Source: an uncultured bacterium
Lineage (GTDB): Bacteria; Bacillota; Clostridia; Lachnospirales; Lachnospiraceae
Assembly (NCBI GenBank): GCA_947651225.1
Contig: CANSYK010000005.1
Span: 1 to 64,000, forward strand
Length of the DNA: 64,000 nucleotides
Reading direction: 5' to 3'
A program made the translations under genes and the position numbers. The notes beneath the pieces were generated by a model. It did no database searches and had not been told where the DNA came from. It saw only the letters and a list, made by a program, of their open reading frames with translations. Positions 1 to 64,000 of the stretch are shown here, one piece after another; within the stretch, counting starts at the first letter, position 1, and every line of letters starts with the position of its first letter.

Positions 1-52
1 AGCGCAAAGTGGGGAGTGCAGATTGTGAGAATGAATTTTCAAACACGCTCTA
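1..52. repeat. Family A palindromic repeat, right half
   Basis: The stretch ends in the inverted terminus AATTTTCAAACACGCTCTA and carries the internal segment seen in other copies (GCGCAAAGTGGGGAGTGCAG). The left half presumably lies outside the window. Other copies are at 3415-3520, 14052-14121 and 56706-56826. Confidence 0.8.
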
Positions 53-60
53 GCATTCTC

Positions 61-690
61 TTAGTCATATATCGACTCTTTTTCAAATTCTAAAATACTG
101 CCGCTTTCCGCATCAATTTCAAAATCATACTCCATCTCTCCACTGACAAATTCCAACTCGTATGTCATACGACCATCATCCCGATCTGTTTTTTCCTTTT
201 TCCAGGTACCATCCTTTTCAGTCAATCCAGCCTTTTTCAAAGCAATTTTTTTCGCCTTTTCCATTGTAATCGTATTGCTGCCCTCTGTGGCATGATCAGA
301 TGGCAATTCATGGTTTTCCACATCATAATCACGGCTTATAATATTTCCAGTAGCAGCCTCAATTTCATAATCGTATTCCTTATTATCGCTGTAAAATTCA
401 ATATCATACACCATTCTTCCATCGTCTATTTCCTGTTTTTCCTTTATGAACTGAACATCCTTTTCCTCAAGACCAGCATCACTAAGCGCAATAGACCTTG
501 CCTGCTCTATTCCAATATCCGTTTCACTTTCACTGCCTCCTGCCTCTGACGTTGGTGCTGTTTCTGCTGTTGGTGTTGTCTCTGCCACAACAGCATTTTG
601 TGCATCTCTATCATCTTTGCGGCCTGAGCAGCCAGTTGCCAAAACTACACATAATGCAATACAACCTATTCGTAAACTTTTTTTCGTCAT
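61..690 (-). CDS. PepSY-domain lipoprotein
   Basis: A 209-residue protein with a lipoprotein signal peptide ending in the lipobox LATGC (Cys21), so it should be anchored on the outer face of the membrane. After an acidic, Ala/Thr-rich linker there are two PepSY-like repeats, roughly residues 57-120 and 137-205. Each has the AxxIALxxAGL helix, a DDGRMxYxxEF strand and a YDxEIxAxxGxI strand. PepSY domains often act as protease inhibitors or propeptide-like modules; no specific partner is visible here. The start has a good ribosome site (AAAGGAT). The gene stands alone between repeat elements. Confidence 0.85.
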   Translation of the reverse strand: MTKKSLRIGCIALCVVLATGCSGRKDDRDAQNAVVAETTPTAETAPTSEAGGSESETDIGIEQARSIALSDAGLEEKDVQFIKEKQEIDDGRMVYDIEFYSDNKEYDYEIEAATGNIISRDYDVENHELPSDHATEGSNTITMEKAKKIALKKAGLTEKDGTWKKEKTDRDDGRMTYELEFVSGEMEYDFEIDAESGSILEFEKESIYD

Positions 691-796
691 ATTCTTTCAT
701 CCTTTCTATTAAAATACGATTCATACCTATTATATCCAAAAACGGAAATAATTAAAAGAATTTTTTTGTGTCATTTATTCGTCACCCATAAAACAA

Positions 797-866
797 GTTA
801 CTGTTCACTCCGTTACCAGTAACAGCAGCGTTTTCAACGCCGTATGCACACATTTTGCAAAATAAA
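797..866. repeat. Family C repeat
   Basis: It begins with a short hairpin whose arms are GTTACTG and CAGTAAC, followed by GCAGCGTTTTCAACGC and a TGCACACATTTTGCAAAAT tail. A near copy lies at 2352-2420 and shorter copies at 13599 and 40209. It occupies the gene-free stretch 691-912. Confidence 0.7.
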
Positions 867-867
867 A

Positions 868-904
868 CGTGTTTGAAATTACATTTCTGCAATTTTCAAA
901 CACG
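868..904. repeat. Minimal family A repeat
   Basis: CGTGTTTGAAATT and AATTTTCAAACACG face each other across only about 10 bases. This looks like a family A element reduced to its two termini. It lies just beyond the stop of the HipA-like gene and could form a hairpin in its transcript. Confidence 0.65.
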
Positions 905-912
905 CATTTAAA

Positions 913-2022
913 CTATTTTAATACCGATTCGATTCTTTCCTTCATTTTCTGAAATTCTTCTATTGTTTTATATTCCAAAAAAAATTGCTTAAACTTCTTC
1001 GACCTGATAACCTGGTATAATTGAAGAACATCAGGATAGATTGAATTATAAAATATATCACCATAATCTTCCTTAATCGCATCCAGTGTCTTTTCAAAAG
1101 TCATTGAAGTTGGAAAATATATACCGCCAGTTCCTTTTCCCTTAAAACAGGAATCGTGATCAAATAATGGATATAACGAATCAAATTTATGGTCTATCAT
1201 TAACAATCCAAAATTATCCCGGTTCCTGTCCGTATTCAGTGTAATATAATCAAATATATGCATCTTAAGAAAATTAACTGGATCAATTTTCATAAAAAAC
1301 TTATAATATCCCTCGCCGTATCTCTGCTGATTTTCATTGTAATACTGCATAACGTCCCGACATGGTATCATTTCATATACATCTGATGTAGAAACCTGGC
1401 AGACCGAGCAATCTTTCCCATACATCTCTTTATAGATATATTTTCTGCATGGCAAATTCATATTGCTCGCAATAAAAAATGCCAAAATCTCAGAAGCAAT
1501 TTCTGCCATTGATTCATTTTTTGCAAGATAGATTCCCTCTTTTCCCCGAAAAAAACATTTTGCCCTTGTTCCCTTATTAGTCAGTTCCCCAGTGTATATA
1601 TCATCACCAATGCATCCTCCTATATCTTCGTCTGCCATATCACCTGTCAAGGCTATTTTAGAAATTTGAGCAGAAAACACATTCCTGTACAAATTAATTT
1701 TTTCCCAGGTTTCTTTAGAATCATCACTGCAAATCCAATAATTATCACGAAAGCTTAAAGCCCTGCTTACCAAACAGATGTTAATATCCGTCTGGTCATC
1801 TATTCCGCAGGCATCCAGAATCTCTTTGCAATGCTTCCGGTTCATCATTAAAAGCCTTCCCGAACAAAAATTCTTGATTAATTGATAATCTGCTGGTTTA
1901 TCCTGTAACTGAATTGGCAGAAAATCAGAATTAACAACCCACAATTCCATACTGCTGGTATTAAACCCCAATACATCCATATCCTTATATTTTAAATAAT
2001 ATTTTTCTTTTTTATACGGCAT
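913..2022 (-). CDS. HipA-like kinase-fold protein
   Basis: About 369 residues. The C-terminal half has the pattern of HipA/CtkA-type kinases: NTDRNRDNFG, matching the catalytic loop (usually NxDRHxxNxG), followed about 20 residues later by PLFDHDSC, matching the metal-binding D segment. A separate HipB-like antitoxin gene is not adjacent. I place the start at the internal ATG at 2022, because GAAGGGGATTG sits the right distance before it, rather than at the ATG at 2070, which has no site. It may phosphorylate proteins as a toxin-like kinase; the target cannot be told from sequence. Confidence 0.7.
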   Translation of the reverse strand: MPYKKEKYYLKYKDMDVLGFNTSSMELWVVNSDFLPIQLQDKPADYQLIKNFCSGRLLMMNRKHCKEILDACGIDDQTDINICLVSRALSFRDNYWICSDDSKETWEKINLYRNVFSAQISKIALTGDMADEDIGGCIGDDIYTGELTNKGTRAKCFFRGKEGIYLAKNESMAEIASEILAFFIASNMNLPCRKYIYKEMYGKDCSVCQVSTSDVYEMIPCRDVMQYYNENQQRYGEGYYKFFMKIDPVNFLKMHIFDYITLNTDRNRDNFGLLMIDHKFDSLYPLFDHDSCFKGKGTGGIYFPTSMTFEKTLDAIKEDYGDIFYNSIYPDVLQLYQVIRSKKFKQFFLEYKTIEEFQKMKERIESVLK

Positions 2023-2559
2023 CTCTATCAATCCCCTTCTTTTTTGTACTGTTCCCTGCACATCAAACATAAAGTTTCCAAATTTTATCCCACATCAGCA
2101 CACTCATCTGCCCGATAATCAAAATCCGCCGTTCCCTTATACCTCATCCTGTCACCTTTCCTGTAAATTCTCCATATTGGGAATACTCATCAGAAAGCAA
2201 TTTTCAAACACGCTCTAGGGCAATTCATGGTGCATAATATCCAATATGCAGTTCTGCTTTTAGTTATCACTCCCTGCATCTTCTCTCATGTACTGTTACA
2301 CATTATAACAGATCCACTGTTTTCAATAAAGAATTATTTATAAATTTATGTGTTACTGTTTACTCCGTTATCAGTATCAGCAGCGTTTTCAACGCTGTAT
2401 GCACACATTTTGCAAAATTCATGCAAAATGGCGCCACAAAAGTTTATTGCATCACATTACCAGATATGTTATATTAAATCCATAAGGAAATTAACTGACC
2501 ACAAATCTATTAACTTTCCAGTTGGTTATATAAGCAAAAACACCAGTAAGGAGAATACC
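2023..2559. other. Gene-free stretch with repeat remnants
   Basis: No convincing gene is seen. It holds a family A right terminus (2196-2217) and a family C copy (2352-2420) whose hairpin arms have picked up mismatches. An in-frame open stretch joins the next gene from 2350, but it runs through the repeat and lacks a ribosome site, so I do not count it as coding. Confidence 0.6.
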
Positions 2560-3234
2560 ATGACGGACTTTTTAATGAAACCCAAAATTGATTTTGCTTT
2601 TAAAGAAATTATGACGGACGAAAAAGCACGCATCGGTTTCCTATCCACTATGCTAAAATTAAACCCAAAAGATATTAAGGAAACGACACTTTTAAACACC
2701 AATCTCCGAAAAACATACGAAGACGACAAACTGGGGATTCTGGATGTCAGGGTATTGATAAATGATGATACCAAACATTTCTACTCCTGTTTTCATATTG
2801 CGGAAGATAACCGCCATACATTATATACTGATAAAATGGAATTCCATGTCTTGGAACTGCCAAAACTGCCAGAAGAATTGAAAGATGACAGTGACAGTAT
2901 TTTATTATGGGCAAAATTCATTAACGCTGAACGGAAGGAGGAATTCGATATGGTTGCAACAAAAGACCCCTACATTGAAAGCGCTTACCAAAAACTGCAG
3001 ATTATCAGCCAGTATAAACAAAAACGGCTGGAATACGAAGCATGCGAAAAAGCCATCCGTGACCATAACCAATTTGTGTACGAAGCCGAACAGCGTGGCT
3101 GGAAAACTGGCAAAATCGAAGGCAAGATTGAAGCTTCTCTTGCTATTGCTAAAAACTTACTGGATTCCGGCATTTCTAAAGAAATTGTTATTCAGAGTAC
3201 AGGGCTTTCTCTGGCACAAATCGAGCAATTATAA
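2560..3234 (+). pseudogene. Rpn/PDDEXK-type transposase-like nuclease, internally deleted
   Basis: The start at 2560 has a strong site (TAAGGAG). The N-terminus (MKPKIDFAFKEIM...) and the G-I-L-D-V core strand are typical of the Rpn family (PD-(D/E)XK nucleases annotated as putative transposases, about 290-300 residues). After VLINDDT the sequence jumps directly to HFYSCFHI, so the segment that in relatives carries the second catalytic strand (IEIQ) and the helices after it is missing. The frame stays open to a normal C-terminus of 224 residues. It is probably a stable but catalytically dead remnant. The deletion is inferred from memory of the family. Confidence 0.7.
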
Positions 3235-3312
3235 AATACAATTTGTAATTATTTTAAGGAACTGCAGGAAAATACCTGCTCAAGATTGCGCAGGATATTT
3301 CTTTGCGTGTGC

Positions 3313-3360
3313 AGGTCAAAAAGTTTTGACATAGTGGGCTATGTCAAAACTTTTTGACCT
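3313..3360. terminator. Long perfect hairpin
   Basis: Two 22-base arms (3313-3334 and 3339-3360) are perfect reverse complements around the loop TGGG. It follows the nuclease remnant by about 80 bases. The arms contain runs of A and T, so it could act as a terminator in either direction, although its length and perfection are also typical of a small palindromic element. Confidence 0.6.
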
Positions 3361-3414
3361 ATGCAATTGGAGAAATAGACAAATCAAGATGTAACAGTTA
3401 TTTTTTTACAGTCC

Positions 3415-3520
3415 TAAAGCGTGTTTGAAAATTGCTTTTTGCAAGATGTGCTTCCCACTTTGTGGGAGTGCAGATTGTAAGGAACGAAAGTTCCTAGAAT
3501 GAATTTTCAAACACGCTCTA
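3415..3520. repeat. Family A repeat, full copy (MITE-like)
   Basis: 106 bases with near-perfect inverted ends (TAAAGCGTGTTTGAAAATT on the left, AATTTTCAAACACGCTCTA on the right). The interior has two smaller dyads (CCCACTTTGTGGG and GGAACGAAAGTTCC). No coding capacity. The outer TA dinucleotides could be a duplicated target site. Confidence 0.8.
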
Positions 3521-3637
3521 ATATAGATAAAATTCCTTCTTACCAGAAAAACAGCCACAAAAAAGAATCTGCTGATGATTTACGAAAACAAAATCCAAAC
3601 ATTTCTGCCCGCTATACTTATAGTATACCTGATCTGC

Positions 3638-3994
3638 TTAATTTAAGAGCCCTTCCAGTGATTCCCTTTCCATAAATGCACAGTTATCAATAATGTTATA
3701 CATTGACCACTTTTTTGTATCAAAATGATATACTATAAAATCATTTTCCCCACAATCAACCAACGGAATCATTTTGTTCGTAACAAAATCCACCTTTAAA
3801 TCTTCGCTTGCATTTATTATTTCAGAATATGCCAATACCCTGCAATCCTCCAAAAAAAGCGGCTGACTCATATTAGAAATTATTGCCTGAACAAGCAAAG
3901 GAAATTCTGTATGATAAACTTTTTCAACCTCTGCAACTTTTTCCCTATTTATTTCGAGATCCTCCACCTGAATCATATACTCTTTCTTAGTCAT
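3638..3994 (-). CDS. SUKH/SMI1-like immunity protein
   Basis: 118 residues, acidic. The C-terminal pattern (FIVYHFDTKKWSMYNIIDN) resembles SMI1/KNR4 (SUKH) immunity proteins, which neutralise nuclease toxins of polymorphic toxin systems. It follows and overlaps the HNH nuclease gene by 8 bases, the usual toxin-immunity order. The ATG at 3994 is preferred over the GTG one codon upstream because GGAGG lies 8 bases before it. The assignment rests on pattern and context rather than on a clear full-length family match. Confidence 0.65.
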   Translation of the reverse strand: MTKKEYMIQVEDLEINREKVAEVEKVYHTEFPLLVQAIISNMSQPLFLEDCRVLAYSEIINASEDLKVDFVTNKMIPLVDCGENDFIVYHFDTKKWSMYNIIDNCAFMERESLEGLLN

Positions 3995-4610
3995 CACTGA
4001 TTCCTCCTAACATTTTCTCCATCTTGTCATATGGACCTCCTATCGCATGTACACCAAAATGGTCAAAATGTACATCCGCTCTTAACGGAGTGATATTGCC
4101 TACTTCATTTTTACCGCCTAACCCAAGCGGCTGTATATGGTGTGCATCATAGCGCATTCCGGCTTCCCGTATCTGTACCACATCCCCTCTGCTATTTGTA
4201 ATATATACATTTTCTTTATATGTTGGCCATGAGCATCCAATCTTCTCCTCCCACTGCTGAATCAAATTCTCTTTCTTGGCATTAAATTCCTCACGCTTCA
4301 TTGCATTTTCTTCAGGAGAAACCTTTTCTAAATCAGATGCCTCAAAAGGTTTGTCAGGAAGTGTGTCCTTAAACTCTGAATTTTCCTTTAAATCGCCTCT
4401 ATAATCCTCCAATACCTTTTCCAGCTTATTTTCAGCAATTTCTTCACCGGAATTTCCCTCCTGTTCCATATCATTAAATAAATTATTCCAGAAATCTTTT
4501 ACCTCTTTATCTGTAATGTCGGTTTCCGGCTTTATTTCTTTATATTTCTCTTCAGATTTTATATTATCTACAACATCTGCAGTTTTTGAAAATGCTTCTA
4601 CAAGAGCCAT
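3987..4610 (-). CDS. HNH-type nuclease toxin
   Basis: 207 residues. The N-terminal two-thirds is charged and helical, with no signal peptide. The C-terminus carries an HNH core: His157-His158 in YDAHHIQPLGLGG, Asn172 in GNITPL, then His181/His184/His188. This is the arrangement of colicin-type or polymorphic-toxin DNases. The gene starts within the stop of the large ATPase gene (TAATG), implying coupled translation, and is followed by its likely immunity gene. It is probably a DNA-cutting effector. Confidence 0.8.
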   Translation of the reverse strand: MALVEAFSKTADVVDNIKSEEKYKEIKPETDITDKEVKDFWNNLFNDMEQEGNSGEEIAENKLEKVLEDYRGDLKENSEFKDTLPDKPFEASDLEKVSPEENAMKREEFNAKKENLIQQWEEKIGCSWPTYKENVYITNSRGDVVQIREAGMRYDAHHIQPLGLGGKNEVGNITPLRADVHFDHFGVHAIGGPYDKMEKMLGGISDD

Positions 4611-7600
4611 TAAAACACCCCTCCCTCATCTCTGTATATTTCTGTAAACCTGTGCCAAATATTCTTATATGCATTATCTCTTGCCGATTGCTCTGACAAA
4701 ATGAATGCTACTGCCAAATCTACTTGTTCTTTTGAATACTTCAATATTGATGGGGTCAACTCATTTACAACGGAATGAACCCAATCAGACAAATTGTTAT
4801 AGCCAGCTGATAACGGTATCACTTTTCCTGCTTCAAAGAAATCATAAACCAATTTTCCAAGCGCAACAATCTCATTCTCTCTCTCCGCAGTAATATATTC
4901 TGCAAAATCAACTTTTATCAAAGTATCAAGCTTAGATTTCATTACCACATCCTTTAGCTTTTGAATATCTTTTCTATTTCTTTTCCTAAGAATTTCCGTA
5001 TTCATAATAAAGTCTAACAACAACTCTTTTGCAGCAGAGGTTTCGGCTTCTCCGTAAATATCATCAACAGCATTTACTGTATAGAAGTATGGCTGTTCTG
5101 TCCTTTCACATTTATGGACTTTGCAAAGAATCGGCTGAATCCATTCATTTTGATATACTGCAGCAACACCACAGGGAAGCTTCGCTAATTCCATAATCTG
5201 GTCATCATTCAAATTTGCCGCCTTACCTGTCAACTCCCTGTCAGTCAAATCTGGCAGCCTCATAATCATTTTCGTATTGGTATTTCTTATAGTTGACATA
5301 TCCAGCAATCCTGGCGCCTGGTCAACAATAAGAAATCCTTCGCCATAGGTTCTCATTTCCGCAATCGCATTTGCAAGCATTTCTACACTTTTCCCTAAAA
5401 GATTTGCGCCTTCCGAAGACTGTTCCGTTGCTGTACGTTTCAAAAGATTATGCGCCTCTTCCAATACAGTAATATGCTTTAACGGTTCATTCATACCTGT
5501 TGCTTCTGCCATACGATGCTCCTGCAGCTTCAGCACAAGCATACCCATTATCAATGATTTTGTTTCACTTGAACCAACACGGCTCAGATCTACAATTACA
5601 TTTTTATCATATAAATCACAGGCTTTAATATCATCCTGTACAAATATCATACCATTAATTCCATTAGCAAGAGAGCGAAGCCTTGTCAGTAAAGCCCCCT
5701 TATAAGCACCTTTATTTTCATTATCATATTCACTAGAATCAATTACTTCTTTCACCTTCGCTGCTACATCTGCAAAAACAGGAAAAATGTCTTCCCCATA
5801 CTTATTTTTCGATGTATTCAAATTCCAGCCACAGTCCGTATACGCATCTTCGACTGCTGTTTTTAATACGGCAGGCATTGCAGCATACATCGGCCAGCAG
5901 ACATTAAAAATTTCTACAAGACGGTCTAAATGCTCTAAAATGTGTATTCCCTTTGGAAAGGAAAACGGATTTATCCTTAACATTGGTGTCAATTCTGGAT
6001 TTGTCCCATATACCAAAACATCTTCGTCCATTCCAAAAACAGATTTATATTCCCCTTTTGCAGGCTCGACAACAAGGAATTTCACCCCGGCATTTTTTGC
6101 TTCTTCCAGTATTTGATATACTGTATTACTTTTCCCGGAACCTGTGCTTCCGGTAATAAAGGTATGCGATGCTAAGGACTGTCTGGAAACAGAAACCCTT
6201 TCCTTTTCTTCATGGTTCATATGAAAAACCCGTCCAACTTCAAGCTTACCCTCTTTCTCTCTTTCCAAATCATAAGTAACGATGTTTCTTCCAAATTCCG
6301 TACATTCAATCACCGGAAGCCCTGCAACAGATTTTTTCGGAAAATTCAAAGAATACGCCAATTCCTTGCCAGACAGACTTGTTGTTGCCGTTACAACCGG
6401 AGGATATACATTAAATTTTTCATCTCCCTCCACAATTGCAGGATTTAGCCCAAACACAGGATGGCGAAATTCCCTGAGATATTGATAGATTTCTTTTGCA
6501 TCGCCGCTATCCTCAATATCACCACGCCACAAATTAATTGCAGCTTTTGACATGTAGGACTCCTCGCCCTGCGTCAGGGCAATATAGGAATGCGCCACGT
6601 TATTTGCAACATTTTGGTCTTCACTCAGAATGTATGCTGCAAAATCCCACATTCCAAGAGCCGTACTCTGCTCATATCGCTTCATCTGCTGTTCCAATAG
6701 ATCCAAAGCATGTTTAATAGAATAATTCGTATAGGATTGTGTAATCCCTTCATTCTTGCCAATCGTTGCCGTGACACTGGAAGAACGGGCAAAATTTACA
6801 CCAAAATTTATGCCCAGATTAGTGCTGCGAAAAACACCCGCCGTTTTGGCAACAGATTTTGTAAAAGCACGTCCAAGCGTATTCGCAATAGATTTTCCCA
6901 CTGTAGTACCAATAGAATTCCCAACCGTCTTCCCTAAAGATTTGCCTGTAGACTCTGCAATACTCTTTGTAACACTTTCACTTGTCCCTTTGGTTACGGC
7001 ATCAGATACTGATTTCCCCAATGTTTCTGCGGTGCTTTCGCTCCACCCATGATTATAAGACTCATTCCATCCAATGCTACCTTCAACCCCAGTCCCTAAA
7101 AAACCTGCCTCACCTGAAACGTCTTGAGAAGAGCCCATCCCAACAGAATTGTTTGTCCCAGTTGTGTCTGTCTGTGATGAATTACTTCCCACTGTATGTG
7201 TATTGCTATCAGAAACGGTATTTCCCTTGGAATCCGTAACCGTACTATTTGTTGAATCGGTTTCCGATTCACTTGTAGAATCTGTTTCCGTTGTACTTTC
7301 CGAATCGGTTTCTGTTCCACTTGATGAATCAGTAACTCCATCCGTATTCGTAACAGCCTGATTTTGGCCATTCTGCACACCTGCACTTGCACCAACATTC
7401 ACACCAACCGTCGCAGAAGAATTGGTTGACTGGCTCTCTGTATATGTATAATTCGTTGACCAGGAAGCATACGGGGCAAGTCCTGTATAGATTTCTGCCA
7501 GTCGCAACTTCCGTTCTTCCACATCCTGAATCGGAGTTGCCAGAAGAATCATCGTATATTCCTTCTCAACACAATCTGGTATGGAACCATCAAGAAGCTT

Positions 7601-8257
7601 TTCTATTGTCTGGCTGATAAATTTTTCCGATTTTTCCGCAGGAATATTGGATGCACTGGCAATCGAATATGGCGTATTCTCATCAAGATACGGTATCATG
7701 CCAATCCCTTTGTCCTCCCACTCTGAACCCGGAAAATTCCCCCGAATTGCATCCGCCAGCCGTTCTTTATAATGATTCGCCGCCCTGTTACTGTCCGCAT
7801 TCCTTGTATTTGTAACTGCCAGATACACCTCTGTGCCATCACATTTTCTGCGGAAAACCAAAGCAATATTACATTCTTCATTCGATAAAACTTCATACAC
7901 ATTAACCAGTTTTTCCAAACTATTTTCCTTTTTATCCGTTACCCACTTTGAAATCTTAAAATAGCGGATATTATACTCTGGCCTAAATGATTTTCCATAC
8001 TCAGCATCTTTCTCAACAGGAACATACAACTCAGACAACTGTGGAAGATACGCATGAAAAATCTCTACACCACTTGCCGCTAACAGACGGCTTGTAAGTT
8101 CCACTGCTGCACTGTCATCAGGAACGGGCATTTCTGACAAGTATTGTTCTCTGTTATTTTGAACCTCCTCTAACTGAGCCGGACTGAGTGTAGCAAATTT
8201 TGCAACTGTATTACCTGCCTTTCCTCCTGCCATAGAAAGCACATTTTTAATCCCCAT
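4610..8257 (-). CDS. HerA-like ATPase with Ser-rich and glycine-zipper insert
   Basis: 1215 residues. Residues 1-265 form an unrecognised N-terminal domain. About 270-380 is a Ser/Thr/Asp-rich low-complexity stretch. About 400-500 is a run of GKSxGxxxG repeats resembling glycine zippers, which may insert into or pack against membranes or form an oligomer. The C-terminal HerA/DUF87 ATPase has Walker A GSTGSGKS (703-710), an EPAKGEYKS segment (731-739), Walker B with VLEEAH (931-936), DQAPG (979-983) and a likely arginine finger near 1000. It overlaps the dynamin gene by 11 bases upstream and the HNH gene by 1 base downstream. Such hexameric pumps move DNA or protein, or cage nucleases; which applies here is unknown. 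Confidence 0.75.
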   Translation of the reverse strand: MGIKNVLSMAGGKAGNTVAKFATLSPAQLEEVQNNREQYLSEMPVPDDSAAVELTSRLLAASGVEIFHAYLPQLSELYVPVEKDAEYGKSFRPEYNIRYFKISKWVTDKKENSLEKLVNVYEVLSNEECNIALVFRRKCDGTEVYLAVTNTRNADSNRAANHYKERLADAIRGNFPGSEWEDKGIGMIPYLDENTPYSIASASNIPAEKSEKFISQTIEKLLDGSIPDCVEKEYTMILLATPIQDVEERKLRLAEIYTGLAPYASWSTNYTYTESQSTNSSATVGVNVGASAGVQNGQNQAVTNTDGVTDSSSGTETDSESTTETDSTSESETDSTNSTVTDSKGNTVSDSNTHTVGSNSSQTDTTGTNNSVGMGSSQDVSGEAGFLGTGVEGSIGWNESYNHGWSESTAETLGKSVSDAVTKGTSESVTKSIAESTGKSLGKTVGNSIGTTVGKSIANTLGRAFTKSVAKTAGVFRSTNLGINFGVNFARSSSVTATIGKNEGITQSYTNYSIKHALDLLEQQMKRYEQSTALGMWDFAAYILSEDQNVANNVAHSYIALTQGEESYMSKAAINLWRGDIEDSGDAKEIYQYLREFRHPVFGLNPAIVEGDEKFNVYPPVVTATTSLSGKELAYSLNFPKKSVAGLPVIECTEFGRNIVTYDLEREKEGKLEVGRVFHMNHEEKERVSVSRQSLASHTFITGSTGSGKSNTVYQILEEAKNAGVKFLVVEPAKGEYKSVFGMDEDVLVYGTNPELTPMLRINPFSFPKGIHILEHLDRLVEIFNVCWPMYAAMPAVLKTAVEDAYTDCGWNLNTSKNKYGEDIFPVFADVAAKVKEVIDSSEYDNENKGAYKGALLTRLRSLANGINGMIFVQDDIKACDLYDKNVIVDLSRVGSSETKSLIMGMLVLKLQEHRMAEATGMNEPLKHITVLEEAHNLLKRTATEQSSEGANLLGKSVEMLANAIAEMRTYGEGFLIVDQAPGLLDMSTIRNTNTKMIMRLPDLTDRELTGKAANLNDDQIMELAKLPCGVAAVYQNEWIQPILCKVHKCERTEQPYFYTVNAVDDIYGEAETSAAKELLLDFIMNTEILRKRNRKDIQKLKDVVMKSKLDTLIKVDFAEYITAERENEIVALGKLVYDFFEAGKVIPLSAGYNNLSDWVHSVVNELTPSILKYSKEQVDLAVAFILSEQSARDNAYKNIWHRFTEIYRDEGGVF

Positions 8258-10814
8258 GAAGCATCTCCCCTTTCCAATCCATCATTTTGCTGATGGTTTC
8301 AGAATAGAAAGCTAATTGCTTTTGCTTATCCTCTAATTCCATAATCTTTTCTGTCTCTTCACGAATAATTTGCGCCTGGCTATGAAGAAGCGGACTATAC
8401 TCAACAATCTTTGAGGTTACTACATCTGCCAGATTTTCCTTCCATTTCACAAAACTGTCTGTATGGCTTGTCTCAATCGTTTTTCTGATTGCGGCAATAT
8501 TCGTGAGCAGTTCATTATTATATACCTTCACAAGCTTATCAATATTTAACTTATCCGACTTAATAATCTCAAATCCGCCAATTCTAAAACCCTTTTTAAA
8601 GTTATGCTTCAATAAAATTTCTTCCGCATGGTGTTCAAACACAATATCCCCATAGGCAATGATAATTTTTTCAAGTTCTTCCCTCTTATCCGCATCAAGT
8701 ACAGATGTTCCAGATACAATACCAATGAGAAGTTCTTTGAACATCCCTGTTTTTTCTCCCCAAAAATGTCTTGAACTTTCATCTAGCAATGCCTGAGCCG
8801 TATCAAAGCGTTTATTAAATTCTTTTGTAACATCCCCCAGCAAATCATCCGCTGTTGCTTTATCAACCCTTTTTCTTATGTCATTCAATTCCTCATATTT
8901 ATCCACAACCCTTCCTAAGTCCTCCACAACCCCTTTACCAAACTTTACCAATTCATCCATGCTGTGCTTAGAAAAAACATTTTTTACACCAGAAGAAAAA
9001 TTACCCAACATCTGATAAACAGAATGGTCTGCATCTGATTTTCTATCCTCCAGATTGTTATCTACCTGCTTACTTTTCTCAATCTCAGCTTCCTGCTTTT
9101 TCAAAAGTTCTTCTGTAAATTCTTTATTTGCCTTTCCATCTAAAGAAAGCATATATTCCTGATACGAATGTTCATAATCAGACTGGGAAGAAATACTGGC
9201 AGCTTCAATTTTATCAATCAATTCCTTTTCATCTATTTTCAGCTTTTCGTGAAGTCTCTTTTTTAATTCCTCACGTTCCCTTTTCGTTTGTTCAATCTCA
9301 TTTGTTGTAGTTCGAATAATTTTATCCAAAAATAATTTTGCCTGCTGACACTTATTATAAGAGGAATATTTTACAGCAAATATCTGGATTTCTCTTTCGA
9401 TCGTTAACAGACCGCTATTTGCCCAAAGCAAGTTATCATTGTCCTCTGCCAGGGAAACCGCTCTCTTTTTCATCTGCTCCGGCATAATATTATATTGATA
9501 CAATGTTTTATAAAAACGAGAGTTCTTATCAGAAAATTTAGATTTCTTTTCATCAAAAAGCTCTGCGTAGTGGTCATCAAAAAACTCCCCGCCATTTTTG
9601 GAACCTAAGCCTACAACAGAAGACACAAAATAAATGCCGCTCTTATATAAATGTTTCGGAATGGTTTCCCCAAGAATACATGCTTCCTTCTCCTTTGTAA
9701 ATCCACCTATCTCTAACCCTGCTGCATCCGCTTTATTTACAATAACCATTGTAAAACGGTCATCCAGTTCCTCTAATTTTTCTATCTCCCTGTAAAGACT
9801 TTCATTATCTGTACTGTCTAACTTGTCAAATTCAGAAAGATACAATGGCAGTCCATTAGAAAAGCCTCCCAGTGCTTCCCTTAGTAACTCTGAATGACTT
9901 TTGTTCGAAGCAGAATTGGAACCTGGCGTATCGAAAATAACAAATTGCCCTTTATATTCTCCCCATAATCCTGAAACAAACGGAACTTCAATTTCAATCG
10001 TATCAGATATCTTCCCTTCGCCAATTCCTGTATCAAAGCCGTTGATAATCTCCAGAGCCTTGTTCACCAATAAAGCCATTGCCGTATCTTTTAACGCACC
10101 AAGTTCCTCTGCCAGTTTTTTTGACAAAGCATTTTCGTTTGTCGCCATGCTAAACCGGAAGCCATTATCATCAAACTTTAATTTCATACTTTTTTCATCA
10201 TATTTCAAAATAATGGACGCCCTGTCCTCATAAAGAGACTGTTTCATTTTATAAATCTTAGCCGTTAAAGGTTCCGCTCCGCTTGGCAGAATTTCGCTTC
10301 CTATAAGCGAATTGATAAAGGTAGATTTCCCGGAACTATAATTTCCCAAAACGCAAACAGGAATTACATCATTAGAAACATCTGTATATTTTTCGAGTTC
10401 TCTCTTAATTTTATCATAGACATTTCCAGTCTGCATGATTAATGGACGAAGGCTTTCATCAAAAACTTCGTTAATATCCGGAAATATATCACGGGCATTT
10501 TCAAGAAAAATATCACTTTTCTCTAATGCTATTACATCTGCATATCCTCCGACATTACATAATTCCTGCAATTCCTTAAATTCATCTTCGGTTCCCTGAA
10601 AAACAATATTTATCTTCTCATTTGGAATTTCATAATCCCGGATAATAATATCAACAATTTCCTTGACCTGAAACGGAAAAAAGCCTGTAACATATTTCTC
10701 CTTTAACAAATCACTGCTTTCATCTACGTCTTTCCAATCCATATCACAGTCATCCCAGCTTTGATATGCAATTCTTTTCTGATAAGGATTACTGATTATT
10801 TTTATCTTTCCCAT
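8247..10814 (-). CDS. Dynamin-like GTPase
   Basis: 855 residues. GTPase motifs are G1 GNYSSGKST (157-165), a G2 Thr in EPLTAK (184), G3 DTPGS (295-299) and G4 NKAD (360-363). A long helical, coiled-coil-rich region follows, as in bacterial dynamin-like proteins that remodel membranes. The start at 10814 follows AGAAAGGGACACG; the longer open frame to 10850 has no site. It is the first gene of a four-gene operon with the HerA-like ATPase, HNH nuclease and immunity gene. Confidence 0.85.
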   Translation of the reverse strand: MGKIKIISNPYQKRIAYQSWDDCDMDWKDVDESSDLLKEKYVTGFFPFQVKEIVDIIIRDYEIPNEKINIVFQGTEDEFKELQELCNVGGYADVIALEKSDIFLENARDIFPDINEVFDESLRPLIMQTGNVYDKIKRELEKYTDVSNDVIPVCVLGNYSSGKSTFINSLIGSEILPSGAEPLTAKIYKMKQSLYEDRASIILKYDEKSMKLKFDDNGFRFSMATNENALSKKLAEELGALKDTAMALLVNKALEIINGFDTGIGEGKISDTIEIEVPFVSGLWGEYKGQFVIFDTPGSNSASNKSHSELLREALGGFSNGLPLYLSEFDKLDSTDNESLYREIEKLEELDDRFTMVIVNKADAAGLEIGGFTKEKEACILGETIPKHLYKSGIYFVSSVVGLGSKNGGEFFDDHYAELFDEKKSKFSDKNSRFYKTLYQYNIMPEQMKKRAVSLAEDNDNLLWANSGLLTIEREIQIFAVKYSSYNKCQQAKLFLDKIIRTTTNEIEQTKREREELKKRLHEKLKIDEKELIDKIEAASISSQSDYEHSYQEYMLSLDGKANKEFTEELLKKQEAEIEKSKQVDNNLEDRKSDADHSVYQMLGNFSSGVKNVFSKHSMDELVKFGKGVVEDLGRVVDKYEELNDIRKRVDKATADDLLGDVTKEFNKRFDTAQALLDESSRHFWGEKTGMFKELLIGIVSGTSVLDADKREELEKIIIAYGDIVFEHHAEEILLKHNFKKGFRIGGFEIIKSDKLNIDKLVKVYNNELLTNIAAIRKTIETSHTDSFVKWKENLADVVTSKIVEYSPLLHSQAQIIREETEKIMELEDKQKQLAFYSETISKMMDWKGEMLHGD

Positions 10815-10918
10815 CGTGTCCCTTTCTTCTATCCAGATTGCTAACAACAAAAAGGGACACAGCAGTTAGTAGTTTCCTGCATAGTCCCATATATTATTGG
10901 TTTTATAGAACCCAACCT

Positions 10919-11338
10919 CTAAAATCCGGCTTTTTTTGCCCCATATTTTGCTTCTGCATCTGTAAATCCATCAAATTTTAGCTGTTTAATTAGTCCCTCT
11001 TTTGAGAAAGGCATGATACTAAGATATTCTTTTGCTTTTTTTGCTGCCTGCTTTTTCCAGTTTGCCCCGCATTTGGCTGCTCCATACTTTGCCTCTTTAT
11101 TCGTAAATCCATCAAATTTTAGTTGCTTAATCAAGCCCTTTTTGGAAAATGCCATAATTTTCAAATACGTTTTTGCCTTTGCTAAAGCATTCTTTTCTCC
11201 CCTTGTTGCTGCCTGTACTTCTACTGTTTGTTCAGGCAGAATTGTTTTGCTTCCTATAGAAGTAAGCGGAATAAAAGATGAAAAAATAGCAACAGCAATA
11301 GCAACACAATAAAAATGTTTTCTTATTTTATTAATCAT
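10919..11338 (-). CDS. Secreted Ltp-domain protein
   Basis: 139 residues with a Sec signal peptide and no lipobox Cys. Two Ltp (host-cell-surface-exposed lipoprotein) repeats follow, each a small helix-turn-helix unit with the pattern AKxYLxIMxFSKxGLIKQLKFDGFT. Ltp proteins of lactic phages block superinfection by interfering with DNA entry; many chromosomal relatives have unknown roles. Ribosome site GGAGG. It ends about 100 bases before the dynamin gene on the same strand and may share its promoter. Confidence 0.85.
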   Translation of the reverse strand: MINKIRKHFYCVAIAVAIFSSFIPLTSIGSKTILPEQTVEVQAATRGEKNALAKAKTYLKIMAFSKKGLIKQLKFDGFTNKEAKYGAAKCGANWKKQAAKKAKEYLSIMPFSKEGLIKQLKFDGFTDAEAKYGAKKAGF

Positions 11339-11423
11339 AAAAATCCTCCATACCGCATCTTTTTGCGGCTCAATTTCCTATCACATGAAAAACGCTGCTT
11401 TATGTTTTATTTCCTTTTGCTCC

Positions 11424-11780
11424 CTATTCCAATCTTTTTTCTTTCTGCATAATTCCCGTAACAATGAATACTGCCGCAAAGATAAAACTAAGTATTGACC
11501 ATATTTGCAAGTCAGAATAAGAACCTACATTTGCAATTCCTATCAGTCCGCCGAATGCATAAAAAGCTCCTGCAACAATTGTTCCCACTTTCAATTTTCT
11601 GCAGCATATTCCTACAATCCCCGCAACAAGCATACATACAGCAAGTAAAAATCCTGCGCTCCCACTCACTTCACCATTATCCTCTAATGCATTCCCGATT
11701 CCAGCTGCACATGACTGAAATGTAATAAGTACAAACAGGACAATAGAAATAATTCCTATCACTAATCTTGATGTTTTCAT
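11424..11780 (-). CDS. Small four-helix membrane protein
   Basis: 118 residues with four predicted membrane segments and a Lys/Glu-rich end (MQKEKRLE). No functional motif is recognised. The start at 11780 has AGAGGA; the longer open frame to 11834 does not. Confidence 0.7.
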   Translation of the reverse strand: MKTSRLVIGIISIVLFVLITFQSCAAGIGNALEDNGEVSGSAGFLLAVCMLVAGIVGICCRKLKVGTIVAGAFYAFGGLIGIANVGSYSDLQIWSILSFIFAAVFIVTGIMQKEKRLE

Positions 11781-11915
11781 AAAATAATCCTCTCTTTCGT
11801 TTCTGCTTTCCGCATTATAACATTTTTCTCCCAAAAATACAACTATTAGTTAATATTTGCACACACTTATAGTTAGTTACAGATTTCCCCCTGAATCATT
11901 ACAATAAAAATCTAA

Positions 11916-11942
11916 GTTACTGGCTACAAAGGGAGCAGTAAC
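11916..11942. repeat. Family C-like hairpin
   Basis: Arms GTTACTG and CAGTAAC, the same as those of the family C repeats, with a different loop. It lies between the membrane protein and the XRE gene. Confidence 0.5.
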
Positions 11943-12010
11943 CTATGCACATCATTTACTATGTATAGCAGCTATTCCGTCACAACACAGCAAATCATCA
12001 GGAGGCTTCC

Positions 12011-12340
12011 ATGAACCAGATTGCTTTAGGAAAACGAATCCGCAGTGAACGCCGGGCACGTGGCCTGACGCAGGAGCAGTTAGCCGAAAAAGTCGACTTA
12101 TCCACAACCTATATTGGCTTTATAGAACGCGGGGAACGCACTATGACTTTAAATACGCTTACCACAATTGCAAACGAACTCCACGTTTCTATCGATTACC
12201 TGCTGCAGGATGTTGTTCCATTAGACAGTTCTGTGCGCACAAACCGTTTGAATCAGCTCTGGTCATCTGCCAGCCCTTCCCAGCAGGAGATGATTTTAAA
12301 CCTGATTCAGACAGTTTTAAATTCTCCGCCAGACTGCTAA
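12011..12340 (+). CDS. XRE-family transcriptional regulator
   Basis: 109 residues. The first 65 form a Cro/cI-type HTH (LGKRIRSERRARGLTQEQLA...LSTTYIGFIERGERTMTL). A short C-terminal helical tail may mediate dimerisation. Strong ribosome site (CAGGAGG). It is expressed alone and is followed by a terminator. Confidence 0.9.
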   Translation: MNQIALGKRIRSERRARGLTQEQLAEKVDLSTTYIGFIERGERTMTLNTLTTIANELHVSIDYLLQDVVPLDSSVRTNRLNQLWSSASPSQQEMILNLIQTVLNSPPDC

Positions 12341-12345
12341 CAAAC

Positions 12346-12388
12346 AAGGAACCTGTGCCATTATATTACACAAGTTCCTTTTTCTTTT
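12346..12388 (+). terminator. Terminator after the XRE gene
   Basis: AAGGAACCTGTG pairs with CACAAGTTCCTT (one mismatch), followed by TTTCTTTT. Confidence 0.85.
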
Positions 12389-12505
12389 GGTATGCTGTCA
12401 GCATACAATAGTTTATTTACTCAAACTTCCCATATCAAATTGTTGATATTCCCTTACCAATATTTTGAGGAAAAGCAAGATAAAGTATGCTGACAGCACA
12501 CCAAA
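12386..12505. repeat. Inverted repeat pair around the Big2 gene leader
   Basis: TTTGGTATGCTGTCAGCATAC (12386-12406) recurs in reverse as GTATGCTGACAGCACACCAAA (12485-12505) with one mismatch, enclosing about 80 bases that include a smaller dyad (ATATCAA/TTGATAT, 12432-12449). It may be a small mobile palindromic element or a regulatory site for the gene at 12571. Confidence 0.55.
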
Positions 12506-12570
12506 GCCAAAAATATATTTGCTATCATGTGTATACAGCAAAACAATTTATTATAAGGAGGAACATAAAT

Positions 12571-13587
12571 ATGAGCAAGAAAAACGGAAAAAAATTTGCA
12601 ATTGCCGTGATTACATCATTGTTACTATCAGGCATAACTGCACCAGTGTATCCAACAAATGCAGCAGCTAAGATAAAGCTGAATAAGAAAAAAGTTTCAA
12701 TGAAAGTTGGAAATCAAATTACATTAAAAGTTATAGGAACTAAGAAAAAAGTAAAGTGGATATCCAGCCAAAAAAAAGTTGTAAAAGTATCCTCCAAGGG
12801 AAAAGTTACCGCTATGAAAGCTGGCAGTGCCAAAATTACAGCAAAAGTTGCAAATAAGACATTGACCTGCAAAGTCACAGTAGTAAAGGCAACACCTCCA
12901 AACAATACATTACCAGATGTGCCAACGGCACCTACGATACCGACAGAATCACCTGTTCCAGAGCCAAGTATAACACCTACACCACTACCACTAGAAACAG
13001 CAACACCAATTCCAGAGGAAACACAAAAACCTACAGAGCAACCGACATTGGAGCCAACAAAATCACCAGAAGAAAACACTGTAGGAACGAATCTGGAAAA
13101 TTTAAAAAAGCATATTGAAGAAAAAGGGGAAATAACCAAAGAAGGAGACAAACAAATTACCATCCCTCTTTATGATACCAATCTAATAGCAGGACAAAGC
13201 ATGCTGGGGTACAACAAAAATAGTAATAATTTTAGTTTCATTATCACTAAAATATATGATAGCTGGAGTTATTCCCACGGAATATATATGAATTTAGATG
13301 ATAACCGCATGAATAGCATCTATTTGAGAAGGCATTTTTTTACTGATACACTAATAGAAAAAAGTTCCTATTCATTAATTGGATCATGTGATATAGACAA
13401 ATTACGTGATCCCATGGATTTGAAATATGAAGTTATAGACTCGAAAAACTATACTGTAACAACCTTGGGAATGATTACAGACAAGGTATATTGTAATTCA
13501 TCTTTTGAATATTGGGATACATATTTAAAAGATAATTTATCCTTCTCATTTAAGGATATTGGCTTTAAGGATATAGAGCTCAATTAA
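12571..13587 (+). CDS. Secreted Big2 (Ig-like) surface protein
   Basis: 338 residues. A Sec signal peptide (to about residue 33) is followed by one bacterial Ig-like group 2 domain (LNKKKVSMKVGNQITLKV... WISSQKKVVKVSSKGKVTAMKAGSAKITA). Next is a Pro/Thr-rich linker of about 60 residues and a C-terminal domain of about 165 residues that I do not recognise. No LPXTG anchor or transmembrane tail is seen, so it may be released or held non-covalently. The start at 12571 is fixed by AAGGAGG; the open frame from 12487 runs through the inverted repeat. Confidence 0.8.
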   Translation: MSKKNGKKFAIAVITSLLLSGITAPVYPTNAAAKIKLNKKKVSMKVGNQITLKVIGTKKKVKWISSQKKVVKVSSKGKVTAMKAGSAKITAKVANKTLTCKVTVVKATPPNNTLPDVPTAPTIPTESPVPEPSITPTPLPLETATPIPEETQKPTEQPTLEPTKSPEENTVGTNLENLKKHIEEKGEITKEGDKQITIPLYDTNLIAGQSMLGYNKNSNNFSFIITKIYDSWSYSHGIYMNLDDNRMNSIYLRRHFFTDTLIEKSSYSLIGSCDIDKLRDPMDLKYEVIDSKNYTVTTLGMITDKVYCNSSFEYWDTYLKDNLSFSFKDIGFKDIELN

Positions 13588-13598
13588 CAACAGTGAAT

Positions 13599-13624
13599 GT
13601 TACTGTTCACTCCGTACCAGTAAC
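13599..13624. repeat. Family C repeat, short
   Basis: GTTACTGTTCACTCCGTACC followed by AGTAAC. Same hairpin arms as at 797 and 40209, just after the Big2 gene. Confidence 0.65.
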
Positions 13625-13674
13625 AAAACTTTGCACCGATTACATAATTCGTTATAATAAAAGTGGGTGATTGT

Positions 13675-13817
13675 ATGACAGATAAGGCAATCGTAAATCT
13701 CATAAGAAACTTAAGAGCAGATGGTGTAATGACATAAAAATACTTGATCTTATTGAGTATATCTAAACTCACGATCCAAAAGAAAATGAAAGCAGAATGA
13801 AAAACGACAATAATTAA
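13675..13817 (+). pseudogene. Small broken gene of about 47 codons
   Basis: A promoter-like pair (TTGCAC, 16 bases, TATAAT at 13631-13658) and a ribosome site GGGTGATTGT precede ATG 13675. The frame reads MTDKAIVNLIRNLRADGV and then needs one extra base to continue NDIKILDLIEYI. A TAA (likely once GAA) comes next, then THDPKENESRMKNDNN and a stop. One frameshift and one nonsense codon mark it as dead. Function not recognised. Confidence 0.6.
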
Positions 13818-13837
13818 ATAACAGTAAACCAAAACAG

Positions 13838-13880
13838 GGGGAGTGTAAAGTCTTTATTGAATAAAGACTTTACACTCCCC
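13838..13880. terminator. Perfect 21-base-arm hairpin
   Basis: Arms 13838-13858 and 13860-13880 (GGGGAGTGTAAAGTC... and its exact complement) around a single central base, followed by TTTACTAATAG. It could terminate transcription from either side or be a palindromic element. It stands exactly between two gene remnants. Confidence 0.6.
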
Positions 13881-13913
13881 TTTACTAATAGTTCCCAACT
13901 TTTTTTGCTTTAA

Positions 13914-14054
13914 GATGATTCCTTTTCCGATATCAGCATTACTGCCTATCTAAATGAATTATTAAAACAACATAACCTTACAGCCAAAGATATTATTATC
14001 AAACTGAATATGGAACGTTCTTATGCTTATCAAATTCTAAAAGGACAACGCTAG
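13914..14054 (+). pseudogene. HTH gene fragment cut by a family A repeat
   Basis: Forty-six codons (SITAYLNELLKQHNLTAKDI... MERSYAYQILKGQR) closely parallel the HTH gene at 15414 (SQYLNTLLKEKQIDKSQM... LDRTYAYQILSGTK). There is no start codon. The stop TAG is the first three bases of the family A repeat, so the gene was truncated on the 3' side by that element. Confidence 0.75.
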
Positions 14055-14121
14055 AGCGTGTTTGAAAATTCATTCTCACAATCTGCACTCCCCACTTTGC
14101 GCTATATTTGACTCAAATTTA
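14052..14121. repeat. Family A repeat, left half
   Basis: It starts with TAGAGCGTGTTTGAAAATT and continues through the shared segment ending TTTGCGCTA. The copy then diverges and stops at the end of the kinase gene, whose stop codon lies at the boundary. Confidence 0.75.
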
Positions 14122-15306
14122 TTCCTTGAACCCAAGCATTGTTATCTTGACATATTGCTCAAGGTCATAGCCATAATTAAATGCAACAAGAAAAAACGCA
14201 AAACGGATTAACATTTCCCATTTTTCATTTAATTTGGAAAACGGCCAAATCCTATGTACCCAGTTCCCATAATTAGTAAGGCATACAAAAGAAAGAACAA
14301 GATAAAGCATTAATGCAGTCAGTTCCAAAAAGAAAGAGATAGGAGTTGCTGCACACTCTACAGCTGTAGTTGGAATATAAATTCCTACCATAACATAAAA
14401 GCTCCCTGCCACAAGTTTTTTCCAAATTCCCTTACTCCGAAATCCCACCGGGATATAAGGATTCACTTTCTGTCTTTCTGCTACTGCCGCCGTTTCCTTT
14501 TGACTGTACACAGGATTTTCGATATCCTGATTTTCTTTTCTTCCTCTTGTCATATCAGCACTTACTGCTGCTTCCCCTGTTTTCCTGCTATTCTCTAAAT
14601 CTTTATAAGCTTCCAAAGCACTTTGGTAACGCTGCCTTGGCTCCAGTGATATACATTTTTGGATAAAATTTCGATATTCGGGCTTGCAGCAAATATTTCC
14701 TTCTGGCAGCCTTCCTGTCAACATCACATGAAACAATACCCCTAAAGAATAGATATCCGACCTCTCATCTGTCTGCTGAAACCCAAACTGCTCTGGTGCC
14801 GCATAACCTGCCGTCCCCAATATTGTCGTATCCTTTCCCTGCCCTGCTTTGGGTTCCCTCGCAATACCAAAGTCAAGCAGCTTTACAACTCCATCAGTAG
14901 AAAGCAGGACATTTTGCGGATTAATATCCCTGTGTATAATATTCTGTCCATGTATTTCAGAAAGCGCCTCCAATAGCTGACAGATAATATTTACAGCCAT
15001 CCCTTCCCCGATTCTTTTAAACTGAATCAACTCCTGTAATGTACTCCCACTAATATATTCTTCAATAATAACAGCCTTATCCCCAATCCGCACTACATCC
15101 AGAACAGAAGCCAGATTTTTACCAGGAACCACTCTTAGCTTTTGATAAATGTCTGTCATTTCTATCTCGATTTCCTTCCAGATATACAGCCTTTTATCCA
15201 TATTATTTTTAACAAGCCATGTTTCCTTATTCTGATTTTCTCCCAATTTGTCCAGTTTTTTATAAACCTGCTCCATATATGCAAGCTGCATATCCCAGTT
15301 TCCCAT
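14119..15306 (-). CDS. Ser/Thr protein kinase (PKN2-like) with C-terminal membrane segments
   Basis: About 395 residues. The kinase domain has the catalytic loop HRDINPQN, the DFG segment LLDFGIA, the APE segment YAAPEQFG and the DIYSLG helix. A polar linker follows, then about three hydrophobic segments near the C-terminus, placing the kinase on the inner face of the membrane. I prefer the ATG at 15306 (AAAGGTGGGG 8 bases upstream) over a GTG at 15360. It is divergent from an HTH gene across about 100 bases; the pairing suggests a regulatory unit, possibly in phage or stress sensing (inference only). Confidence 0.85.
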   Translation of the reverse strand: MGNWDMQLAYMEQVYKKLDKLGENQNKETWLVKNNMDKRLYIWKEIEIEMTDIYQKLRVVPGKNLASVLDVVRIGDKAVIIEEYISGSTLQELIQFKRIGEGMAVNIICQLLEALSEIHGQNIIHRDINPQNVLLSTDGVVKLLDFGIAREPKAGQGKDTTILGTAGYAAPEQFGFQQTDERSDIYSLGVLFHVMLTGRLPEGNICCKPEYRNFIQKCISLEPRQRYQSALEAYKDLENSRKTGEAAVSADMTRGRKENQDIENPVYSQKETAAVAERQKVNPYIPVGFRSKGIWKKLVAGSFYVMVGIYIPTTAVECAATPISFFLELTALMLYLVLSFVCLTNYGNWVHRIWPFSKLNEKWEMLIRFAFFLVAFNYGYDLEQYVKITMLGFKE

Positions 15307-15413
15307 TGCACCGGCCCCACCTTTCTGTTGATATAATATTTCTTGCTTTTTTTCTGCCACATGATATGATTATATAAAAAAGAAAGCATATAGAAAAGAG
15401 GAAATCAAAAAAC

Positions 15414-15842
15414 ATGAGAAAATCTACACAAGAATTGTTAAAATTACTAAATGAAACGCCTCAGGTCAGTGATTATATCGAAAAGGAAAAAGAAAATATG
15501 GTACAGCAGACAAGCCTTAGCCAATACCTTAATACCCTTCTGAAAGAAAAGCAAATTGACAAAAGCCAGATGATAAAACTTTCAGGATTAGATAGAACCT
15601 ATGCCTATCAAATTCTATCCGGCACAAAAAAGAATCCAAATCGAGACAAAGTCCTTGCTATTTGCTTTGCCCTAAAATTATCTTTTGAAGAAACCCAAAA
15701 CTTATTGAAAGCTACAGGATACCCTATTTTGTACGCCAGAATCAAAAAAGACAGTATTCTTATTTTTGCGCTGCAACGAAATGCTGCACTGGTTGATATC
15801 AACGAAATGCTTTACGACTTTGGTTTTGAAACACTTACCTGA
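15414..15842 (+). CDS. HTH-domain protein paired with the kinase
   Basis: 142 residues. A central HTH of XRE type (LNTLLKEKQIDKSQMIKLSGLDRTYAYQILSG) is followed by a helical region resembling a ligand- or partner-binding tail (LSFEETQNLLKATGYPILY). Ribosome site GAGG. A second, truncated relative lies at 13914. Being divergent from the kinase, it may regulate the shared intergenic region or be a kinase substrate. Confidence 0.8.
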   Translation: MRKSTQELLKLLNETPQVSDYIEKEKENMVQQTSLSQYLNTLLKEKQIDKSQMIKLSGLDRTYAYQILSGTKKNPNRDKVLAICFALKLSFEETQNLLKATGYPILYARIKKDSILIFALQRNAALVDINEMLYDFGFETLT

Positions 15843-15898
15843 AAACAATCCTGCTCTTTCAAGTAAAGACTGCAATGAAAAATCCCCTGTCTATATCC

Positions 15899-16354
15899 CT
15901 AATCCCCACAGGTAATTTCTACATTTACATTTCGAGCTTTCTCATTTTTCAAATGCAGATTAACATATCCCTCCTGAAATTCCCTTAGCTCTAAACTCTT
16001 ATTCCAATCCGAGATATCATATGTAACTTCTTTTTGATTCTGATAGATTGTCAGCAACAGACAGCCTGAACTGCATTCTGCCTTTATATTTAATTTCTTA
16101 TTTGCTTTAAGCTTCATCCTATCAGAAAACTCCCTGTCTGCCTTTAAAAATTTCACCTTCATCTTCTGTTCCGTAATATGGATATTTCCATTATATACTG
16201 TTCCTTCCTCCCAAAAGAAAAGGCTGCATACAAGCACGATTCCAACTGCCAGCCTCCCAATCCTGACATATTTACTATCAAAACGGGCACTGGAAAATAT
16301 GCGTCCCATTGCAACAACAATAACCAGCAAAATAATAAAAATAATTTTCATCAT
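15899..16354 (-). CDS. Membrane-anchored hypothetical protein
   Basis: About 151 residues with two hydrophobic N-terminal segments (IIFIILLVIVVAMGRIF and LAVGIVLVCSLFFW). A beta-rich extracytoplasmic domain with one CSSGC pair follows. No family is recognised. The start at 16354 lies behind GGGAGG. An ideal promoter lies at 16521-16549, giving a leader of about 160 bases. Confidence 0.65.
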   Translation of the reverse strand: MMKIIFIILLVIVVAMGRIFSSARFDSKYVRIGRLAVGIVLVCSLFFWEEGTVYNGNIHITEQKMKVKFLKADREFSDRMKLKANKKLNIKAECSSGCLLLTIYQNQKEVTYDISDWNKSLELREFQEGYVNLHLKNEKARNVNVEITCGD

Positions 16355-16520
16355 TCCCACCTCCCGCTATCTTGAAACAGCATTAAACCAAAATACTTCT
16401 CCAAACTGCTTTTTCATTTACATCATCAGCAATTTTATTTTTAAAAAGAAGCCAGTCTTTCTTTGTGTTTCACAGGCAATTCCCCTCTAATACTTTCAGG
16501 AGAATGACATTTATACGATA

Positions 16521-16549
16521 ATTGTATGATACTATTCTAAAGCTGTCAA
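16521..16549 (-). promoter_or_regulatory. Sigma-A promoter with overlapping dyad
   Basis: Read on the minus strand: TTGACA, 17 bases, TACAAT. The -10 lies inside an ATAC/GTAT dyad (16513-16527), which may be an operator. It faces the gene ending at 15899. Confidence 0.75.
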
Positions 16550-16588
16550 CAATTTTGAAATTAAAACAATTCCACCCATCAAAAAATG

Positions 16589-16726
16589 GTTACTATTCAC
16601 GGCTGTTCTAAACATCATGCGTAAAACCATCCGGCTATGCCATCTGGTCTACGCTCCGCTTCGATCCGTGCTAAATAAGCGTCACAGGCGCTTAGCACCG
16701 CTGCAAAATCAGCCGTGAATAGTAAC
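16589..16726. repeat. Family B palindromic repeat, longest copy
   Basis: 138 bases bounded by GTTACTATTCACGGCT and AGCCGTGAATAGTAAC, a perfect 16-base inverted pair. The interior contains GCGCTTAGCACC/GGTGCTAAG-like dyads. No coding capacity. Shorter copies lie at 52400, 56853 and 58228. Confidence 0.8.
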
Positions 16727-16764
16727 AAAAAATGCAAAATCTTAGAAATTTACAAGATTTTGCA
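16727..16764 (-). terminator. Terminator of the 58-codon gene
   Basis: Read on the minus strand: TGCAAAATCTT, a 10-base loop, AAGATTTTGCA, then six T. Confidence 0.85.
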
Positions 16765-16783
16765 CTTTCTGTTTATTATTCAT

Positions 16784-16960
16784 TTAGTTGTTATCGCTAT
16801 TAAGTAATGGTGGCTTTTGGTATAATTTGCGCTCTATCTGCTTCCGTTCTAATGCAATTTGTTTCAATACCTTTTCGTCATCTGTAATTGCTTCTATTCG
16901 CTCTAATATAGATAGCTGATCAAACAGATAGCAATTCAACTCCTTTTCATTTGCTGGCAT
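16784..16960 (-). CDS. Small cytosolic protein of 58 residues
   Basis: A short gene with all its signals: promoter at 17006-17034, ribosome site AGGTGAT before the ATG at 16960, and a terminator at 16727. The product begins MPANEKELNC and is rich in Glu, Lys, Leu and Ile, with one long predicted helix (residues about 15-47). No family is recognised. It follows a transposase remnant. Its complete signals make it a likely real gene despite its size. Confidence 0.7.
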   Translation of the reverse strand: MPANEKELNCYLFDQLSILERIEAITDDEKVLKQIALERKQIERKLYQKPPLLNSDNN

Positions 16961-17005
16961 ATAATCACCTGCTTTCCTATAATCCGAGTCATTTGTTACT
17001 TTTTT

Positions 17006-17034
17006 ATTATAATGAATTATAAGCCAAGTGTAAA
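17006..17034 (-). promoter_or_regulatory. Sigma-A promoter for the 58-codon gene
   Basis: Minus-strand TTTACA, 17 bases, TATAAT; the start codon is about 40 bases downstream. Confidence 0.75.
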
Positions 17035-17049
17035 GCCTTTATTCCATTG

Positions 17050-17226
17050 CACTATACCTGTTACATTTCCACTGATTGCAACAAAATTTCCTCTTGCCCA
17101 CAAATATTGTGCCCAGAATTGTTTGCCCAATTCCTTATACTCCATTTAGAATTATCTGAAAATCTTTCCTTTCAGATGTTTTACTGATTTACCAGTCGAC
17201 AAATGATGAGAAACTGAAACTAATGC
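17050..17226 (-). pseudogene. IS200/IS605-type TnpA fragment
   Basis: Read on the minus strand, SVSHHLSTGKSVKHLKGK and, in a shifted frame, KQFWAQYLWARGNFVAISGN match the central and C-terminal parts of Y1 (IS200-like) transposases. One frameshift separates the two parts and both ends are missing, so the element is dead. It lies just downstream of csn2, where a CRISPR array would be expected. Confidence 0.65.
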
Positions 17227-17340
17227 TTATGCAGAAGTACATACGGCAACGTTTTACACCCATTCAAATTAACAAGACTCTCAAACCTCAAATTAAGATT
17301 ATCACCGAGCCATCACACTTTACGAAAGTGTTGTTAATTC

Positions 17341-18012
17341 TTATAAGTCTATTATACACAAATCCTTATCAATAATCCAGCCTTTTTCTCCATTTATTAA
17401 AGGAGTATAAATTGATTCGATTATAATCAGATTAATCTTTTCATAAAACACATACTCATATAATCTTTCCAGCTCACTAATAGGTAAATACTGCTTTAAA
17501 CCAACAAATACATAATTATTCACTCCACAGATTTTTTTCATTACCCACAAGTATTCTACTATTTGTCCCAAAAGAGTTTCCTCATCACATTCAATTTCAA
17601 CGCTAAATATTTTTAACAAATCTGGCAATTGAAAAGCTGAATTATATTTTAAGGCATATGGCATCTGCAATAACAATCTATCCAAAAACTGATTTATATT
17701 TGCATTTAACAGCATAAATTCCTCTTGTAAAAAAATATCTGACTGCTGTTTTATTTCCTGATAAAGTTTCGTTAATATTTTCCTATCATTACAATTTAAG
17801 GAAAATGGGTTAAAAATACATTCCATTTCTCTGGATAACTTTAACTTTTTCTCCTTATCCAAAAGAACCCATTTCCCCTCTTTTCCCTGTGTTTGATTCC
17901 ACATATTCTGTAAAAATTCCGAATATAATTTGGCATTTTCAATAGACAAAACGATTACCTGATTTTCATGCAATTCCATTTCTAAATTATATCCTATATA
18001 TATCAACTTCAT
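17341..18012 (-). CDS. csn2: Type II-A CRISPR protein Csn2
   Basis: 223 residues, the usual Csn2 length, with an intact frame. Csn2 forms a tetrameric ring that holds DNA ends during spacer acquisition with Cas1-Cas2-Cas9. The start overlaps the end of cas2 by 4 bases. The protein is recognised by the N-terminal pattern, its length and its position at the end of a II-A operon. With cas1 and cas9 broken it has no visible partner complex here. Confidence 0.8.
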   Translation of the reverse strand: MKLIYIGYNLEMELHENQVIVLSIENAKLYSEFLQNMWNQTQGKEGKWVLLDKEKKLKLSREMECIFNPFSLNCNDRKILTKLYQEIKQQSDIFLQEEFMLLNANINQFLDRLLLQMPYALKYNSAFQLPDLLKIFSVEIECDEETLLGQIVEYLWVMKKICGVNNYVFVGLKQYLPISELERLYEYVFYEKINLIIIESIYTPLINGEKGWIIDKDLCIIDL

Positions 18013-18329
18013 ATTACAACTAACCTCGCATCCGTATCCAGAACACAGGTATTACTCTGACCAACAATAAACTCTATTTTCGAATATTGCTTCTCGGTTA
18101 TCCTCAAAACCTGTACAAGCCCTTCGGCGGGTTTGTTTTTTCTGAGTGCTTCTACAATCCTTTCAGCAACAGCACCATTCTGCGCCAACTTACAATATAC
18201 TGACTCCTGCATCATCAGAAATCCGGATTGAATCAGAAACTTTCTGAAAACACGATAATCCCGCCTATTTTTCTCTGTCACCACTGGAAGATCAAAAAAT
18301 ACAATCACACGCATAAATCTATAACTCAT
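18009..18329 (-). CDS. cas2: CRISPR-associated endonuclease Cas2
   Basis: 106 residues, intact. It starts with the ferredoxin-fold strand MRVIVFFDLPVVT, followed by YRVFRKFLIQSGFLMMQESVY, typical of Cas2 of type II-A systems. Its ATG lies inside the last codons of cas1 (AAATGAGTTATAG), the normal overlap. It is still translated in principle, but Cas1 is gone. Confidence 0.9.
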   Translation of the reverse strand: MSYRFMRVIVFFDLPVVTEKNRRDYRVFRKFLIQSGFLMMQESVYCKLAQNGAVAERIVEALRKNKPAEGLVQVLRITEKQYSKIEFIVGQSNTCVLDTDARLVVI

Positions 18330-18527
18330 TTCTATAAAATTTTATCAACGATGCATCATTATCATTAAGTGCATCAAATCACATCCCAAGTTAAATTGAT
18401 TAAACATATAATCATGAAACAAGCCAATCTGTGTAATATATCCATTCATAACAATTTCCCGATTAAAGGCAGACAATATAATTCCATATCCATAATTTAA
18501 TGCGGCATTTGTACTTATTTCCGCCGT
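18319..18527 (-). pseudogene. cas1: Cas1 remnant, two stubs joined
   Basis: In the frame of the preceding cas9 fragment the sequence reads NAALNYGYGIILSAFNREIV... GLFHDYMFNQFNLGCDLM, the C-terminal third of type II Cas1. It then shifts frame into DALNDNDASLIKFYRNEL and a stop, the normal Cas1 tail. Two deletions are implied: one removing about the first two-thirds of cas1, and one between CDLM and DALN. The second join lies in the shared string TTTGATG, suggesting microhomology. Confidence 0.8.
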
Positions 18528-21500
18528 TCTTGAATTGACAGCATTTCTTAAAGAAATCCGCTCTCCTGTTTTACCTGATATATAAAGAAAATACCCATCT
18601 TTTTTTATCAGTGACTGTATCTTAATCTTCTTCATGCGAATATCAGGATTTGTCAGCCCAAGAATATCTGTACAATAACGTAACAATTCTTTTGGTTCAT
18701 TTTCTATTTTTTGCTTCATATAAATAGGTACTGTCTCTAAAGTTCGTACCCTTTTCCCTTCTATTCCATGTTCTACAAGGAAAAAATACGCTGTTGAAAC
18801 ACTGCTAAACCCGCCATATTTTGCAATATCCTGCATCTTTTCATCTGATGATTTAAATGGTATATAGTTTTTCGGAGATGCTCCTGCTTTCTTTGCACTA
18901 TATAATGTTTCATTTGCAATACCTCCATGTCCTTCATAATTTAATCTGGTCATCAAAGGTGTGTTTTTTCTAAGCATCCCTTTAACAACAGCAATCGTAC
19001 CTGCTGTTCCACCTTTCTTTTGGGAAATCCATGCAACCTGTTCCCCTCTGATAACATCCCAATCAAACATTCTGCTTAAATTATAATGATATTTTTCTGT
19101 GTCCTTCGCATATTCTTTTTGTATAAAATGAAGCGGATTCTGTGTAAATTTTGTATAATACACATTTCCCACCACAATATTCAAATATGCATCATGAGCA
19201 TGATGAAACTCATTAATACTTCTGCACTTATAAATATGATTCCTGTTTCTAAAGTCAGAAACATTGGTTGCCTTTGAGTATACAATCTTTGTATCTGGCA
19301 ATACCTGTTTTAAGATTTCTGCAACACCTTTTGTTCCCTGGCTTGTCTCTACCAACTGCCTTGCTATAAATCCTGCCTTCTGTTCTTCTGTAAATGAATT
19401 TCTTCCTGTCAGACGCTTATACTTTTCTTCTGTTATAAAGCCAAGTCTCAAAAGCTCTTTCCACCTGTTTTTCTGCCCTTTATATATTTTATCTTCCAAT
19501 GGATAAATATCACTTTTATGTTCATTTACCGTCTTTTTTACCAGTACAAGATTATTATTGATATTATCATCTTTCACAAAATGTCTTGGATATATATGAT
19601 CAATATCATACAAATTATCATCAAACAATTGATTAATATCAATCATTTCACCAGTATACATACAACGTCCCATCTGTGTAAAATAAAGATACATTTTTTT
19701 ACTTTTCAGTCTGCCATCTGTATCTGCTCTCTCAATTTCCTTTGTCCAATCATGCTCTTCTTTCTTTATGCTCTTATACAAATCAAGAAATTTCTGCTTT
19801 CTGGAAACTGTCCGTCCTTTCTTCTTTTCCTCTTTCCTTGTCATCTCCACAAACACCTTCTCTGGTGAAGTTCCCAAAATTTTTTCCAATTCTTTAATAA
19901 TCTGTAATGTCTGCCATACCATCCTCTTCACTGGTGCAGAAAAATAATAATCATCTAAATCCTCAGCCTCTATCTCAGAAAGTGTTTTCAGCGCAGCAGT
20001 TTGTCTGTTTTCTAACTCTTCCTTATATGAATATTCTGGAGCATTAATTAATTCCATTAAATTATAATTCGTTTCCCACATAGAACGTATCAAGGAGCAA
20101 ATTTCTCCTGTCCTCTTATCACAGCCTGAAAGTTCTAAAAATTCTTTCGACAAATTCCCCCAATCTTTATATTTAAATCCAAGAATTCTCTTAATTTGAG
20201 CTTCTGTTAATTTATCCTGTATCTTTCCTCCATCTGTTCTTTCAAAAACTTTTTAGAATCACCATAAACGGTACACCAGAACACAATATCTTCTGTCATT
20301 CTTTGGTAACTATCCTCATCGATTTTTTCACCAAATATCGCTTTAAACTTCCCATATGTTGCAAGTGAATGGTTAATAGAAACATCAATACCAGTAACCT
20401 GAGATTCTTCCTCTATTACGCCACGGCCACACAAAAAATCTATCAACCTTTTCTTTGTCACCTTTTTCCCACTTTTAAATAGCTCATTATAGATATCCTG
20501 CTTTAATGAAACTTCCATTCTTTCTCCGTTAAGCCGTATATTGTTAATTTCATTTAATACACAAAAACTTTCATATAACAGGGAAGCTTTAGGTAGAACC
20601 TTTTCTTCATTCAAATAAGAACATCTTCTTACTAATCTTGAAATAAATTCTTCTGAAGTTTTTTTCATATCAATTTTTTGCTCAATATTCCAAGGCAATA
20701 TTTGCCCTGCCTCTTTCCTGACAATCCATCCTGTTTTGCTTTTCTCACTGGTTGGTCCTATATAATATGGAATTTGAAATGAAAACAAACGCAGTATCTT
20801 CTCTGTAACAGACAGTCCTGTTTCATCTTTCTCTTTTAAAAAATCCAGATAACTTTCCGCATTTTCAAAAATCTTTTTCATCTCCCTAACATGAACTTGA
20901 TTAGGTATAACACCATTAGAAGCTGTCAATTTGGAAGAAAAGTCTCTCTATCAATTTCCTCTAATATATAAGCTACTTCTTCATCCGCCCCCAAATCTTT
21001 CAACAGCTTATTAAGTGTCTTATAAAAATCTTCCATTCTGCGGTCTTTCATATTTCTTCTCTGTCTTTTACCTGCATTAAAAGAATTTACATAGGCAGAA
21101 TAAGAACCCTTTTCATCTTTTCTGAACAAAGTATCATATTCTTCTTTTGATTTATATTTCTTTATCACTTTCTTTAAAAGGGCAAGATCCTGTGCATGTT
21201 TTTCGTATTCTGCTACTCTTGCCTCCGACAAATAGGTATATCCTTTCATAACTCTGGTCAAAACTCCAATGTCATACATTTCTTTCATAAGTTCTACAAT
21301 ACTATAGTAACTCTCTCCTAAACTTTCTACAATTTCTGGAATTTTATCCTCATACCCATATTCTGAAAAACAAATCTCTATCTTTTTGTCATCATCAAAT
21401 ATAATATCTGCAAAAAGCAGTTTAACATTTACTTTAAGACCACAAATCACTTTAATGAAAGCAAGCTTCTGCTTATCCTTTTTATCCTCACACAATAATT

Positions 21501-21926
21501 CAAGTAATTTCTCCGCTTTCCTTGTTCTGGAATAATCCCTATTTCCCAATATTTCCTCTATTTTTTCCACCTCTACATTTGCAGGAAAGTCTACTTCTGT
21601 TTCATCGGCAAGAGCGATACAAAATTCATTGTATACCTCCCCCATCTTTCTTCCACTTCCTTCACCCGACAATCCATTATTTAGAAAATGTCCCCTATGT
21701 TTAAACATATTTAACAATGCCAAATAAACCAATCTCACATCATGAGAAGATGGATTCTCAATCAATTCTTTTCTAAGATGAAAAATAGTAGGAAATTCTG
21801 CATAATAATCTGCATCTTGATATCCTAAATCATTAAATATCCCATTTTCACTTTTTACCTGTTCATCCTTATCCTCCACACAATACTTGCTATTCTCTAA
21901 TCTCTGGAAAAATAAAGGATCTTTTA
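18528..21926 (-). pseudogene. cas9: Cas9 (type II-A), truncated at both ends with two frameshifts
   Basis: Recognisable parts in order are a REC-lobe start (FPTIFHLRKELIENP, LLNMFKHRGHFLNNG), the region SNGVIPNQVHVREMKKI, RuvC-II (VFVEMTR), the HNH core (YDIDHIYPRHFVKDDNINNN) and RuvC-III (HHAHDAYLNIVVG). RuvC-I, the bridge helix and the PAM-interacting end are missing. One-base frameshifts lie near 20930 (LP then LTASNG) and near 20220. The 5' break joins a WYL gene and the 3' break joins cas1. It cannot make a working nuclease. Confidence 0.9.
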
Positions 21927-22495
21927 TTATCCCATGATAATGCCCAAGGACTGATACAATACTGCTTTCCATTATGTCTCAATACTTGCTCCCTTTTTAT
22001 ATTCCATTGAAAATATTGAAAACATATTTTTGAATTATTGTCAATCGCTGTATGAATCTTGTCTACAGTATAATAAATTGATTCATTACATGCTTTAATT
22101 CTGCCTGATACATAAACCTGCCGCTGAAGCTTCTTCCCCTCATGTTCGCTTGTAAGTCCTTCAATTTTCTTAATTAACTGTCTGGACTTTTTTTCTGTAA
22201 TAAATTTAGCTGCCTGAACAGAATCTACTAAAAGTTTTAATTCTGCCAGTTCAAAATCACGTCCACCTATATGATAATAGTGTGTGTTCCCCTCTCTAAC
22301 CCCTATGATGTCCAAACCAAACTGCCGTAATGCTTCAATGTCTGCATAAATGGTCTTTCTCTCAACATCAATGCCATATGCTTTTAAAGCTCCTATAATT
22401 TCCTTCATTGTCAACCATAACTTTCATCTGTCTTCTTTAAAAATATTTTCATCAAATATAACACTCGTAACCTCTGATCATTCCCTCTCGGCATA
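21927..22495 (-). pseudogene. WYL-domain transcriptional regulator, frameshifted and truncated
   Basis: The original start is ATG 22495 behind GGGAGG. The first frame reads RLRVLYLMKIFLKKTDESYG and needs one more T to continue LTMKEIIGALKAYGIDVERKTIY (HTH). The WYL domain begins (KICFQYFQW, QYCISPWALSWDN) but is cut at about 21927 where cas9 sequence begins. Such regulators are often near defence genes. The lesion at the 3' side is the same deletion that removed the cas9 start. Confidence 0.8.
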
Positions 22496-22564
22496 ACAAC
22501 CTCCCATTTATCCCTTTCGTATTACACTCCATATAGTTAGAATTTAAAATAAGCCACCCTCAAA

Positions 22565-22803
22565 CAAAAAAGCATTAGGAATGTATAACTCCTTCAATGC
22601 CCATACCTGTTATATTTATCTTACCACTATCTCCACACTTTGCCAATCCAATAACACACTCTGAGCAACTAGCTTGAAAATATCCCATACAAAATAACTG
22701 GGTTTGCAATTGTAAAGATTTTGCAGCCTATTCCAAAGACCTGCCCCGCTGCCTGAAATTCAATTGACAGAAAAACGACAGAATTGGCAAACCTGGTAAT
22801 TAA
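22565..22803. repeat. Degraded duplicate of the spoVAC 3' end and its terminator
   Basis: This stretch lines up with 24232-24470 over about 235 bases, including the terminator hairpin and the last 60 or so codons of spoVAC, but with many substitutions and small gaps. The AAA ATPase gene lies between the two copies. Just beyond it (22803-22840) is a short AACAAAC/GTTTGTT hairpin that could terminate the ATPase gene. Confidence 0.75.
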
Positions 22804-22873
22804 CATAACAAACACCAAATTTCTTTTTTGTTTGTTACAACTACAAAGCTGCAGGGAATTACCCGCAAGGATA

Positions 22874-24148
22874 TTAAAACAGCTCTACCCTCCCAAGTAA
22901 GAAATCAATCAGATTACAATGAAAAATACCATACTCATCATAAAAGTTATGTGGCACATCCATACGAATGATAATTTTTTTAAAAAAATCCTTTGTAAGC
23001 ATCAGTGATTTAAGTTCCGATGACGCTTTTTGGTCAGTATCCATCTGCAACGCAGATTGGACATAAACTTTTCTATCAGCATCATTGACAACGAAATCAA
23101 CTTCTTTTTGCACATTTTTTCCGCCTGTCCGGTCAATTACCACACCGACATCAACCGAATGCCCCCTTCGTATCAGTTCATTGTAAATAATGTTTTCCAT
23201 CATATGTCCCGGATCATACTGTCTGTAATTCAACCTGGCATTACGAAGGCCGATATCTGTATAGTAATATTTATTAGGATAATTAAAATACGTTTTTCCT
23301 TTCACATCATACCGCTTTGCCGTTTCAATCAAAAACGAGTCAATAATATGCTGAATATAGTTTGATACCAATGTTGGGTTAACCTTTTCCTTTTTCATAC
23401 TTGCTATAGCATTTGCAACATTCGTTGGATTAATAAGTGAACTAATCTGTGATGCAAGAAAATTCAAAATATCATTTAAAATATCCTCTCGTTCAATCTT
23501 GTTTCGCTCCACAATATCTTTGATATACAATTCACTGTACAGTGCTAAAAGATATTCTTTCCTGTCCCTTTCATCCTTCAAGGCAAGGATTCTTGGCATC
23601 CCGCCATAGAGCATATAATAATCAAGAGCCGTTCGCTCATCTCCTCCGACAAAAGAATAATATTCTTCAAAAGAAAGCGGGAACACATGAATTTGTACAG
23701 CTCTTCCCCTGAATTCTGTTGCTATGTCTTTCGATAACCCCTTTGAATTGCTCCCCGTAACATAGACATCAAGATTCTTATATGCCTTAAGTTCATTCAG
23801 CATATCATAAATGGTAACTTCAATATCAACATTTTCTTTGTCAATAACTTTTGTTGTAAGCTGAACCTCATCAAGAAACAGATAATACTTCTCTTCCTCA
23901 TTTCCAAGTACCACTGATTCTACATATTCACACAGCGTAATCGGATTTCTATACTTATAATACCTTCTTTGATCCAATTCCACTTTTAAAATTTGTTCTT
24001 TGCGAACACCCTGTCGACGCAAATAGTCATCGAACAGTTCAAACAACAACACAGATTTTCCACATCTGCGAATCCCTGTAATAACCTTAATTTCACCATT
24101 CCACATATTATGAATAAGCCTATTTAGATAAAAGTTTCTCTCAATCAT
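22874..24148 (-). CDS. AAA ATPase with DUF4143
   Basis: 424 residues. The N-terminal AAA_14 domain has Walker A GIRRCGKS (about 24-31) and Walker B YLFLDEVQ (about 92-99). A DUF4143 C-terminal domain with a PD-(D/E)XK-like core follows (ENIIYNELIRRG... EVDFVV). The family is widespread in gut Bacteria and its function is unknown. Ribosome site GAGAGG. It sits between two copies of the spoVAC tail, which suggests it was inserted together with a duplication. Confidence 0.85.
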   Translation of the reverse strand: MIERNFYLNRLIHNMWNGEIKVITGIRRCGKSVLLFELFDDYLRRQGVRKEQILKVELDQRRYYKYRNPITLCEYVESVVLGNEEEKYYLFLDEVQLTTKVIDKENVDIEVTIYDMLNELKAYKNLDVYVTGSNSKGLSKDIATEFRGRAVQIHVFPLSFEEYYSFVGGDERTALDYYMLYGGMPRILALKDERDRKEYLLALYSELYIKDIVERNKIEREDILNDILNFLASQISSLINPTNVANAIASMKKEKVNPTLVSNYIQHIIDSFLIETAKRYDVKGKTYFNYPNKYYYTDIGLRNARLNYRQYDPGHMMENIIYNELIRRGHSVDVGVVIDRTGGKNVQKEVDFVVNDADRKVYVQSALQMDTDQKASSELKSLMLTKDFFKKIIIRMDVPHNFYDEYGIFHCNLIDFLLGRVELF

Positions 24149-24231
24149 AATTTTTACCTCTCACTTACAACGTATTTGTCAATACTTTTACCTATAGTAT
24201 GCAACACTTTTATAAAAATATCAAGTATTGC

Positions 24232-24263
24232 AAAAAGGCATCAGGAAACATAATCCTAATGCC
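24232..24263 (-). terminator. spoVA operon terminator
   Basis: Minus-strand GGCATTAGGA, a short loop, TCCTGATGCC, then five T, about 20 bases after the spoVAC stop. Confidence 0.85.
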
Positions 24264-24283
24264 TGTATCTGCTATATTTTATC

Positions 24284-24793
24284 TTACCACCATCCCCACA
24301 TTTTGCCAACCCAGTAGCACACTCCAAACACCCAGCTTGAAAATATCCCATACAGAATAACCGGCCCTGCGATTGTAAAGATTTTACATCCAATTCCAAA
24401 AACCTGCCCCTCTGCCTGAAATTCAATTGCTGGGGAAACGACAGAATTAGCAAACCCAGTAATCGGCACAATACTTCCAGCGCCGCCGAACTGTCCGATC
24501 TTCTGATAAATATTCAATCCCGTCAGAATAATGCTCAGTATTACAAGTGACATTGTCGCATAGAGGGAAGCCAGCTCCTTATCGTTACCAAGATACTGAT
24601 AAAACGAACTAAATCCTTCACCGATACAGCAAATCGTTCCACCCACAAAAAATGCCTTCGCACAATTCATAAAACAGTTATTTTTGGGCGTCATATTTGT
24701 TACATACTGATTGTATTTATCTTTCTGTTTTTGTTCATCTTTTTCTTTCATCACTTCTTCTATTGTAGGATTTGAACTATCTTTTTCATTCAT
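24284..24793 (-). CDS. spoVAC: Stage V sporulation protein AC
   Basis: 169 residues from the ATG at 24793, which has GGAGG. A polar N-terminus precedes about four membrane segments. SpoVAC is part of the channel that carries dipicolinic acid into the forespore and releases it at germination. Typical strings are FFVGGTICCIGE and GFANSVVSPAIEFQAEGQVFG. spoVAD and spoVAE, usually next, do not follow here. Confidence 0.9.
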   Translation of the reverse strand: MNEKDSSNPTIEEVMKEKDEQKQKDKYNQYVTNMTPKNNCFMNCAKAFFVGGTICCIGEGFSSFYQYLGNDKELASLYATMSLVILSIILTGLNIYQKIGQFGGAGSIVPITGFANSVVSPAIEFQAEGQVFGIGCKIFTIAGPVILYGIFSSWVFGVCYWVGKMWGWW

Positions 24794-24874
24794 AATCTTC
24801 CTCCATACCACACCTTTTGCGGTTACTAAAAATTTCTTCTATCATAAAAATGCTATTCACCATACAAACGTACA

Positions 24875-25297
24875 TTAATGTGGACAGAAATAGAGCTGAT
24901 ACAAACTGCCCAGCGCCTTTCCAAATCCCAAAACGGAAATCAAAACCGGAATTCCCATACGCAGTTTTGTCCTCTGACACAATACAGGAATTACTTTTAA
25001 TGTTTCTGCCAGCGCCATAGCAAGGGAACCGACAAAAACACCTGCAAACAGGCCAAAAATTGCCAGCCCAATGATTCCGATTCCCAGATGAATCTGAAAT
25101 ACTGTCATAAAAGAGCCTGCAATGCCGCCAATCGCAACCACGGTTTCCATCTGATAAATATGGCTTGCCAGACCAAGCCTGTCAGCCAAACGAGGAATAA
25201 TCCCAAGAACGGAGATAAATGCAAATACTCCGCCAGCTACGGCAATTCCCCCGCTAAATCCAATAATGGATAACAAAATTTTTTGTATAATCTGCAT
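24875..25297 (-). CDS. spoVAB: Stage V sporulation protein AB
   Basis: 140 residues with about four membrane segments and the SpoVAB pattern GFSGGIAVAGGVFAFISVLG followed by IPRLADR. It is part of the SpoVA dipicolinate transport complex, in operon order spoVAA-AB-AC under control of forespore sigma factors. Confidence 0.88.
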   Translation of the reverse strand: MQIIQKILLSIIGFSGGIAVAGGVFAFISVLGIIPRLADRLGLASHIYQMETVVAIGGIAGSFMTVFQIHLGIGIIGLAIFGLFAGVFVGSLAMALAETLKVIPVLCQRTKLRMGIPVLISVLGFGKALGSLYQLYFCPH

Positions 25298-25359
25298 ACG
25301 CTTTCTCCTTTTCCTGCTGCCTGAAAACTAAAATTAATTTATCCAGTCCATTTTGTTTT

Positions 25360-25983
25360 TTATTTAATTGTCTTACCTTCACGGTCAGCATCCTTGATAA
25401 TTGCCTTATTCATTTCCTCTTCATAATTGCGCATCTCAATATGAACCGGTGTCGGGTCATCGTGTAGCTTCTGCCCCTTAAAATGGTTATAGAAGCCCAA
25501 AATCCCTACCAGAATCCCTATACTATAGGCTGCCTCCAAAATAGAGCCGCTTTCTTTTTTTAACCCTGTGACCAAATAGTATAAATTATCAAACACCTCG
25601 CCCACGCTGACATCGGTATTAAAAGTCATTATAGTAAATGCCGAGCCAATAAAAACAATAATCGAAAGTATCACTAATTTTGTGTACTCCATTCCCTTTT
25701 TGGGTGCCAACGGCATTTTGTATTCGACCACAAAATCTGGCTCTCCGATGTTTTCTACCTCCAGACCAGGAAATTCTTTCTGAATAAGCTGAACTACCTT
25801 CATCACAGAAAAAATTAGTTTCTGGTTTTTATCACCGCCAACTGTATATAAAATCAACTCTCCAATCTTTTTTCCTATATTGGCATCTGCCGTATAAATT
25901 TCTGCCACATCTTTCAAAAGAATTTTCCGGTTCACAACCTGTGCATTCTGTGGTAATTTTAAATATACTACACCTGATTTCAT
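25360..25983 (-). CDS. spoVAA: Stage V sporulation protein AA
   Basis: 207 residues. A soluble N-terminal domain (VYLKLPQNAQVVNRKILLKDVAEIY) is followed by two membrane segments, as in SpoVAA. It overlaps the preceding small gene by 4 bases. Confidence 0.85.
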   Translation of the reverse strand: MKSGVVYLKLPQNAQVVNRKILLKDVAEIYTADANIGKKIGELILYTVGGDKNQKLIFSVMKVVQLIQKEFPGLEVENIGEPDFVVEYKMPLAPKKGMEYTKLVILSIIVFIGSAFTIMTFNTDVSVGEVFDNLYYLVTGLKKESGSILEAAYSIGILVGILGFYNHFKGQKLHDDPTPVHIEMRNYEEEMNKAIIKDADREGKTIK

Positions 25984-26195
25984 GCTCTCGCCCCCGATTC
26001 TTTCCCTGAATCTGCATTGCAGCTTACAAAAGGGAGCTTTAAAACTGTCCCCTCATTCTCCTTCTGTACAATGCGCCCATTTACATATGATTCTTTTTCT
26101 CCGCTTCCAACCTGCCAGAAACATACCGTTGTCACTATCATAATTCCCAGCACAAAAAAGAACCATACTTTTTTATTTTTTATCGCTTGCATCAT
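25980..26195 (-). CDS. Small single-pass membrane protein in the sigF-spoVA operon
   Basis: About 71 residues: a short basic N-terminus, one membrane helix (VWFFFVLGIMIVTTVCFW) and a polar tail. Ribosome site GGAGGGGG; the ATG may be the first or second Met. It is coupled to spoVAA through an ATGA overlap. Not recognised as a named sporulation gene; its location implies expression with the spoVA genes. Confidence 0.7.
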   Translation of the reverse strand: MMQAIKNKKVWFFFVLGIMIVTTVCFWQVGSGEKESYVNGRIVQKENEGTVLKLPFVSCNADSGKESGARA

Positions 26196-26254
26196 TCCCC
26201 CTCCATTTCCTGATACAAATAATATATAAAAAAGTATGGCTCTTCTTTCTATTT

Positions 26255-27067
26255 TTATTCATCACAAAAAGTGCGTTCACGCATCCGTTTCAAAATTTTC
26301 TTTTCCAACCTGCTGACCTGAACCTGGCTGATTCCAAGACATTTTGCCACCTGCATCTGCGTCATATCCCGAAAATAGCGATATTCGATTAATTTTCGCT
26401 CTTTCTCCTCTAATTCATTTAAAAGCTGATGCAGCAGCATATGATTTAGCACTTCTTCCTTTTCTGCATCCAGTGATGTACTTCCCTGATTCATCATTCT
26501 GGCCGACTCTGCACTGTTTGTCCCAGCATAGCCAATAGCGCTTCCATTTGTCCGCACAATCTGGTCAACCATCGAAATATCTTTCCCTTCCGACTGGTAG
26601 ATTGTCCGATAAATCGAATCCACCTCACTTCCTGCCTCCATTGCAAGTACAATTTCTTCTGTTGTCAGCTCTGTCGCTGCTGCAATTTCATCAATCGTTG
26701 CATTTCTCCCAAGCTTCTGGCTTAAGTGTTCGGCTGCCCTTTTTACCTTAAACCCATTTTCCTTGATTGTCCTGCTTACCTTTATCATTCCATCATCTCG
26801 CAAAAAACGTTTGATTTCCCCACTTATCATTGGTACTGCATACGTTGAGAATTTTACCTGGTAGCTCGTATCAAAATGGTCAATCGCTTTAATCAAACCG
26901 ATACAGCCTATTTGAAAAATATCCTCCTGATCATATCCACGCCCCGCATAACGCTTTACAATATTCCAGACCAAACCGATATTCTTTTCTACAATCTGGT
27001 TTCGAGCTTCCCGATTCCCTGCATGTGCTTCAGCTAATAACTCCATCACATCCATCGCACCTACCAT
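26255..27067 (-). CDS. sigF: Forespore RNA polymerase sigma factor SigF
   Basis: 270 residues. Regions 2 (DIFQIGCIGLIKAIDHFD...VKFSTYA), 3 and 4 (MTQMQVAKCLGISQVQVSRLEKKIL) are intact. SigF directs the first forespore-specific transcription and is held by SpoIIAB. It is slightly longer than the Bacillus protein because of a Ser/Asn-rich stretch between regions 3 and 4 (about residues 175-200). It follows spoIIAA-spoIIAB in the standard order. Confidence 0.92.
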   Translation of the reverse strand: MVGAMDVMELLAEAHAGNREARNQIVEKNIGLVWNIVKRYAGRGYDQEDIFQIGCIGLIKAIDHFDTSYQVKFSTYAVPMISGEIKRFLRDDGMIKVSRTIKENGFKVKRAAEHLSQKLGRNATIDEIAAATELTTEEIVLAMEAGSEVDSIYRTIYQSEGKDISMVDQIVRTNGSAIGYAGTNSAESARMMNQGSTSLDAEKEEVLNHMLLHQLLNELEEKERKLIEYRYFRDMTQMQVAKCLGISQVQVSRLEKKILKRMRERTFCDE

Positions 27068-27078
27068 TTTGCAGAGAT

Positions 27079-27498
27079 TTAACTATCCTGCTCCTTTCCA
27101 ATATGCTTTCTCATCAAAACGCTGGTTCCTTTCCCTGGTTCAGAAGTCACCTCCAAAGAATCCATAAAAGCCTCCATAAAGGCAAAGCCCATGCCAGAAC
27201 GTTCCCATTCCGGTTTTGTTGTATAGAGAGGCTCCATTGCCTTTTTGATGTCAGTTATCCCGATTCCGGTATCTGTGACACGAACAATCACTTCCCGCTC
27301 CTGAATCTCACAGGTAATTTCTATTTCACCAGATTTTCCGTTGTACCCATGAATAATACTGTTGGTAACCGCCTCTGAAACAGCCGTTTTCACATCGGCA
27401 AGCTCCTCTAACGTTGGGTCCAGTCTTGTTATGTAAGCTGCTACCACGGTTCTGGCAAATGACTCATTTTCTGAAACACTTTCAATGATTAATTTCAT
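27079..27498 (-). CDS. spoIIAB: Anti-sigma F factor SpoIIAB
   Basis: 139 residues from ATG 27498. It is a GHKL kinase with the N box (EAVTNSIIHGY), G1 box (VTDTGIGI) and G2 box (ERSGMGFAFM). It binds SigF and phosphorylates SpoIIAA. The start overlaps the end of spoIIAA by 17 bases, so translation is coupled. Confidence 0.92.
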   Translation of the reverse strand: MKLIIESVSENESFARTVVAAYITRLDPTLEELADVKTAVSEAVTNSIIHGYNGKSGEIEITCEIQEREVIVRVTDTGIGITDIKKAMEPLYTTKPEWERSGMGFAFMEAFMDSLEVTSEPGKGTSVLMRKHIGKEQDS

Positions 27499-27883
27499 AA
27501 TAATTGTTCTTCTCCTTCCTGCTCTTTTGCATCCCCTCCAATGCCTCTTCCACCGTATCATACTGCTCAATAATCTTATAAAGTCCTGAGAGGGTAAAAA
27601 TCCGGTTAACCACCTCACCTACATTAGTAACAGCCGCTCGTCCGCCCAAAAACATCACTTTCTTATATCTTCCCATAATCAATCCAATTCCAGAACTATC
27701 CATAAACCCCACATCGGTAAAATCAAAAATAACATGCTTCATGTTACCTGCATCAATCAGCCTGTCCGAGTATTCCCTAAGCTGCAGAACCGTATGATGA
27801 TCCAAATCATCTGTCACATAAATCACAAGGCAGTTTCCATGCAGTTCATAATGTACCAGCTTGTTTTCTACCTGTGTCTCCAT
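27482..27883 (-). CDS. spoIIAA: Anti-anti-sigma factor SpoIIAA
   Basis: 133 residues, a STAS domain with the phosphorylated serine in FMDSSGIGLIMGRY. When dephosphorylated by SpoIIE it frees SigF from SpoIIAB. First gene of the operon. It is somewhat longer than usual owing to a basic tail (KSRKEKNNYYEINH) that overlaps spoIIAB. Confidence 0.92.
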   Translation of the reverse strand: METQVENKLVHYELHGNCLVIYVTDDLDHHTVLQLREYSDRLIDAGNMKHVIFDFTDVGFMDSSGIGLIMGRYKKVMFLGGRAAVTNVGEVVNRIFTLSGLYKIIEQYDTVEEALEGMQKSRKEKNNYYEINH

Positions 27884-27943
27884 AATCCCACTTCCTTTCT
27901 ATTATATCGCATATCCGCCACTTTACCTGCCATTCTAAGCTCC

Positions 27944-27992
27944 AAAAAAAATCCCATCAGAGTATACTTCTTTTGTATTCTCTGACAGGATT
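27944..27992 (-). terminator. Terminator of the TPR gene
   Basis: Minus-strand ATCCTGTCAGAG pairs with CTCTGATGGGAT, followed by a run of T. Confidence 0.8.
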
Positions 27993-28009
27993 TCCTATCA
28001 CTTTATCTT

Positions 28010-29464
28010 TTATTCACCCAACTCCCGTAAGCGTTTTTGCGCTTCACTGACACGTGGAGAAGTAGGATAATCATTTAAAATCGTATTATAATATTCTTTC
28101 GCTTTCTCCGAATCTGACTTCTGTTGATAACAGCGCCCCAAAAAATACATAGCATCCGTATTATCCGGATTATACTCAAGAGAACGCTCTAAAAAGGTAA
28201 TTGCTTTATCATAGTCCTTCTTACCAATGTAATCGCCTTCACCATTATAGGCATCCCGTCCCTTTATGAAATAGTTATTCGAAGCTTCCTCATAAGTATC
28301 TTCCTTTATCTGTGTATACAATTTCTTCGTCTTTTCAGCGGTGAGCGCTTCCTCATTGACCTTTGCCAGCTTCTTTGCCGCATTGACTTTGTCGTTATCC
28401 AGATAATACTGCATTGCTTCAATTAAAAGGTCATAGGACTCCTGAAAAGAAACACCGCCTTCAGAACTATTTCCTTCTAATTCTTCATACTGCTTTTTTA
28501 GGTCTTCCAGTTCCTTTGTGAGATTTTTATTCTCATTCTCTAACATAGAAACATCACTGTCATTTTCTGCCATCTGCTCACTATAATTTTTAAAATCCTT
28601 ATTATCCTGAGCCGACTTTTTCGCCTGCATATGCGGAACAATTAAAAATCCCATCAATGCCATACCAATCGCAACACCTACAATTACATTGATAAATGGA
28701 AGAACAGACGGCTTTTCTTCCTTGTAAGGGGTTATTGTTTTGTAAGCATCTGGTATTTCTGCCGGGGGTACCACTTTACGTGCCTCCGGTTCTACTCTGA
28801 CAGGAGCAGATGCTGCTTTTTCTGTCGTCTCACCCTTGATATGAATATCAGAAAGTTCGTTTAAATAGCGAATCGTTGTCGTATTTGTTACATCCACTTT
28901 ACTGGCATTTATCAACAGCTTTTTCGCACGTACCTTATTGTCCTTTTTACCTGTCATCATATACAAAAGGGCAAGGAGCTGATTGGCACGAACAAATTTA
29001 GGATTTAAATTTACCACCTTTTTTAGCTGAATAACCGCCATATCCCCATCGCCATGCTGTGCTGAAAAGAGTGCCGCATTATACTTCTTTATCGTCTGAT
29101 TATACATTTCCAAACGGTTCGGATTAGATTGGATCATACTAATATACTTATCCGCATCATTGTTTTCTGCCTGAAAATGTTTGCTGATTACCCATTCACT
29201 TAAAGCTGATACAATTTCACCCTCTTCAAAATAAATCAGACCTAAAAGATTTCTCGCATCAGTATTTCGTTTATTAAATTCCAGACTTTTCCTCAGGGAA
29301 AATATAGCTCCTGACAAATCTCTGACTTTTGCCTGTTCCAGCCCCTTATTGTAACAGCTATTTGATATACTGATAATTTTCCGGTAGCCTGACAAATCCT
29401 GACCACAGTTAAAACACTGTGTTTTCGTAAAAGCTATCTTAGCATTGCACCTTGGACAATTCAT
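28010..29464 (-). CDS. Zinc-ribbon/TPR membrane protein
   Basis: 484 residues. An N-terminal zinc ribbon has two CxxC pairs (CPRC and CFNC). TPR repeats fill about residues 30-210, a membrane helix follows near 255-275, then a coiled coil (MLENENKNLTKELEDLKKQY), and further TPRs at the C-terminus (YNPDNTDAMYFLGRCYQQK). It is probably a scaffold spanning the membrane with TPRs on both sides. The start at 29464 uses GGAGG, and its ATG overlaps the stop of the upstream 57-codon gene (ATGA). Confidence 0.8.
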   Translation of the reverse strand: MNCPRCNAKIAFTKTQCFNCGQDLSGYRKIISISNSCYNKGLEQAKVRDLSGAIFSLRKSLEFNKRNTDARNLLGLIYFEEGEIVSALSEWVISKHFQAENNDADKYISMIQSNPNRLEMYNQTIKKYNAALFSAQHGDGDMAVIQLKKVVNLNPKFVRANQLLALLYMMTGKKDNKVRAKKLLINASKVDVTNTTTIRYLNELSDIHIKGETTEKAASAPVRVEPEARKVVPPAEIPDAYKTITPYKEEKPSVLPFINVIVGVAIGMALMGFLIVPHMQAKKSAQDNKDFKNYSEQMAENDSDVSMLENENKNLTKELEDLKKQYEELEGNSSEGGVSFQESYDLLIEAMQYYLDNDKVNAAKKLAKVNEEALTAEKTKKLYTQIKEDTYEEASNNYFIKGRDAYNGEGDYIGKKDYDKAITFLERSLEYNPDNTDAMYFLGRCYQQKSDSEKAKEYYNTILNDYPTSPRVSEAQKRLRELGE

Positions 29465-29634
29465 GATTCCTCCACCCACTCCACTGCATTATTTTCATTT
29501 CCTGCATTTGCTCCTGATAAAATTGATTGCAGCAAATCAGTCACATCTGTGGTGTTATTTCCATAAATTGCATCTTCAGCCTGCTCAATATCAAGACTTG
29601 GCTGAAACTTTGCTAATTCTGCCTCAAAATCCAT
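29461..29634 (-). CDS. Small acidic protein coupled to the TPR gene
   Basis: 57 residues beginning MDFEAELAKF, rich in Asp/Glu/Asn, with no membrane segment. Ribosome site GGAGGTAG. The stop TGA overlaps the ATG of the TPR gene, a strong sign of coupled expression. No family is recognised. Confidence 0.72.
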   Translation of the reverse strand: MDFEAELAKFQPSLDIEQAEDAIYGNNTTDVTDLLQSILSGANAGNENNAVEWVEES

Positions 29635-29718
29635 CTTACACTACCTCCATCTAATCATCAATTATTATTTTTCGCAAATCTCGACATATTTTCTTAGTGC
29701 CAGACTCCAGAGCGTGTA

Positions 29719-31095
29719 TTAGTTAATTTCAACAACAGAACCTCTTGCATTAATCTCCACGTTGGTTGCCTCTTCCCTGATGTTTGTTACCACGCCATTA
29801 ATGTTAATCTTTGTCCCCGGATATAATATTTTCTGCACTTTGACCTTTGCATTATTTGCCCTGCTCATCTGATCCATTACAACCTGCTTTTCACGAGATT
29901 TCAAGTTAAGGGCGCTCTCCTTTTCTACCTTACTGCGTATCAGTTTGATTTTCTGCATCTGAAGATCCTCACGCTGTGTCTTTTCAATCATAATATCAAC
30001 CTGATTGATTCCATGAATTATCTTTTTCAATTCCTGCTCCAGAGCTGCCTCTTCCTTCTCTTTTAACATCAGCACAGCAAAAAGGTCATCCTCCACTCCA
30101 GCATAAATCATCGTTCTCACTTCTGCCATATTTCCAATAATCGTTGCAATAATATAACGCTCAGCACGAATTTCCCCACCGATAATAATTCCAAAACGGC
30201 CAGACACAATAACATCACGCCTTGCGGTAATATAACTATTCATAATGGCATTCGCATTGACATCTCCGCCAGACTCTACTGTGGACTGCTCAAAAAACTT
30301 TCCTGAAACAGAACCTCCGGCAATAATCCGTCCTTTTCCGCTTCCCTGCATTCCATTCTTTAAAACAACATCCTTTGCGGCACGGAGTTCACTTGCCTCT
30401 ACATATCCATCTACAACAATAGACCCCTTTTCAGACTTAATGCTGACACCCGTTAAAACATTTCCACGAATATGGATGTCATTCGTAAAACTGACATCTC
30501 CAGTTGACAACGATACATCCCCTTCAATGACCAGTTCATTATCAACTACCAGACGTTCATTGAGATAGGTTGCACGTCCAGAATGCTTTGCTACATATTC
30601 CCTCCCATCTTCTGAAACTACAAACCCTTTTCCTTTTAACCTTGCAAGTTCTTTTCCTTTCTTCGCAACAATCGTCTCTCCCTGCAGGTTTTCTCCATCC
30701 CGGCTTTCTGTTGCCGGATGATAGATTACTAACTTCTGCCCTGCCTCCACAAAAGGAACATCTCCATATGCTGAATAATCAACAGAACCATCCTGTAAAA
30801 TTTTAGGTTTTGTATCTACAGTGGTAGAAAAAAGGAACTCATACCATCCATCTTTCCCATCGATTGGCTTCATGCTTTCTGCTACAAGATATTTTTTTCC
30901 AATCTCCTTCTCTATCAACATATTTTCAATCACTCTTTGGCGAATTCCTGTTACAACACCTACATCATTCAAATACTGTAATATGTTCTCTTTCTTATAT
31001 TCTTTTCCTGTATCCTGAAAATAAATATAGACTTCTGTTACATCTTCTGAAAATTCAATACCAACTCCGCCAGTTGGTGTACCTGTCTGTTGCAT
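29719..31095 (-). CDS. FapA/DUF342 family polymer-forming protein
   Basis: 458 residues. An N-terminal FapA-like region precedes a right-handed beta-helix of DUF342 type (repeats such as ELVIEGDVSLSTGDV, GSIVVDGYVEA, GGDVNANAIMNSYI), a coiled coil and a small beta domain. Relatives are linked to flagellar or surface polymer assembly. The ATG at 31095 has AAGGGG; an in-frame GTG three codons earlier lies within that site. Confidence 0.8.
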   Translation of the reverse strand: MQQTGTPTGGVGIEFSEDVTEVYIYFQDTGKEYKKENILQYLNDVGVVTGIRQRVIENMLIEKEIGKKYLVAESMKPIDGKDGWYEFLFSTTVDTKPKILQDGSVDYSAYGDVPFVEAGQKLVIYHPATESRDGENLQGETIVAKKGKELARLKGKGFVVSEDGREYVAKHSGRATYLNERLVVDNELVIEGDVSLSTGDVSFTNDIHIRGNVLTGVSIKSEKGSIVVDGYVEASELRAAKDVVLKNGMQGSGKGRIIAGGSVSGKFFEQSTVESGGDVNANAIMNSYITARRDVIVSGRFGIIIGGEIRAERYIIATIIGNMAEVRTMIYAGVEDDLFAVLMLKEKEEAALEQELKKIIHGINQVDIMIEKTQREDLQMQKIKLIRSKVEKESALNLKSREKQVVMDQMSRANNAKVKVQKILYPGTKININGVVTNIREEATNVEINARGSVVEIN

Positions 31096-31195
31096 ACTGC
31101 TCACCCCTTTCTTATTTTATCCAGAAAATAATGCGCATACTTAATATAGTATATAAAACTTTTGAAAATAATGCAAGGCGAAAAAAAGCCACTCC

Positions 31196-32158
31196 TTAAT
31201 ACATTCCCAACAAAAGGAGAAAACGAAAGATAAAATCGTCCATCCTGCGCTGCCTGAAAATTTTTCTTTCCCTTACAAGACGCATCCTTTTGGAAAACGA
31301 TTTTTTCCCGGAAACCAGTTCTTCAGCCAGTTTCAGGGAATTTTTTGCATGTGCGCTTTCTTTATGCTTTTTTAAATCTTTATGGAAAGATAATTTTTCA
31401 TAAATTTTTATAAATTCTTGTGTCTGACGGCTAATATCATGTCTTTTCCTCCAAAACAGCCGTAGCCTCTCACAAAATTCTTTCCATTTGCCTGAATTTA
31501 CCCCAACAACATTCCCTCCATGCTGACGGTAACAGATGTGGGGCGTTTCATCATAATATACTTTCCCAAAACAAGATGCCACCAAATAAAACCAACGGTC
31601 ATGCATTACTGTAAACTTTGGTAACTGTAGAACTAGCAAATCCCGCAGCAAATCATTTATAACAGATGTACAGCCCGTCACAATATTTTCAATTAATGCA
31701 TTTCCAAAAGAAGGACACATTTTAGAACGCTTTGTAACAGAAGGAATACCGTTTAAATCAGCATCTACAAATTTAGGACGGCAACAATACAAAAAAGGAA
31801 CATTCTTTCCATACTTTTCCATCACTTGCACCGCACAGCTCATTTTATCCGGCATCCAGTAATCGTCCTGGTCAGAAAACGCATAATAATCTGACTTTTT
31901 TGCTTTTTGCAACAATTCAAAAAAACTCTGGATTACCCCGCAATTTTTCCCCTGAAACCACTGAATCTTTTCAGGATATTTCAAAGCATATTCCTGCAAA
32001 ATCTCCTGCGTGCTGTCTGACGAGCCGTCATCACGGATGAAAAGCTGCCATACCGCCAGCCCCTTCTTCTCACAATCCTGCCGCAAAATGGAATCTAACT
32101 GCTCCCTCAGATATTTCTCCCCATTATATGTTGACATCAAAATCTGCAGCTTTTTCAT
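31196..32158 (-). CDS. Family 2 glycosyltransferase
   Basis: 320 residues. A GT-A fold starts with ILMSTYNGEKYLREQLDSIL, followed by RDDGSSDST and the metal-binding SDQDDYW. This resembles rhamnosyl- or galactosyltransferases of surface polysaccharides (acceptor unknown). The basic C-terminus (about 50 residues) may contact membranes. Its ATG overlaps the stop of the HD gene (TGATG). Confidence 0.85.
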   Translation of the reverse strand: MKKLQILMSTYNGEKYLREQLDSILRQDCEKKGLAVWQLFIRDDGSSDSTQEILQEYALKYPEKIQWFQGKNCGVIQSFFELLQKAKKSDYYAFSDQDDYWMPDKMSCAVQVMEKYGKNVPFLYCCRPKFVDADLNGIPSVTKRSKMCPSFGNALIENIVTGCTSVINDLLRDLLVLQLPKFTVMHDRWFYLVASCFGKVYYDETPHICYRQHGGNVVGVNSGKWKEFCERLRLFWRKRHDISRQTQEFIKIYEKLSFHKDLKKHKESAHAKNSLKLAEELVSGKKSFSKRMRLVRERKIFRQRRMDDFIFRFLLLLGMY

Positions 32159-32703
32159 CACTCTGCTCCAATTCTCTTAAAATAGCTTTCAATCATTTCC
32201 CGAAGTTCTGCTTCTGCCTGCGCAAAAGGTATCGTTTCAAATATCATCTCACTATATTTTTTCGGAGGCTTATCCTCTAATGCCTCTCCCATATAGTATA
32301 AAAACTCATAGTACAGACAGGTATCATCCACACTTTGCACTGCCTGCTGCTCCTCCTTGGACAAAAGATTTCCTAAAAAACGCCTGTAAATCACATTCTG
32401 CAACGTTTCTTCCATCTTTTTATACCCTTCTAACTCCCTTTTCACCGGACGGGTAATATCAGATAAATACGCCTCACTTGCGTCATGTAAAAGACATGCC
32501 AGAACAATTCTATCAGAATATTTTCTGGCGGCGGCCTCTTTCCCACAGGCAATACTGTGCTGCGCCACAGAATAAAACTCTGGAAAATGACCATTTGCAC
32601 GCGTCATAAGGGATTGTGCATGAACTATATCGTCTAACAATATTTCTTCCTCTTTCGGCTCAAGTGGTGTAAAATGTATCTTACTATATGTTGTAATATG
32701 CAT
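32158..32703 (-). CDS. HD-domain phosphohydrolase (YfbR-like)
   Basis: 181 residues with metal ligands in SVAQHSIACGKEA, LLHDASEAYLSDI and a late Asp (SVDDTCLYYEF). The family includes 5'-deoxynucleotidases. Ribosome site AGAGGG. Coupled to the downstream glycosyltransferase. Confidence 0.8.
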   Translation of the reverse strand: MHITTYSKIHFTPLEPKEEEILLDDIVHAQSLMTRANGHFPEFYSVAQHSIACGKEAAARKYSDRIVLACLLHDASEAYLSDITRPVKRELEGYKKMEETLQNVIYRRFLGNLLSKEEQQAVQSVDDTCLYYEFLYYMGEALEDKPPKKYSEMIFETIPFAQAEAELREMIESYFKRIGAE

Positions 32704-32770
32704 AAAAGTTCCCTCTTCCTGTTTCTTTTATCCAAAATCTTTTATCAACCTGTCAATCTAGTACAGTATT

Positions 32771-32792
32771 TGCACTCCCCACTTTGCGCTAT
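32771..32792. repeat. Family A repeat fragment
   Basis: TGCACTCCCCACTTTGCGCT, the inner part of the family A repeat. The final CTA forms the stop codon of the ABC ATPase gene on the other strand. Confidence 0.6.
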
Positions 32793-33526
32793 AATACTTT
32801 GGATAAGAAATCCTTTAGTCTCTGGCTCCGTGGATTTGCAAATAATTCCTTCGGCTCGTTATCTTCCTGAATCACCCCTTCATTGATAAAAAGGATACGG
32901 CTCGCAACTTCCCTTGCAAATCCCATCTCATGGGTAACAACCACCATTGTCATGCCTTCTGCGGCAAGCTCTTTCATCAATCCTAAAACCTCTCCGACCA
33001 TTTCCGGGTCAAGCGCAGAAGTTGGCTCATCAAAAAGCATGACATCGGGATTCATCGCAAGAGCCCGCGCAATGGCAATACGCTGCTTTTGCCCGCCAGA
33101 AAGCTGTAACGGATAAGAATCTGCTTTGTCTGGCAGCCCGATCCTTGCCAAAAGCTCTTCTGCCCTTTTTGATGCTTCCTCTTTCGTCATCTTCCCTCTT
33201 TTTACTGGTGCAAGCATAATGTTTTCCCGAATTGTCATATTAGGGAATAAATTAAACTGTTGAAACACCATCCCCATCTTTTCACGCATTTTATTAATAT
33301 CTACGGATTCGTCTGTAATATCCGTCCCCTCAAATGTAACCGTACCGCTGGTAGGCTCCTCCAAAAGATTCAAGGAACGCAAAAAGGTTGATTTACCACA
33401 GCCGGAAGGCCCGATAATTGCTACCACCTCTCCTTTTGAAATGGTTGTACTGATTCCCTTCAACACCTTATGCTGCCCAAAGGACTTGCATAATTCTTTT
33501 ACCTCAATTAAAACTTCTTTTTCCAT
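32789..33526 (-). CDS. Polar amino-acid ABC transporter ATPase
   Basis: 245 residues, GlnQ/ArtP-like: Walker A GPSGCGKS, signature LSGGQKQR, Walker [15 protein letters not shown], and the typical [12 protein letters not shown]. It energises amino-acid uptake by the fused permease encoded 22 bases upstream. The stop codon is supplied by a repeat remnant, but the protein has its usual length. Confidence 0.92.
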
Positions 33527-33548
33527 ATTCTAACTCACCTCTTAGTTC

Positions 33549-35096
33549 CTATCGTTCATTTCCCCTGAGTTTACGCTCCAGTCGGTTTACACCTGCTGAA
33601 AGAATTAAAACAATGACGAGATAGATTAAAGCCACCGCATACAAAGGCAGATACGCCTCATAAGTAATGCTTCGGATAATATCTCCACCTTTTGTCAAAT
33701 CCATCAGTCCAATATAACCACTAATTGATGTTTCCTTGATTAACACAATAAATTCATTTCCCAGAGCTGGTAAAATATTTTTAACCGCCTGTGGTACAAT
33801 AATGGAAAGCATGGTCTGCCGATAGCTCAATCCCAGGCTCCGCCCTGCTTCGAATTGTCCGTTATCCACCGACATAATACCAGAACGGATTACTTCTGAT
33901 ACATAAGCTGCCGAGTTCAGGCCAAATCCAATAATCGCTACCAGAATTTTATTTTGCACAGATGTCAGAATGACATAATAAATAATCAGGAGCTGTACAA
34001 CCGCTGGTGTTCCACGCATTACGGTCAAATAAAGCCTGCAAATCAGGTTTAAAAGAGGAACGCTTCCCATACGGTCATGGCTGGTGCGAACCAGTGCAAT
34101 TAATAACCCCAAAATAACACCAAGTATAACAGCAAACACTGTAATGAGCAACGTATTTCCAAGACCTTTTAGCAAATACTCGTATCTGTTGTCTTTAATA
34201 AAATTATCATAAAAAGATTCCGAGAAAGATCTGGAAGTTTGCTCAGCCGTTGAATCCTTTACAATAATTACCTGTGTTGTCGTTGTATAAGTATCTGTAA
34301 AATCAATACTTTTTAAACGATCCTCTGTTACTGTCATACCAGCGGCGCCTACATCTGCTTTACCAGAAGTTACTGCTGTAATAATTGCATCAAAGTCCAT
34401 ATTCTCAACCTGCAGCTCCATTCCCAATTCATCACAAACGGCCTGCATAATATCTATATCAACTCCGACAATCTTCCCCTGGTCAAAATATTCATATGGT
34501 TTAAATTCCGCATTGGTTGCCACGGTCAAGGTGCCATTTTTTCGTTCCACATCTTTTTTCTGATATGGATTCTGCCCTTTCACGTCATCAGAACCTGTAT
34601 AATAATCTTTAATTTGTTTGACTACTCCCTCATCTTTTAACTTGCCTAATGCTGTATTAATCTGGTCTCGCAGCTCTGAATTTGACTTACTGACACAGAT
34701 TGCATATTCTTCTTTTACAAACTCTTCTCCCAGAATCCGTAACTCTGCATTTTTTTCAATATACGCCTTTGCTGGCTCTTCATCAATAATGACACAGTCG
34801 ATTTTTCCAACCTTCAATGCCTGAATGGCATCTGCCCCCTTGTTGAACCGCTCTACTGCAGTTCCTGAGCCATCCTTTTCATAATCCCCAGAATAGATAT
34901 CACCAGTTGTCCCCAACTGAACACCAATCTTTTTCCCTGGCAGATCATCTACACTGGTAACCATATTCTTTTTTGCTTCCTCAGCCTTTTTCTTTTCTGT
35001 CCTACTTTTGTAAAAATGGAATCCTGCAATGCCTGCAACAAAAAGAATTGCTACACATATATAAACCACTGCTCTTTTCCTGTTTTTCTTTGTCAT
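33549..35096 (-). CDS. Fused binding protein/permease of an amino-acid ABC transporter
   Basis: 515 residues from ATG 35096 (GGAGG). Order of parts: an N-terminal membrane anchor (VYICVAILFVAGIAGFHF), then a solute-binding lobe II segment (DDLPGKKIGVQLGTTGD... YAICVSKSN... DEGVVKQIKDYY), then lobe I (GTLTVATNAEFKPYEYFD... DFDAIITAVTSGKADV... SIDFTDTYTTTTQVIIVKD). The last part is a His/Gln-type permease with about five helices and the EAA loop (EAGRSLGLSYRQTMLSIIVPQAVKNILP). Lobes I and II are in swapped order relative to ordinary binding proteins. Confidence 0.88.
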   Translation of the reverse strand: MTKKNRKRAVVYICVAILFVAGIAGFHFYKSRTEKKKAEEAKKNMVTSVDDLPGKKIGVQLGTTGDIYSGDYEKDGSGTAVERFNKGADAIQALKVGKIDCVIIDEEPAKAYIEKNAELRILGEEFVKEEYAICVSKSNSELRDQINTALGKLKDEGVVKQIKDYYTGSDDVKGQNPYQKKDVERKNGTLTVATNAEFKPYEYFDQGKIVGVDIDIMQAVCDELGMELQVENMDFDAIITAVTSGKADVGAAGMTVTEDRLKSIDFTDTYTTTTQVIIVKDSTAEQTSRSFSESFYDNFIKDNRYEYLLKGLGNTLLITVFAVILGVILGLLIALVRTSHDRMGSVPLLNLICRLYLTVMRGTPAVVQLLIIYYVILTSVQNKILVAIIGFGLNSAAYVSEVIRSGIMSVDNGQFEAGRSLGLSYRQTMLSIIVPQAVKNILPALGNEFIVLIKETSISGYIGLMDLTKGGDIIRSITYEAYLPLYAVALIYLVIVLILSAGVNRLERKLRGNER

Positions 35097-35151
35097 AGCC
35101 GCCTCCATCAAATACTGCTCTTTTTTCTGCCAACTGCACTGCAGGTACAGT

Positions 35152-35176
35152 CAAAAGGGCAGCGAAATAGCTGCCC
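35152..35176 (-). terminator. Terminator of the transketolase genes
   Basis: Minus-strand GGGCAGC, TATTTC, GCTGCCC followed by TTTTGA. Confidence 0.8.
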
Positions 35177-35195
35177 CTCCTAAACTTTTCATTTT

Positions 35196-36137
35196 TTATG
35201 ACATAAATTCTTTAACTTTGGAATAAATTCCCTCTGCATCCAGACCAAATTTCTGAATCAGCTCTGCCGCTGGACCAGACTCGCCAAATGTATCATTTAC
35301 ACCAATTTTTAAAACAGGTGTTGGTGCCTTTGCGGATAAGCAATCGCATACCGCACTGCCAAGGCCGCCTATTACAGAATGCTCTTCAATCGTAACAACC
35401 TTTCCTGTCTCTTTTGCCGCTGCTACAATCAATTCCTCGTCTAGCGGCTTAATGGTATGGATATTAATTACTTTTGCGTTAATCCCGTCTGCCGCCAGTT
35501 TTTCCGCTGCCGCCAAAGTTTCACTGACTTCCAGTCCGGTTGCAACTAAAGTAACATCCTTTCCTTCCCGAAGTGTTACACCTTTTCCAATTTCAAAATG
35601 ATAATCCGGTGTATCATTAATTACTGGTACCGCAAGCCTTCCAAAGCGAAGATAGACGGGTCCTTGATGGTCAAGCGCTGCTTTTACAGCCGCTCTTGCT
35701 TCCACATCATCCGATGGATTGATTACCACCATTCCCGGAATGGTACGCATCAATGCCAAATCCTCACAGCACTGGTGAGTTGCGCCGTCTTCACCAACAG
35801 AAATACCAGCATGTGTTGCGCCAATCTTTACATTTAACTTTGGATATCCTACGGAATTACGAACCTGTTCAAATGCACGTCCCGCCGCAAACATGGCAAA
35901 GGAACTGACAAAAGGAATCTTGCCTGTTGTTGCAAGCCCTGCCGCAATCCCTACCATATTACTTTCCGCAATACCACAATCTATATGTCTGTCTGGATAT
36001 GCTTTCTTAAAGATACCCGTTTTCGTCGCTGCTGCAAGATCCGCATCCAATACCACCAGATCAGGATAATCCGGTGCAAGCTCCGCTAACGCATTACCAT
36101 AACTTTCTCTTGTAGCGATTTTCTTAACGTCTGCCAT
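35196..36137 (-). CDS. Transketolase, C-terminal subunit
   Basis: 313 residues: pyrimidine-binding and C-terminal domains of a split transketolase (KIATRESYGNALAELA, DLALMRTIPGMVVINPSD, IGGLGSAVCD). It pairs with the N-terminal subunit encoded upstream. The ATG at 36137 has GGAGG; the longer open frame to 36179 is not favoured. Confidence 0.9.
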   Translation of the reverse strand: MADVKKIATRESYGNALAELAPDYPDLVVLDADLAAATKTGIFKKAYPDRHIDCGIAESNMVGIAAGLATTGKIPFVSSFAMFAAGRAFEQVRNSVGYPKLNVKIGATHAGISVGEDGATHQCCEDLALMRTIPGMVVINPSDDVEARAAVKAALDHQGPVYLRFGRLAVPVINDTPDYHFEIGKGVTLREGKDVTLVATGLEVSETLAAAEKLAADGINAKVINIHTIKPLDEELIVAAAKETGKVVTIEEHSVIGGLGSAVCDCLSAKAPTPVLKIGVNDTFGESGPAAELIQKFGLDAEGIYSKVKEFMS

Positions 36138-36178
36138 TTTATCCTCCATTCTGCGCATTCTTTTTTGCGCATCTCTCA

Positions 36179-37006
36179 CTATAAGCTCTCACCAATTCTT
36201 TCAAGGTCTGCTATTGCCTGCGCATACTGCTCATCATTTGGAGCAGTTCCATGCCAGCCTGCCTGGTTTTCCATAAAGGACACGCCTTTTCCCTTTATGC
36301 TCTTAGCAATAATTGCCGTTGGCATTCCCTTCGTCTCTTTCGCTTTCTGGAATGCGGCGCCAATCTGCTCAAAATCATGCGCATCAATCTCAACCACATT
36401 AAAATTAAATGCCCTGAACTTATCAGCAATTGGATATGGAGAGCAGACATCCTCAATATTACCATCTATCTGTAATCCATTGTTGTCCACAATAAAGACA
36501 AGGTTATCTAACTTACGGGCACCTGCAAACATAGCGGCTTCCCATACCTGTCCTTCCTGAATCTCACCATCACCAAACAGACAGAATACACGATAAGGAG
36601 CATTATCCATCTTTCCTGCAAGCGCCATTCCAACCGCTGCGGAACCACCCTGTCCAAGAGAACCGCTTGACATATCCACACCTGGAATATGCTTCATATC
36701 TGGATGTCCCTGCAAGTAAGAGCCAACATGACGGAGCGTCTTTAAATCTTCCACCGGAAAATACCCTCTATGCGCCAGCGTAGAATAAAGCCCCGGAGCA
36801 ATATGGCCTTTGGAAAGCACCAAACGGTCTCTGTCTTCTTTCTTCGGATCTTTTGGGTCAATATTCATTTCTTCAAAATAGAGATAAGTCAAAATATCTG
36901 CTGCGGACAAAGAGCCACCCGGATGACCGGATTTTGCACTGTGAACAGCCGTTACTATGCCCTTTCGCACTTCATTTGCAGTTTTCTTTAATGCTAAAGT
37001 ATCCAT
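36179..37006 (-). CDS. Transketolase, N-terminal subunit
   Basis: 275 residues: the thiamine-diphosphate-binding half (HSAKSGHPGGSLSAADILTY, GDGEIQEGQVWEAA, FIVDNNGLQIDG). With the C-terminal subunit it moves two-carbon units in the pentose phosphate pathway. It lies downstream of transaldolase in the same direction. Confidence 0.92.
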   Translation of the reverse strand: MDTLALKKTANEVRKGIVTAVHSAKSGHPGGSLSAADILTYLYFEEMNIDPKDPKKEDRDRLVLSKGHIAPGLYSTLAHRGYFPVEDLKTLRHVGSYLQGHPDMKHIPGVDMSSGSLGQGGSAAVGMALAGKMDNAPYRVFCLFGDGEIQEGQVWEAAMFAGARKLDNLVFIVDNNGLQIDGNIEDVCSPYPIADKFRAFNFNVVEIDAHDFEQIGAAFQKAKETKGMPTAIIAKSIKGKGVSFMENQAGWHGTAPNDEQYAQAIADLERIGESL

Positions 37007-37062
37007 ACTCGTTTCCTTTCCTTTTATGTTCTATTAGGAACTTATTATTTGTTGACAGTTCC

Positions 37063-37719
37063 TTACTCTCCAAACACGGCCTTATAATCCTTCTGGAACT
37101 TATCAATTCCCTGATCCGTTAAAGGATGCTTTGTCATCTGCTCAATAACTGGATATGGAACTGTTGCAATATCAGCACCTGCCAAAGCACAATCTGTTAC
37201 ATGAATTGGATTACGGATACTCGCTGCAATAATCTCTGTCTCAATACCATAATTATCAAAAATAGTGGTAATTGTTTCAATCAGGTCAACACCAATTGTT
37301 GAAATGTCGTCCAGACGTCCCAAAAATGGAGAAACATAAGCTGCGCCTGCCCTTGCCGCTAAAAGTGCCTGGTTTGCTGTAAAAATCAGAGTTACATTAC
37401 ATTTAATCCCCTCACTTGCAAGTACCTTTGTTGCCTTTAATCCTTCTACTGTCATAGGGATTTTTACAACCATATTCGGATGAAGCTTTGCAATCTCCCT
37501 TCCTTCCGCAATCATGCCCTCTGCATCTACAGTAGTCGCTTTAACCTCGCCGCTGATTGGCCCGTCAACAATTCCCGCAATCTCCTTCAGAACATCTTCC
37601 TGGCTTCTGCCGCCTTCTTTTGCAATCAGGGACGGATTTGTCGTAACACCACAAATTACTCCCATATCGTTTGCCTTTTTGATATCCTCAATTTTCGCTG
37701 TGTCGATAAATAATTTCAT
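37063..37719 (-). CDS. Transaldolase / fructose-6-phosphate aldolase family
   Basis: 218 residues, the short transaldolase subfamily ([30 protein letters not shown]) with the Schiff-base lysine in NMVVKIPMT. It works with the split transketolase encoded next to it. TalC and FSA activities cannot be separated by sequence alone. Ribosome site AGGAGG. Confidence 0.92.
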
Positions 37720-37821
37720 ACTTATTTCCTCCTTATTTAAATTGAAATACTACACTTTTTCAGTATACAACGTTTCAAAACTCTGGTCAATGAAATTCAG
37801 AAGTTCCAAAGAAATGTTTGA

Positions 37822-39636
37822 TTAATAGAACCAGAATCCTTTAAAATCCTTCTTGTAGACACGATATGGACGTTTTTCCAGATTAAACCGGCGGATCATT
37901 CTGTCATTCCAATCTCCCTCTACAAAGTACTTTCCATCACTGCAGCAATAGATATAGATATCCTTTTCTGCCGTAACATTACCATCCTTTTTTGTCTGAT
38001 CAAGCGCTGTCTTATCTCGCAGTTCATATGTTTTCGCCGTCTCATCAACCAGATAGCGATAATAATAGGATTCTCCATTTGCCTTTGCGCCGTTTCCTGT
38101 GTTGGCGTTTAATAAAGAAATATAGCTCTGGCCTTCCGTTGACCTTGCTTGATAGGTTACTGCCTCCTGGCCAAACTGTGCTTCAAATGGATCCGGCTTT
38201 TTTTCCTTATGCAAAATATTGTTCACTACTGGTGTTTCTTCTGGCTCCTCCGCCTCTTCTTCCCCAGCAGACTTTTTCAATACCTTTTTAGACAAAGATT
38301 TATATGGTTCATACAGCTTTTTGTCTGCAATAATATAATCAATTCTCGGAATCAAACTTCCTATATTGCTGACTTTAATCAGGCTGGAAAGGTTTTTCGC
38401 ACTCAAAAGCATCTCATTTGTGCCAACAATCTGAACCGAATTTAAACCAACCCAGTCCACGTTTTTCTTTTTCGAACCCTTTGTTTCCTTTTTATAGACA
38501 CTCTTTAAAAGGGTATCCATATCTACCTTCTCTGTTACAGATCCATCCTCTAACTTCAGTTCAATGACCTTGCTTCTTGGAGTAGCTTGTTTACCATTCG
38601 CAGTTGCAATCACATAGACATTACCATATCCATCATAGGTAAATTCCCCTGCCTGCTTATATCCATCCATCGAAAATGTCTTTGTAACCTGCCCTAGCGC
38701 ATTCACCTGAGAAAGTTTTGTTTCACTGGTAGCGTACATCATTGTATCATAAATCTCTTCTATATTTCTTCCACAATAGCCATCTGTCGGAATCTCACCA
38801 CGCAGCACACCAGAATTATCGTATAAAAGAATCGCATATTTTTTTGTTACGACTTTTTTCTTCTGTGTCTTTTTCTTCTTTTTTCCGGTGGTAACTTTTT
38901 TTATCGTAGTAAATTCTTTTCCATCCTGAAATACTACATATAATCCATTGGAAATTGTCGTCTTGCTTCTTCCATCTGTTGTTTCCAGCTTTTGAGGAGC
39001 CTTTACCCTGCTTCCTGGAATTTTCACCGAAAATGTTTTTACCGTAGAAAGTTCATCTTTTGAATTATAAACACGAATAGTAATATAATTCGTCTCTCCT
39101 GCTACCAGCCCAAGAACCTGAAATTCATGTTCTTTGGTCAGATTGCCGGAGGCACCTGCAATTACCGTTCTTGTAAAGTCTGGAATCTTTGTATCTTTTA
39201 CAGAAACCGTGTATCTGCAATAACTATTACCATTTGTCTTAAAATAAAGATACATCGAATTGCGGTTGGTTCCGTATGGATTGTACGCCCAGAGCGCATT
39301 GTCCAGAGAAAATGCCTTATTCTTTTTAATCGTTGTAAGATTTTCTTCTACATCAGCAGACTTTTCTGCAGAGTATATTTCCCCAACACTGTCAAACTCT
39401 GTTGTCACTACATTTTTATTGTCGCCAGACATATAAAGCGGAGTGATATCAACCTCTTTAACCTCATCAATTGCTTTTCCACTCTGATCTTCTAAAAGGT
39501 CACGCTCCTCCTTCAGACGTTCCTGCTCCTGCTTTGCAATCGTTTTTGACATATCATTAAACTTCCACAACAGCGCTCCGGTTCCGATTAAAAGCACAAC
39601 CATCGTGATAATGATAACCTTTATCTTGCCTTTCAT
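37822..39636 (-). CDS. Arylsulfotransferase-like membrane-anchored protein
   Basis: 604 residues. A single N-terminal anchor and coiled coil are followed by an Ig-like domain (NPYGTNRNSMYLYFKTN... EFQVLGLVAGETNYITIRVY) like the N-domain of bacterial ASST enzymes, then a propeller-like region (YDTMMYATSETKLSQVNALGQ... DWVGLNSVQIVG... LLSAKNLSSLIKV). In active ASSTs I recall a conserved His in the DWxHxNS segment; here it is Gly. A lysine-rich loop (KKKKKTQKKK) interrupts the propeller. It may have a binding rather than sulfotransferase role. Confidence 0.65.
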   Translation of the reverse strand: MKGKIKVIIITMVVLLIGTGALLWKFNDMSKTIAKQEQERLKEERDLLEDQSGKAIDEVKEVDITPLYMSGDNKNVVTTEFDSVGEIYSAEKSADVEENLTTIKKNKAFSLDNALWAYNPYGTNRNSMYLYFKTNGNSYCRYTVSVKDTKIPDFTRTVIAGASGNLTKEHEFQVLGLVAGETNYITIRVYNSKDELSTVKTFSVKIPGSRVKAPQKLETTDGRSKTTISNGLYVVFQDGKEFTTIKKVTTGKKKKKTQKKKVVTKKYAILLYDNSGVLRGEIPTDGYCGRNIEEIYDTMMYATSETKLSQVNALGQVTKTFSMDGYKQAGEFTYDGYGNVYVIATANGKQATPRSKVIELKLEDGSVTEKVDMDTLLKSVYKKETKGSKKKNVDWVGLNSVQIVGTNEMLLSAKNLSSLIKVSNIGSLIPRIDYIIADKKLYEPYKSLSKKVLKKSAGEEEAEEPEETPVVNNILHKEKKPDPFEAQFGQEAVTYQARSTEGQSYISLLNANTGNGAKANGESYYYRYLVDETAKTYELRDKTALDQTKKDGNVTAEKDIYIYCCSDGKYFVEGDWNDRMIRRFNLEKRPYRVYKKDFKGFWFY

Positions 39637-39654
39637 CTCCCTCTTCTCCTTTTC

Positions 39655-40104
39655 CTATTTAATATCTGCACCATTCACAGAAACCTCCATCATTCCTTTT
39701 AGCTTTAAAAACAGTTCAGGATACCGCCTTTTCATCCGAATCGGCTGTAACTCTTTATCCAGAAAACAGTGACCTGTCTTTCCGGTTGTACACAATTCCC
39801 CTTTGCCTGTTTTGTATACCTCATAAGAAACTTCCATTTTAATACCATCGTATTTGGTCATTCTGGTATGAATGGTTATTTCTTCATCAAAGCGCAGCGG
39901 CACCAGATACCGGCATTCTGCAAAAGTAACAGGAATAATAATTCCCATTTCCTCCAAAACCCTGTAATCCAGCCCAACCTTTTTCATCATATCCAGCCTT
40001 GCTTCCTCAAACAGTCGGATATAATTGGAATGATGGATAATTCCCATCTGGTCTGTTTCATAATAATTCAACCTTCTGCTATATTCTGTATGGCTATCTT
40101 CCAT
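39655..40104 (-). CDS. Acyl-CoA thioesterase (4HBT/YbgC type)
   Basis: 149 residues, hot-dog fold. The N-terminal active-site region YYETDQMGIIHHSNYIRLFEEAR has the Asp and Tyr/His pattern of 4-hydroxybenzoyl-CoA-thioesterase relatives. Substrate unknown. Ribosome site AGGAGG. Confidence 0.88.
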   Translation of the reverse strand: MEDSHTEYSRRLNYYETDQMGIIHHSNYIRLFEEARLDMMKKVGLDYRVLEEMGIIIPVTFAECRYLVPLRFDEEITIHTRMTKYDGIKMEVSYEVYKTGKGELCTTGKTGHCFLDKELQPIRMKRRYPELFLKLKGMMEVSVNGADIK

Positions 40105-40208
40105 TTTAACACATCCTCCTATCGATTTCCATTCTATTTCTATATATTATTCCAAATTCTTTCTTTCCGTCAAGCCCTGATATATTAGTGTTCGTTTCAT
40201 AACCATCA

Positions 40209-40250
40209 GTTACTGTTCACTCCGAACAGTAACTGCAGCGTTTTCAATAG
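40209..40250. repeat. Family C repeat
   Basis: GTTACTGTTCACTCCGAACAGTAAC-type hairpin followed by GCAGCGTTTTCAATAGC. The stretch 40105-40496 otherwise holds the promoter and RNA described next. Confidence 0.65.
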
Positions 40251-40266
40251 CTAAAAAGAAAATACA

Positions 40267-40295
40267 TTGACATATTTCCAAGTCACGTGTACAAT
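40267..40295 (+). promoter_or_regulatory. Strong sigma-A promoter for the structured RNA
   Basis: TTGACA, 17 bases, TACAAT. Predicted start of transcription near 40302. Confidence 0.8.
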
Positions 40296-40301
40296 AATAA
40301 C

Positions 40302-40476
40302 AGCAACAGGCAACGGCGTGTGTCTGTTTAAGTGTTGAAGCATAGCAGCGTACCGGAAAGCCTTGCTATGCAGAGCTTCCAGTAGGGGTTGTGCAATAAC
40401 CTCAAACCGGGGTAGGCATCAATTGCCGAAAGAAAATGCCCAGAGCCGCCTTACGCATATGCAGGGCGGCTTTTTT
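40302..40476 (+). ncRNA. Candidate structured RNA of about 175 nt
   Basis: Bounded by a near-ideal promoter and a strong terminator (AGCCGCC/GGCGGCT plus six T, 40444-40476), with no reading frame inside. Visible helices include GAAGC...GCTTC with an inner GCATAGCA/TGCTATGC stem (about 40336-40380), a GGGTT/AACC stem, and GGCAT/ATGCC (about 40412-40442). It resembles no riboswitch class I can recall. It could be a standalone RNA or, because the terminator ends about 20 bases before the next start codon, an attenuating leader for the PBECR4-like gene. Confidence 0.6.
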
Positions 40477-40496
40477 ATGCAACAGAAAGGATTACT

Positions 40497-41087
40497 ATGG
40501 ATAAACTTGCCATTTGCGTTCACACATTTGAAAAATTACTGGATATACAATACCATATTATTATTGGACGGAAGGGAAAAACTACAAAGCTTTGCATCAG
40601 CTTCTCAAAACTTGACTTCCATCATCTGATGGGACTGGGAAAATTAAAGGACTTACGAATCGCCACACGTAATAGAGGTATTGTATTTGATGAAATCCTT
40701 TCTGGAAAAATCACTTATGAAACAATCTCTAAAAGCCATTACCTACACCTGATTGAAAACCGTTTTCGTCCTCTTGCACACATAGAAACGCTATTTGATG
40801 ATAACAGATTAGTATTCCGTTACAACATGAAAGCAAATCAATTTTCAGTAATTGATGCAGATTATCTGTTATCTACTCCATACGCCAAAAACGACATTTA
40901 TACCTTTCTTGCTAAACAAAAAGAAACTGGACGATACTTTTGCCGCTCCTTTTTTCCAAAAGAACAGAAAGACTACACCAAAGGACAGGCTATTTATACT
41001 ATGCTTTATAAAGAAAAAATCTTTCTGTCAACAGGATTAAATCAAATTCAGTATAATCGTCTTACCACCAAAAAAACAGAAAAATAA
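40497..41087 (+). CDS. PBECR4-like nuclease-fold protein
   Basis: 196 residues matching, by pattern, the PBECR4 group (phage-barnase-EndoU-colicin E5/D-RelE-like): FHHLMGLGKL, IVFDEILSGKITYETISKS, HLIENRFRPLAHIETL and the late KDYTKGQAIYTMLYKEKI. The group is linked to mobile elements and presumed RNA cleavage; activity here is unproven. The ATG at 40497 has AAAGGAT right after the terminator hairpin of the upstream RNA, so its expression may depend on read-through. Confidence 0.65.
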   Translation: MDKLAICVHTFEKLLDIQYHIIIGRKGKTTKLCISFSKLDFHHLMGLGKLKDLRIATRNRGIVFDEILSGKITYETISKSHYLHLIENRFRPLAHIETLFDDNRLVFRYNMKANQFSVIDADYLLSTPYAKNDIYTFLAKQKETGRYFCRSFFPKEQKDYTKGQAIYTMLYKEKIFLSTGLNQIQYNRLTTKKTEK

Positions 41088-41166
41088 AACACTCTGTACT
41101 AATATTAGGTAAAAATTGAAATCCGTTTAATTAAGCAAACATTCAAACAATAAAGTGAGGAAACCT

Positions 41167-42999
41167 ATGAATTTAATTACAGCAGAACATCTGACCCATT
41201 CCTATACGGAAAGAGTCCTTTTTGAAAATGCAGCATTCAGCCTGAATGAAAAAGAAAAAGTCGGAATTATCGGCATTAACGGCACCGGAAAATCTACTCT
41301 CTTAAAAATACTGGCCGGAAAAGAAACCCCTGATAATGGCACGATTACCACCGGACGGAACCTTCGCATTGCCTATCTTCCACAGACTCCATCTTTTCAC
41401 GACAAAGAAACCACTCTGACAGCGGCACTTCCACCAGACAGTGAAATCGCTGTCTCCTCTGATGCTTATGAACCCGATGCGAAATCTTATCTGACAAAAC
41501 TTGGTTTTACCGACTTTAATCAGCAAGTTTTGGAACTTTCCGGCGGACAGAGAAAGCGCGTTGCCCTTGTGCGCACCTTGCTGACTCCCTGCGATGTGCT
41601 GATTTTAGATGAGCCGACAAACCATCTGGACAGTGCTATGTCAGAATGGCTAGAAGATTTTCTGAAAAGCTGGCGTAGCGCCTTGATTATGATTACCCAT
41701 GACCGATATTTTCTTGATAGTGTTGTAAACCGTATTGTAGAAATTGATAAAGGAAGCCTTTACAGCTATAGCTGCAGCTATCTGGAATATCTGGAGCGAA
41801 AAGCAGAACGGGAAGAAATTGCACAGGCAACGGAGCGGAAACGGCAAAGTATCCTGCGCAAAGAGATTGCATGGATACAGCGCGGCGCACGTGCACGCTC
41901 CACAAAACAGAAAGCTCATATCGCACGATATGAAAAACTGCGTGATATGAGCGCGCCAAAAACAGACCAGACAATTGAAATCACAGCAGGCTCTTCCCGC
42001 CTTGGTAATACTACAATCGAATTAGAACATCTTTGTAAAAGCTTTGATGGCAAACCACTTCTGTCTGATTTTTCCTATATCTTTTTGCATACAGACCGTG
42101 TTGGGATTATCGGCCCAAATGGATGCGGCAAATCAACTCTCTTTAAAATGATTACGGGAAAGGAACAGCCAGATTCCGGTACTGTCACAATCGGGCAAAC
42201 TGTTAAAATAGGATATTTTACACAAGAAAGTGAACCTATTGATCCTTCTGTCCGTGTCATAGATTTTATAAAAGAAGGCGGCAATATTATTCATACAAGC
42301 GAAGGAACCCTTAGTGCTTCTGTCATGCTGGAACGTTTCCTTTTTCCTCCAGACATGCAATATGCCCTTGTCGAGCGGCTGTCTGGCGGGGAACGGCGCA
42401 GGCTTTCCCTCCTCCGTATCCTGATGGAAGCCCCAAATATCCTCTTACTGGATGAACCGACAAACGATTTGGATATTACTACTCTGACTTTACTAGAAGA
42501 TTATCTGGACAGTTTTCATGGTATTGTTGTAACAGTATCACATGACCGCTATTTTCTCGACCGCATCTGTAACCGCATTTTTGCTTTTGAGGGAAATGGC
42601 ATACTGACACAGTATGAAGGCGGCTACACAGACTATAAAAATGCTTCCTCTGTGGAAATGAAATTAACAGACAGCGGACTTTCCGGTTCTTCTCCTTCTT
42701 CGGAAACGCCCGAAAAGACAACAAACCGACATAACTGGAAAGACGGACAGGAAAAAAAGAAGAAAATGTCCTATAAGGAACAGCGGGAATTTGAAACCAT
42801 AGAAGATGATATCGCCTCTTTAGAAGAACAAATAGAAAAGCTGGATTCTGAGATTCTGCAAGCTGCCCATGATTTCGTCCACTTAAATGAACTGACTGTC
42901 AAAAAAGACCAGTGCCAGTCCCTGCTAAATGAAAAAATGGAACGTTGGATGTACCTGGAAGAGTTAAACGAAGAGATTACAAGCAAACTAATACACTAA
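41167..42999 (+). CDS. ABC-F family ATPase
   Basis: 610 residues with two ABC domains and no membrane part: Walker A GINGTGKST and GPNGCGKST, signatures LSGGQRKR and LSGGERRR, Walker B LILDEPTNHLD and LLLDEPTNDLD. A charged linker (RARSTKQKAHIARYEKL) and a C-terminal coiled coil resemble Uup-type members. ABC-F proteins act on the ribosome, in quality control or antibiotic protection; which applies cannot be read from this sequence. The start at 41167 has GTGAGG. Confidence 0.9.
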   Translation: MNLITAEHLTHSYTERVLFENAAFSLNEKEKVGIIGINGTGKSTLLKILAGKETPDNGTITTGRNLRIAYLPQTPSFHDKETTLTAALPPDSEIAVSSDAYEPDAKSYLTKLGFTDFNQQVLELSGGQRKRVALVRTLLTPCDVLILDEPTNHLDSAMSEWLEDFLKSWRSALIMITHDRYFLDSVVNRIVEIDKGSLYSYSCSYLEYLERKAEREEIAQATERKRQSILRKEIAWIQRGARARSTKQKAHIARYEKLRDMSAPKTDQTIEITAGSSRLGNTTIELEHLCKSFDGKPLLSDFSYIFLHTDRVGIIGPNGCGKSTLFKMITGKEQPDSGTVTIGQTVKIGYFTQESEPIDPSVRVIDFIKEGGNIIHTSEGTLSASVMLERFLFPPDMQYALVERLSGGERRRLSLLRILMEAPNILLLDEPTNDLDITTLTLLEDYLDSFHGIVVTVSHDRYFLDRICNRIFAFEGNGILTQYEGGYTDYKNASSVEMKLTDSGLSGSSPSSETPEKTTNRHNWKDGQEKKKKMSYKEQREFETIEDDIASLEEQIEKLDSEILQAAHDFVHLNELTVKKDQCQSLLNEKMERWMYLEELNEEITSKLIH

Positions 43000-43053
43000 A
43001 AAGCATGCCTCTGCCCGTTTTTTCTTATTGATTCAATGCCGATACACTGTAAA

Positions 43054-43089
43054 AGGCGATATGCTTTCTTTATTTAAAACATATCGCCT
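43054..43089 (-). terminator. Terminator of the sigma-factor gene cluster
   Basis: AGGCGATATG and CATATCGCCT arms; on the minus strand the stem is followed by TTTT. It lies between convergent genes. Confidence 0.65.
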
Positions 43090-43112
43090 CAATAAACTAC
43101 AATACCGTATAA

Positions 43113-43346
43113 TTATTCCCCAACTGCGAATTGATCAACTATATTCCCTTCCAAATCATAAACTGGAATCGTATAACCCTCTGCTAATTCCTGTGTTATA
43201 GCACATGCCTCTGCCGGGTTGCTAACATTAGGGCATAAATCATCTGCTTTTACATAGCCACTGATATCATTTATCCCAACAGCCCAAATTAAATCAGGTT
43301 CTTCCCCCTCTTCATTAACCTGCAAACCTGATCCATAACTTAACAC
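43113..43346 (-). CDS. Small acidic hypothetical protein
   Basis: 77 residues, GTG start with AAAGGAG 8 bases upstream. Contains VYDLEGNIVDQFAVGE at the end and GYVKADDLCP in the middle, a pattern like small extracytoplasmic beta domains, but it has no signal peptide of its own. It begins 12 bases after the preceding gene. No family is recognised. Confidence 0.6.
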   Translation of the reverse strand: MLSYGSGLQVNEEGEEPDLIWAVGINDISGYVKADDLCPNVSNPAEACAITQELAEGYTIPVYDLEGNIVDQFAVGE

Positions 43347-43358
43347 CTCACCACTCCT

Positions 43359-43861
43359 TTAAAAAACCGTTGTCTCCACTTCTTCATCATAACTGTCCAT
43401 CTCCTTTGCAACAGAAGCCTTAACCTTACAATTTGGAGATTGAGCAGCAGTATATGTTGTATAACCATTACCATTGTACAACTGCACTTTTGATTGTGAA
43501 TAAAAATACGTGTTGGCAGTAGTTGCCTCTGGTGAATATACATATATATTTACACAATCTCTATCAGTATAAGTTAAAGAACTACTTTTCTTTAATTGCT
43601 TATCCGATGCTGTATACAATCTTGCCTGTGCTCCCATATAACCTGCTTTAGCATTCATAGAATCACTTGTTTTTACCTGTGCAACAGCCTGAACAGATTT
43701 AGACCGATTCCATACTTCTGAGTTAAATTTATAAGCCCTTCCATTCACGGTTTTTGTTATCCAGACAGATGCTGTATCAGCATTTGCAATATTGTTAACT
43801 GCACTTAAAAATAGTAATGTAATTGCAGATGTCATAAAAATCATTTTTTAATTTTTCTCAT
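43359..43861 (-). CDS. Secreted hypothetical protein with frameshifted signal peptide
   Basis: The ribosome site GGAGG sits before ATG 43861, which reads MRKIKK and then a stop after a run of six A. One more A would join it to MIFMTSAITLLFLSAVNNIANA, completing a normal signal peptide. The mature part (about 140 residues, rich in Ser/Thr/Tyr) has no recognised domain. Either a recent one-base deletion has silenced the gene, slippage on the A run restores it, or translation begins weakly at 43844. Confidence 0.6.
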
Positions 43862-43917
43862 AGTCTTATTCCTCCTTTGAACATCAATTGTTTATTTAAC
43901 ATACTCCCACCAAAATT

Positions 43918-44526
43918 TTACTCTCCTGTACCAAGCGTAAAATAACCTATTACCGTCCTCCCGTCACTCTTATACACATTCAGGCGCACAGTATGGTATG
44001 ATTTTTTTGCAGCTTCCTCTGGCGTCTGAATCCCATCCTCTTCCAATTCATTACGATATACATATCCATCCCTGCCTTCGTCCGATTCTGCTGCTATTAG
44101 CTCCGCTCCCAGTGCATCCGGTCCATATGTTTGTCCATATTGATTTTTCTTTAATGGAGGCATAGAATTAACCTCCTCTAAAGAGTACCCCTGCTTTGCT
44201 AACTCATCTGCCAATTCTGAAACTTCTTTCTCTGGTTTTCCGGCATCTGAAACTTTTTCACTGACAGCAGCATATAAATCAGTATAAGTGGCATATGCTG
44301 TAGTCTCATATAAATTAAAAGCAGTATATGCCATTGCTGAAAGTCCAAATACGGATAAAAACAGAACACAAAAACGCACTACTGATATTCGCCTGGTCAC
44401 CTTTGTATAACCGGATTCCCTTTTCAACTGCATGATACGGTCTAATGCCTCATCAGACATTTCCACATCCGATATCTTTTGTGGATAATGATTTCTTATA
44501 AAAGAATCAAATTTTTTACTATCCAT
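43918..44526 (-). CDS. Anti-sigma-factor-like membrane protein
   Basis: About 202 residues. A cytosolic N-terminal helix bundle (SDEALDRIMQLKRESGYTK) is followed by one membrane helix (VVRFCVLFLSVFGLSAMAYTAF) and an extracytoplasmic domain. The start overlaps the end of the ECF sigma gene, the standard arrangement for a sigma factor and its membrane regulator. It lacks an obvious zinc-binding ZAS motif. Confidence 0.7.
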   Translation of the reverse strand: MDSKKFDSFIRNHYPQKISDVEMSDEALDRIMQLKRESGYTKVTRRISVVRFCVLFLSVFGLSAMAYTAFNLYETTAYATYTDLYAAVSEKVSDAGKPEKEVSELADELAKQGYSLEEVNSMPPLKKNQYGQTYGPDALGAELIAAESDEGRDGYVYRNELEEDGIQTPEEAAKKSYHTVRLNVYKSDGRTVIGYFTLGTGE

Positions 44527-44528
44527 CT

Positions 44529-45011
44529 TCATTCCTCCTTTAACATTTCTCTCAGTTTTTGCCGTGCACGGTTCAACTGCGTCCCTACTGTTGCCGTTTT
44601 CTTTCCCAATATAAAAGCAATTTCCTTTATGCTATAGCCATCTCTATAATACAAATCCACAATAATTCGATATTTATCTGGAAGCTTATTTACTACATCC
44701 CATATTTCTTCTTCAATGGAATTTTCAAAAATATATTCCTCCCCCAAAGATGTGCGATTACGGTTCCAAAATGTATTTTTATAATTTTTGGCTGTATTTA
44801 TGGTTGTACGCAAAAGCCATGCTTTTCTGTGTTCTTCCGATTCAAAGGAATAACCTTTGGATAAATACTTCAAAAATACATCCTGTACTACATCCTCTGC
44901 ATCTTCCTGATTATGGCAAAAAGTATATGCATATTTTAAAAGCATATTGGAATAAGACTTAACAACAGCAGAAAAATCATTTTCATTCTGATTAGCACTA
45001 ACCTTTTTCAA
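44529..45011 (-). CDS. ECF RNA polymerase sigma factor
   Basis: 160 residues. Region 2 (YAYTFCHNQEDAEDVVQDVFLKYL) and region 4 (YYRDGYSIKEIAFILGKKTATVGTQLNRARQKL) are intact. I favour a TTG start at 45011 behind GGGAGGT; the GTG at 45029 lies within the leader. It probably controls its own operon, including the two genes of unknown function downstream. Confidence 0.88.
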   Translation of the reverse strand: MKKVSANQNENDFSAVVKSYSNMLLKYAYTFCHNQEDAEDVVQDVFLKYLSKGYSFESEEHRKAWLLRTTINTAKNYKNTFWNRNRTSLGEEYIFENSIEEEIWDVVNKLPDKYRIIVDLYYRDGYSIKEIAFILGKKTATVGTQLNRARQKLREMLKEE

Positions 45012-45122
45012 TCTGTTACCTCCCTTCACTTAATATACAAATAAAGAGACCGTTTTTTTTCACTCTATAAAATTTTTTTACAGTATATCTCAATCTTATC
45101 GGTTTTGGCCAACGATCAACCG

Positions 45123-45671
45123 TTACAGCCCTGCCGCATTCGTCAAAAATACGCTTGCTGCAATTCCTGCAAATGTGCAAAGCAGCGCTCCGGCAAGAAG
45201 CCAGCGCACACCTGTCACAGCGCTGTGCTTTTTGTCCTTTGTTGCAAGAAAATAAACAGAAATCGTATAAAAAATAGTTTCTGAACAGCACATCAGCAGG
45301 GAAGCCAGATACCCTTCCCTAGAATCGGTACCAAACTCTTTGAATATATCGGTCAAAAGGCCAGTAGCCGCCGAGGAAGACACCATTTTAATCAAAGTCA
45401 GGGGAACCACCCGTGCTGGAAAATCAAAGCACTGCACAAAGGGTGCGGCAAAATCTGCAAGCAATGTCAGAAACCCAGACTCCCGCATCAATCCAATTGC
45501 AACCATAAGCCCAATTAAAGTCGGCAAAATTTCAAGTACTACATGCATACCATCTGCTGCGCCTTTTACAAACGCATCAAAGATATCTGTTTTTGTCATA
45601 ATACCATAACCGATAATGTAAAAAATAATGATGGGAATAATCAGATTGGACAGAAACGTTAAAAAATTCAT
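45123..45671 (-). CDS. spmB: Spore maturation protein B
   Basis: 182 residues of nucleoside-recognition (Gate) domain type with about five membrane segments (FVKGAADGMHVVLEILPTLIGLMVAIG, KMVSSSAATGLLTDI). SpmB with SpmA affects spore core dehydration in Bacillus. spmA, usually adjacent, is not here. Confidence 0.88.
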   Translation of the reverse strand: MNFLTFLSNLIIPIIIFYIIGYGIMTKTDIFDAFVKGAADGMHVVLEILPTLIGLMVAIGLMRESGFLTLLADFAAPFVQCFDFPARVVPLTLIKMVSSSAATGLLTDIFKEFGTDSREGYLASLLMCCSETIFYTISVYFLATKDKKHSAVTGVRWLLAGALLCTFAGIAASVFLTNAAGL

Positions 45672-45695
45672 AACTCCTCATTTCTGCTGCACTTA

Positions 45696-45724
45696 TTGCG
45701 AAAATGAGCATTTTTCGTTATAAT
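45696..45724 (+). promoter_or_regulatory. Promoter of the response regulator gene
   Basis: TTGCGA, 17 bases, TATAAT. A dyad (CGAAAA...TTTTTCG) lies in the spacer and may be an operator. Confidence 0.65.
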
Positions 45725-45789
45725 AAATTATGAAAAACAGATAACATTTAGAACGCATTGTATAAATAAACAGAAAATGGAGTTAGCTT

Positions 45790-47346
45790 ATGCATACAGT
45801 ACTCATTGTAGATGACGAATTAATTATCCGCCAGGGATTAAAATGTATTATAGAATGAGATAAACTTGGTTTTAAAATTATTGGGGAGGCCTCTAACGGA
45901 AAAGACGCTTTGGATTTTATTTTGCAGAAAAATCCGGATGTTGTTATGATGGATATACGAATCCCAAAACTTTCCGGATTAGAGGTTGTAGAACAGGTCC
46001 GTCAAAAAGGCTATCTGGGAAAAATCATTATTTTAAGTGGTTTTTCTGATTTTAAATATGCACAGCAGGCAATCCGCTTTGGTGTAGAATACTATCTGAC
46101 AAAACCGATTGATGAAGATGAACTGACAGAAACCATTCTGAAAATCGGAGAAGGCCTTGACAAGGAGGCACAACAGCAGAAAGTTATGACGCAATACCTT
46201 GCAAAGGTACGCAACAGCATTTTATCTGATTTGTTAGAAGGCACTTCTAACCTCAGCCAGAAAGAACTTATAGAAATAAACCTGTATACGGAAGATTATC
46301 AGGTGGTCATTTATGAAAAATACAGCCACTATTCCTCTTCTCCCTCTTACCGTTTTTCCGATTTACTAAAAGTAACGAATGACGATAACAGTTCCTATGA
46401 AAGCATTGTAAAAGACAACAACGAAATCCTTCTTTTGAAAGGCACATTTATCTTAAATAAATTTCAGGAGTTTTTAAATCGCTATGAGCGGGAAGTAAAA
46501 CCACAAGTAAACTCACCGTTAGACTCCCTGTTTATCACCTATGGGCGTGTAGTAAATTCACCTGCGGATATCCACATTTCCTATCAAGAGGCACTCCGCC
46601 TTTTACAGCGGCGTTTTTTCTGCGAGCATCGCCAGCACACCATTGGCTATGACCAGCTTCCCGACCTTACAAGGCATGGCACATATGAATTGACCTCTGA
46701 AAAACTGCAGAACTATTGTGAACGCCTGACAAGCTTTATCCAGGCTGCCAAACGCAACCAAATGGCAGAAGCCTTAAACGAACTGGAAAATGACCTGTAT
46801 TATGCCACAGAGGATATTCCTAAAATCAGGCTTTATCTGACAGACCTCTATCTTTCTATCAAAGAACGGCTGTCTCACCTATACCATAACGAAAGCATCC
46901 CTTTTCCTGGCAATGCAGAAATCATCAAGGCAATCGGTGAAAAATATTATTTATACGAAATTATCCTGTTCTTTACGGAACAATTTGAAGTAATCATGCA
47001 TGCCATTGGCAATCCTTCCAGTAACAGTGTTATGGATGATATTATCCACTATATCGAACACAATTATATGGATAATATAAAGCTAGAAACAATCGCACCT
47101 CTCTTTGGCTACAACAGTTCTTACCTTGGTAAAATATTCAACAAAAAAGTCGGTATGGGCTTTAACATGTATGTTGATCTGGTACGCATCAACCAGTCCA
47201 AAAAACTGCTTTCCCAGACTGATTTAAGAGTATATGAAATTTCAGAAAAAGTCGGCTACCGAAATGTAGACTATTTTCACACCAAATTCAAAAAATATGT
47301 CAGGCAGAGTCCTGCAGAATATAGGAAAGCAGAAAAAAAGCTTTGA
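45790..47346 (+). pseudogene. YesN/AraC-type response regulator with an in-frame stop
   Basis: From ATG 45790 the receiver domain starts normally (TVLIVDDELIIRQGLKCIIE). It meets TGA at 45856-45858 where relatives have Trp (IIEWDKLGF), then continues without further damage for 495 codons. Present are the phospho-acceptor Asp in VVMMDIRIPKLSG, the conserved Lys in YLTKPIDEDE, and a C-terminal AraC DNA-binding domain (PLFGYNSSYLGKIFNKKVGMGFNMYV). No histidine kinase gene adjoins. A single nonsense mutation (TGG to TGA) is the simplest reading. Confidence 0.8.
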
Positions 47347-47368
47347 AATACTTCAAAGCTTTTTTTCT
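47331..47368. terminator. Bidirectional terminator shared by convergent genes
   Basis: Perfect 17-base arms (AGAAAAAAAGCTTTGAA and its complement) around ATAC. The left arm encodes the last codons of the response regulator and the right arm the last codons of the helicase. Confidence 0.85.
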
Positions 47369-49260
47369 GACATAATTTCCATAACAAAACGGGAAATGTC
47401 CACTTCTTTATGAAAACGTTCTTTTAAATAATAAATCTGAAGATGTTCTTTTGCACGTGTCATTGCCACATAGAACATACGGCGTTCCTCCTCCATATCT
47501 GCATTTAGGACAGATTTGCTATGTGGCGTAATCCCCTCATTGGCATCGGGGATAAAGACACATTCAAACTCCAGTCCTTTTGCACCATGCATTGTCATCA
47601 GCATAACTGAATCATCTTCTTCCCTTCCCTGCTGTCCATAGCTTTTCTTCGCCTGCTCTTTTAACTCCTCTTTATATGCCTGCATATAATCAAACCACTC
47701 TTCAAAAGAATCCTGTCCTCTTGCCTCTTCTAAAAGCTCATCCAGAATTTCCATCATATCATCTGCGCGAATTCCTCGGTAATCTGCATATTCCCGTATG
47801 TATTCATCATACCCAATACCACGCCGGATAAAATTTACCGCAGCATAAGGTTTCATTTTAGCAAGCATGGACAAATCATATTGCAGTTGTTCCAAACGTT
47901 CAAGCATCCAGTCCTTATCCTCGTAAAAAGACTTTAGCTCTTCAAAATCCACATATGGCTCTGTAAAGGCGTTCCGATGGACATAACGCTTGGGACGGTT
48001 GATAATGTGAAGCACCTGTCCCCGTTCCCTGTTTCCCTGTGCCACACGCACATACGTCAACACATCCTGTACAATCCAGTGTTCATATAGATTAGGAAGC
48101 CTTTCCTTCATTATAAAAGGAATGTTAAACTCCATTAATTTGGAACTTAACGAGCGCGCCTGCGTATTAGTGCGAAAAAGAACCGCCATTTCCCGATAAG
48201 GAATCCCCTGATTGCGGTATTCCATAATTCTGGTGCGAATCGCTTCATTTTCCTCAGAAAGCTGCGCAAATTCCCTGATTTCAAGCGCATTACTGCGGTA
48301 TTCCACTTTGCCGTCCTTATTTGCTGTTATCATACTTTTCCCTTTAACAGCTTTTGCCGCAGTTATTTTTTTAGACATCCTGTTCCTATTTTTTGCAATC
48401 ACACGGCCTGCCGCCTCAACGATTATTGAGGCACAGCGGTAATTTACGCCCAAAAGACACTGTTCTGCCTCTGGATAATCTTTCAAAAACTGTTTCATCA
48501 TTTCTGGTTTGGCGCCGCGAAAACCATAAATAGACTGGTCGTCATCCCCTACAATAAAAATATTGTGATATGGTTCTCCAAGCAGCCGAACTACATCATA
48601 CTGTACACGGGAAATATCCTGAAACTCATCAATCAGGATATAGGGAAACTGTTGCTGCCAGATTTTACAGATGTCAGGGCGTTGTGATAAAAGCTCATAA
48701 CAATAGACGAGCATATCATCAAAATCAATCAGGCGTTTTTGCTCCAATGCTTTCTGGTATTTTTGAAACATCTCCTGAAATACCTCATTTGCACAAAGCG
48801 GAGAATAATAATTAGAAAGCTCAATCCTGCTGCCCTTCACACGGCTGATTTCCGCTTCCAAATCCCCTAAAAACTCCCTCTCATCCTGAATTTCCAAATC
48901 TGTCTCACTGATAATGCGCCTTAATATCTCATAGCGCACTTCATCCCTGATAATATTATCTGCAGTAAAGTGATATGCGTGTTTTAAAATCATAAAAAAA
49001 ATGGCATGAAATGTGCCAAAGTGAACTCCGCCTGTATGACCAGAAGACAAATTCTGATACCGCTGTTTCATTTCCATAGCAGCCGCCCTTGTAAAGGTAA
49101 TCACAAGAATACTGGCAGGTGCCACCTTTTTTTCCTCTACCAGATAACGAATCCGCTCTGTAATAACACGCGTTTTACCGCTACCTGGCCCTGCCAGAAC
49201 AAGCATCGGCCCCTCAAAATGAGAGACCGCCTGGTTCTGTGCTTCATTTAAAAATTGCAT
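47353..49260 (-). CDS. UvrD/PcrA-family DNA helicase
   Basis: About 635 residues. Superfamily 1A motifs are I LAGPGSGKTRV, Ia ITFTRAAAMEMKQR, II LIDEFQDIS, III VGDDDQSIYGFRGA, IV FRTNTQARS, V LMTMHGAKGLEF and VI YVAMTRAKEHL. It is shorter than classic PcrA. It unwinds DNA 3'-5' in repair or replication restart. The ATG at 49260 gives the usual N-terminus; a Met four codons earlier lies almost within the AAGGAG site. Confidence 0.9.
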   Translation of the reverse strand: MQFLNEAQNQAVSHFEGPMLVLAGPGSGKTRVITERIRYLVEEKKVAPASILVITFTRAAAMEMKQRYQNLSSGHTGGVHFGTFHAIFFMILKHAYHFTADNIIRDEVRYEILRRIISETDLEIQDEREFLGDLEAEISRVKGSRIELSNYYSPLCANEVFQEMFQKYQKALEQKRLIDFDDMLVYCYELLSQRPDICKIWQQQFPYILIDEFQDISRVQYDVVRLLGEPYHNIFIVGDDDQSIYGFRGAKPEMMKQFLKDYPEAEQCLLGVNYRCASIIVEAAGRVIAKNRNRMSKKITAAKAVKGKSMITANKDGKVEYRSNALEIREFAQLSEENEAIRTRIMEYRNQGIPYREMAVLFRTNTQARSLSSKLMEFNIPFIMKERLPNLYEHWIVQDVLTYVRVAQGNRERGQVLHIINRPKRYVHRNAFTEPYVDFEELKSFYEDKDWMLERLEQLQYDLSMLAKMKPYAAVNFIRRGIGYDEYIREYADYRGIRADDMMEILDELLEEARGQDSFEEWFDYMQAYKEELKEQAKKSYGQQGREEDDSVMLMTMHGAKGLEFECVFIPDANEGITPHSKSVLNADMEEERRMFYVAMTRAKEHLQIYYLKERFHKEVDISRFVMEIMSEKKL

Positions 49261-49348
49261 CTTAATAATCATTCTCCTTCAAACTCTGGAATACAAACAA
49301 GTAACATATTTTTTCATTCGCTTCCAAAGAATCTATTCCTTTGAATCA

Positions 49349-50812
49349 TCAAGCATTTTCCAACATCTCGATCCCTTTACGAATCCGCACCAGAGATTCC
49401 TCTTTTCCTAAAATTTCCATAATCTCATAGGCGCCGCCTGGTGTCATTTGTTTGCCGGAAACCGCAGTGCGAAGCGGCCAGAGAACTCTCCCGTTCTTTA
49501 ACTCCTTTTTCGCAATATACTCTTTGCAGAGAGACTCAATTCCTGCAATAGAATAATCTTCCCATTCTTCCAGCAGTGGAAGCATCTCTTGTAACACCTC
49601 TAATGAATTTTCACTGTTGGTCTTCATTTTTTTATGGGTGTACATTGCAACATCATACTCTGGAAGCTCATCAAAGAAATCAATCTTTTCCTTAATATCA
49701 GGAAATACCTCAATCCTTGTTTTTACAAGCTCTGCAATCTTTGTCAAATCATACTCTTTTTTTACAGTCTCACGGATTACCGGAAGTGCATATTCCAAAA
49801 AGCGCTCCATATCCATCGCCTTAATATACTCTCCATTCATCCACTTTGCCTTTGTAATATCAAAGACAGCAGGTGATTTACTGATATGATGATAATCAAA
49901 AACTTCCTCTAATTCCTTCAACGAATAAATTTCCCTGTCTTCACTCGGACTCCAGCCAAGCAGGGCTACAAAATTTACAATTGTTTCTGGTAAAAAACCC
50001 TGCCCCAGCAAATCCTCTACAGAAGCATGGCCGCTTCTTTTTGCCAGCTTTTTATGGTTTTCATCCGTAATAATCGGACAATGTACATACTCTGGCACTT
50101 CCCAGCCAAATGCTTCATAAAGCCTGTTATATTTGGGGGCAGAAGACAAATATTCATTGCCCCGCACTACATGGGTAATCCCCATCAAATGATCATCTAC
50201 AACATTGGCAAAATTATAAGTCGGATAGCCATCTGCCTTAATTAGAATCATGTCGTCAAGTTCTTCATTTTCTACTGTAATATCCCCATAAATTGCATCA
50301 TGGAATGTTGTAGTACCGCTTACTGGATTATTCTGCCGGATAACATAAGGCATCCCTGCTTTCAGATTCGCTTCCACTTCTTCTTTTGAAAGATTCAGAC
50401 AATGCTTATCGTATTTTGCAATTTCCTTTCCATCCTCCGTCGTACTGGAGGCGCGAAGGGATTCCAGGCGTTCCCTGGTACAAAAACAGTAATACGCTTC
50501 TCCCTTTTCTACCAGTTCCTTTGCATACTCTAGATACATCCCGCTTTTCATGCGCTCACTCTGTACATACGGACCATACCCACCGTCTTTGTCCGGTCCC
50601 TCATCATGGTTCAGTCCTGTCAGCTTCATCGTGTTATAAATAATATCCAATGCCTCAGGCACAAAACGCTCCTGATCTGTATCCTCAATGCGAAGAACAA
50701 AAGTACCATTTTCATGTTTTGCAATTAAATATTCATAAAGCGCTGTCCGTAAGTTTCCTACATGCATCTTTCCTGTAGGGCTTGGCGCAAACCGTGTTCT
50801 GATTTTACTCAT
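49349..50812 (-). CDS. gltX: Glutamyl-tRNA synthetase
   Basis: 487 residues, class I: the HIGH-like motif in [14 protein letters not shown], the KMSKS-like motif in [12 protein letters not shown], and [10 protein letters not shown]. It charges tRNA-Glu, and probably also tRNA-Gln where Gln is made by the amidotransferase. The leader carries a hairpin (ATGCTTTCTC...GAGAAGAGCAT, 50841-50867) but no T-box was seen. Confidence 0.95.
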
Positions 50813-50913
50813 ATTTGTACCTCATCTTTCTCTATTTTGAATGCTCTTCTCAAAACAGAGAAAGCATTAATCAATAATTTGAAAGTTTCTTTCCAACTTT
50901 CCTCCAAAAACCA

Positions 50914-51648
50914 TTATGTAGTAATGTATTTAAAGATTTCCGAAAGATTCCCATATATGCGGTAATTTGCCCGTTCATCACCGCGTGCCTCCTCGGTATT
51001 AATTAAAATCAACTTATCCCCTTCATAATAACGCAGCATATTTGCCCATGTCTGGGAATTTAAGGAAGTCCCCACCACCAACAGGACATTTGCATACTCC
51101 GTTGCATTGTACGCTTTTGTCAGCCTTCCATTGTCAATCATCTCGCCATATAGCGAAAAACCTGGACGCAGAATCACTCCACAGTCCTCACACAGAGGTA
51201 TATCCTTTGCCTCCTTGATATAACGGGCTCCATATATCTTTCCACACTCTGGACAGCGGTTTTCCTCTGCCGAACCATATAACTCAATTACATTCTTACA
51301 ACCCGCTTTCTGATACATTCCGTATATCATTCTGGTGACAACTGCACTCAGCCTGCCCTCTTCTTCCATTCTTGCAGCCGATTTATATACTTCTGTAAGT
51401 TCTACGTCCATCTTATTCAGAATAATATTTTTATAGTAATCATAAAACTTTCCCGCCTGACGGGACAAAAACAGTGATGATACAATTTCATCACTGTCAT
51501 ACCCATACTGCTCTTCAATTTCATAAGCAATATGTTCCGCACGTATCCCATTCAGACCGGTTTCCCTCATAACCTCACTGCCACCCACCAGAACAATATT
51601 CTGGTTGTTGCGCAAAATCTCTCTGATTTTATCCATAACCTGATCCAT
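50914..51648 (-). CDS. Sir2-like protein lacking catalytic residues
   Basis: About 244 residues from ATG 51648. The NAD-binding motif is GGSEVMRETGL instead of GAGxSxxSGI. The zinc site is complete (CPEC and CEDC), and the late Rossmann strand VLLVVGTSLNSQ is present. The QNxD segment is replaced by TRMIYGM, and the catalytic His (usually in ELHG) is Tyr in ELYGS. It is probably a non-enzymatic or altered-activity Sir2 relative. It follows the cytidylate-kinase-like gene closely. Confidence 0.75.
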   Translation of the reverse strand: MDQVMDKIREILRNNQNIVLVGGSEVMRETGLNGIRAEHIAYEIEEQYGYDSDEIVSSLFLSRQAGKFYDYYKNIILNKMDVELTEVYKSAARMEEEGRLSAVVTRMIYGMYQKAGCKNVIELYGSAEENRCPECGKIYGARYIKEAKDIPLCEDCGVILRPGFSLYGEMIDNGRLTKAYNATEYANVLLVVGTSLNSQTWANMLRYYEGDKLILINTEEARGDERANYRIYGNLSEIFKYITT

Positions 51649-51673
51649 AACAACACCCCCTGTTCCTTCCAAT

Positions 51674-52282
51674 TTATTTTCCGAGGTATGTACAAATACA
51701 CTCCACTGTACGATCAATCCCCATAATATCACTGCAGATTACCAAGTCATAATTATTCAGATTGGTCCATTTTTCTCCAACATGATAACTATAATAATTA
51801 CCTCGCCGTTTGTCATTCTTTAGAATAATTTCTGCCGCTTTCTTTTCGTCCACACCATAATTATGTACAGCACGCCCCAGACGGTAATCCATAGAAGCAC
51901 GGACAAATATGTTAAATACATTGTTTCTCTCCCTTAAAACATAGTCCGCACAACGCCCGACAATCACACATGGACCTTCTTCTGCAACTTTGCGGATTAC
52001 ATCAGACTGAGCAAGAAAAATTCTGTCATCCAAAGACAATCCAGAAAACCCAAAATCCTGATTTCCGTATACATTAATTCCCATTGCCAGAGAATATAAT
52101 AAACTGTTTGTCGCCTTATCCTCCGCTCTTTCAAAGGTCTCCTCCGCAAAGCCGCTCTCCTTCGCCGCACGAGTAATTAATTCATTGTCATAAAACGGGA
52201 TATCGTATTTTTTTGCAAGCTTTTCTCCAATTTCACGTCCACCACTGCCATATTGCCGTCCGATTGTTATCACTTTCTGCAT
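51674..52282 (-). CDS. Cytidylate-kinase-like protein
   Basis: 202 residues, AAA_26/cytidylate kinase-like family. The P-loop is GRQYGSGGREIGEKLA, unlike the GPxGSGK of true Cmk. The C-terminal half contains CVIVGRCADYVL and DKRRGNYYSYHVGEKW. Function unknown. Ribosome site AAGGTGG. In operon with the Sir2-like gene. Confidence 0.82.
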   Translation of the reverse strand: MQKVITIGRQYGSGGREIGEKLAKKYDIPFYDNELITRAAKESGFAEETFERAEDKATNSLLYSLAMGINVYGNQDFGFSGLSLDDRIFLAQSDVIRKVAEEGPCVIVGRCADYVLRERNNVFNIFVRASMDYRLGRAVHNYGVDEKKAAEIILKNDKRRGNYYSYHVGEKWTNLNNYDLVICSDIMGIDRTVECICTYLGK

Positions 52283-52399
52283 AATAATTCCACCTTCCTG
52301 CCGGTGTTTTCTACCCCGGATATTTCTTTTTATTATACCCCTTTTAGTTTTATTTCACAAGACATTCTGATGTTTTATTTTCCGATAAAAAAAACGATG

Positions 52400-52456
52400 G
52401 TTACTATTTCACGGCTGGTTTTTCGCATAATGTTTAGAATAGCCATGAATAGTAAC
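52400..52456. repeat. Family B repeat, short copy
   Basis: GTTACTATTTCACGGCT ... AGCCATGAATAGTAAC around TTTTCGCATAATGTTTAG. The two ends are slightly mismatched. Confidence 0.7.
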
Positions 52457-52553
52457 TACTACTGGGTTATATTGCTCCAACAATATTTGCAATGTCTTGT
52501 AATACCATAAAAATATTGGTATAATAAAATAGAATAGCAGAAAGGATATCTAC

Positions 52554-53465
52554 ATGAACAATAAAGAAATACAATGGCATCCACCATATATCGCAGCAAT
52601 GAATCTTGAAATGGAAGCCGACAGGGAACATTTTGTATTTGTACCTGAATATACTTTAAATACCGGGGCATTGAAAATAGACCTTTTTATCGAAAATACA
52701 AAAAGCAGCCCTGTCAGTAATGAAATAGGTAAATTATTTCGAAAATACAATATACTGGAATATAAAAACCCCTATGACACACTCAGTATTGATGAATTTA
52801 TTAAAGCACAGGCATATGCAGGACTTTATAAAGCACAGGGAGAAAAGACAGATAGCAGAACTATTGAAAGTATTACTGTATCATTAATTCGTGAGACAAA
52901 ACCAATAAAGCTTTTTAACTATTTTAAAAGATATGATGTAAGAGTAACCAACCCTTATGATGGTATCTATTACATATTAGATAGAGTATGGTTTTCTACA
53001 CAAATTATCGTCACAAAAGAATTGGACAAAACAAAACACCAATGGCTTTGTGCATTGTCAGGAAAACTTGAAGAATGTGATTTAAGAAATCTTCTTACCA
53101 GTATTAGCTCTTTAAATGATAAGATGGAAAAAGAGTATGCGGATTCTATATTGGAAGTGGCTTTAAAGGCAAACAGGAAATTAGCGGAACAATTGAGGAG
53201 TGATGAACATATGAGCAAAACATTAATGGAAATCATGGAACCTGTATTAATGGAAGTAAGGCAGGAATGTATAAAACAAGGAGAAAAACAAGGCAGGCTG
53301 GAAGGCAAACGTGAAGGCAGGCTGGAAGGCAAGCGTGAAGGCAGACAAGAGGGGATGATTTATGCATATTATGAAATGAATCTCTCGACCAATGAAATTG
53401 CCGAAAGAATGCACTTGACAGAGCGTGAAATACTCGAAATCCTCAACAAACGAGAGGAACAATAA
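52554..53465 (+). CDS. PD-(D/E)XK-fold (Rpn-like) protein with EGKREG repeats
   Basis: 303 residues. The N-terminal nuclease-fold core contains ALKIDLFIE and later ILEYKNPYDTLS, the D and ExK positions of PD-(D/E)XK enzymes. A helical region and the repeat block GRLEGKREGRLEGKREGRQEG follow, then a short HTH-like end (LSTNEIAERMHLTEREILEIL). The domain plan matches Rpn-type recombination-promoting nucleases. Unlike the copy at 2560 it appears complete. Confidence 0.7.
   Translation: MNNKEIQWHPPYIAAMNLEMEADREHFVFVPEYTLNTGALKIDLFIENTKSSPVSNEIGKLFRKYNILEYKNPYDTLSIDEFIKAQAYAGLYKAQGEKTDSRTIESITVSLIRETKPIKLFNYFKRYDVRVTNPYDGIYYILDRVWFSTQIIVTKELDKTKHQWLCALSGKLEECDLRNLLTSISSLNDKMEKEYADSILEVALKANRKLAEQLRSDEHMSKTLMEIMEPVLMEVRQECIKQGEKQGRLEGKREGRLEGKREGRQEGMIYAYYEMNLSTNEIAERMHLTEREILEILNKREEQ
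53292..53339. repeat. 24-base tandem repeat inside the Rpn-like gene
   Basis: Two near-identical 24-base units (GGCAGGCTGGAAGGCAARCG + TGAA) with a decayed third, encoding GRLEGKRE. The copy number is likely to vary between strains. Confidence 0.8.
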
Positions 53466-53476
53466 GAAAATTACAA

Positions 53477-53520
53477 ATACACCATCAAAACATAAAATGT
53501 TTTGCTGGTGTATCCTTTTT
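53477..53520. terminator. Terminator between Rpn-like gene and flagellin
   Basis: ATACACCATCAAAACA pairs with TGTTTTGCTGGTGTAT (one mismatch), followed by CCTTTTT on the plus strand. It probably serves both convergent genes. Confidence 0.8.
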
Positions 53521-54280
53521 ACATGTAGAACATAGAAAGTTTCTGTGCTTCCTGTTCCTGCTGCTTCTTTTGAATCATAAAGCGATATGTCTGCATTACC
53601 TGTTCCCTATCTTTATCTAATACCGCTTTTTCTACATCAGTATCTGCCATACGGCTGGTTGCCGCTGTCAGATTATATGCAGTCTGCGTATTGTAGCCAA
53701 TTGTAAAATCCAGTGAATTGCTCTGTGCACCAACACTGCTCCGGCTGTCGGAAACCATCTTCAATGCATTATCAATCGTTTTAACATCAAAACTTTTCGT
53801 TACATCAAAATCTTCAATCCCAAGAGCCTTTAAAGTTGCATTGCCAGTGTCAAGTGAAGGGCCTGATCCATCTGGAGCTGTTGCAATATGCATATCGCTG
53901 TTGGAACCATCCAGAAGTTTTTTTGTATTAAACTCTGTATTTTGTGCAATTTCAGAAATCCCCTGCTTTAACTGATTGATTTCATGCTGAATCGCTTTTT
54001 TCTCGTCTTTTGACATCAACGCAGAATTAGATGCCTGTAATGCAAGTTCACGCATTCTCTGTAAGCTGTCTGCAATGCTACTCAAACCGGCATCTGCCAC
54101 ATTCAAAACAGATTTTCCATCTTCCGCATTGCGTGTTCCGACATTATAGCCATTAATCTGCGCCTTTTCTCCCTCGACAATACTAAGCTCTGCTGCGCCA
54201 TCAGCAGCACTCTGCAATTTGGAACCGCTTGCAATCTGTCCATAATAGTTACTTCCGCTGTTAGAAATACCCTGTACCAT
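53519..54280 (-). CDS. Flagellin
   Basis: 253 residues with the D0/D1 helices at both ends (SIADSLQRMRELALQASN, INQLKQGISEIAQNTEFN; C-terminal LTAATSRMADTDVEKAVLDK) and almost no variable centre. The N-terminus begins QGISNSGSNYYGQIASGSKL, shorter than usual and without the canonical MxIxxN start, so it may be a minor flagellin or hook-associated relative. Ribosome site GGAGG. Confidence 0.8.
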   Translation of the reverse strand: MVQGISNSGSNYYGQIASGSKLQSAADGAAELSIVEGEKAQINGYNVGTRNAEDGKSVLNVADAGLSSIADSLQRMRELALQASNSALMSKDEKKAIQHEINQLKQGISEIAQNTEFNTKKLLDGSNSDMHIATAPDGSGPSLDTGNATLKALGIEDFDVTKSFDVKTIDNALKMVSDSRSSVGAQSNSLDFTIGYNTQTAYNLTAATSRMADTDVEKAVLDKDREQVMQTYRFMIQKKQQEQEAQKLSMFYM

Positions 54281-54356
54281 CTTCTTTTCCTCCTCTCATT
54301 TTAGCTAATGCTATTACTCTGATTTAATACTATCACATTTTTCTAAAAAATGGAAG

Positions 54357-54749
54357 TCAATCTTTCCCAATCGATATTCCTGGGATTATATCTCCAATAT
54401 CCTCCAGATAGTCATGTTCTGCATCGTCATCCTCTTCTTCCTCAACGGAACCTTCAAAAAACTGATTAAAAATGGAAGATACAATTTCATATTCCTCTTC
54501 TTCATCAATGGATTCAAATAATGGTTCGCCCGCCCCATTTTCCGAATAGATAAAAATAAGCGCTTCCATTTCATCGGCTTCTTCCTCCTGCACTGGTAAA
54601 ACAGCAGCATATTCCTTTCCCAGTTCTTCCACTTCGATGACAGCAAGAACCTGTGCTTCTACATCACTTCCATCTTCATCTGTCAAAGTAATCACTACGG
54701 CAGCTTCACTATCTTCATTAAAAAACAAATCTCGATTTCTATCGTTCAT
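54357..54749 (-). CDS. DUF1292 family protein
   Basis: 130 residues, strongly acidic, with the DUF1292 beta core (VVITLTDEDGSDVEAQVLAVIEV) and a Glu/Asp-rich tail. Function unknown; common in Firmicutes. The ATG at 54749 has AAAGGGG, and a good promoter lies at 54868-54896. Confidence 0.82.
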   Translation of the reverse strand: MNDRNRDLFFNEDSEAAVVITLTDEDGSDVEAQVLAVIEVEELGKEYAAVLPVQEEEADEMEALIFIYSENGAGEPLFESIDEEEEYEIVSSIFNQFFEGSVEEEEDDDAEHDYLEDIGDIIPGISIGKD

Positions 54750-54867
54750 ATAGACCCCTTTCTGTCCGATGTCAAAGTATGTGCTATTAGGAACTTTAGG
54801 AAAATAACTGCTCAATTATCTAAGAACACACTTTGATACTCTATTTTGCTATTTTTCACTACTGTTG

Positions 54868-54896
54868 ATAGTAACATTGCAAAGACGGCTTGTCAA
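54868..54896 (-). promoter_or_regulatory. Sigma-A promoter for the DUF1292 gene
   Basis: Minus-strand TTGACA, 17 bases, TACTAT; the leader is about 115 bases. The rest of 54750-55010 shows no gene. Confidence 0.7.
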
Positions 54897-55010
54897 ATCG
54901 AAAATATACCTATAACTTAATATAATTGTAATATTTTTGATACAATTACTTCAACACTTACGATTATAATAAAAAAAGTCTGCAAAAGACTACATATTAT
55001 GTAATTATTT

Positions 55011-56690
55011 ATGGAAGGAAAGGCAATTATCAAAACTGACATGAAAATTAGAAACAAAAAAGCAAAACAAATAGAAAACAGCAAACAGGTAATCGACAAC
55101 CAGACAGCAAGCACGGCAGAAGCGATAGATACGGACACTCCTTGGCTAAATGATGACGCCGGACAGGCTGAAACGGATTCCCATACAGCCAAAAACAAAA
55201 AAAGGTGCGCCCGCAAAATCCTTCTGGGTTTCCTCAGTGTCACCCTGATTGCCGCAGTCGGATTAATCACCGCCTCTATAATCTATCAGAAGGTTTATTA
55301 TGGCAACCGCTGGTATCAGGGAACTTACATTGATGGCATTGATGTGTCAGGACAGACCTTAGAGGATTCCAAGGAAAAATTAAAACAAAAATACAGTAAT
55401 TATGCGCTTTTAATCAAGGGAAGGAAAAATGGAAACCTGACAATTAATGGAGAAGATATTGATTATCAGTTTGATATCAGTTCCAATTACGATCAGCTCT
55501 ATGAAACACAACATCAGGCATTCCGCCTTTTTCCTGCAACAAACCATTATACCTTAGATTTTGCAATATCCTATGACAAGAAAAAACTGTCTGACGTAAT
55601 TGCGAAATCCGAACTAATTGCCGGAAGCGGCAGCTATCAAATTATTGCCCCGGAAGCCGCTACTGTAAAATTTTCAAAGGAAAAAGAGCAGTATCTCTAT
55701 GTAGATGAAGTAAAAGGCAATACTATTATAACTGATCATTTACTGGCTGCCATTGACGAATGCCTTCGGCAGGTACAGACAAATATGGATATTACTGATG
55801 AAGAAAAATACCCTGACTTATATGAAACTGTCACTTCAAAAACCGATGAGGCAGAACTTCAAAAGATGTTAGAAACCTGCAATAACGCAGCACTCCGCTA
55901 CATTACCTGGACAATGGAAAATGGTGAAAAAGAGCAAATTACCCCTGCAAAACTTTCAAAATGGATTACTTATAAAAATGGTAAAATCAAATATGACATG
56001 GATGCACTTGCAAATTGGGTTGAAAAATTCTGCCTGAAATATAAGACCGTCGGTCTGGACCGAAAAGTCAAAATCCATACTGGTAAAACGGTAACGATAA
56101 AAGGTGGAGACTACGGCTGGCAATTAGATTATGATAAAACCTTACAGCAGGCAAAAAAAGCGGTAAAAGCTTCCATTGAACCAGATACAACAAATGCTTA
56201 TATTGAAAATCCTACAAAAACAAACAAAAAAGCTCTGACATTCCATAAGGAAGTCAACTACCTCAATACCGCTTATCAAATGGATACAAAAACTCCAGAA
56301 AATGACTGGGACAAAAAAAATTATACCGAAATATCTCTAAAAGACCAAAAAGTATATGTTTTCCGAAAAGGAAAGGTTGCGTTTTCCTGTCGCTGTATTT
56401 CAGGAAGGCCGGTAGAGGGCAGACAGACTCCGACTGGTGCCTTTTTTATTAAAGAACATCGGGAAAAATATACTCTTACAGGCGCTGACTATAGCACCCC
56501 TGTTACCAACTGGGTTCGCATCACCTGGTCCGGAACGGGCTTCCATCCTGCCACCTGGCAACCATGGTCACGCTGGACAAAAGATTTGTATCTGACAAAA
56601 GGCTCACATGGATGTATTAATTTAGAACCAAAAGATGCGGAACAGATTTATAAACTTACTAAATATCAGGAATTTGTCTTTATTTACTGA
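55011..56690 (+). CDS. L,D-transpeptidase with PG-binding repeats
   Basis: 559 residues. A cytosolic N-terminus and a membrane helix (ILLGFLSVTLIAAVGLITASII) precede a repeat region of the VanW/PG_binding_4 type (GTYIDGIDVSGQTLEDSKEKL) and a YkuD domain with the catalytic motif SHGCINL and its upstream His (TGFHPATW). It forms 3-3 peptide cross-links in the wall. A start with a good ribosome site is not evident; ATG 55011 and ATG 55041 are both possible. Confidence 0.88.
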   Translation: MEGKAIIKTDMKIRNKKAKQIENSKQVIDNQTASTAEAIDTDTPWLNDDAGQAETDSHTAKNKKRCARKILLGFLSVTLIAAVGLITASIIYQKVYYGNRWYQGTYIDGIDVSGQTLEDSKEKLKQKYSNYALLIKGRKNGNLTINGEDIDYQFDISSNYDQLYETQHQAFRLFPATNHYTLDFAISYDKKKLSDVIAKSELIAGSGSYQIIAPEAATVKFSKEKEQYLYVDEVKGNTIITDHLLAAIDECLRQVQTNMDITDEEKYPDLYETVTSKTDEAELQKMLETCNNAALRYITWTMENGEKEQITPAKLSKWITYKNGKIKYDMDALANWVEKFCLKYKTVGLDRKVKIHTGKTVTIKGGDYGWQLDYDKTLQQAKKAVKASIEPDTTNAYIENPTKTNKKALTFHKEVNYLNTAYQMDTKTPENDWDKKNYTEISLKDQKVYVFRKGKVAFSCRCISGRPVEGRQTPTGAFFIKEHREKYTLTGADYSTPVTNWVRITWSGTGFHPATWQPWSRWTKDLYLTKGSHGCINLEPKDAEQIYKLTKYQEFVFIY

Positions 56691-56705
56691 TGACATCAAA
56701 TTGAC

Positions 56706-56826
56706 TAGAGCGTGTTTGAAAATTCATTCTCACAATCTGCACTCTATGCTTTGCGCTAAATTTGAGCCAAATCTCCCACAAAGTGAGAAGCACATCTTGT
56801 AAAAAGCAATTTTCAAACACGCTCTA
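56706..56826. repeat. Family A repeat, full 121-base copy
   Basis: TAGAGCGTGTTTGAAAATT at the left is the exact inverse of AATTTTCAAACACGCTCTA at the right. The interior is CACAATCTGCACT...TTTGCGCTAAATTTGAG and CACAAAGTGAGAAGCAC. The best-preserved copy in the window, just after the transpeptidase gene. Confidence 0.85.
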
Positions 56827-56852
56827 AGAAAAACAAAAGCTACTGTTTTTGC

Positions 56853-56916
56853 AGCGCCAGATGGCATAATCAGATGGTTTTTTCGCAAGATGTTTAGATT
56901 AGCCGTGAATCGAACC
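56853..56916. repeat. Family B repeat, degraded copy
   Basis: CGCCAGATGGCATAATCAGA ... TTTTTTCGCAAGATGTTTAG followed by ATTAGCCGTGAATCGAACC; the left terminus is lost. Lies directly beside a family A copy. Confidence 0.6.
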
Positions 56917-56937
56917 ATTTAATTTATTTACAGTTCC

Positions 56938-58182
56938 TTATGAACGATAATCACCATTGATTTTTACATAATCATATGTCAAATCACATCCCCATGCTTT
57001 CGCCTGTGTATCTCCCTGCTGCAAATCAATATTGATATGGATTTCATCTTCCGCAAGTACCTTTGCAGCATACTCTTCCGAATATTCAATTGCAACACCA
57101 TTTTTATAAGTAACCACGGCTCCTGCTGTAGATGCCAATTCAACATTGACCTTTCCAATATCAAAATCCGCATCTGCATAACCAATCGCACAAAGGACGC
57201 GCCCACAGTTTGCATCTTCCCCAAAAATCATACACTTAATCAGGTTAGAACGTACCACACTTTTTGCAACAGTAACTGCCGTCTCCCAATCTTTTGCACC
57301 AGAACAGGTACATTCCAGAAACTTAGAAGCTCCTTCTCCATCTGCTGCAAGCATTTTAGTCATATTTAACATTACAATATACAATGCCTGCTTCAATACT
57401 TTATAATCATCGTTTTCCTTGCGAATCTCTTCATTTCCAGCCAGACCATTTGCCATGACGCTTACCATATCATTTGTTGAGGTATCGCCATCCACAGAAA
57501 GACAGTTGTAAGTGACCTGAACAACCTCGCCCAATGCTTTTTTCAGCATTTCTGTAGAAACGGCAGCATCCGTTGTAATAAAATTCAGAGTCGTTGCCAT
57601 ATTAGGATGAATCATGCCGCTTCCTTTTGCCATTCCCCCCAAGTGGCACTTTTTCCCCTGGATAGTAAATTCCACTGCAACCTCTTTTTTTACGGTATCT
57701 GTCGTCATAATCGCCTTTGCCGCTTCTTCATGCCCCTCTTTAGAAAGCCCTTTTACCAACACAGGAATTCCTTCTGCAAATGGTCCGATTTCCATAGGCA
57801 TTCCGATGACTCCAGTAGAAGCAACCACCACCTCGTCTGCGGCAATTCCAAGTTCCTTTGCCAGAAGCTCACAAGTCGCCTCTGCCACTTCTATACCATT
57901 TGCATTGCAAGTGTTAGCATTTTTAGAATTGACAATTACTGCCTTTGCCTTTCCAGCTGTTTTTTCCAAATGCTTTTGCGTCACCAGAATCGGCGCACCT
58001 TTTACTTTATTTTTCGTGTATACGGCTGCCGTATTACATGATGTCTCACTATAGATCATGCCTAAATCATTTTTTTCCCGGTCCGGATTAATACCACAAT
58101 TCATCCCATTGGCAACAAATCCCTCTGCTGCACAGATTCCACCCTCCAGATACTCATAACCATCAAACTTCTCCATTGTCAT
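56938..58182 (-). CDS. argJ: Bifunctional ornithine acetyltransferase / N-acetylglutamate synthase
   Basis: 414 residues. The autocleavage region is KGSGMIHPNMATTLNFITTD, where the Thr after MA is the nucleophile of the beta chain. Other family strings are STGVIGMPM and NCGRVLCAIGYADADFD. It recycles the acetyl group in arginine synthesis. The start at 58182 (AAAGGTGG) is favoured; the longer open frame to 58257 is created by a family B repeat. No other arg genes are next to it. Confidence 0.94.
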   Translation of the reverse strand: MTMEKFDGYEYLEGGICAAEGFVANGMNCGINPDREKNDLGMIYSETSCNTAAVYTKNKVKGAPILVTQKHLEKTAGKAKAVIVNSKNANTCNANGIEVAEATCELLAKELGIAADEVVVASTGVIGMPMEIGPFAEGIPVLVKGLSKEGHEEAAKAIMTTDTVKKEVAVEFTIQGKKCHLGGMAKGSGMIHPNMATTLNFITTDAAVSTEMLKKALGEVVQVTYNCLSVDGDTSTNDMVSVMANGLAGNEEIRKENDDYKVLKQALYIVMLNMTKMLAADGEGASKFLECTCSGAKDWETAVTVAKSVVRSNLIKCMIFGEDANCGRVLCAIGYADADFDIGKVNVELASTAGAVVTYKNGVAIEYSEEYAAKVLAEDEIHINIDLQQGDTQAKAWGCDLTYDYVKINGDYRS

Positions 58183-58227
58183 AGCCGGTTCCACCTTTCT
58201 ATTTTGTATAAGCAAATAAAGCCATTT

Positions 58228-58282
58228 GTTACTATTCACGGCTATTTTAAACATCATGTGAAAAACCAGCCGTGAATAGTAA
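58228..58282. repeat. Family B repeat, short copy
   Basis: GTTACTATTCACGGCT ... CAGCCGTGAATAGTAA around TTTTAAACATCATGTG. It fills the gap between argJ and the P-type ATPase gene. Confidence 0.75.
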
Positions 58283-58289
58283 AAGCCAT

Positions 58290-60680
58290 TTATTTATTGT
58301 CGATTCTGCGATATAATACACGAATTGAATTTAATACACAGAGCATAGCAACACCGGAATCTGCAAAAACTGCCATCCACATAGAAGCAATTCCGCAAAG
58401 TCCCATAACCATAACTGCTGCTTTAACTGCAAGGGCAAACACCACATTTTCTCTTGCAATACGATTCGTTACTCTGGCTATTTTAAAACTTTCTACTAAG
58501 GCTGTCAACCGTGAGGTCATAAAAACAACATCCGCCGCTTCAATTGCTGCATCTGCCCCGCTTCCCATTGCCGCACCCACATCGGCGCCCGCAAGTACAG
58601 GGGCATCATTAATCCCATCCCCAATAAACATAACCGAACCATGGTTTTCTCTAATTTTCCCCAGATTGTTCAGTTTATCCTCTGGCATCTGACGTGCAAA
58701 TACTTCCTGAATTCCTGTTGCCTGCTGAACTGCCTGTGCATTCTTTTCTGTATCTCCTGTTAACATCACAGTATACAATCCCTGCTTTTTCATTTCCCAA
58801 ATAGCATCTTTGGAATCTGGTTTTATCCTGTCATTAATCAGCAGACACCCGGCATATTTCTGGTTTACTGCCACAAAAACTTCCGTTCCCGCATTCTGCA
58901 TATCTTTGTCAGAAATCGCAATTCCATGGCGATCCAAAAGTTTTTTATTTCCACATAATATTATTCCCTCTTCTGTTACAGCCTCCATTCCTTCTCCAGA
59001 TACTTCCTGAATATTTTCTATCATGTTCAACGCAATATTGCGTATTGCCGCTTCTTCCCTGATGCTTGCCGCAATCGGATGGGTTGAACTGCTTTCTGCG
59101 CTGGCTGCCCAGGCTAAAATCTGCTCCTGTGTAAAACCTTCCGCTGCCTTTACTGACTCTACTTTAAAATTTCCCTCAGTAATTGTTCCTGTCTTATCCA
59201 TAATAATGGCTTTTACTCCTGCAAGCATTTCTAAAGAAGCACCGCCTTTAAAAAGAATTCCCATTTTAGAGCCTGCGCCAATTCCCGCAAAAAATGCTAA
59301 TGGAACACTTAAAACAAGCGCACATGGACAACTGATAATCAGAAAAGATAACGCAGTATAAATCCATTGTGACCAGTTTCCTGTAATCAGGGAAGGAATA
59401 ATGGCTGTTCCCAATGCCAATATAACAACAAACGGTGTATAAATCCTTGCAAATTTGGTAATAAAACGGTCCATTTTCGGCTTGGAAGCAGCAGCATTTT
59501 CCACCGCCTCTAAAATCCTTGTTACCATTGAATCTTCTAACAACTTATCTACCTGTAAATAAAGCACCCCAGAAGTATTGACACAGCCAGAAAAAATCTG
59601 GCCTCCCTCTTTTACAGCCACAGGAACCGGTTCGCCTGTAACCGCAGAGGTGTCAATCCTGCTCTCTCCTCTAAGAACCGTGCCATCTAAAGGGATTCTG
59701 TCTCCTGGACGTATTTCAATACAATCTCCAATCAAAATTTCCCCTGGACTTACCTCTGTTACTTCGCCCTCTTTATAGAGGCGCACCATTTCCGGCCGCA
59801 TATCGACTGCTTCCATAATCTGCTTTCGGCTTTTATTTACTGCTACATCTTCAAAAAATTCACCAATTTGGTAAAACAACATAACACCGACTGCTTCCGC
59901 AAAATCTCCAATAACAAATGCACCAATTGTTGCAATCGTCATTAAAAAGTTTTCATCAAACACTTTACCCCGAAACATATTTCTGACTGCTGTTACCACA
60001 ACCTCCATACCCAGAACAACATATGCTGCCACAAAACAAATTGCTCCCAGATATGGTACATTCTGCACAAAATGTTCTAATAACATTGCAATTCCAAATA
60101 AAACCGCCCCAGACAAAAGTGTAACTGCCTCTTTACTTTTCCACCATACATCATCGTAACTTTCTGCCTCATAAACAACATCATGATGGTGATCATGGTC
60201 GTGATGTTGCCCGTGGCTGCAACTGCAGATTTCTTCGTGTTCCTGGTGATGCCCATGGTTGCGATGATGCCCATGCCCACAATCGCAACCTTCCTCATGG
60301 CCATGGTGATGCTCATGCCCACAATTACAACCTTCCTCATGGTCATGATGATGCTCATGGTTGTGATGATGCCCATGCCCACAATTACAACTTTCCTCGT
60401 GTTCATGGTGATGCTCATGATGATGCTCATGCCCATGAGATCCACTCCCTGTATTTCTCTTTCTGGATAATGGCCCAATTTTCGTTCCTGGCTCCATTTT
60501 ATCTGCTAGCTGTTGAAGTTCTGGAAGTACTTCATCTGGGTTTTCTGCCACAACAAGCAGCTGTTGTGTCGCAAAAGTCAAAACCACATCCTCTACCTGT
60601 GGAAGTTCATTCATTTTGCTTTCTAATTTTGCTGCGCAGTTTGCACAGTCAATCCCTGTAATAGAATATTTCTTTTTCAA
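58290..60680 (-). CDS. Heavy-metal P1B-type ATPase with His/Cys-rich linker
   Basis: 796 residues. An N-terminal HMA domain (GIDCANCAAKLE) is followed by a long metal-binding linker of HxH and CNCGH/CDCGH/CSCSH repeats (about residues 85-175). The membrane core has CPC (SCPCALV), the phosphorylation site DKTGT, TGE, and the hinge MFIGDGINDAPVLAGADVG. CPC plus these features suggest Zn/Cd/Pb export. A TTG start at 60680 behind GGGGG is preferred. The upstream operator and promoter, and an ArsR gene about 1.3 kb away, suggest metal-induced expression. Confidence 0.9.
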   Translation of the reverse strand: MKKKYSITGIDCANCAAKLESKMNELPQVEDVVLTFATQQLLVVAENPDEVLPELQQLADKMEPGTKIGPLSRKRNTGSGSHGHEHHHEHHHEHEESCNCGHGHHHNHEHHHDHEEGCNCGHEHHHGHEEGCDCGHGHHRNHGHHQEHEEICSCSHGQHHDHDHHHDVVYEAESYDDVWWKSKEAVTLLSGAVLFGIAMLLEHFVQNVPYLGAICFVAAYVVLGMEVVVTAVRNMFRGKVFDENFLMTIATIGAFVIGDFAEAVGVMLFYQIGEFFEDVAVNKSRKQIMEAVDMRPEMVRLYKEGEVTEVSPGEILIGDCIEIRPGDRIPLDGTVLRGESRIDTSAVTGEPVPVAVKEGGQIFSGCVNTSGVLYLQVDKLLEDSMVTRILEAVENAAASKPKMDRFITKFARIYTPFVVILALGTAIIPSLITGNWSQWIYTALSFLIISCPCALVLSVPLAFFAGIGAGSKMGILFKGGASLEMLAGVKAIIMDKTGTITEGNFKVESVKAAEGFTQEQILAWAASAESSSTHPIAASIREEAAIRNIALNMIENIQEVSGEGMEAVTEEGIILCGNKKLLDRHGIAISDKDMQNAGTEVFVAVNQKYAGCLLINDRIKPDSKDAIWEMKKQGLYTVMLTGDTEKNAQAVQQATGIQEVFARQMPEDKLNNLGKIRENHGSVMFIGDGINDAPVLAGADVGAAMGSGADAAIEAADVVFMTSRLTALVESFKIARVTNRIARENVVFALAVKAAVMVMGLCGIASMWMAVFADSGVAMLCVLNSIRVLYRRIDNK

Positions 60681-60787
60681 ACAAAATACCCCCTGTTCTC
60701 GTATAACGCAAGCCAACTATAAAACCACTTGCAGCTGTAATTCGTAATAATGATTTTTCCATTCTGAAAACGGTTTTCAATTTACTT

Positions 60788-60815
60788 GCTCATATGAACA
60801 AGCATTCATATGAGC
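60788..60815. promoter_or_regulatory. ArsR/SmtB-type operator
   Basis: GCTCATATGAA, 6 bases, TTCATATGAGC, a perfect inverted repeat of the class bound by metal-sensing ArsR repressors. It starts a few bases downstream of the -10 and overlaps the transcription start of the ATPase gene. A second palindrome (TGAAAACGGTTTTCA, 60765-60779) lies in the leader. Confidence 0.85.
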
Positions 60816-60821
60816 AACATT

Positions 60822-60850
60822 AATATACCACATGACAACGAAAAATACAA
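60822..60850 (-). promoter_or_regulatory. Promoter of the metal ATPase gene
   Basis: Minus-strand TTGTAT, 17 bases, TATATT. It is enclosed by CCACATGACAA/TTGTCATGTGG arms (about 60828-60871), which may be a further regulatory dyad or the end signal of the NUDIX transcript. Confidence 0.7.
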
Positions 60851-60873
60851 TCACTTTTTATTGTCATGTGGCA

Positions 60874-61383
60874 TTAAATTGTACTTACAAATTCCTCCAG
60901 CCTTTTCCTCCGTGCAGGTACAAATTGGTTAGATTCCAAAATTGTCATAAATTCTTCTTTTTTCACCCACTTATAAGCAACCGTTTCTCCCTTTTGCAGA
61001 ACAACACTGTCCTTTTCCATATCTGTTACCGTCAAATAACCTTTATAGATTGCACTACGAGTTACAACCGTGTATTTGGGGGTAAATATTTCTGCAACAA
61101 TTCCTGTTTCCTCCAGCAATTTTCTTTGTGCACCTTCCTCAAAGGATTCACCTTTCAACACAGAACCACCCGCCCCACTCTCCCAAAAACCAGGATAATG
61201 CTGCTTGCCATAATCTCTTTGCATAAGCAGAATTGAACCGTCTTTATGCATCACAAAAACTTCTGCCACAACATGTCTGTACTCCTCTGGTATACGCTGT
61301 CCTTTCAGCAAATCCTTTCCAGCATATGTTCCATCTGGATAATAGGCATCCCAAACTTCCTGTGCAGCTTTTAATTCTTCCAT
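60874..61383 (-). CDS. NUDIX hydrolase (YfcD-like)
   Basis: About 170 residues. The N-terminus EVWDAYYPDGTYAGKDLLKG and the NUDIX box (GSVLKGESFEEGAQRKLLEETGI) are intact. Members act on nucleotide diphosphates or resemble IPP isomerase. The open frame runs upstream to 61518 into the S6 part of a broken K+ channel; an internal Met at 61383 with a weak AGGG is the likely start. It may also be made as a fusion with that segment. Confidence 0.75.
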   Translation of the reverse strand: MEELKAAQEVWDAYYPDGTYAGKDLLKGQRIPEEYRHVVAEVFVMHKDGSILLMQRDYGKQHYPGFWESGAGGSVLKGESFEEGAQRKLLEETGIVAEIFTPKYTVVTRSAIYKGYLTVTDMEKDSVVLQKGETVAYKWVKKEEFMTILESNQFVPARRKRLEEFVSTI

Positions 61384-61967
61384 ATACCCTGCTGTAATAA
61401 TACCCGATGGCAGCGCAATCACAGCTATCCCAAATAAAGATGAAATAATTGTAACAACCCGGCCTATTACTGTCACAGGATATAAATCACCAGTACATAA
61501 GATATTACTAATATACAAACTGCTGTTAGAGCTTCTTTCTGTTTACGGAAAACTATGCTGATTCTGGCAAAGCTCCTGGAATAACGCAGTAGTTTAAATA
61601 CCCGGAACACCCGAAACGTCCGTGGCAGACGAAATATTTTTAACAGCCGAAATCCATTGGTCATTCCAAAAATAGAAGGAAGAATTGCCGCCAGATCAAT
61701 CAGCGCCATAGGCATAAATGGATATATCAGAAAAGACCAGTTCTTTTTTCCAAGTTTATAATCTGCTGTCAGCAGGCGCAGTATGTAATCAATAATGAAA
61801 ATAACAGCCGTAATACTGTCAATCCAAATGCCCACCGTTCCTGGTGATTTTACTGTCAAAGGAAAAATACTAAGTACAATCGTAAACAATATAAACCAGT
61901 CGTAAAACAGACTTAACCTGTCATTGTCTTTCGATAATTCAATAATTTGATAAATACGTTTCCTCAT
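61384..61967 (-). pseudogene. Voltage-gated K+ channel-like gene, pore deleted
   Basis: S1-S5 are present (YDWFILFTIVLSIFPLTV, IDSITAVIFIIDYILRLL) with an Arg-rich S4 (RLLKIFRLPRTFRVFRVFKLL), as far as ISYVL. The sequence then jumps to GDLYPVTVIGRVV and S6 (GIAVIALPSGIITAGYMEEL) in another frame. The turret, pore helix and TVGYGD filter, about 30 residues, are missing. It cannot conduct K+. The start at 61967 has AGGAG some 12 bases upstream. Confidence 0.8.
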
Positions 61968-62004
61968 CAAAATTTTACGCTCCTGAAAAATTTCTTCGGG
62001 TATA

Positions 62005-62352
62005 TTATTCCTCCACATGTTCCATGCCCTGACTTAATATTGTAAAAACATGCTCATCTGCAAGTGTATACAGGGCAGTTTTCCCTTCTTTACGGTACTT
62101 CACAAGACGGTTCTGCTTCAAGACACGAAGCTGATGTGAAATAGCGCTCTGTGTCATATTCAGCAGATTTGCAATATCATACACACACATTTCATTTTCA
62201 TAAAGCACATACAAAATCTTAATCCGGGTAGAATCTCCAAATACTTTAAAAAGATCTGCCAGCTCATACAGTTCATCTTCCATTGGCATCTTCTCTTCAA
62301 TCTCTTTTGCCGTATTTGCATCAATTGTCATATAGTCATTCGTTTTATCCAA
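62005..62352 (-). CDS. ArsR/SmtB-family metal-sensing repressor
   Basis: 115 residues, winged helix (LADLFKVFGDSTRIKILYVL, MTQSAISHQLRVLKQNRLVKYRK). The alpha3 motif ENEMCVYDIA keeps the Cys of the ELCVCD metal site but has Tyr in place of the second Cys. A TTG start at 62352 lies behind AAAGGAAAAAGTT. It is a likely repressor of the P-type ATPase through the operator at 60788; the channel and NUDIX genes lie between them on the same strand. Confidence 0.85.
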   Translation of the reverse strand: MDKTNDYMTIDANTAKEIEEKMPMEDELYELADLFKVFGDSTRIKILYVLYENEMCVYDIANLLNMTQSAISHQLRVLKQNRLVKYRKEGKTALYTLADEHVFTILSQGMEHVEE

Positions 62353-62382
62353 AACTTTTTCCTTTCCTATAGCAGGTTAGCT

Positions 62383-63345
62383 CTATGGAACTTCTGCCCC
62401 ACAGCGTTTCAGGCCTTCTCGTGGAATATTTTGAGATGTACGGATATCCAGAATACTTTCCGTTTCCGTTGCCGCATTCTGATACCAGAGTATCGCTTCC
62501 TCCAAATCGCCGGATTCTTCGTAAAAAATCCCCAGTTCACAACAGATTTCTGCACAGGAAGTGGTCACAGCATCTTTTAACGCAAATCCAAAAAACTTTG
62601 GAAGATTACCCACAATCCGATACGCCTTTGCCAAAACGCACATCGCTTCCTTTACCTCATCCATACTTCTGCCATCTTCTGAAAGCGTCTTTTCAAATAC
62701 AGGAACCGCTTTTGTAAAATCACTATCTTTTCCTGACCGATAAAGCTCCATAGCATACATATGATGCAATTTCTGTGAAAAATAGTCTTCTTTTAGCCCT
62801 GCCTGCAAAAGAGCCTGTAAGTCACGCCCGGCATGATTACTTTCCGGTTGATGAATAATCTCAATCTGGCTGTCGTATACAATAGGATCTGTCCGCAATG
62901 TCTCATGGATTGGATCAACCCAGGTAAAATGACGCAGCCGACGATACAGCTTTGGACGATACTCTTTCTCAAAATTGTAAACCGTATTGTACTCTCCTGT
63001 TGTACAATAAAGCATCTGCACAATCTCAATCTCCGAAAGCAAAATCGACTTTAACTGCAAAAGTTTTTCCTGATTTTCCTGATCCAGATATTCATCTGCG
63101 TCTGCTATATAAATATACTCTTTTGTAGCTTTTGCAGATGCAAAATTTCTGGCATCTGCAAAGCTTCCAGTCCATTCAAAATCATACACCTGCTCTGTAT
63201 ACCGTAGAGCAATCTCTTTTGTGGCATCAGCAGAACCTGTATCTACAATAATAATTTCGTCCACAATAGGCGCCAGGCTATCCAGACAACGGGCAAGCAC
63301 CCCTTCTTCATTTTTAACAATCATACACAAACTGATGCTTATCAT
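62383..63345 (-). CDS. Family 2 glycosyltransferase with TPR tail
   Basis: About 320 residues. The GT2 core SLCMIVKNEEGVLARCLDSL, IIIVDTGSADAT and IADADEYLD is like SunS/WaaE-type enzymes, followed by TPR-like helices (ELGIFYEESGDLEEAILWYQNAA). It probably glycosylates a protein or a surface glycan. ATG 63345 has GGGAGG about 10 bases upstream. Confidence 0.82.
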   Translation of the reverse strand: MISISLCMIVKNEEGVLARCLDSLAPIVDEIIIVDTGSADATKEIALRYTEQVYDFEWTGSFADARNFASAKATKEYIYIADADEYLDQENQEKLLQLKSILLSEIEIVQMLYCTTGEYNTVYNFEKEYRPKLYRRLRHFTWVDPIHETLRTDPIVYDSQIEIIHQPESNHAGRDLQALLQAGLKEDYFSQKLHHMYAMELYRSGKDSDFTKAVPVFEKTLSEDGRSMDEVKEAMCVLAKAYRIVGNLPKFFGFALKDAVTTSCAEICCELGIFYEESGDLEEAILWYQNAATETESILDIRTSQNIPREGLKRCGAEVP

Positions 63346-63383
63346 CGTACAGTTTCCTCCCATTTCCTACAATTTCCCTGCTG

Positions 63384-64000
63384 CTATTCTTCGGCATTAT
63401 CATCTGGAACATTATCATCTGGAACATTATCATCTGGAGCATCATCATCGGGGTCATCATCTGGCACATCATCTCCTGGGTCATTATTGTCCGGCACATC
63501 GTCTGGAACATCATCTCCCGGATCATCAATCACCGGCTCCGGCGTTGGTTTTTCTGTTTTCTCTGGCTCCTCCGTTGGCTCTGGAGTTTCATTAAGGAAT
63601 TTTTCTGGTTTTTCTGTGACTTCTGGTTCCTCTGTTGTCTCATTTATCGAATCATCATAATCATAATCGTCCTTTTTCTTCCCTGAAGACTCCTCATAAC
63701 CGATGAACTCTTTCCGTTCCAGATTTTGATGGATTTCCTCCATAAAGGTACGCCAGATGGTTAATGGATACGTATTTCCATAGAGAGTACTAAGCGTTTT
63801 TGGTGAATCATAACCAACCCATACAGACAATGTATAATATGGCGTAAAACCACAAAACCATCCGTCCTTCTTATCACTTGTTGTTCCAGTTTTACCAGCA
63901 CATGGCATATTCGTCAGCCCTTTACCCGCTGCTGTTCCACGAATCAATACCCCCGTTAAAATATCTGTCATGGTACGTGCTGCATTTTCCTCATAAATCT
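63384..64000 (-). CDS. Class A penicillin-binding protein, 3' part (runs off the window)
   Basis: The frame enters from the window edge as YEENAARTMTDILTGVL, the end of a PBP1a transpeptidase domain, with the KTGTT motif (CAGKTGTTSDKKDGWFCG). A Pro/Thr/Glu-rich tail ends in an Asp/Pro-rich low-complexity region (repeats of PDDNVPDDN type). The N-terminal glycosyltransferase part lies outside. The enzyme builds and cross-links peptidoglycan at the outer face of the membrane. Confidence 0.9.
   Translation of the reverse strand, partial: IYEENAARTMTDILTGVLIRGTAAGKGLTNMPCAGKTGTTSDKKDGWFCGFTPYYTLSVWVGYDSPKTLSTLYGNTYPLTIWRTFMEEIHQNLERKEFIGYEESSGKKKDDYDYDDSINETTEEPEVTEKPEKFLNETPEPTEEPEKTEKPTPEPVIDDPGDDVPDDVPDNNDPGDDVPDDDPDDDAPDDNVPDDNVPDDNAEE

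What the first reader, a model, noticed from the sequence alone, without database searches (positions are those of the whole stretch)
40267..40476. Unassigned structured RNA with its own promoter and terminator
A consensus promoter (TTGACA-17-TACAAT) and a strong terminator bracket about 175 nt rich in stems and without a frame. The terminator sits only about 20 nt before a PBECR4-like nuclease gene. It may be a standalone RNA, an attenuator, or an RNA antitoxin for that gene.
Basis: partly seen in the sequence, partly recalled or inferred. Interest (0 to 1): 0.62.

Follow-up and report, generated by a model that had tools for sequence, protein, structure and literature searches.

The report
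RNA paired with a predicted toxin
The stretch encodes a known but functionally orphan RNA ("drum") that, in bacterium after bacterium and on plasmids, sits just in front of one predicted RNA-cutting enzyme, so the pair looks like an unrecognised toxin with an RNA antidote.

Summary
In detail: promoter, ~150-nt structured RNA, terminator and, 20 nt later, a PBECR4 (PF18813) gene. The RNA is not unassigned: it is Rfam drum (RF02958, 94 bits), a family with no function in the literature I could read. New here is its partner. In 299 genomes of the bacterial family, 25 of 32 drum hits lie directly upstream of PBECR4; conversely, 13 of 13 PBECR4 loci found by protein similarity with visible upstream DNA, including Enterococcus and Streptococcus plasmids, carry drum. 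PBECR4 genes without drum mostly carry another promoter-RNA-terminator unit. The commonest, "B RNA", is absent from Rfam and has three hairpins whose loops pair with A-rich linkers (13 of 14 pairs show compensatory changes); it occurs with PBECR4 on plasmids, in phages and elsewhere in this genome. RNA type follows the PBECR4 tree (6 changes, shuffled 26). Orphan RNAs and broken PBECR4 genes behind intact RNAs are common. Best reading: a type III-like toxin-antitoxin superfamily, a predicted endoRNase neutralised by a pseudoknotted upstream RNA and expressed by terminator read-through. Toxicity, RNA binding and neutralisation are inferred, not shown.

The parts
40267..40295 (+). sigma-70 type promoter, TTGACA-17-TACAAT
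   Evidence: sequence; 11 of 12 consensus matches
40300..40446 (+). drum RNA with its 5' hairpin (extended model R2)
   Evidence: R2, 128 bits, E 1.6e-31 (the window copy is one of the 31 training sequences)
40330..40444 (+). Rfam RF02958 drum RNA, core as modelled by Rfam
   Evidence: 94.1 bits, gathering 43
40305..40328 (+). 5' hairpin (AACAGGC / GTCTGTT), upstream of the Rfam model
   Evidence: A2 columns 7-13/24-30, 5 of 7 pairs with compensatory change
40340..40371 (+). long hairpin P2 (GCATAGCA / TGCTATGC)
   Evidence: A2 columns 43-52/65-74, 9 of 10 pairs with compensatory change
40353..40410 (+). pseudoknot PK1: P2 loop CCGG 40353-40356 with CCGG 40407-40410
   Evidence: A2 columns 55-60/111-116, all 6 pairs with compensatory change; unpaired in the Rfam consensus line
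40387..40401 (+). hairpin P3 (GGTT / AACC)
   Evidence: A2 columns 90-92/104-106, nearly invariant
40393..40439 (+). PK2: P3 loop GCA 40393-40395 with linker TGC 40437-40439, just after the A-rich GAAAGAAAA
   Evidence: A2 columns 95-98/156-159, all 4 pairs with compensatory change
40444..40476 (+). intrinsic terminator of the RNA
   Evidence: AGCCGCC...GGCGGCT then TTTTTT; folds
40497..41087 (+). PBECR4 gene, 196 aa, predicted BECR-fold endoRNase, proposed toxin; the only promoter seen upstream is that of the RNA
   Evidence: PF18813 E 1.7e-40; AlphaFold2 model pLDDT 92.7

Best explanation
The window holds a two-part RNA-protein module. A strong promoter makes the drum RNA, most transcripts stop at the terminator, and occasional read-through gives a little PBECR4 mRNA. 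The drum RNA folds into a pseudoknotted structure that binds the PBECR4 endoRNase and keeps it inactive; if RNA supply fails (loss of the element, phage take-over, transcription arrest) the free enzyme would cut RNA and stop growth. [quoted passage not shown] Shown here: the anatomy, RNA structure by covariation, conserved linkage, RNA type following protein phylogeny, presence on plasmids and phages, decay of the protein gene behind intact RNA. Inferred: RNase activity, toxicity, direct binding, neutralisation, read-through expression.
For: Linkage RNA to protein: 25 of 32 drum hits in 299 genomes have PBECR4 on the same strand 14-142 nt downstream; genomes with drum 27, with PBECR4 57, with both 25, chance p 1.5e-18. 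Protein to RNA: drum directly upstream in 13 of 14 PBECR4 loci found by protein similarity, the 14th being cut by the contig end. Across the phylum: drum in 3 and PBECR4 in 4 of 348 genomes, one distant genome having both 66 nt apart. Second RNA: other PBECR4 genes follow a different promoter-RNA-terminator unit, the B RNA, unknown to Rfam; loop-linker helices in 19 sequences pair 98.5% against 82% shuffled and 17-36% slid, 13 of 14 pairs with compensatory changes; its model finds 32 places in 299 genomes, 19 directly before PF18813, others before broken PBECR4 or orphan. A DNA motif of the B RNA alone retrieves viral contigs that encode PBECR4. Protein tree: drum/drum-like and the other RNA types fall on two sides of a 100/100 branch; 6 label changes, shuffled mean 26.3. 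Terminator-like site within 140 nt upstream of 51 of 74 PBECR4 matches against 16 of 133 other ORFs. Plasmid and phage carriage: Enterococcus, Streptococcus suis, a 4.3-kb Avibacterium plasmid of five genes, Erysipelothrix phage phi1605. Orphan RNAs and broken PBECR4 behind intact RNA. Precedent: the abiF RNA motif RF03085 was shown to be a type III-like RNA antitoxin of AbiF with the same promoter-RNA-terminator-gene order (PMC12373285). PBECR domains are predicted RNases with conserved His and C-terminal S/T (PMC5512222); H43 is invariant and T168 over 90% conserved in drum-linked proteins.
Against: No expression, toxicity or binding data. The fold is only weakly tied to known RNases: no Foldseek match at E 0.001 or better, RelE/HigB/BrnT rows at Z 2.1-3.7 only. 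Drum is not a simple tandem repeat, unlike classic type III antitoxins. Several orphan drum RNAs (6 of 32, plus L108) have no PBECR4 next to them, so some drum RNAs might act alone. A number of weak or fragmentary PBECR4 matches have no recognisable RNA upstream (e.g. L120, L128, L133, L136, L139, L146).
Confidence: 0.72

Rival explanations
1. Cis-acting leader: drum is an attenuator or riboswitch-like element that controls read-through into PBECR4 in response to a ligand or to PBECR4 itself, and the released short RNA has no role of its own.
For: The terminator lies 20 nt before the gene and no second promoter was seen between them; linkage to one gene family.
Against: Orphan drum and B RNAs keep their terminator without the gene. 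Distinct RNA architectures precede different clades of the same protein family, which suits protein binding more than ligand sensing. Some attenuation is still part of the favoured model.
Confidence: 0.13
2. Independent sRNA or other RNP: drum is a trans-acting RNA with another function (for example a decoy, or a substrate or cofactor that PBECR4 needs for activity), and PBECR4 is its processing enzyme or effector rather than a toxin held in check.
For: Rfam types drum as an sRNA gene; orphan copies exist.
Against: Constant position and spacing before PBECR4, plasmid and phage carriage, and decay of the gene rather than of the RNA fit an antidote better.
Confidence: 0.12
3. Passive neighbourhood: drum and PBECR4 are merely two cargo items of the same mobile elements, without functional contact.
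For: PBECR4 occurs on mobile elements.
Against: Fixed order and spacing over very diverged genomes, RNA type following the protein tree, and replacement by other RNAs in other PBECR4 clades.
Confidence: 0.03

Closest known systems
drum RNA, Rfam RF02958
   Same: The window RNA is a full-length member (94.1 bits).
   Different: Rfam gives no function or partner in the output seen. Here: a 5' hairpin outside the model, a covarying pseudoknot not in the Rfam consensus line, and the PBECR4 partner. PMC7657543 reports extra covarying pairs and PMC11974997 predicts a K-turn in drum; neither passage names a function.
Type III toxin-antitoxin systems ToxIN, CptIN, TenpIN
   Same: Promoter, structured/pseudoknotted RNA, intrinsic terminator, then an endoRNase gene, on plasmids and chromosomes (PMC5086642).
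   Different: The toxin is PBECR4 (PF18813), with no Pfam match to a ToxN-family model for the window protein. Drum is one composite RNA rather than identical tandem repeats; B RNAs carry three related hairpin-linker units. Activity not tested.
AbiF with its abiF-motif RNA (RF03085), C. difficile RCd22
   Same: A structured RNA motif in Rfam proved to be an RNA antitoxin; same gene order with terminator in between (PMC12373285).
   Different: AbiF/AbiD is a Cas13-related protein family, not PBECR4; the RNA motif is different.
PBECR domains of phage polyvalent proteins
   Same: Same predicted RNase superfamily, with active-site His and C-terminal Ser/Thr (PMC5512222).
   Different: There mostly fused in large phage or conjugative proteins or solo; a linked RNA partner was not mentioned in the passages read.
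AvcID type III TA
   Same: RNA antitoxin paired with a toxin that is not ToxN-like, in phage defence (PMC10511110 abstract).
   Different: The toxin is a deoxycytidylate deaminase, not an RNase.

Membership tests
drum RNA (RF02958) | score above the Rfam gathering cut-off over the full model | tested here: met
   94.1 bits against 43, positions 1-112 of 112
drum RNA (RF02958) | conserved paired structure | tested here: met
   26 of 34 pairs with compensatory change in 31 sequences; 84% paired against 69% shuffled and 30-42% slid
PBECR4 (PF18813) | score above the Pfam gathering cut-off | tested here: met
   139.8 bits against 27
PBECR4 (PF18813) | BECR fold with active-site His and C-terminal Ser/Thr | tested here: inconclusive
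   H43 invariant, T168 over 90% conserved; weak RelE/HigB/BrnT similarity, Z 2.1-3.7; no significant Foldseek match
type III toxin-antitoxin system | antitoxin RNA gene upstream of toxin gene, one promoter, terminator in between | tested here: met
type III toxin-antitoxin system | pseudoknotted antitoxin RNA | tested here: met
   drum PK1 and PK2, and B-RNA loop-linker helices, with compensatory changes
type III toxin-antitoxin system | tandem repeat units in the RNA | tested here: inconclusive
   B RNAs have repeated hairpin-linker units; no tandem repeat array seen in the drum alignment, and no dedicated repeat finder was run
type III toxin-antitoxin system | toxin is an endoRNase, toxic alone, neutralised by direct binding of the RNA | not testable with these tools
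   needs bench tests
ToxN/CptN/TenpN toxin families | sequence match to the family | tested here: not met
   hmmscan of the window protein lists PBECR4 only up to E 0.1
AbiF / abiF RNA (RF03085) | Rfam abiF motif or Abi_2 protein | tested here: not met
   no abiF match in the window; protein is PBECR4
6S RNA, raiA motif or another regulatory RNA class | Rfam match | tested here: not met
   only drum reaches gathering; the rest of the list is chance level

The most novel reading that the evidence does not exclude
PBECR4 proteins form a large, previously unrecognised superfamily of RNA-antidoted toxins in which one endoRNase lineage has acquired or evolved several structurally distinct antitoxin RNAs (drum, the unlisted B RNA, a C type with tandem loop-linker hairpins and further types), spread by plasmids and phages. 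This would give the orphan drum RNA family a function and define several new ncRNA families.
Probability: 0.6. Interest if true: 0.88.

Novelty: new variant of a known kind. Interest (0 to 1): 0.8.

Why it matters
Drum is one of many structured bacterial RNAs catalogued by comparative genomics whose roles stayed unknown. A conserved protein partner turns "function unknown" into a single testable claim. If right, type III-like RNA-antidote systems reach well beyond the ToxN-like, AbiF-like and deaminase toxins, are common in the window's own bacterial family and present on Enterococcus plasmids and in phages, and offer a natural series of different RNA folds inhibiting one enzyme family.

Tried and rejected
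Known RNA classes other than drum: rejected by cmscan. Defence-system library: no PADLOC hit for PBECR4; NCBIfam none; PHROGs only a weak family of unknown function. Solved structures by sequence: nothing meaningful. Foldseek against PDB gave no significant match for either model; the VIA second look gave only low Z values, with the RelE/HigB/BrnT group among the rows. The mixed protein alignment A1 was too diverse for the search for related loci; a B-type protein query found nothing in viral contigs, whereas the RNA motif did. No drum-type PBECR4 in the phage collection by tblastn. Alternative loop-linker pairings in the B RNA (h1-l1, h1-l2, h2-l1, h2-l3, h3-l2, h3-l3) behave like shuffles. 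The original report of drum (doi 10.1093/nar/gkx699, named from memory) is not held, so I cannot exclude that a gene association was listed there. Searches for PBECR4, RF02958 and "drum RNA" in the literature found no functional account.

Full report
OBSERVATION. TTGACA (40267-40272) and TACAAT (40290-40295) with a 17-nt spacer match the sigma-70 consensus at 11 of 12 positions. A GC-rich hairpin (40444-40471) followed by TTTTTT ends at 40476, and the PBECR4 gene starts at 40497. The RNA folds better than shuffles, moderately (z -2.4).

IDENTITY. Contrary to "unassigned", cmscan identifies window 40330-40444 (+) as Rfam RF02958 drum, 94.1 bits against a gathering score of 43, full length. The downstream 196-aa protein is PBECR4, PF18813, E 1.7e-40.

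LINKAGE, RNA TO PROTEIN. In 299 genomes of the same family, drum has 32 matches in 27 genomes and PBECR4 75 matches in 57 genomes. 25 of the 32 drum matches are followed by PBECR4 on the same strand, 14-142 nt away, mostly 57-74 nt to the start of the profile match; 25 of 27 drum genomes have PBECR4, chance p 1.5e-18. Of the other seven, one is at a contig end and six are orphans. The window's own genome has a second, divergent drum in front of a frameshifted PBECR4 on another contig.

LINKAGE, PROTEIN TO RNA. Searching with the protein only, I found 21 plasmid records (19 Enterococcus, one each of Streptococcus and Planococcus) and 11 loci in genome contigs. Three plasmid loci and the 11 contig loci were scanned with Rfam: 13 of 14 have drum directly upstream; the exception begins at the contig end. 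In a phylum-wide sample of 348 genomes drum occurs in 3 and PBECR4 in 4, and a distant genome (G657) has both 66 nt apart.

OTHER RNAs. The PBECR4 genes without drum are informative. By eye most also follow a promoter, a structured RNA and a terminator. The commonest, called B RNA here, is in no Rfam family. It has three hairpins (h1-h3), each followed by an A-rich linker (l1-l3). Using loop and linker segments taken by position and not by complementarity (curated by hand from a pattern listing), h1 pairs with l3, h2 with l2 and h3 with l1, while the six other combinations behave like shuffles. On 19 sequences 98.5% of cells are paired (shuffled 82%, slid 17-36%) and 13 of 14 pairs show compensatory changes. 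A covariance model of the B RNA finds it before PBECR4 in genomes, plasmids and phages, including members outside its training set; in 299 genomes it gives 32 places, 19 of them directly before a PF18813 match, the rest before broken PBECR4 pieces or as orphans with terminator. A 22-nt DNA motif of the B RNA retrieved IMG/VR viral contigs; in three of them the RNA is followed by PBECR4-type ORFs, two confirmed by Pfam. A further type, C, has tandem hairpins whose loops match the next linker by eye (L099, L116, L122, L124, L126). The window's genome also has a B RNA plus PBECR4 on contig C55.

DRUM STRUCTURE. An alignment of 31 drum RNAs extended to the 5' hairpin and an unbiased scan for covarying helices recover the long hairpin P2, a pseudoknot PK1 between its loop and the strand after CCUCAA (6 of 6 pairs compensatory), and PK2 between the P3 loop and the linker after GAAAGAAAA (4 of 4). 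Overall 84% of cells are paired against 69% shuffled and 30-42% slid. PK1 is unpaired in the Rfam consensus line. Drum and B RNA thus share an architectural logic: hairpin loops pairing with linkers that follow A-rich runs. Whether they are homologous is not tested.

COEVOLUTION. A tree of 55 PBECR4 proteins splits at a 100/100 branch into drum and drum-like carriers on one side and B, C and D carriers on the other; the labels need 6 changes against 26.3 shuffled. The drum-like, C and D labels were assigned by eye, partly backed by model R2.

PROTEIN. AlphaFold2 gives confident models (pLDDT 92.7 for the window protein, 89.7 for a B-type protein), without significant Foldseek matches; the second look puts BrnT, RelE, HigB, YoeB and CDI toxins among the rows at low Z. 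F36, H43, G46 and R89 are invariant, T168 over 90% conserved, compatible with the His plus Ser/Thr active site described for PBECR domains (PMC5512222).

MECHANISM. The order promoter, pseudoknotted RNA, terminator, predicted endoRNase is that of type III toxin-antitoxin systems (PMC5086642), and the abiF RNA motif is a precedent of a structured RNA motif that proved to be an RNA antitoxin (PMC12373285). A terminator-like site lies within 140 nt upstream of 51 of 74 PBECR4 matches against 16 of 133 other ORFs from the same loci. PBECR4 is found on plasmids, including a five-gene 4.3-kb plasmid, and in phages, and PBECR4 genes are often broken while the RNA stays, as expected if the RNA is the antidote. 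I therefore favour an RNA-antidoted toxin, expressed by read-through of the terminator. RNase activity, toxicity, binding and neutralisation are inferred.

CAVEATS. RNA types other than drum and B were recognised by eye. No expression data were available. Some PBECR4 matches are fragments or weak and have no RNA. The published description of drum could not be read, so priority for the drum-PBECR4 link is not certain.

Noticed in passing
L004 (G000 contig C55), L035-L039, L043, L045, L053, L054, L077, L078, L081: A structured RNA not in Rfam (B RNA) with three loop-linker helices, found next to PBECR4 or its remains.
   Followed up: yes
L099, L116, L122, L124, L126: A third RNA type with tandem GGTC[GGAACAG]AGACC hairpins whose loops are complementary to the next linker, upstream of another PBECR4 clade.
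   Followed up: partly
L088, L111, L114, L115, L117 and L119, L131: At least two further upstream RNA layouts before PBECR4 genes, not in the models built here.
   Followed up: partly
L150, L155, L160, L172, L173, L175, L108: Orphan B or drum RNAs with terminator but no intact PBECR4 behind them.
   Followed up: partly
L059 1257-1405 (+) and 3235-3382 (-): Two B RNAs within about 2 kb on opposite strands, one before PBECR4 and one before a different ORF.
   Followed up: partly
L065: Enterococcus faecalis plasmid where drum plus PBECR4 is followed by an AbiH family gene and, nearby, a PemK/MazF toxin gene.
   Followed up: no
L073 386-473 (-): GA-cis RNA (RF02987) a few kb from a drum plus PBECR4 locus.
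   Followed up: no
control genomes: Lactococcus lactis is the only one of 14 control genomes with a PBECR4 match.
   Followed up: no
window 41155-42999 (+): ABC-F type ATPase gene starting 67 nt after the PBECR4 gene.
   Followed up: no
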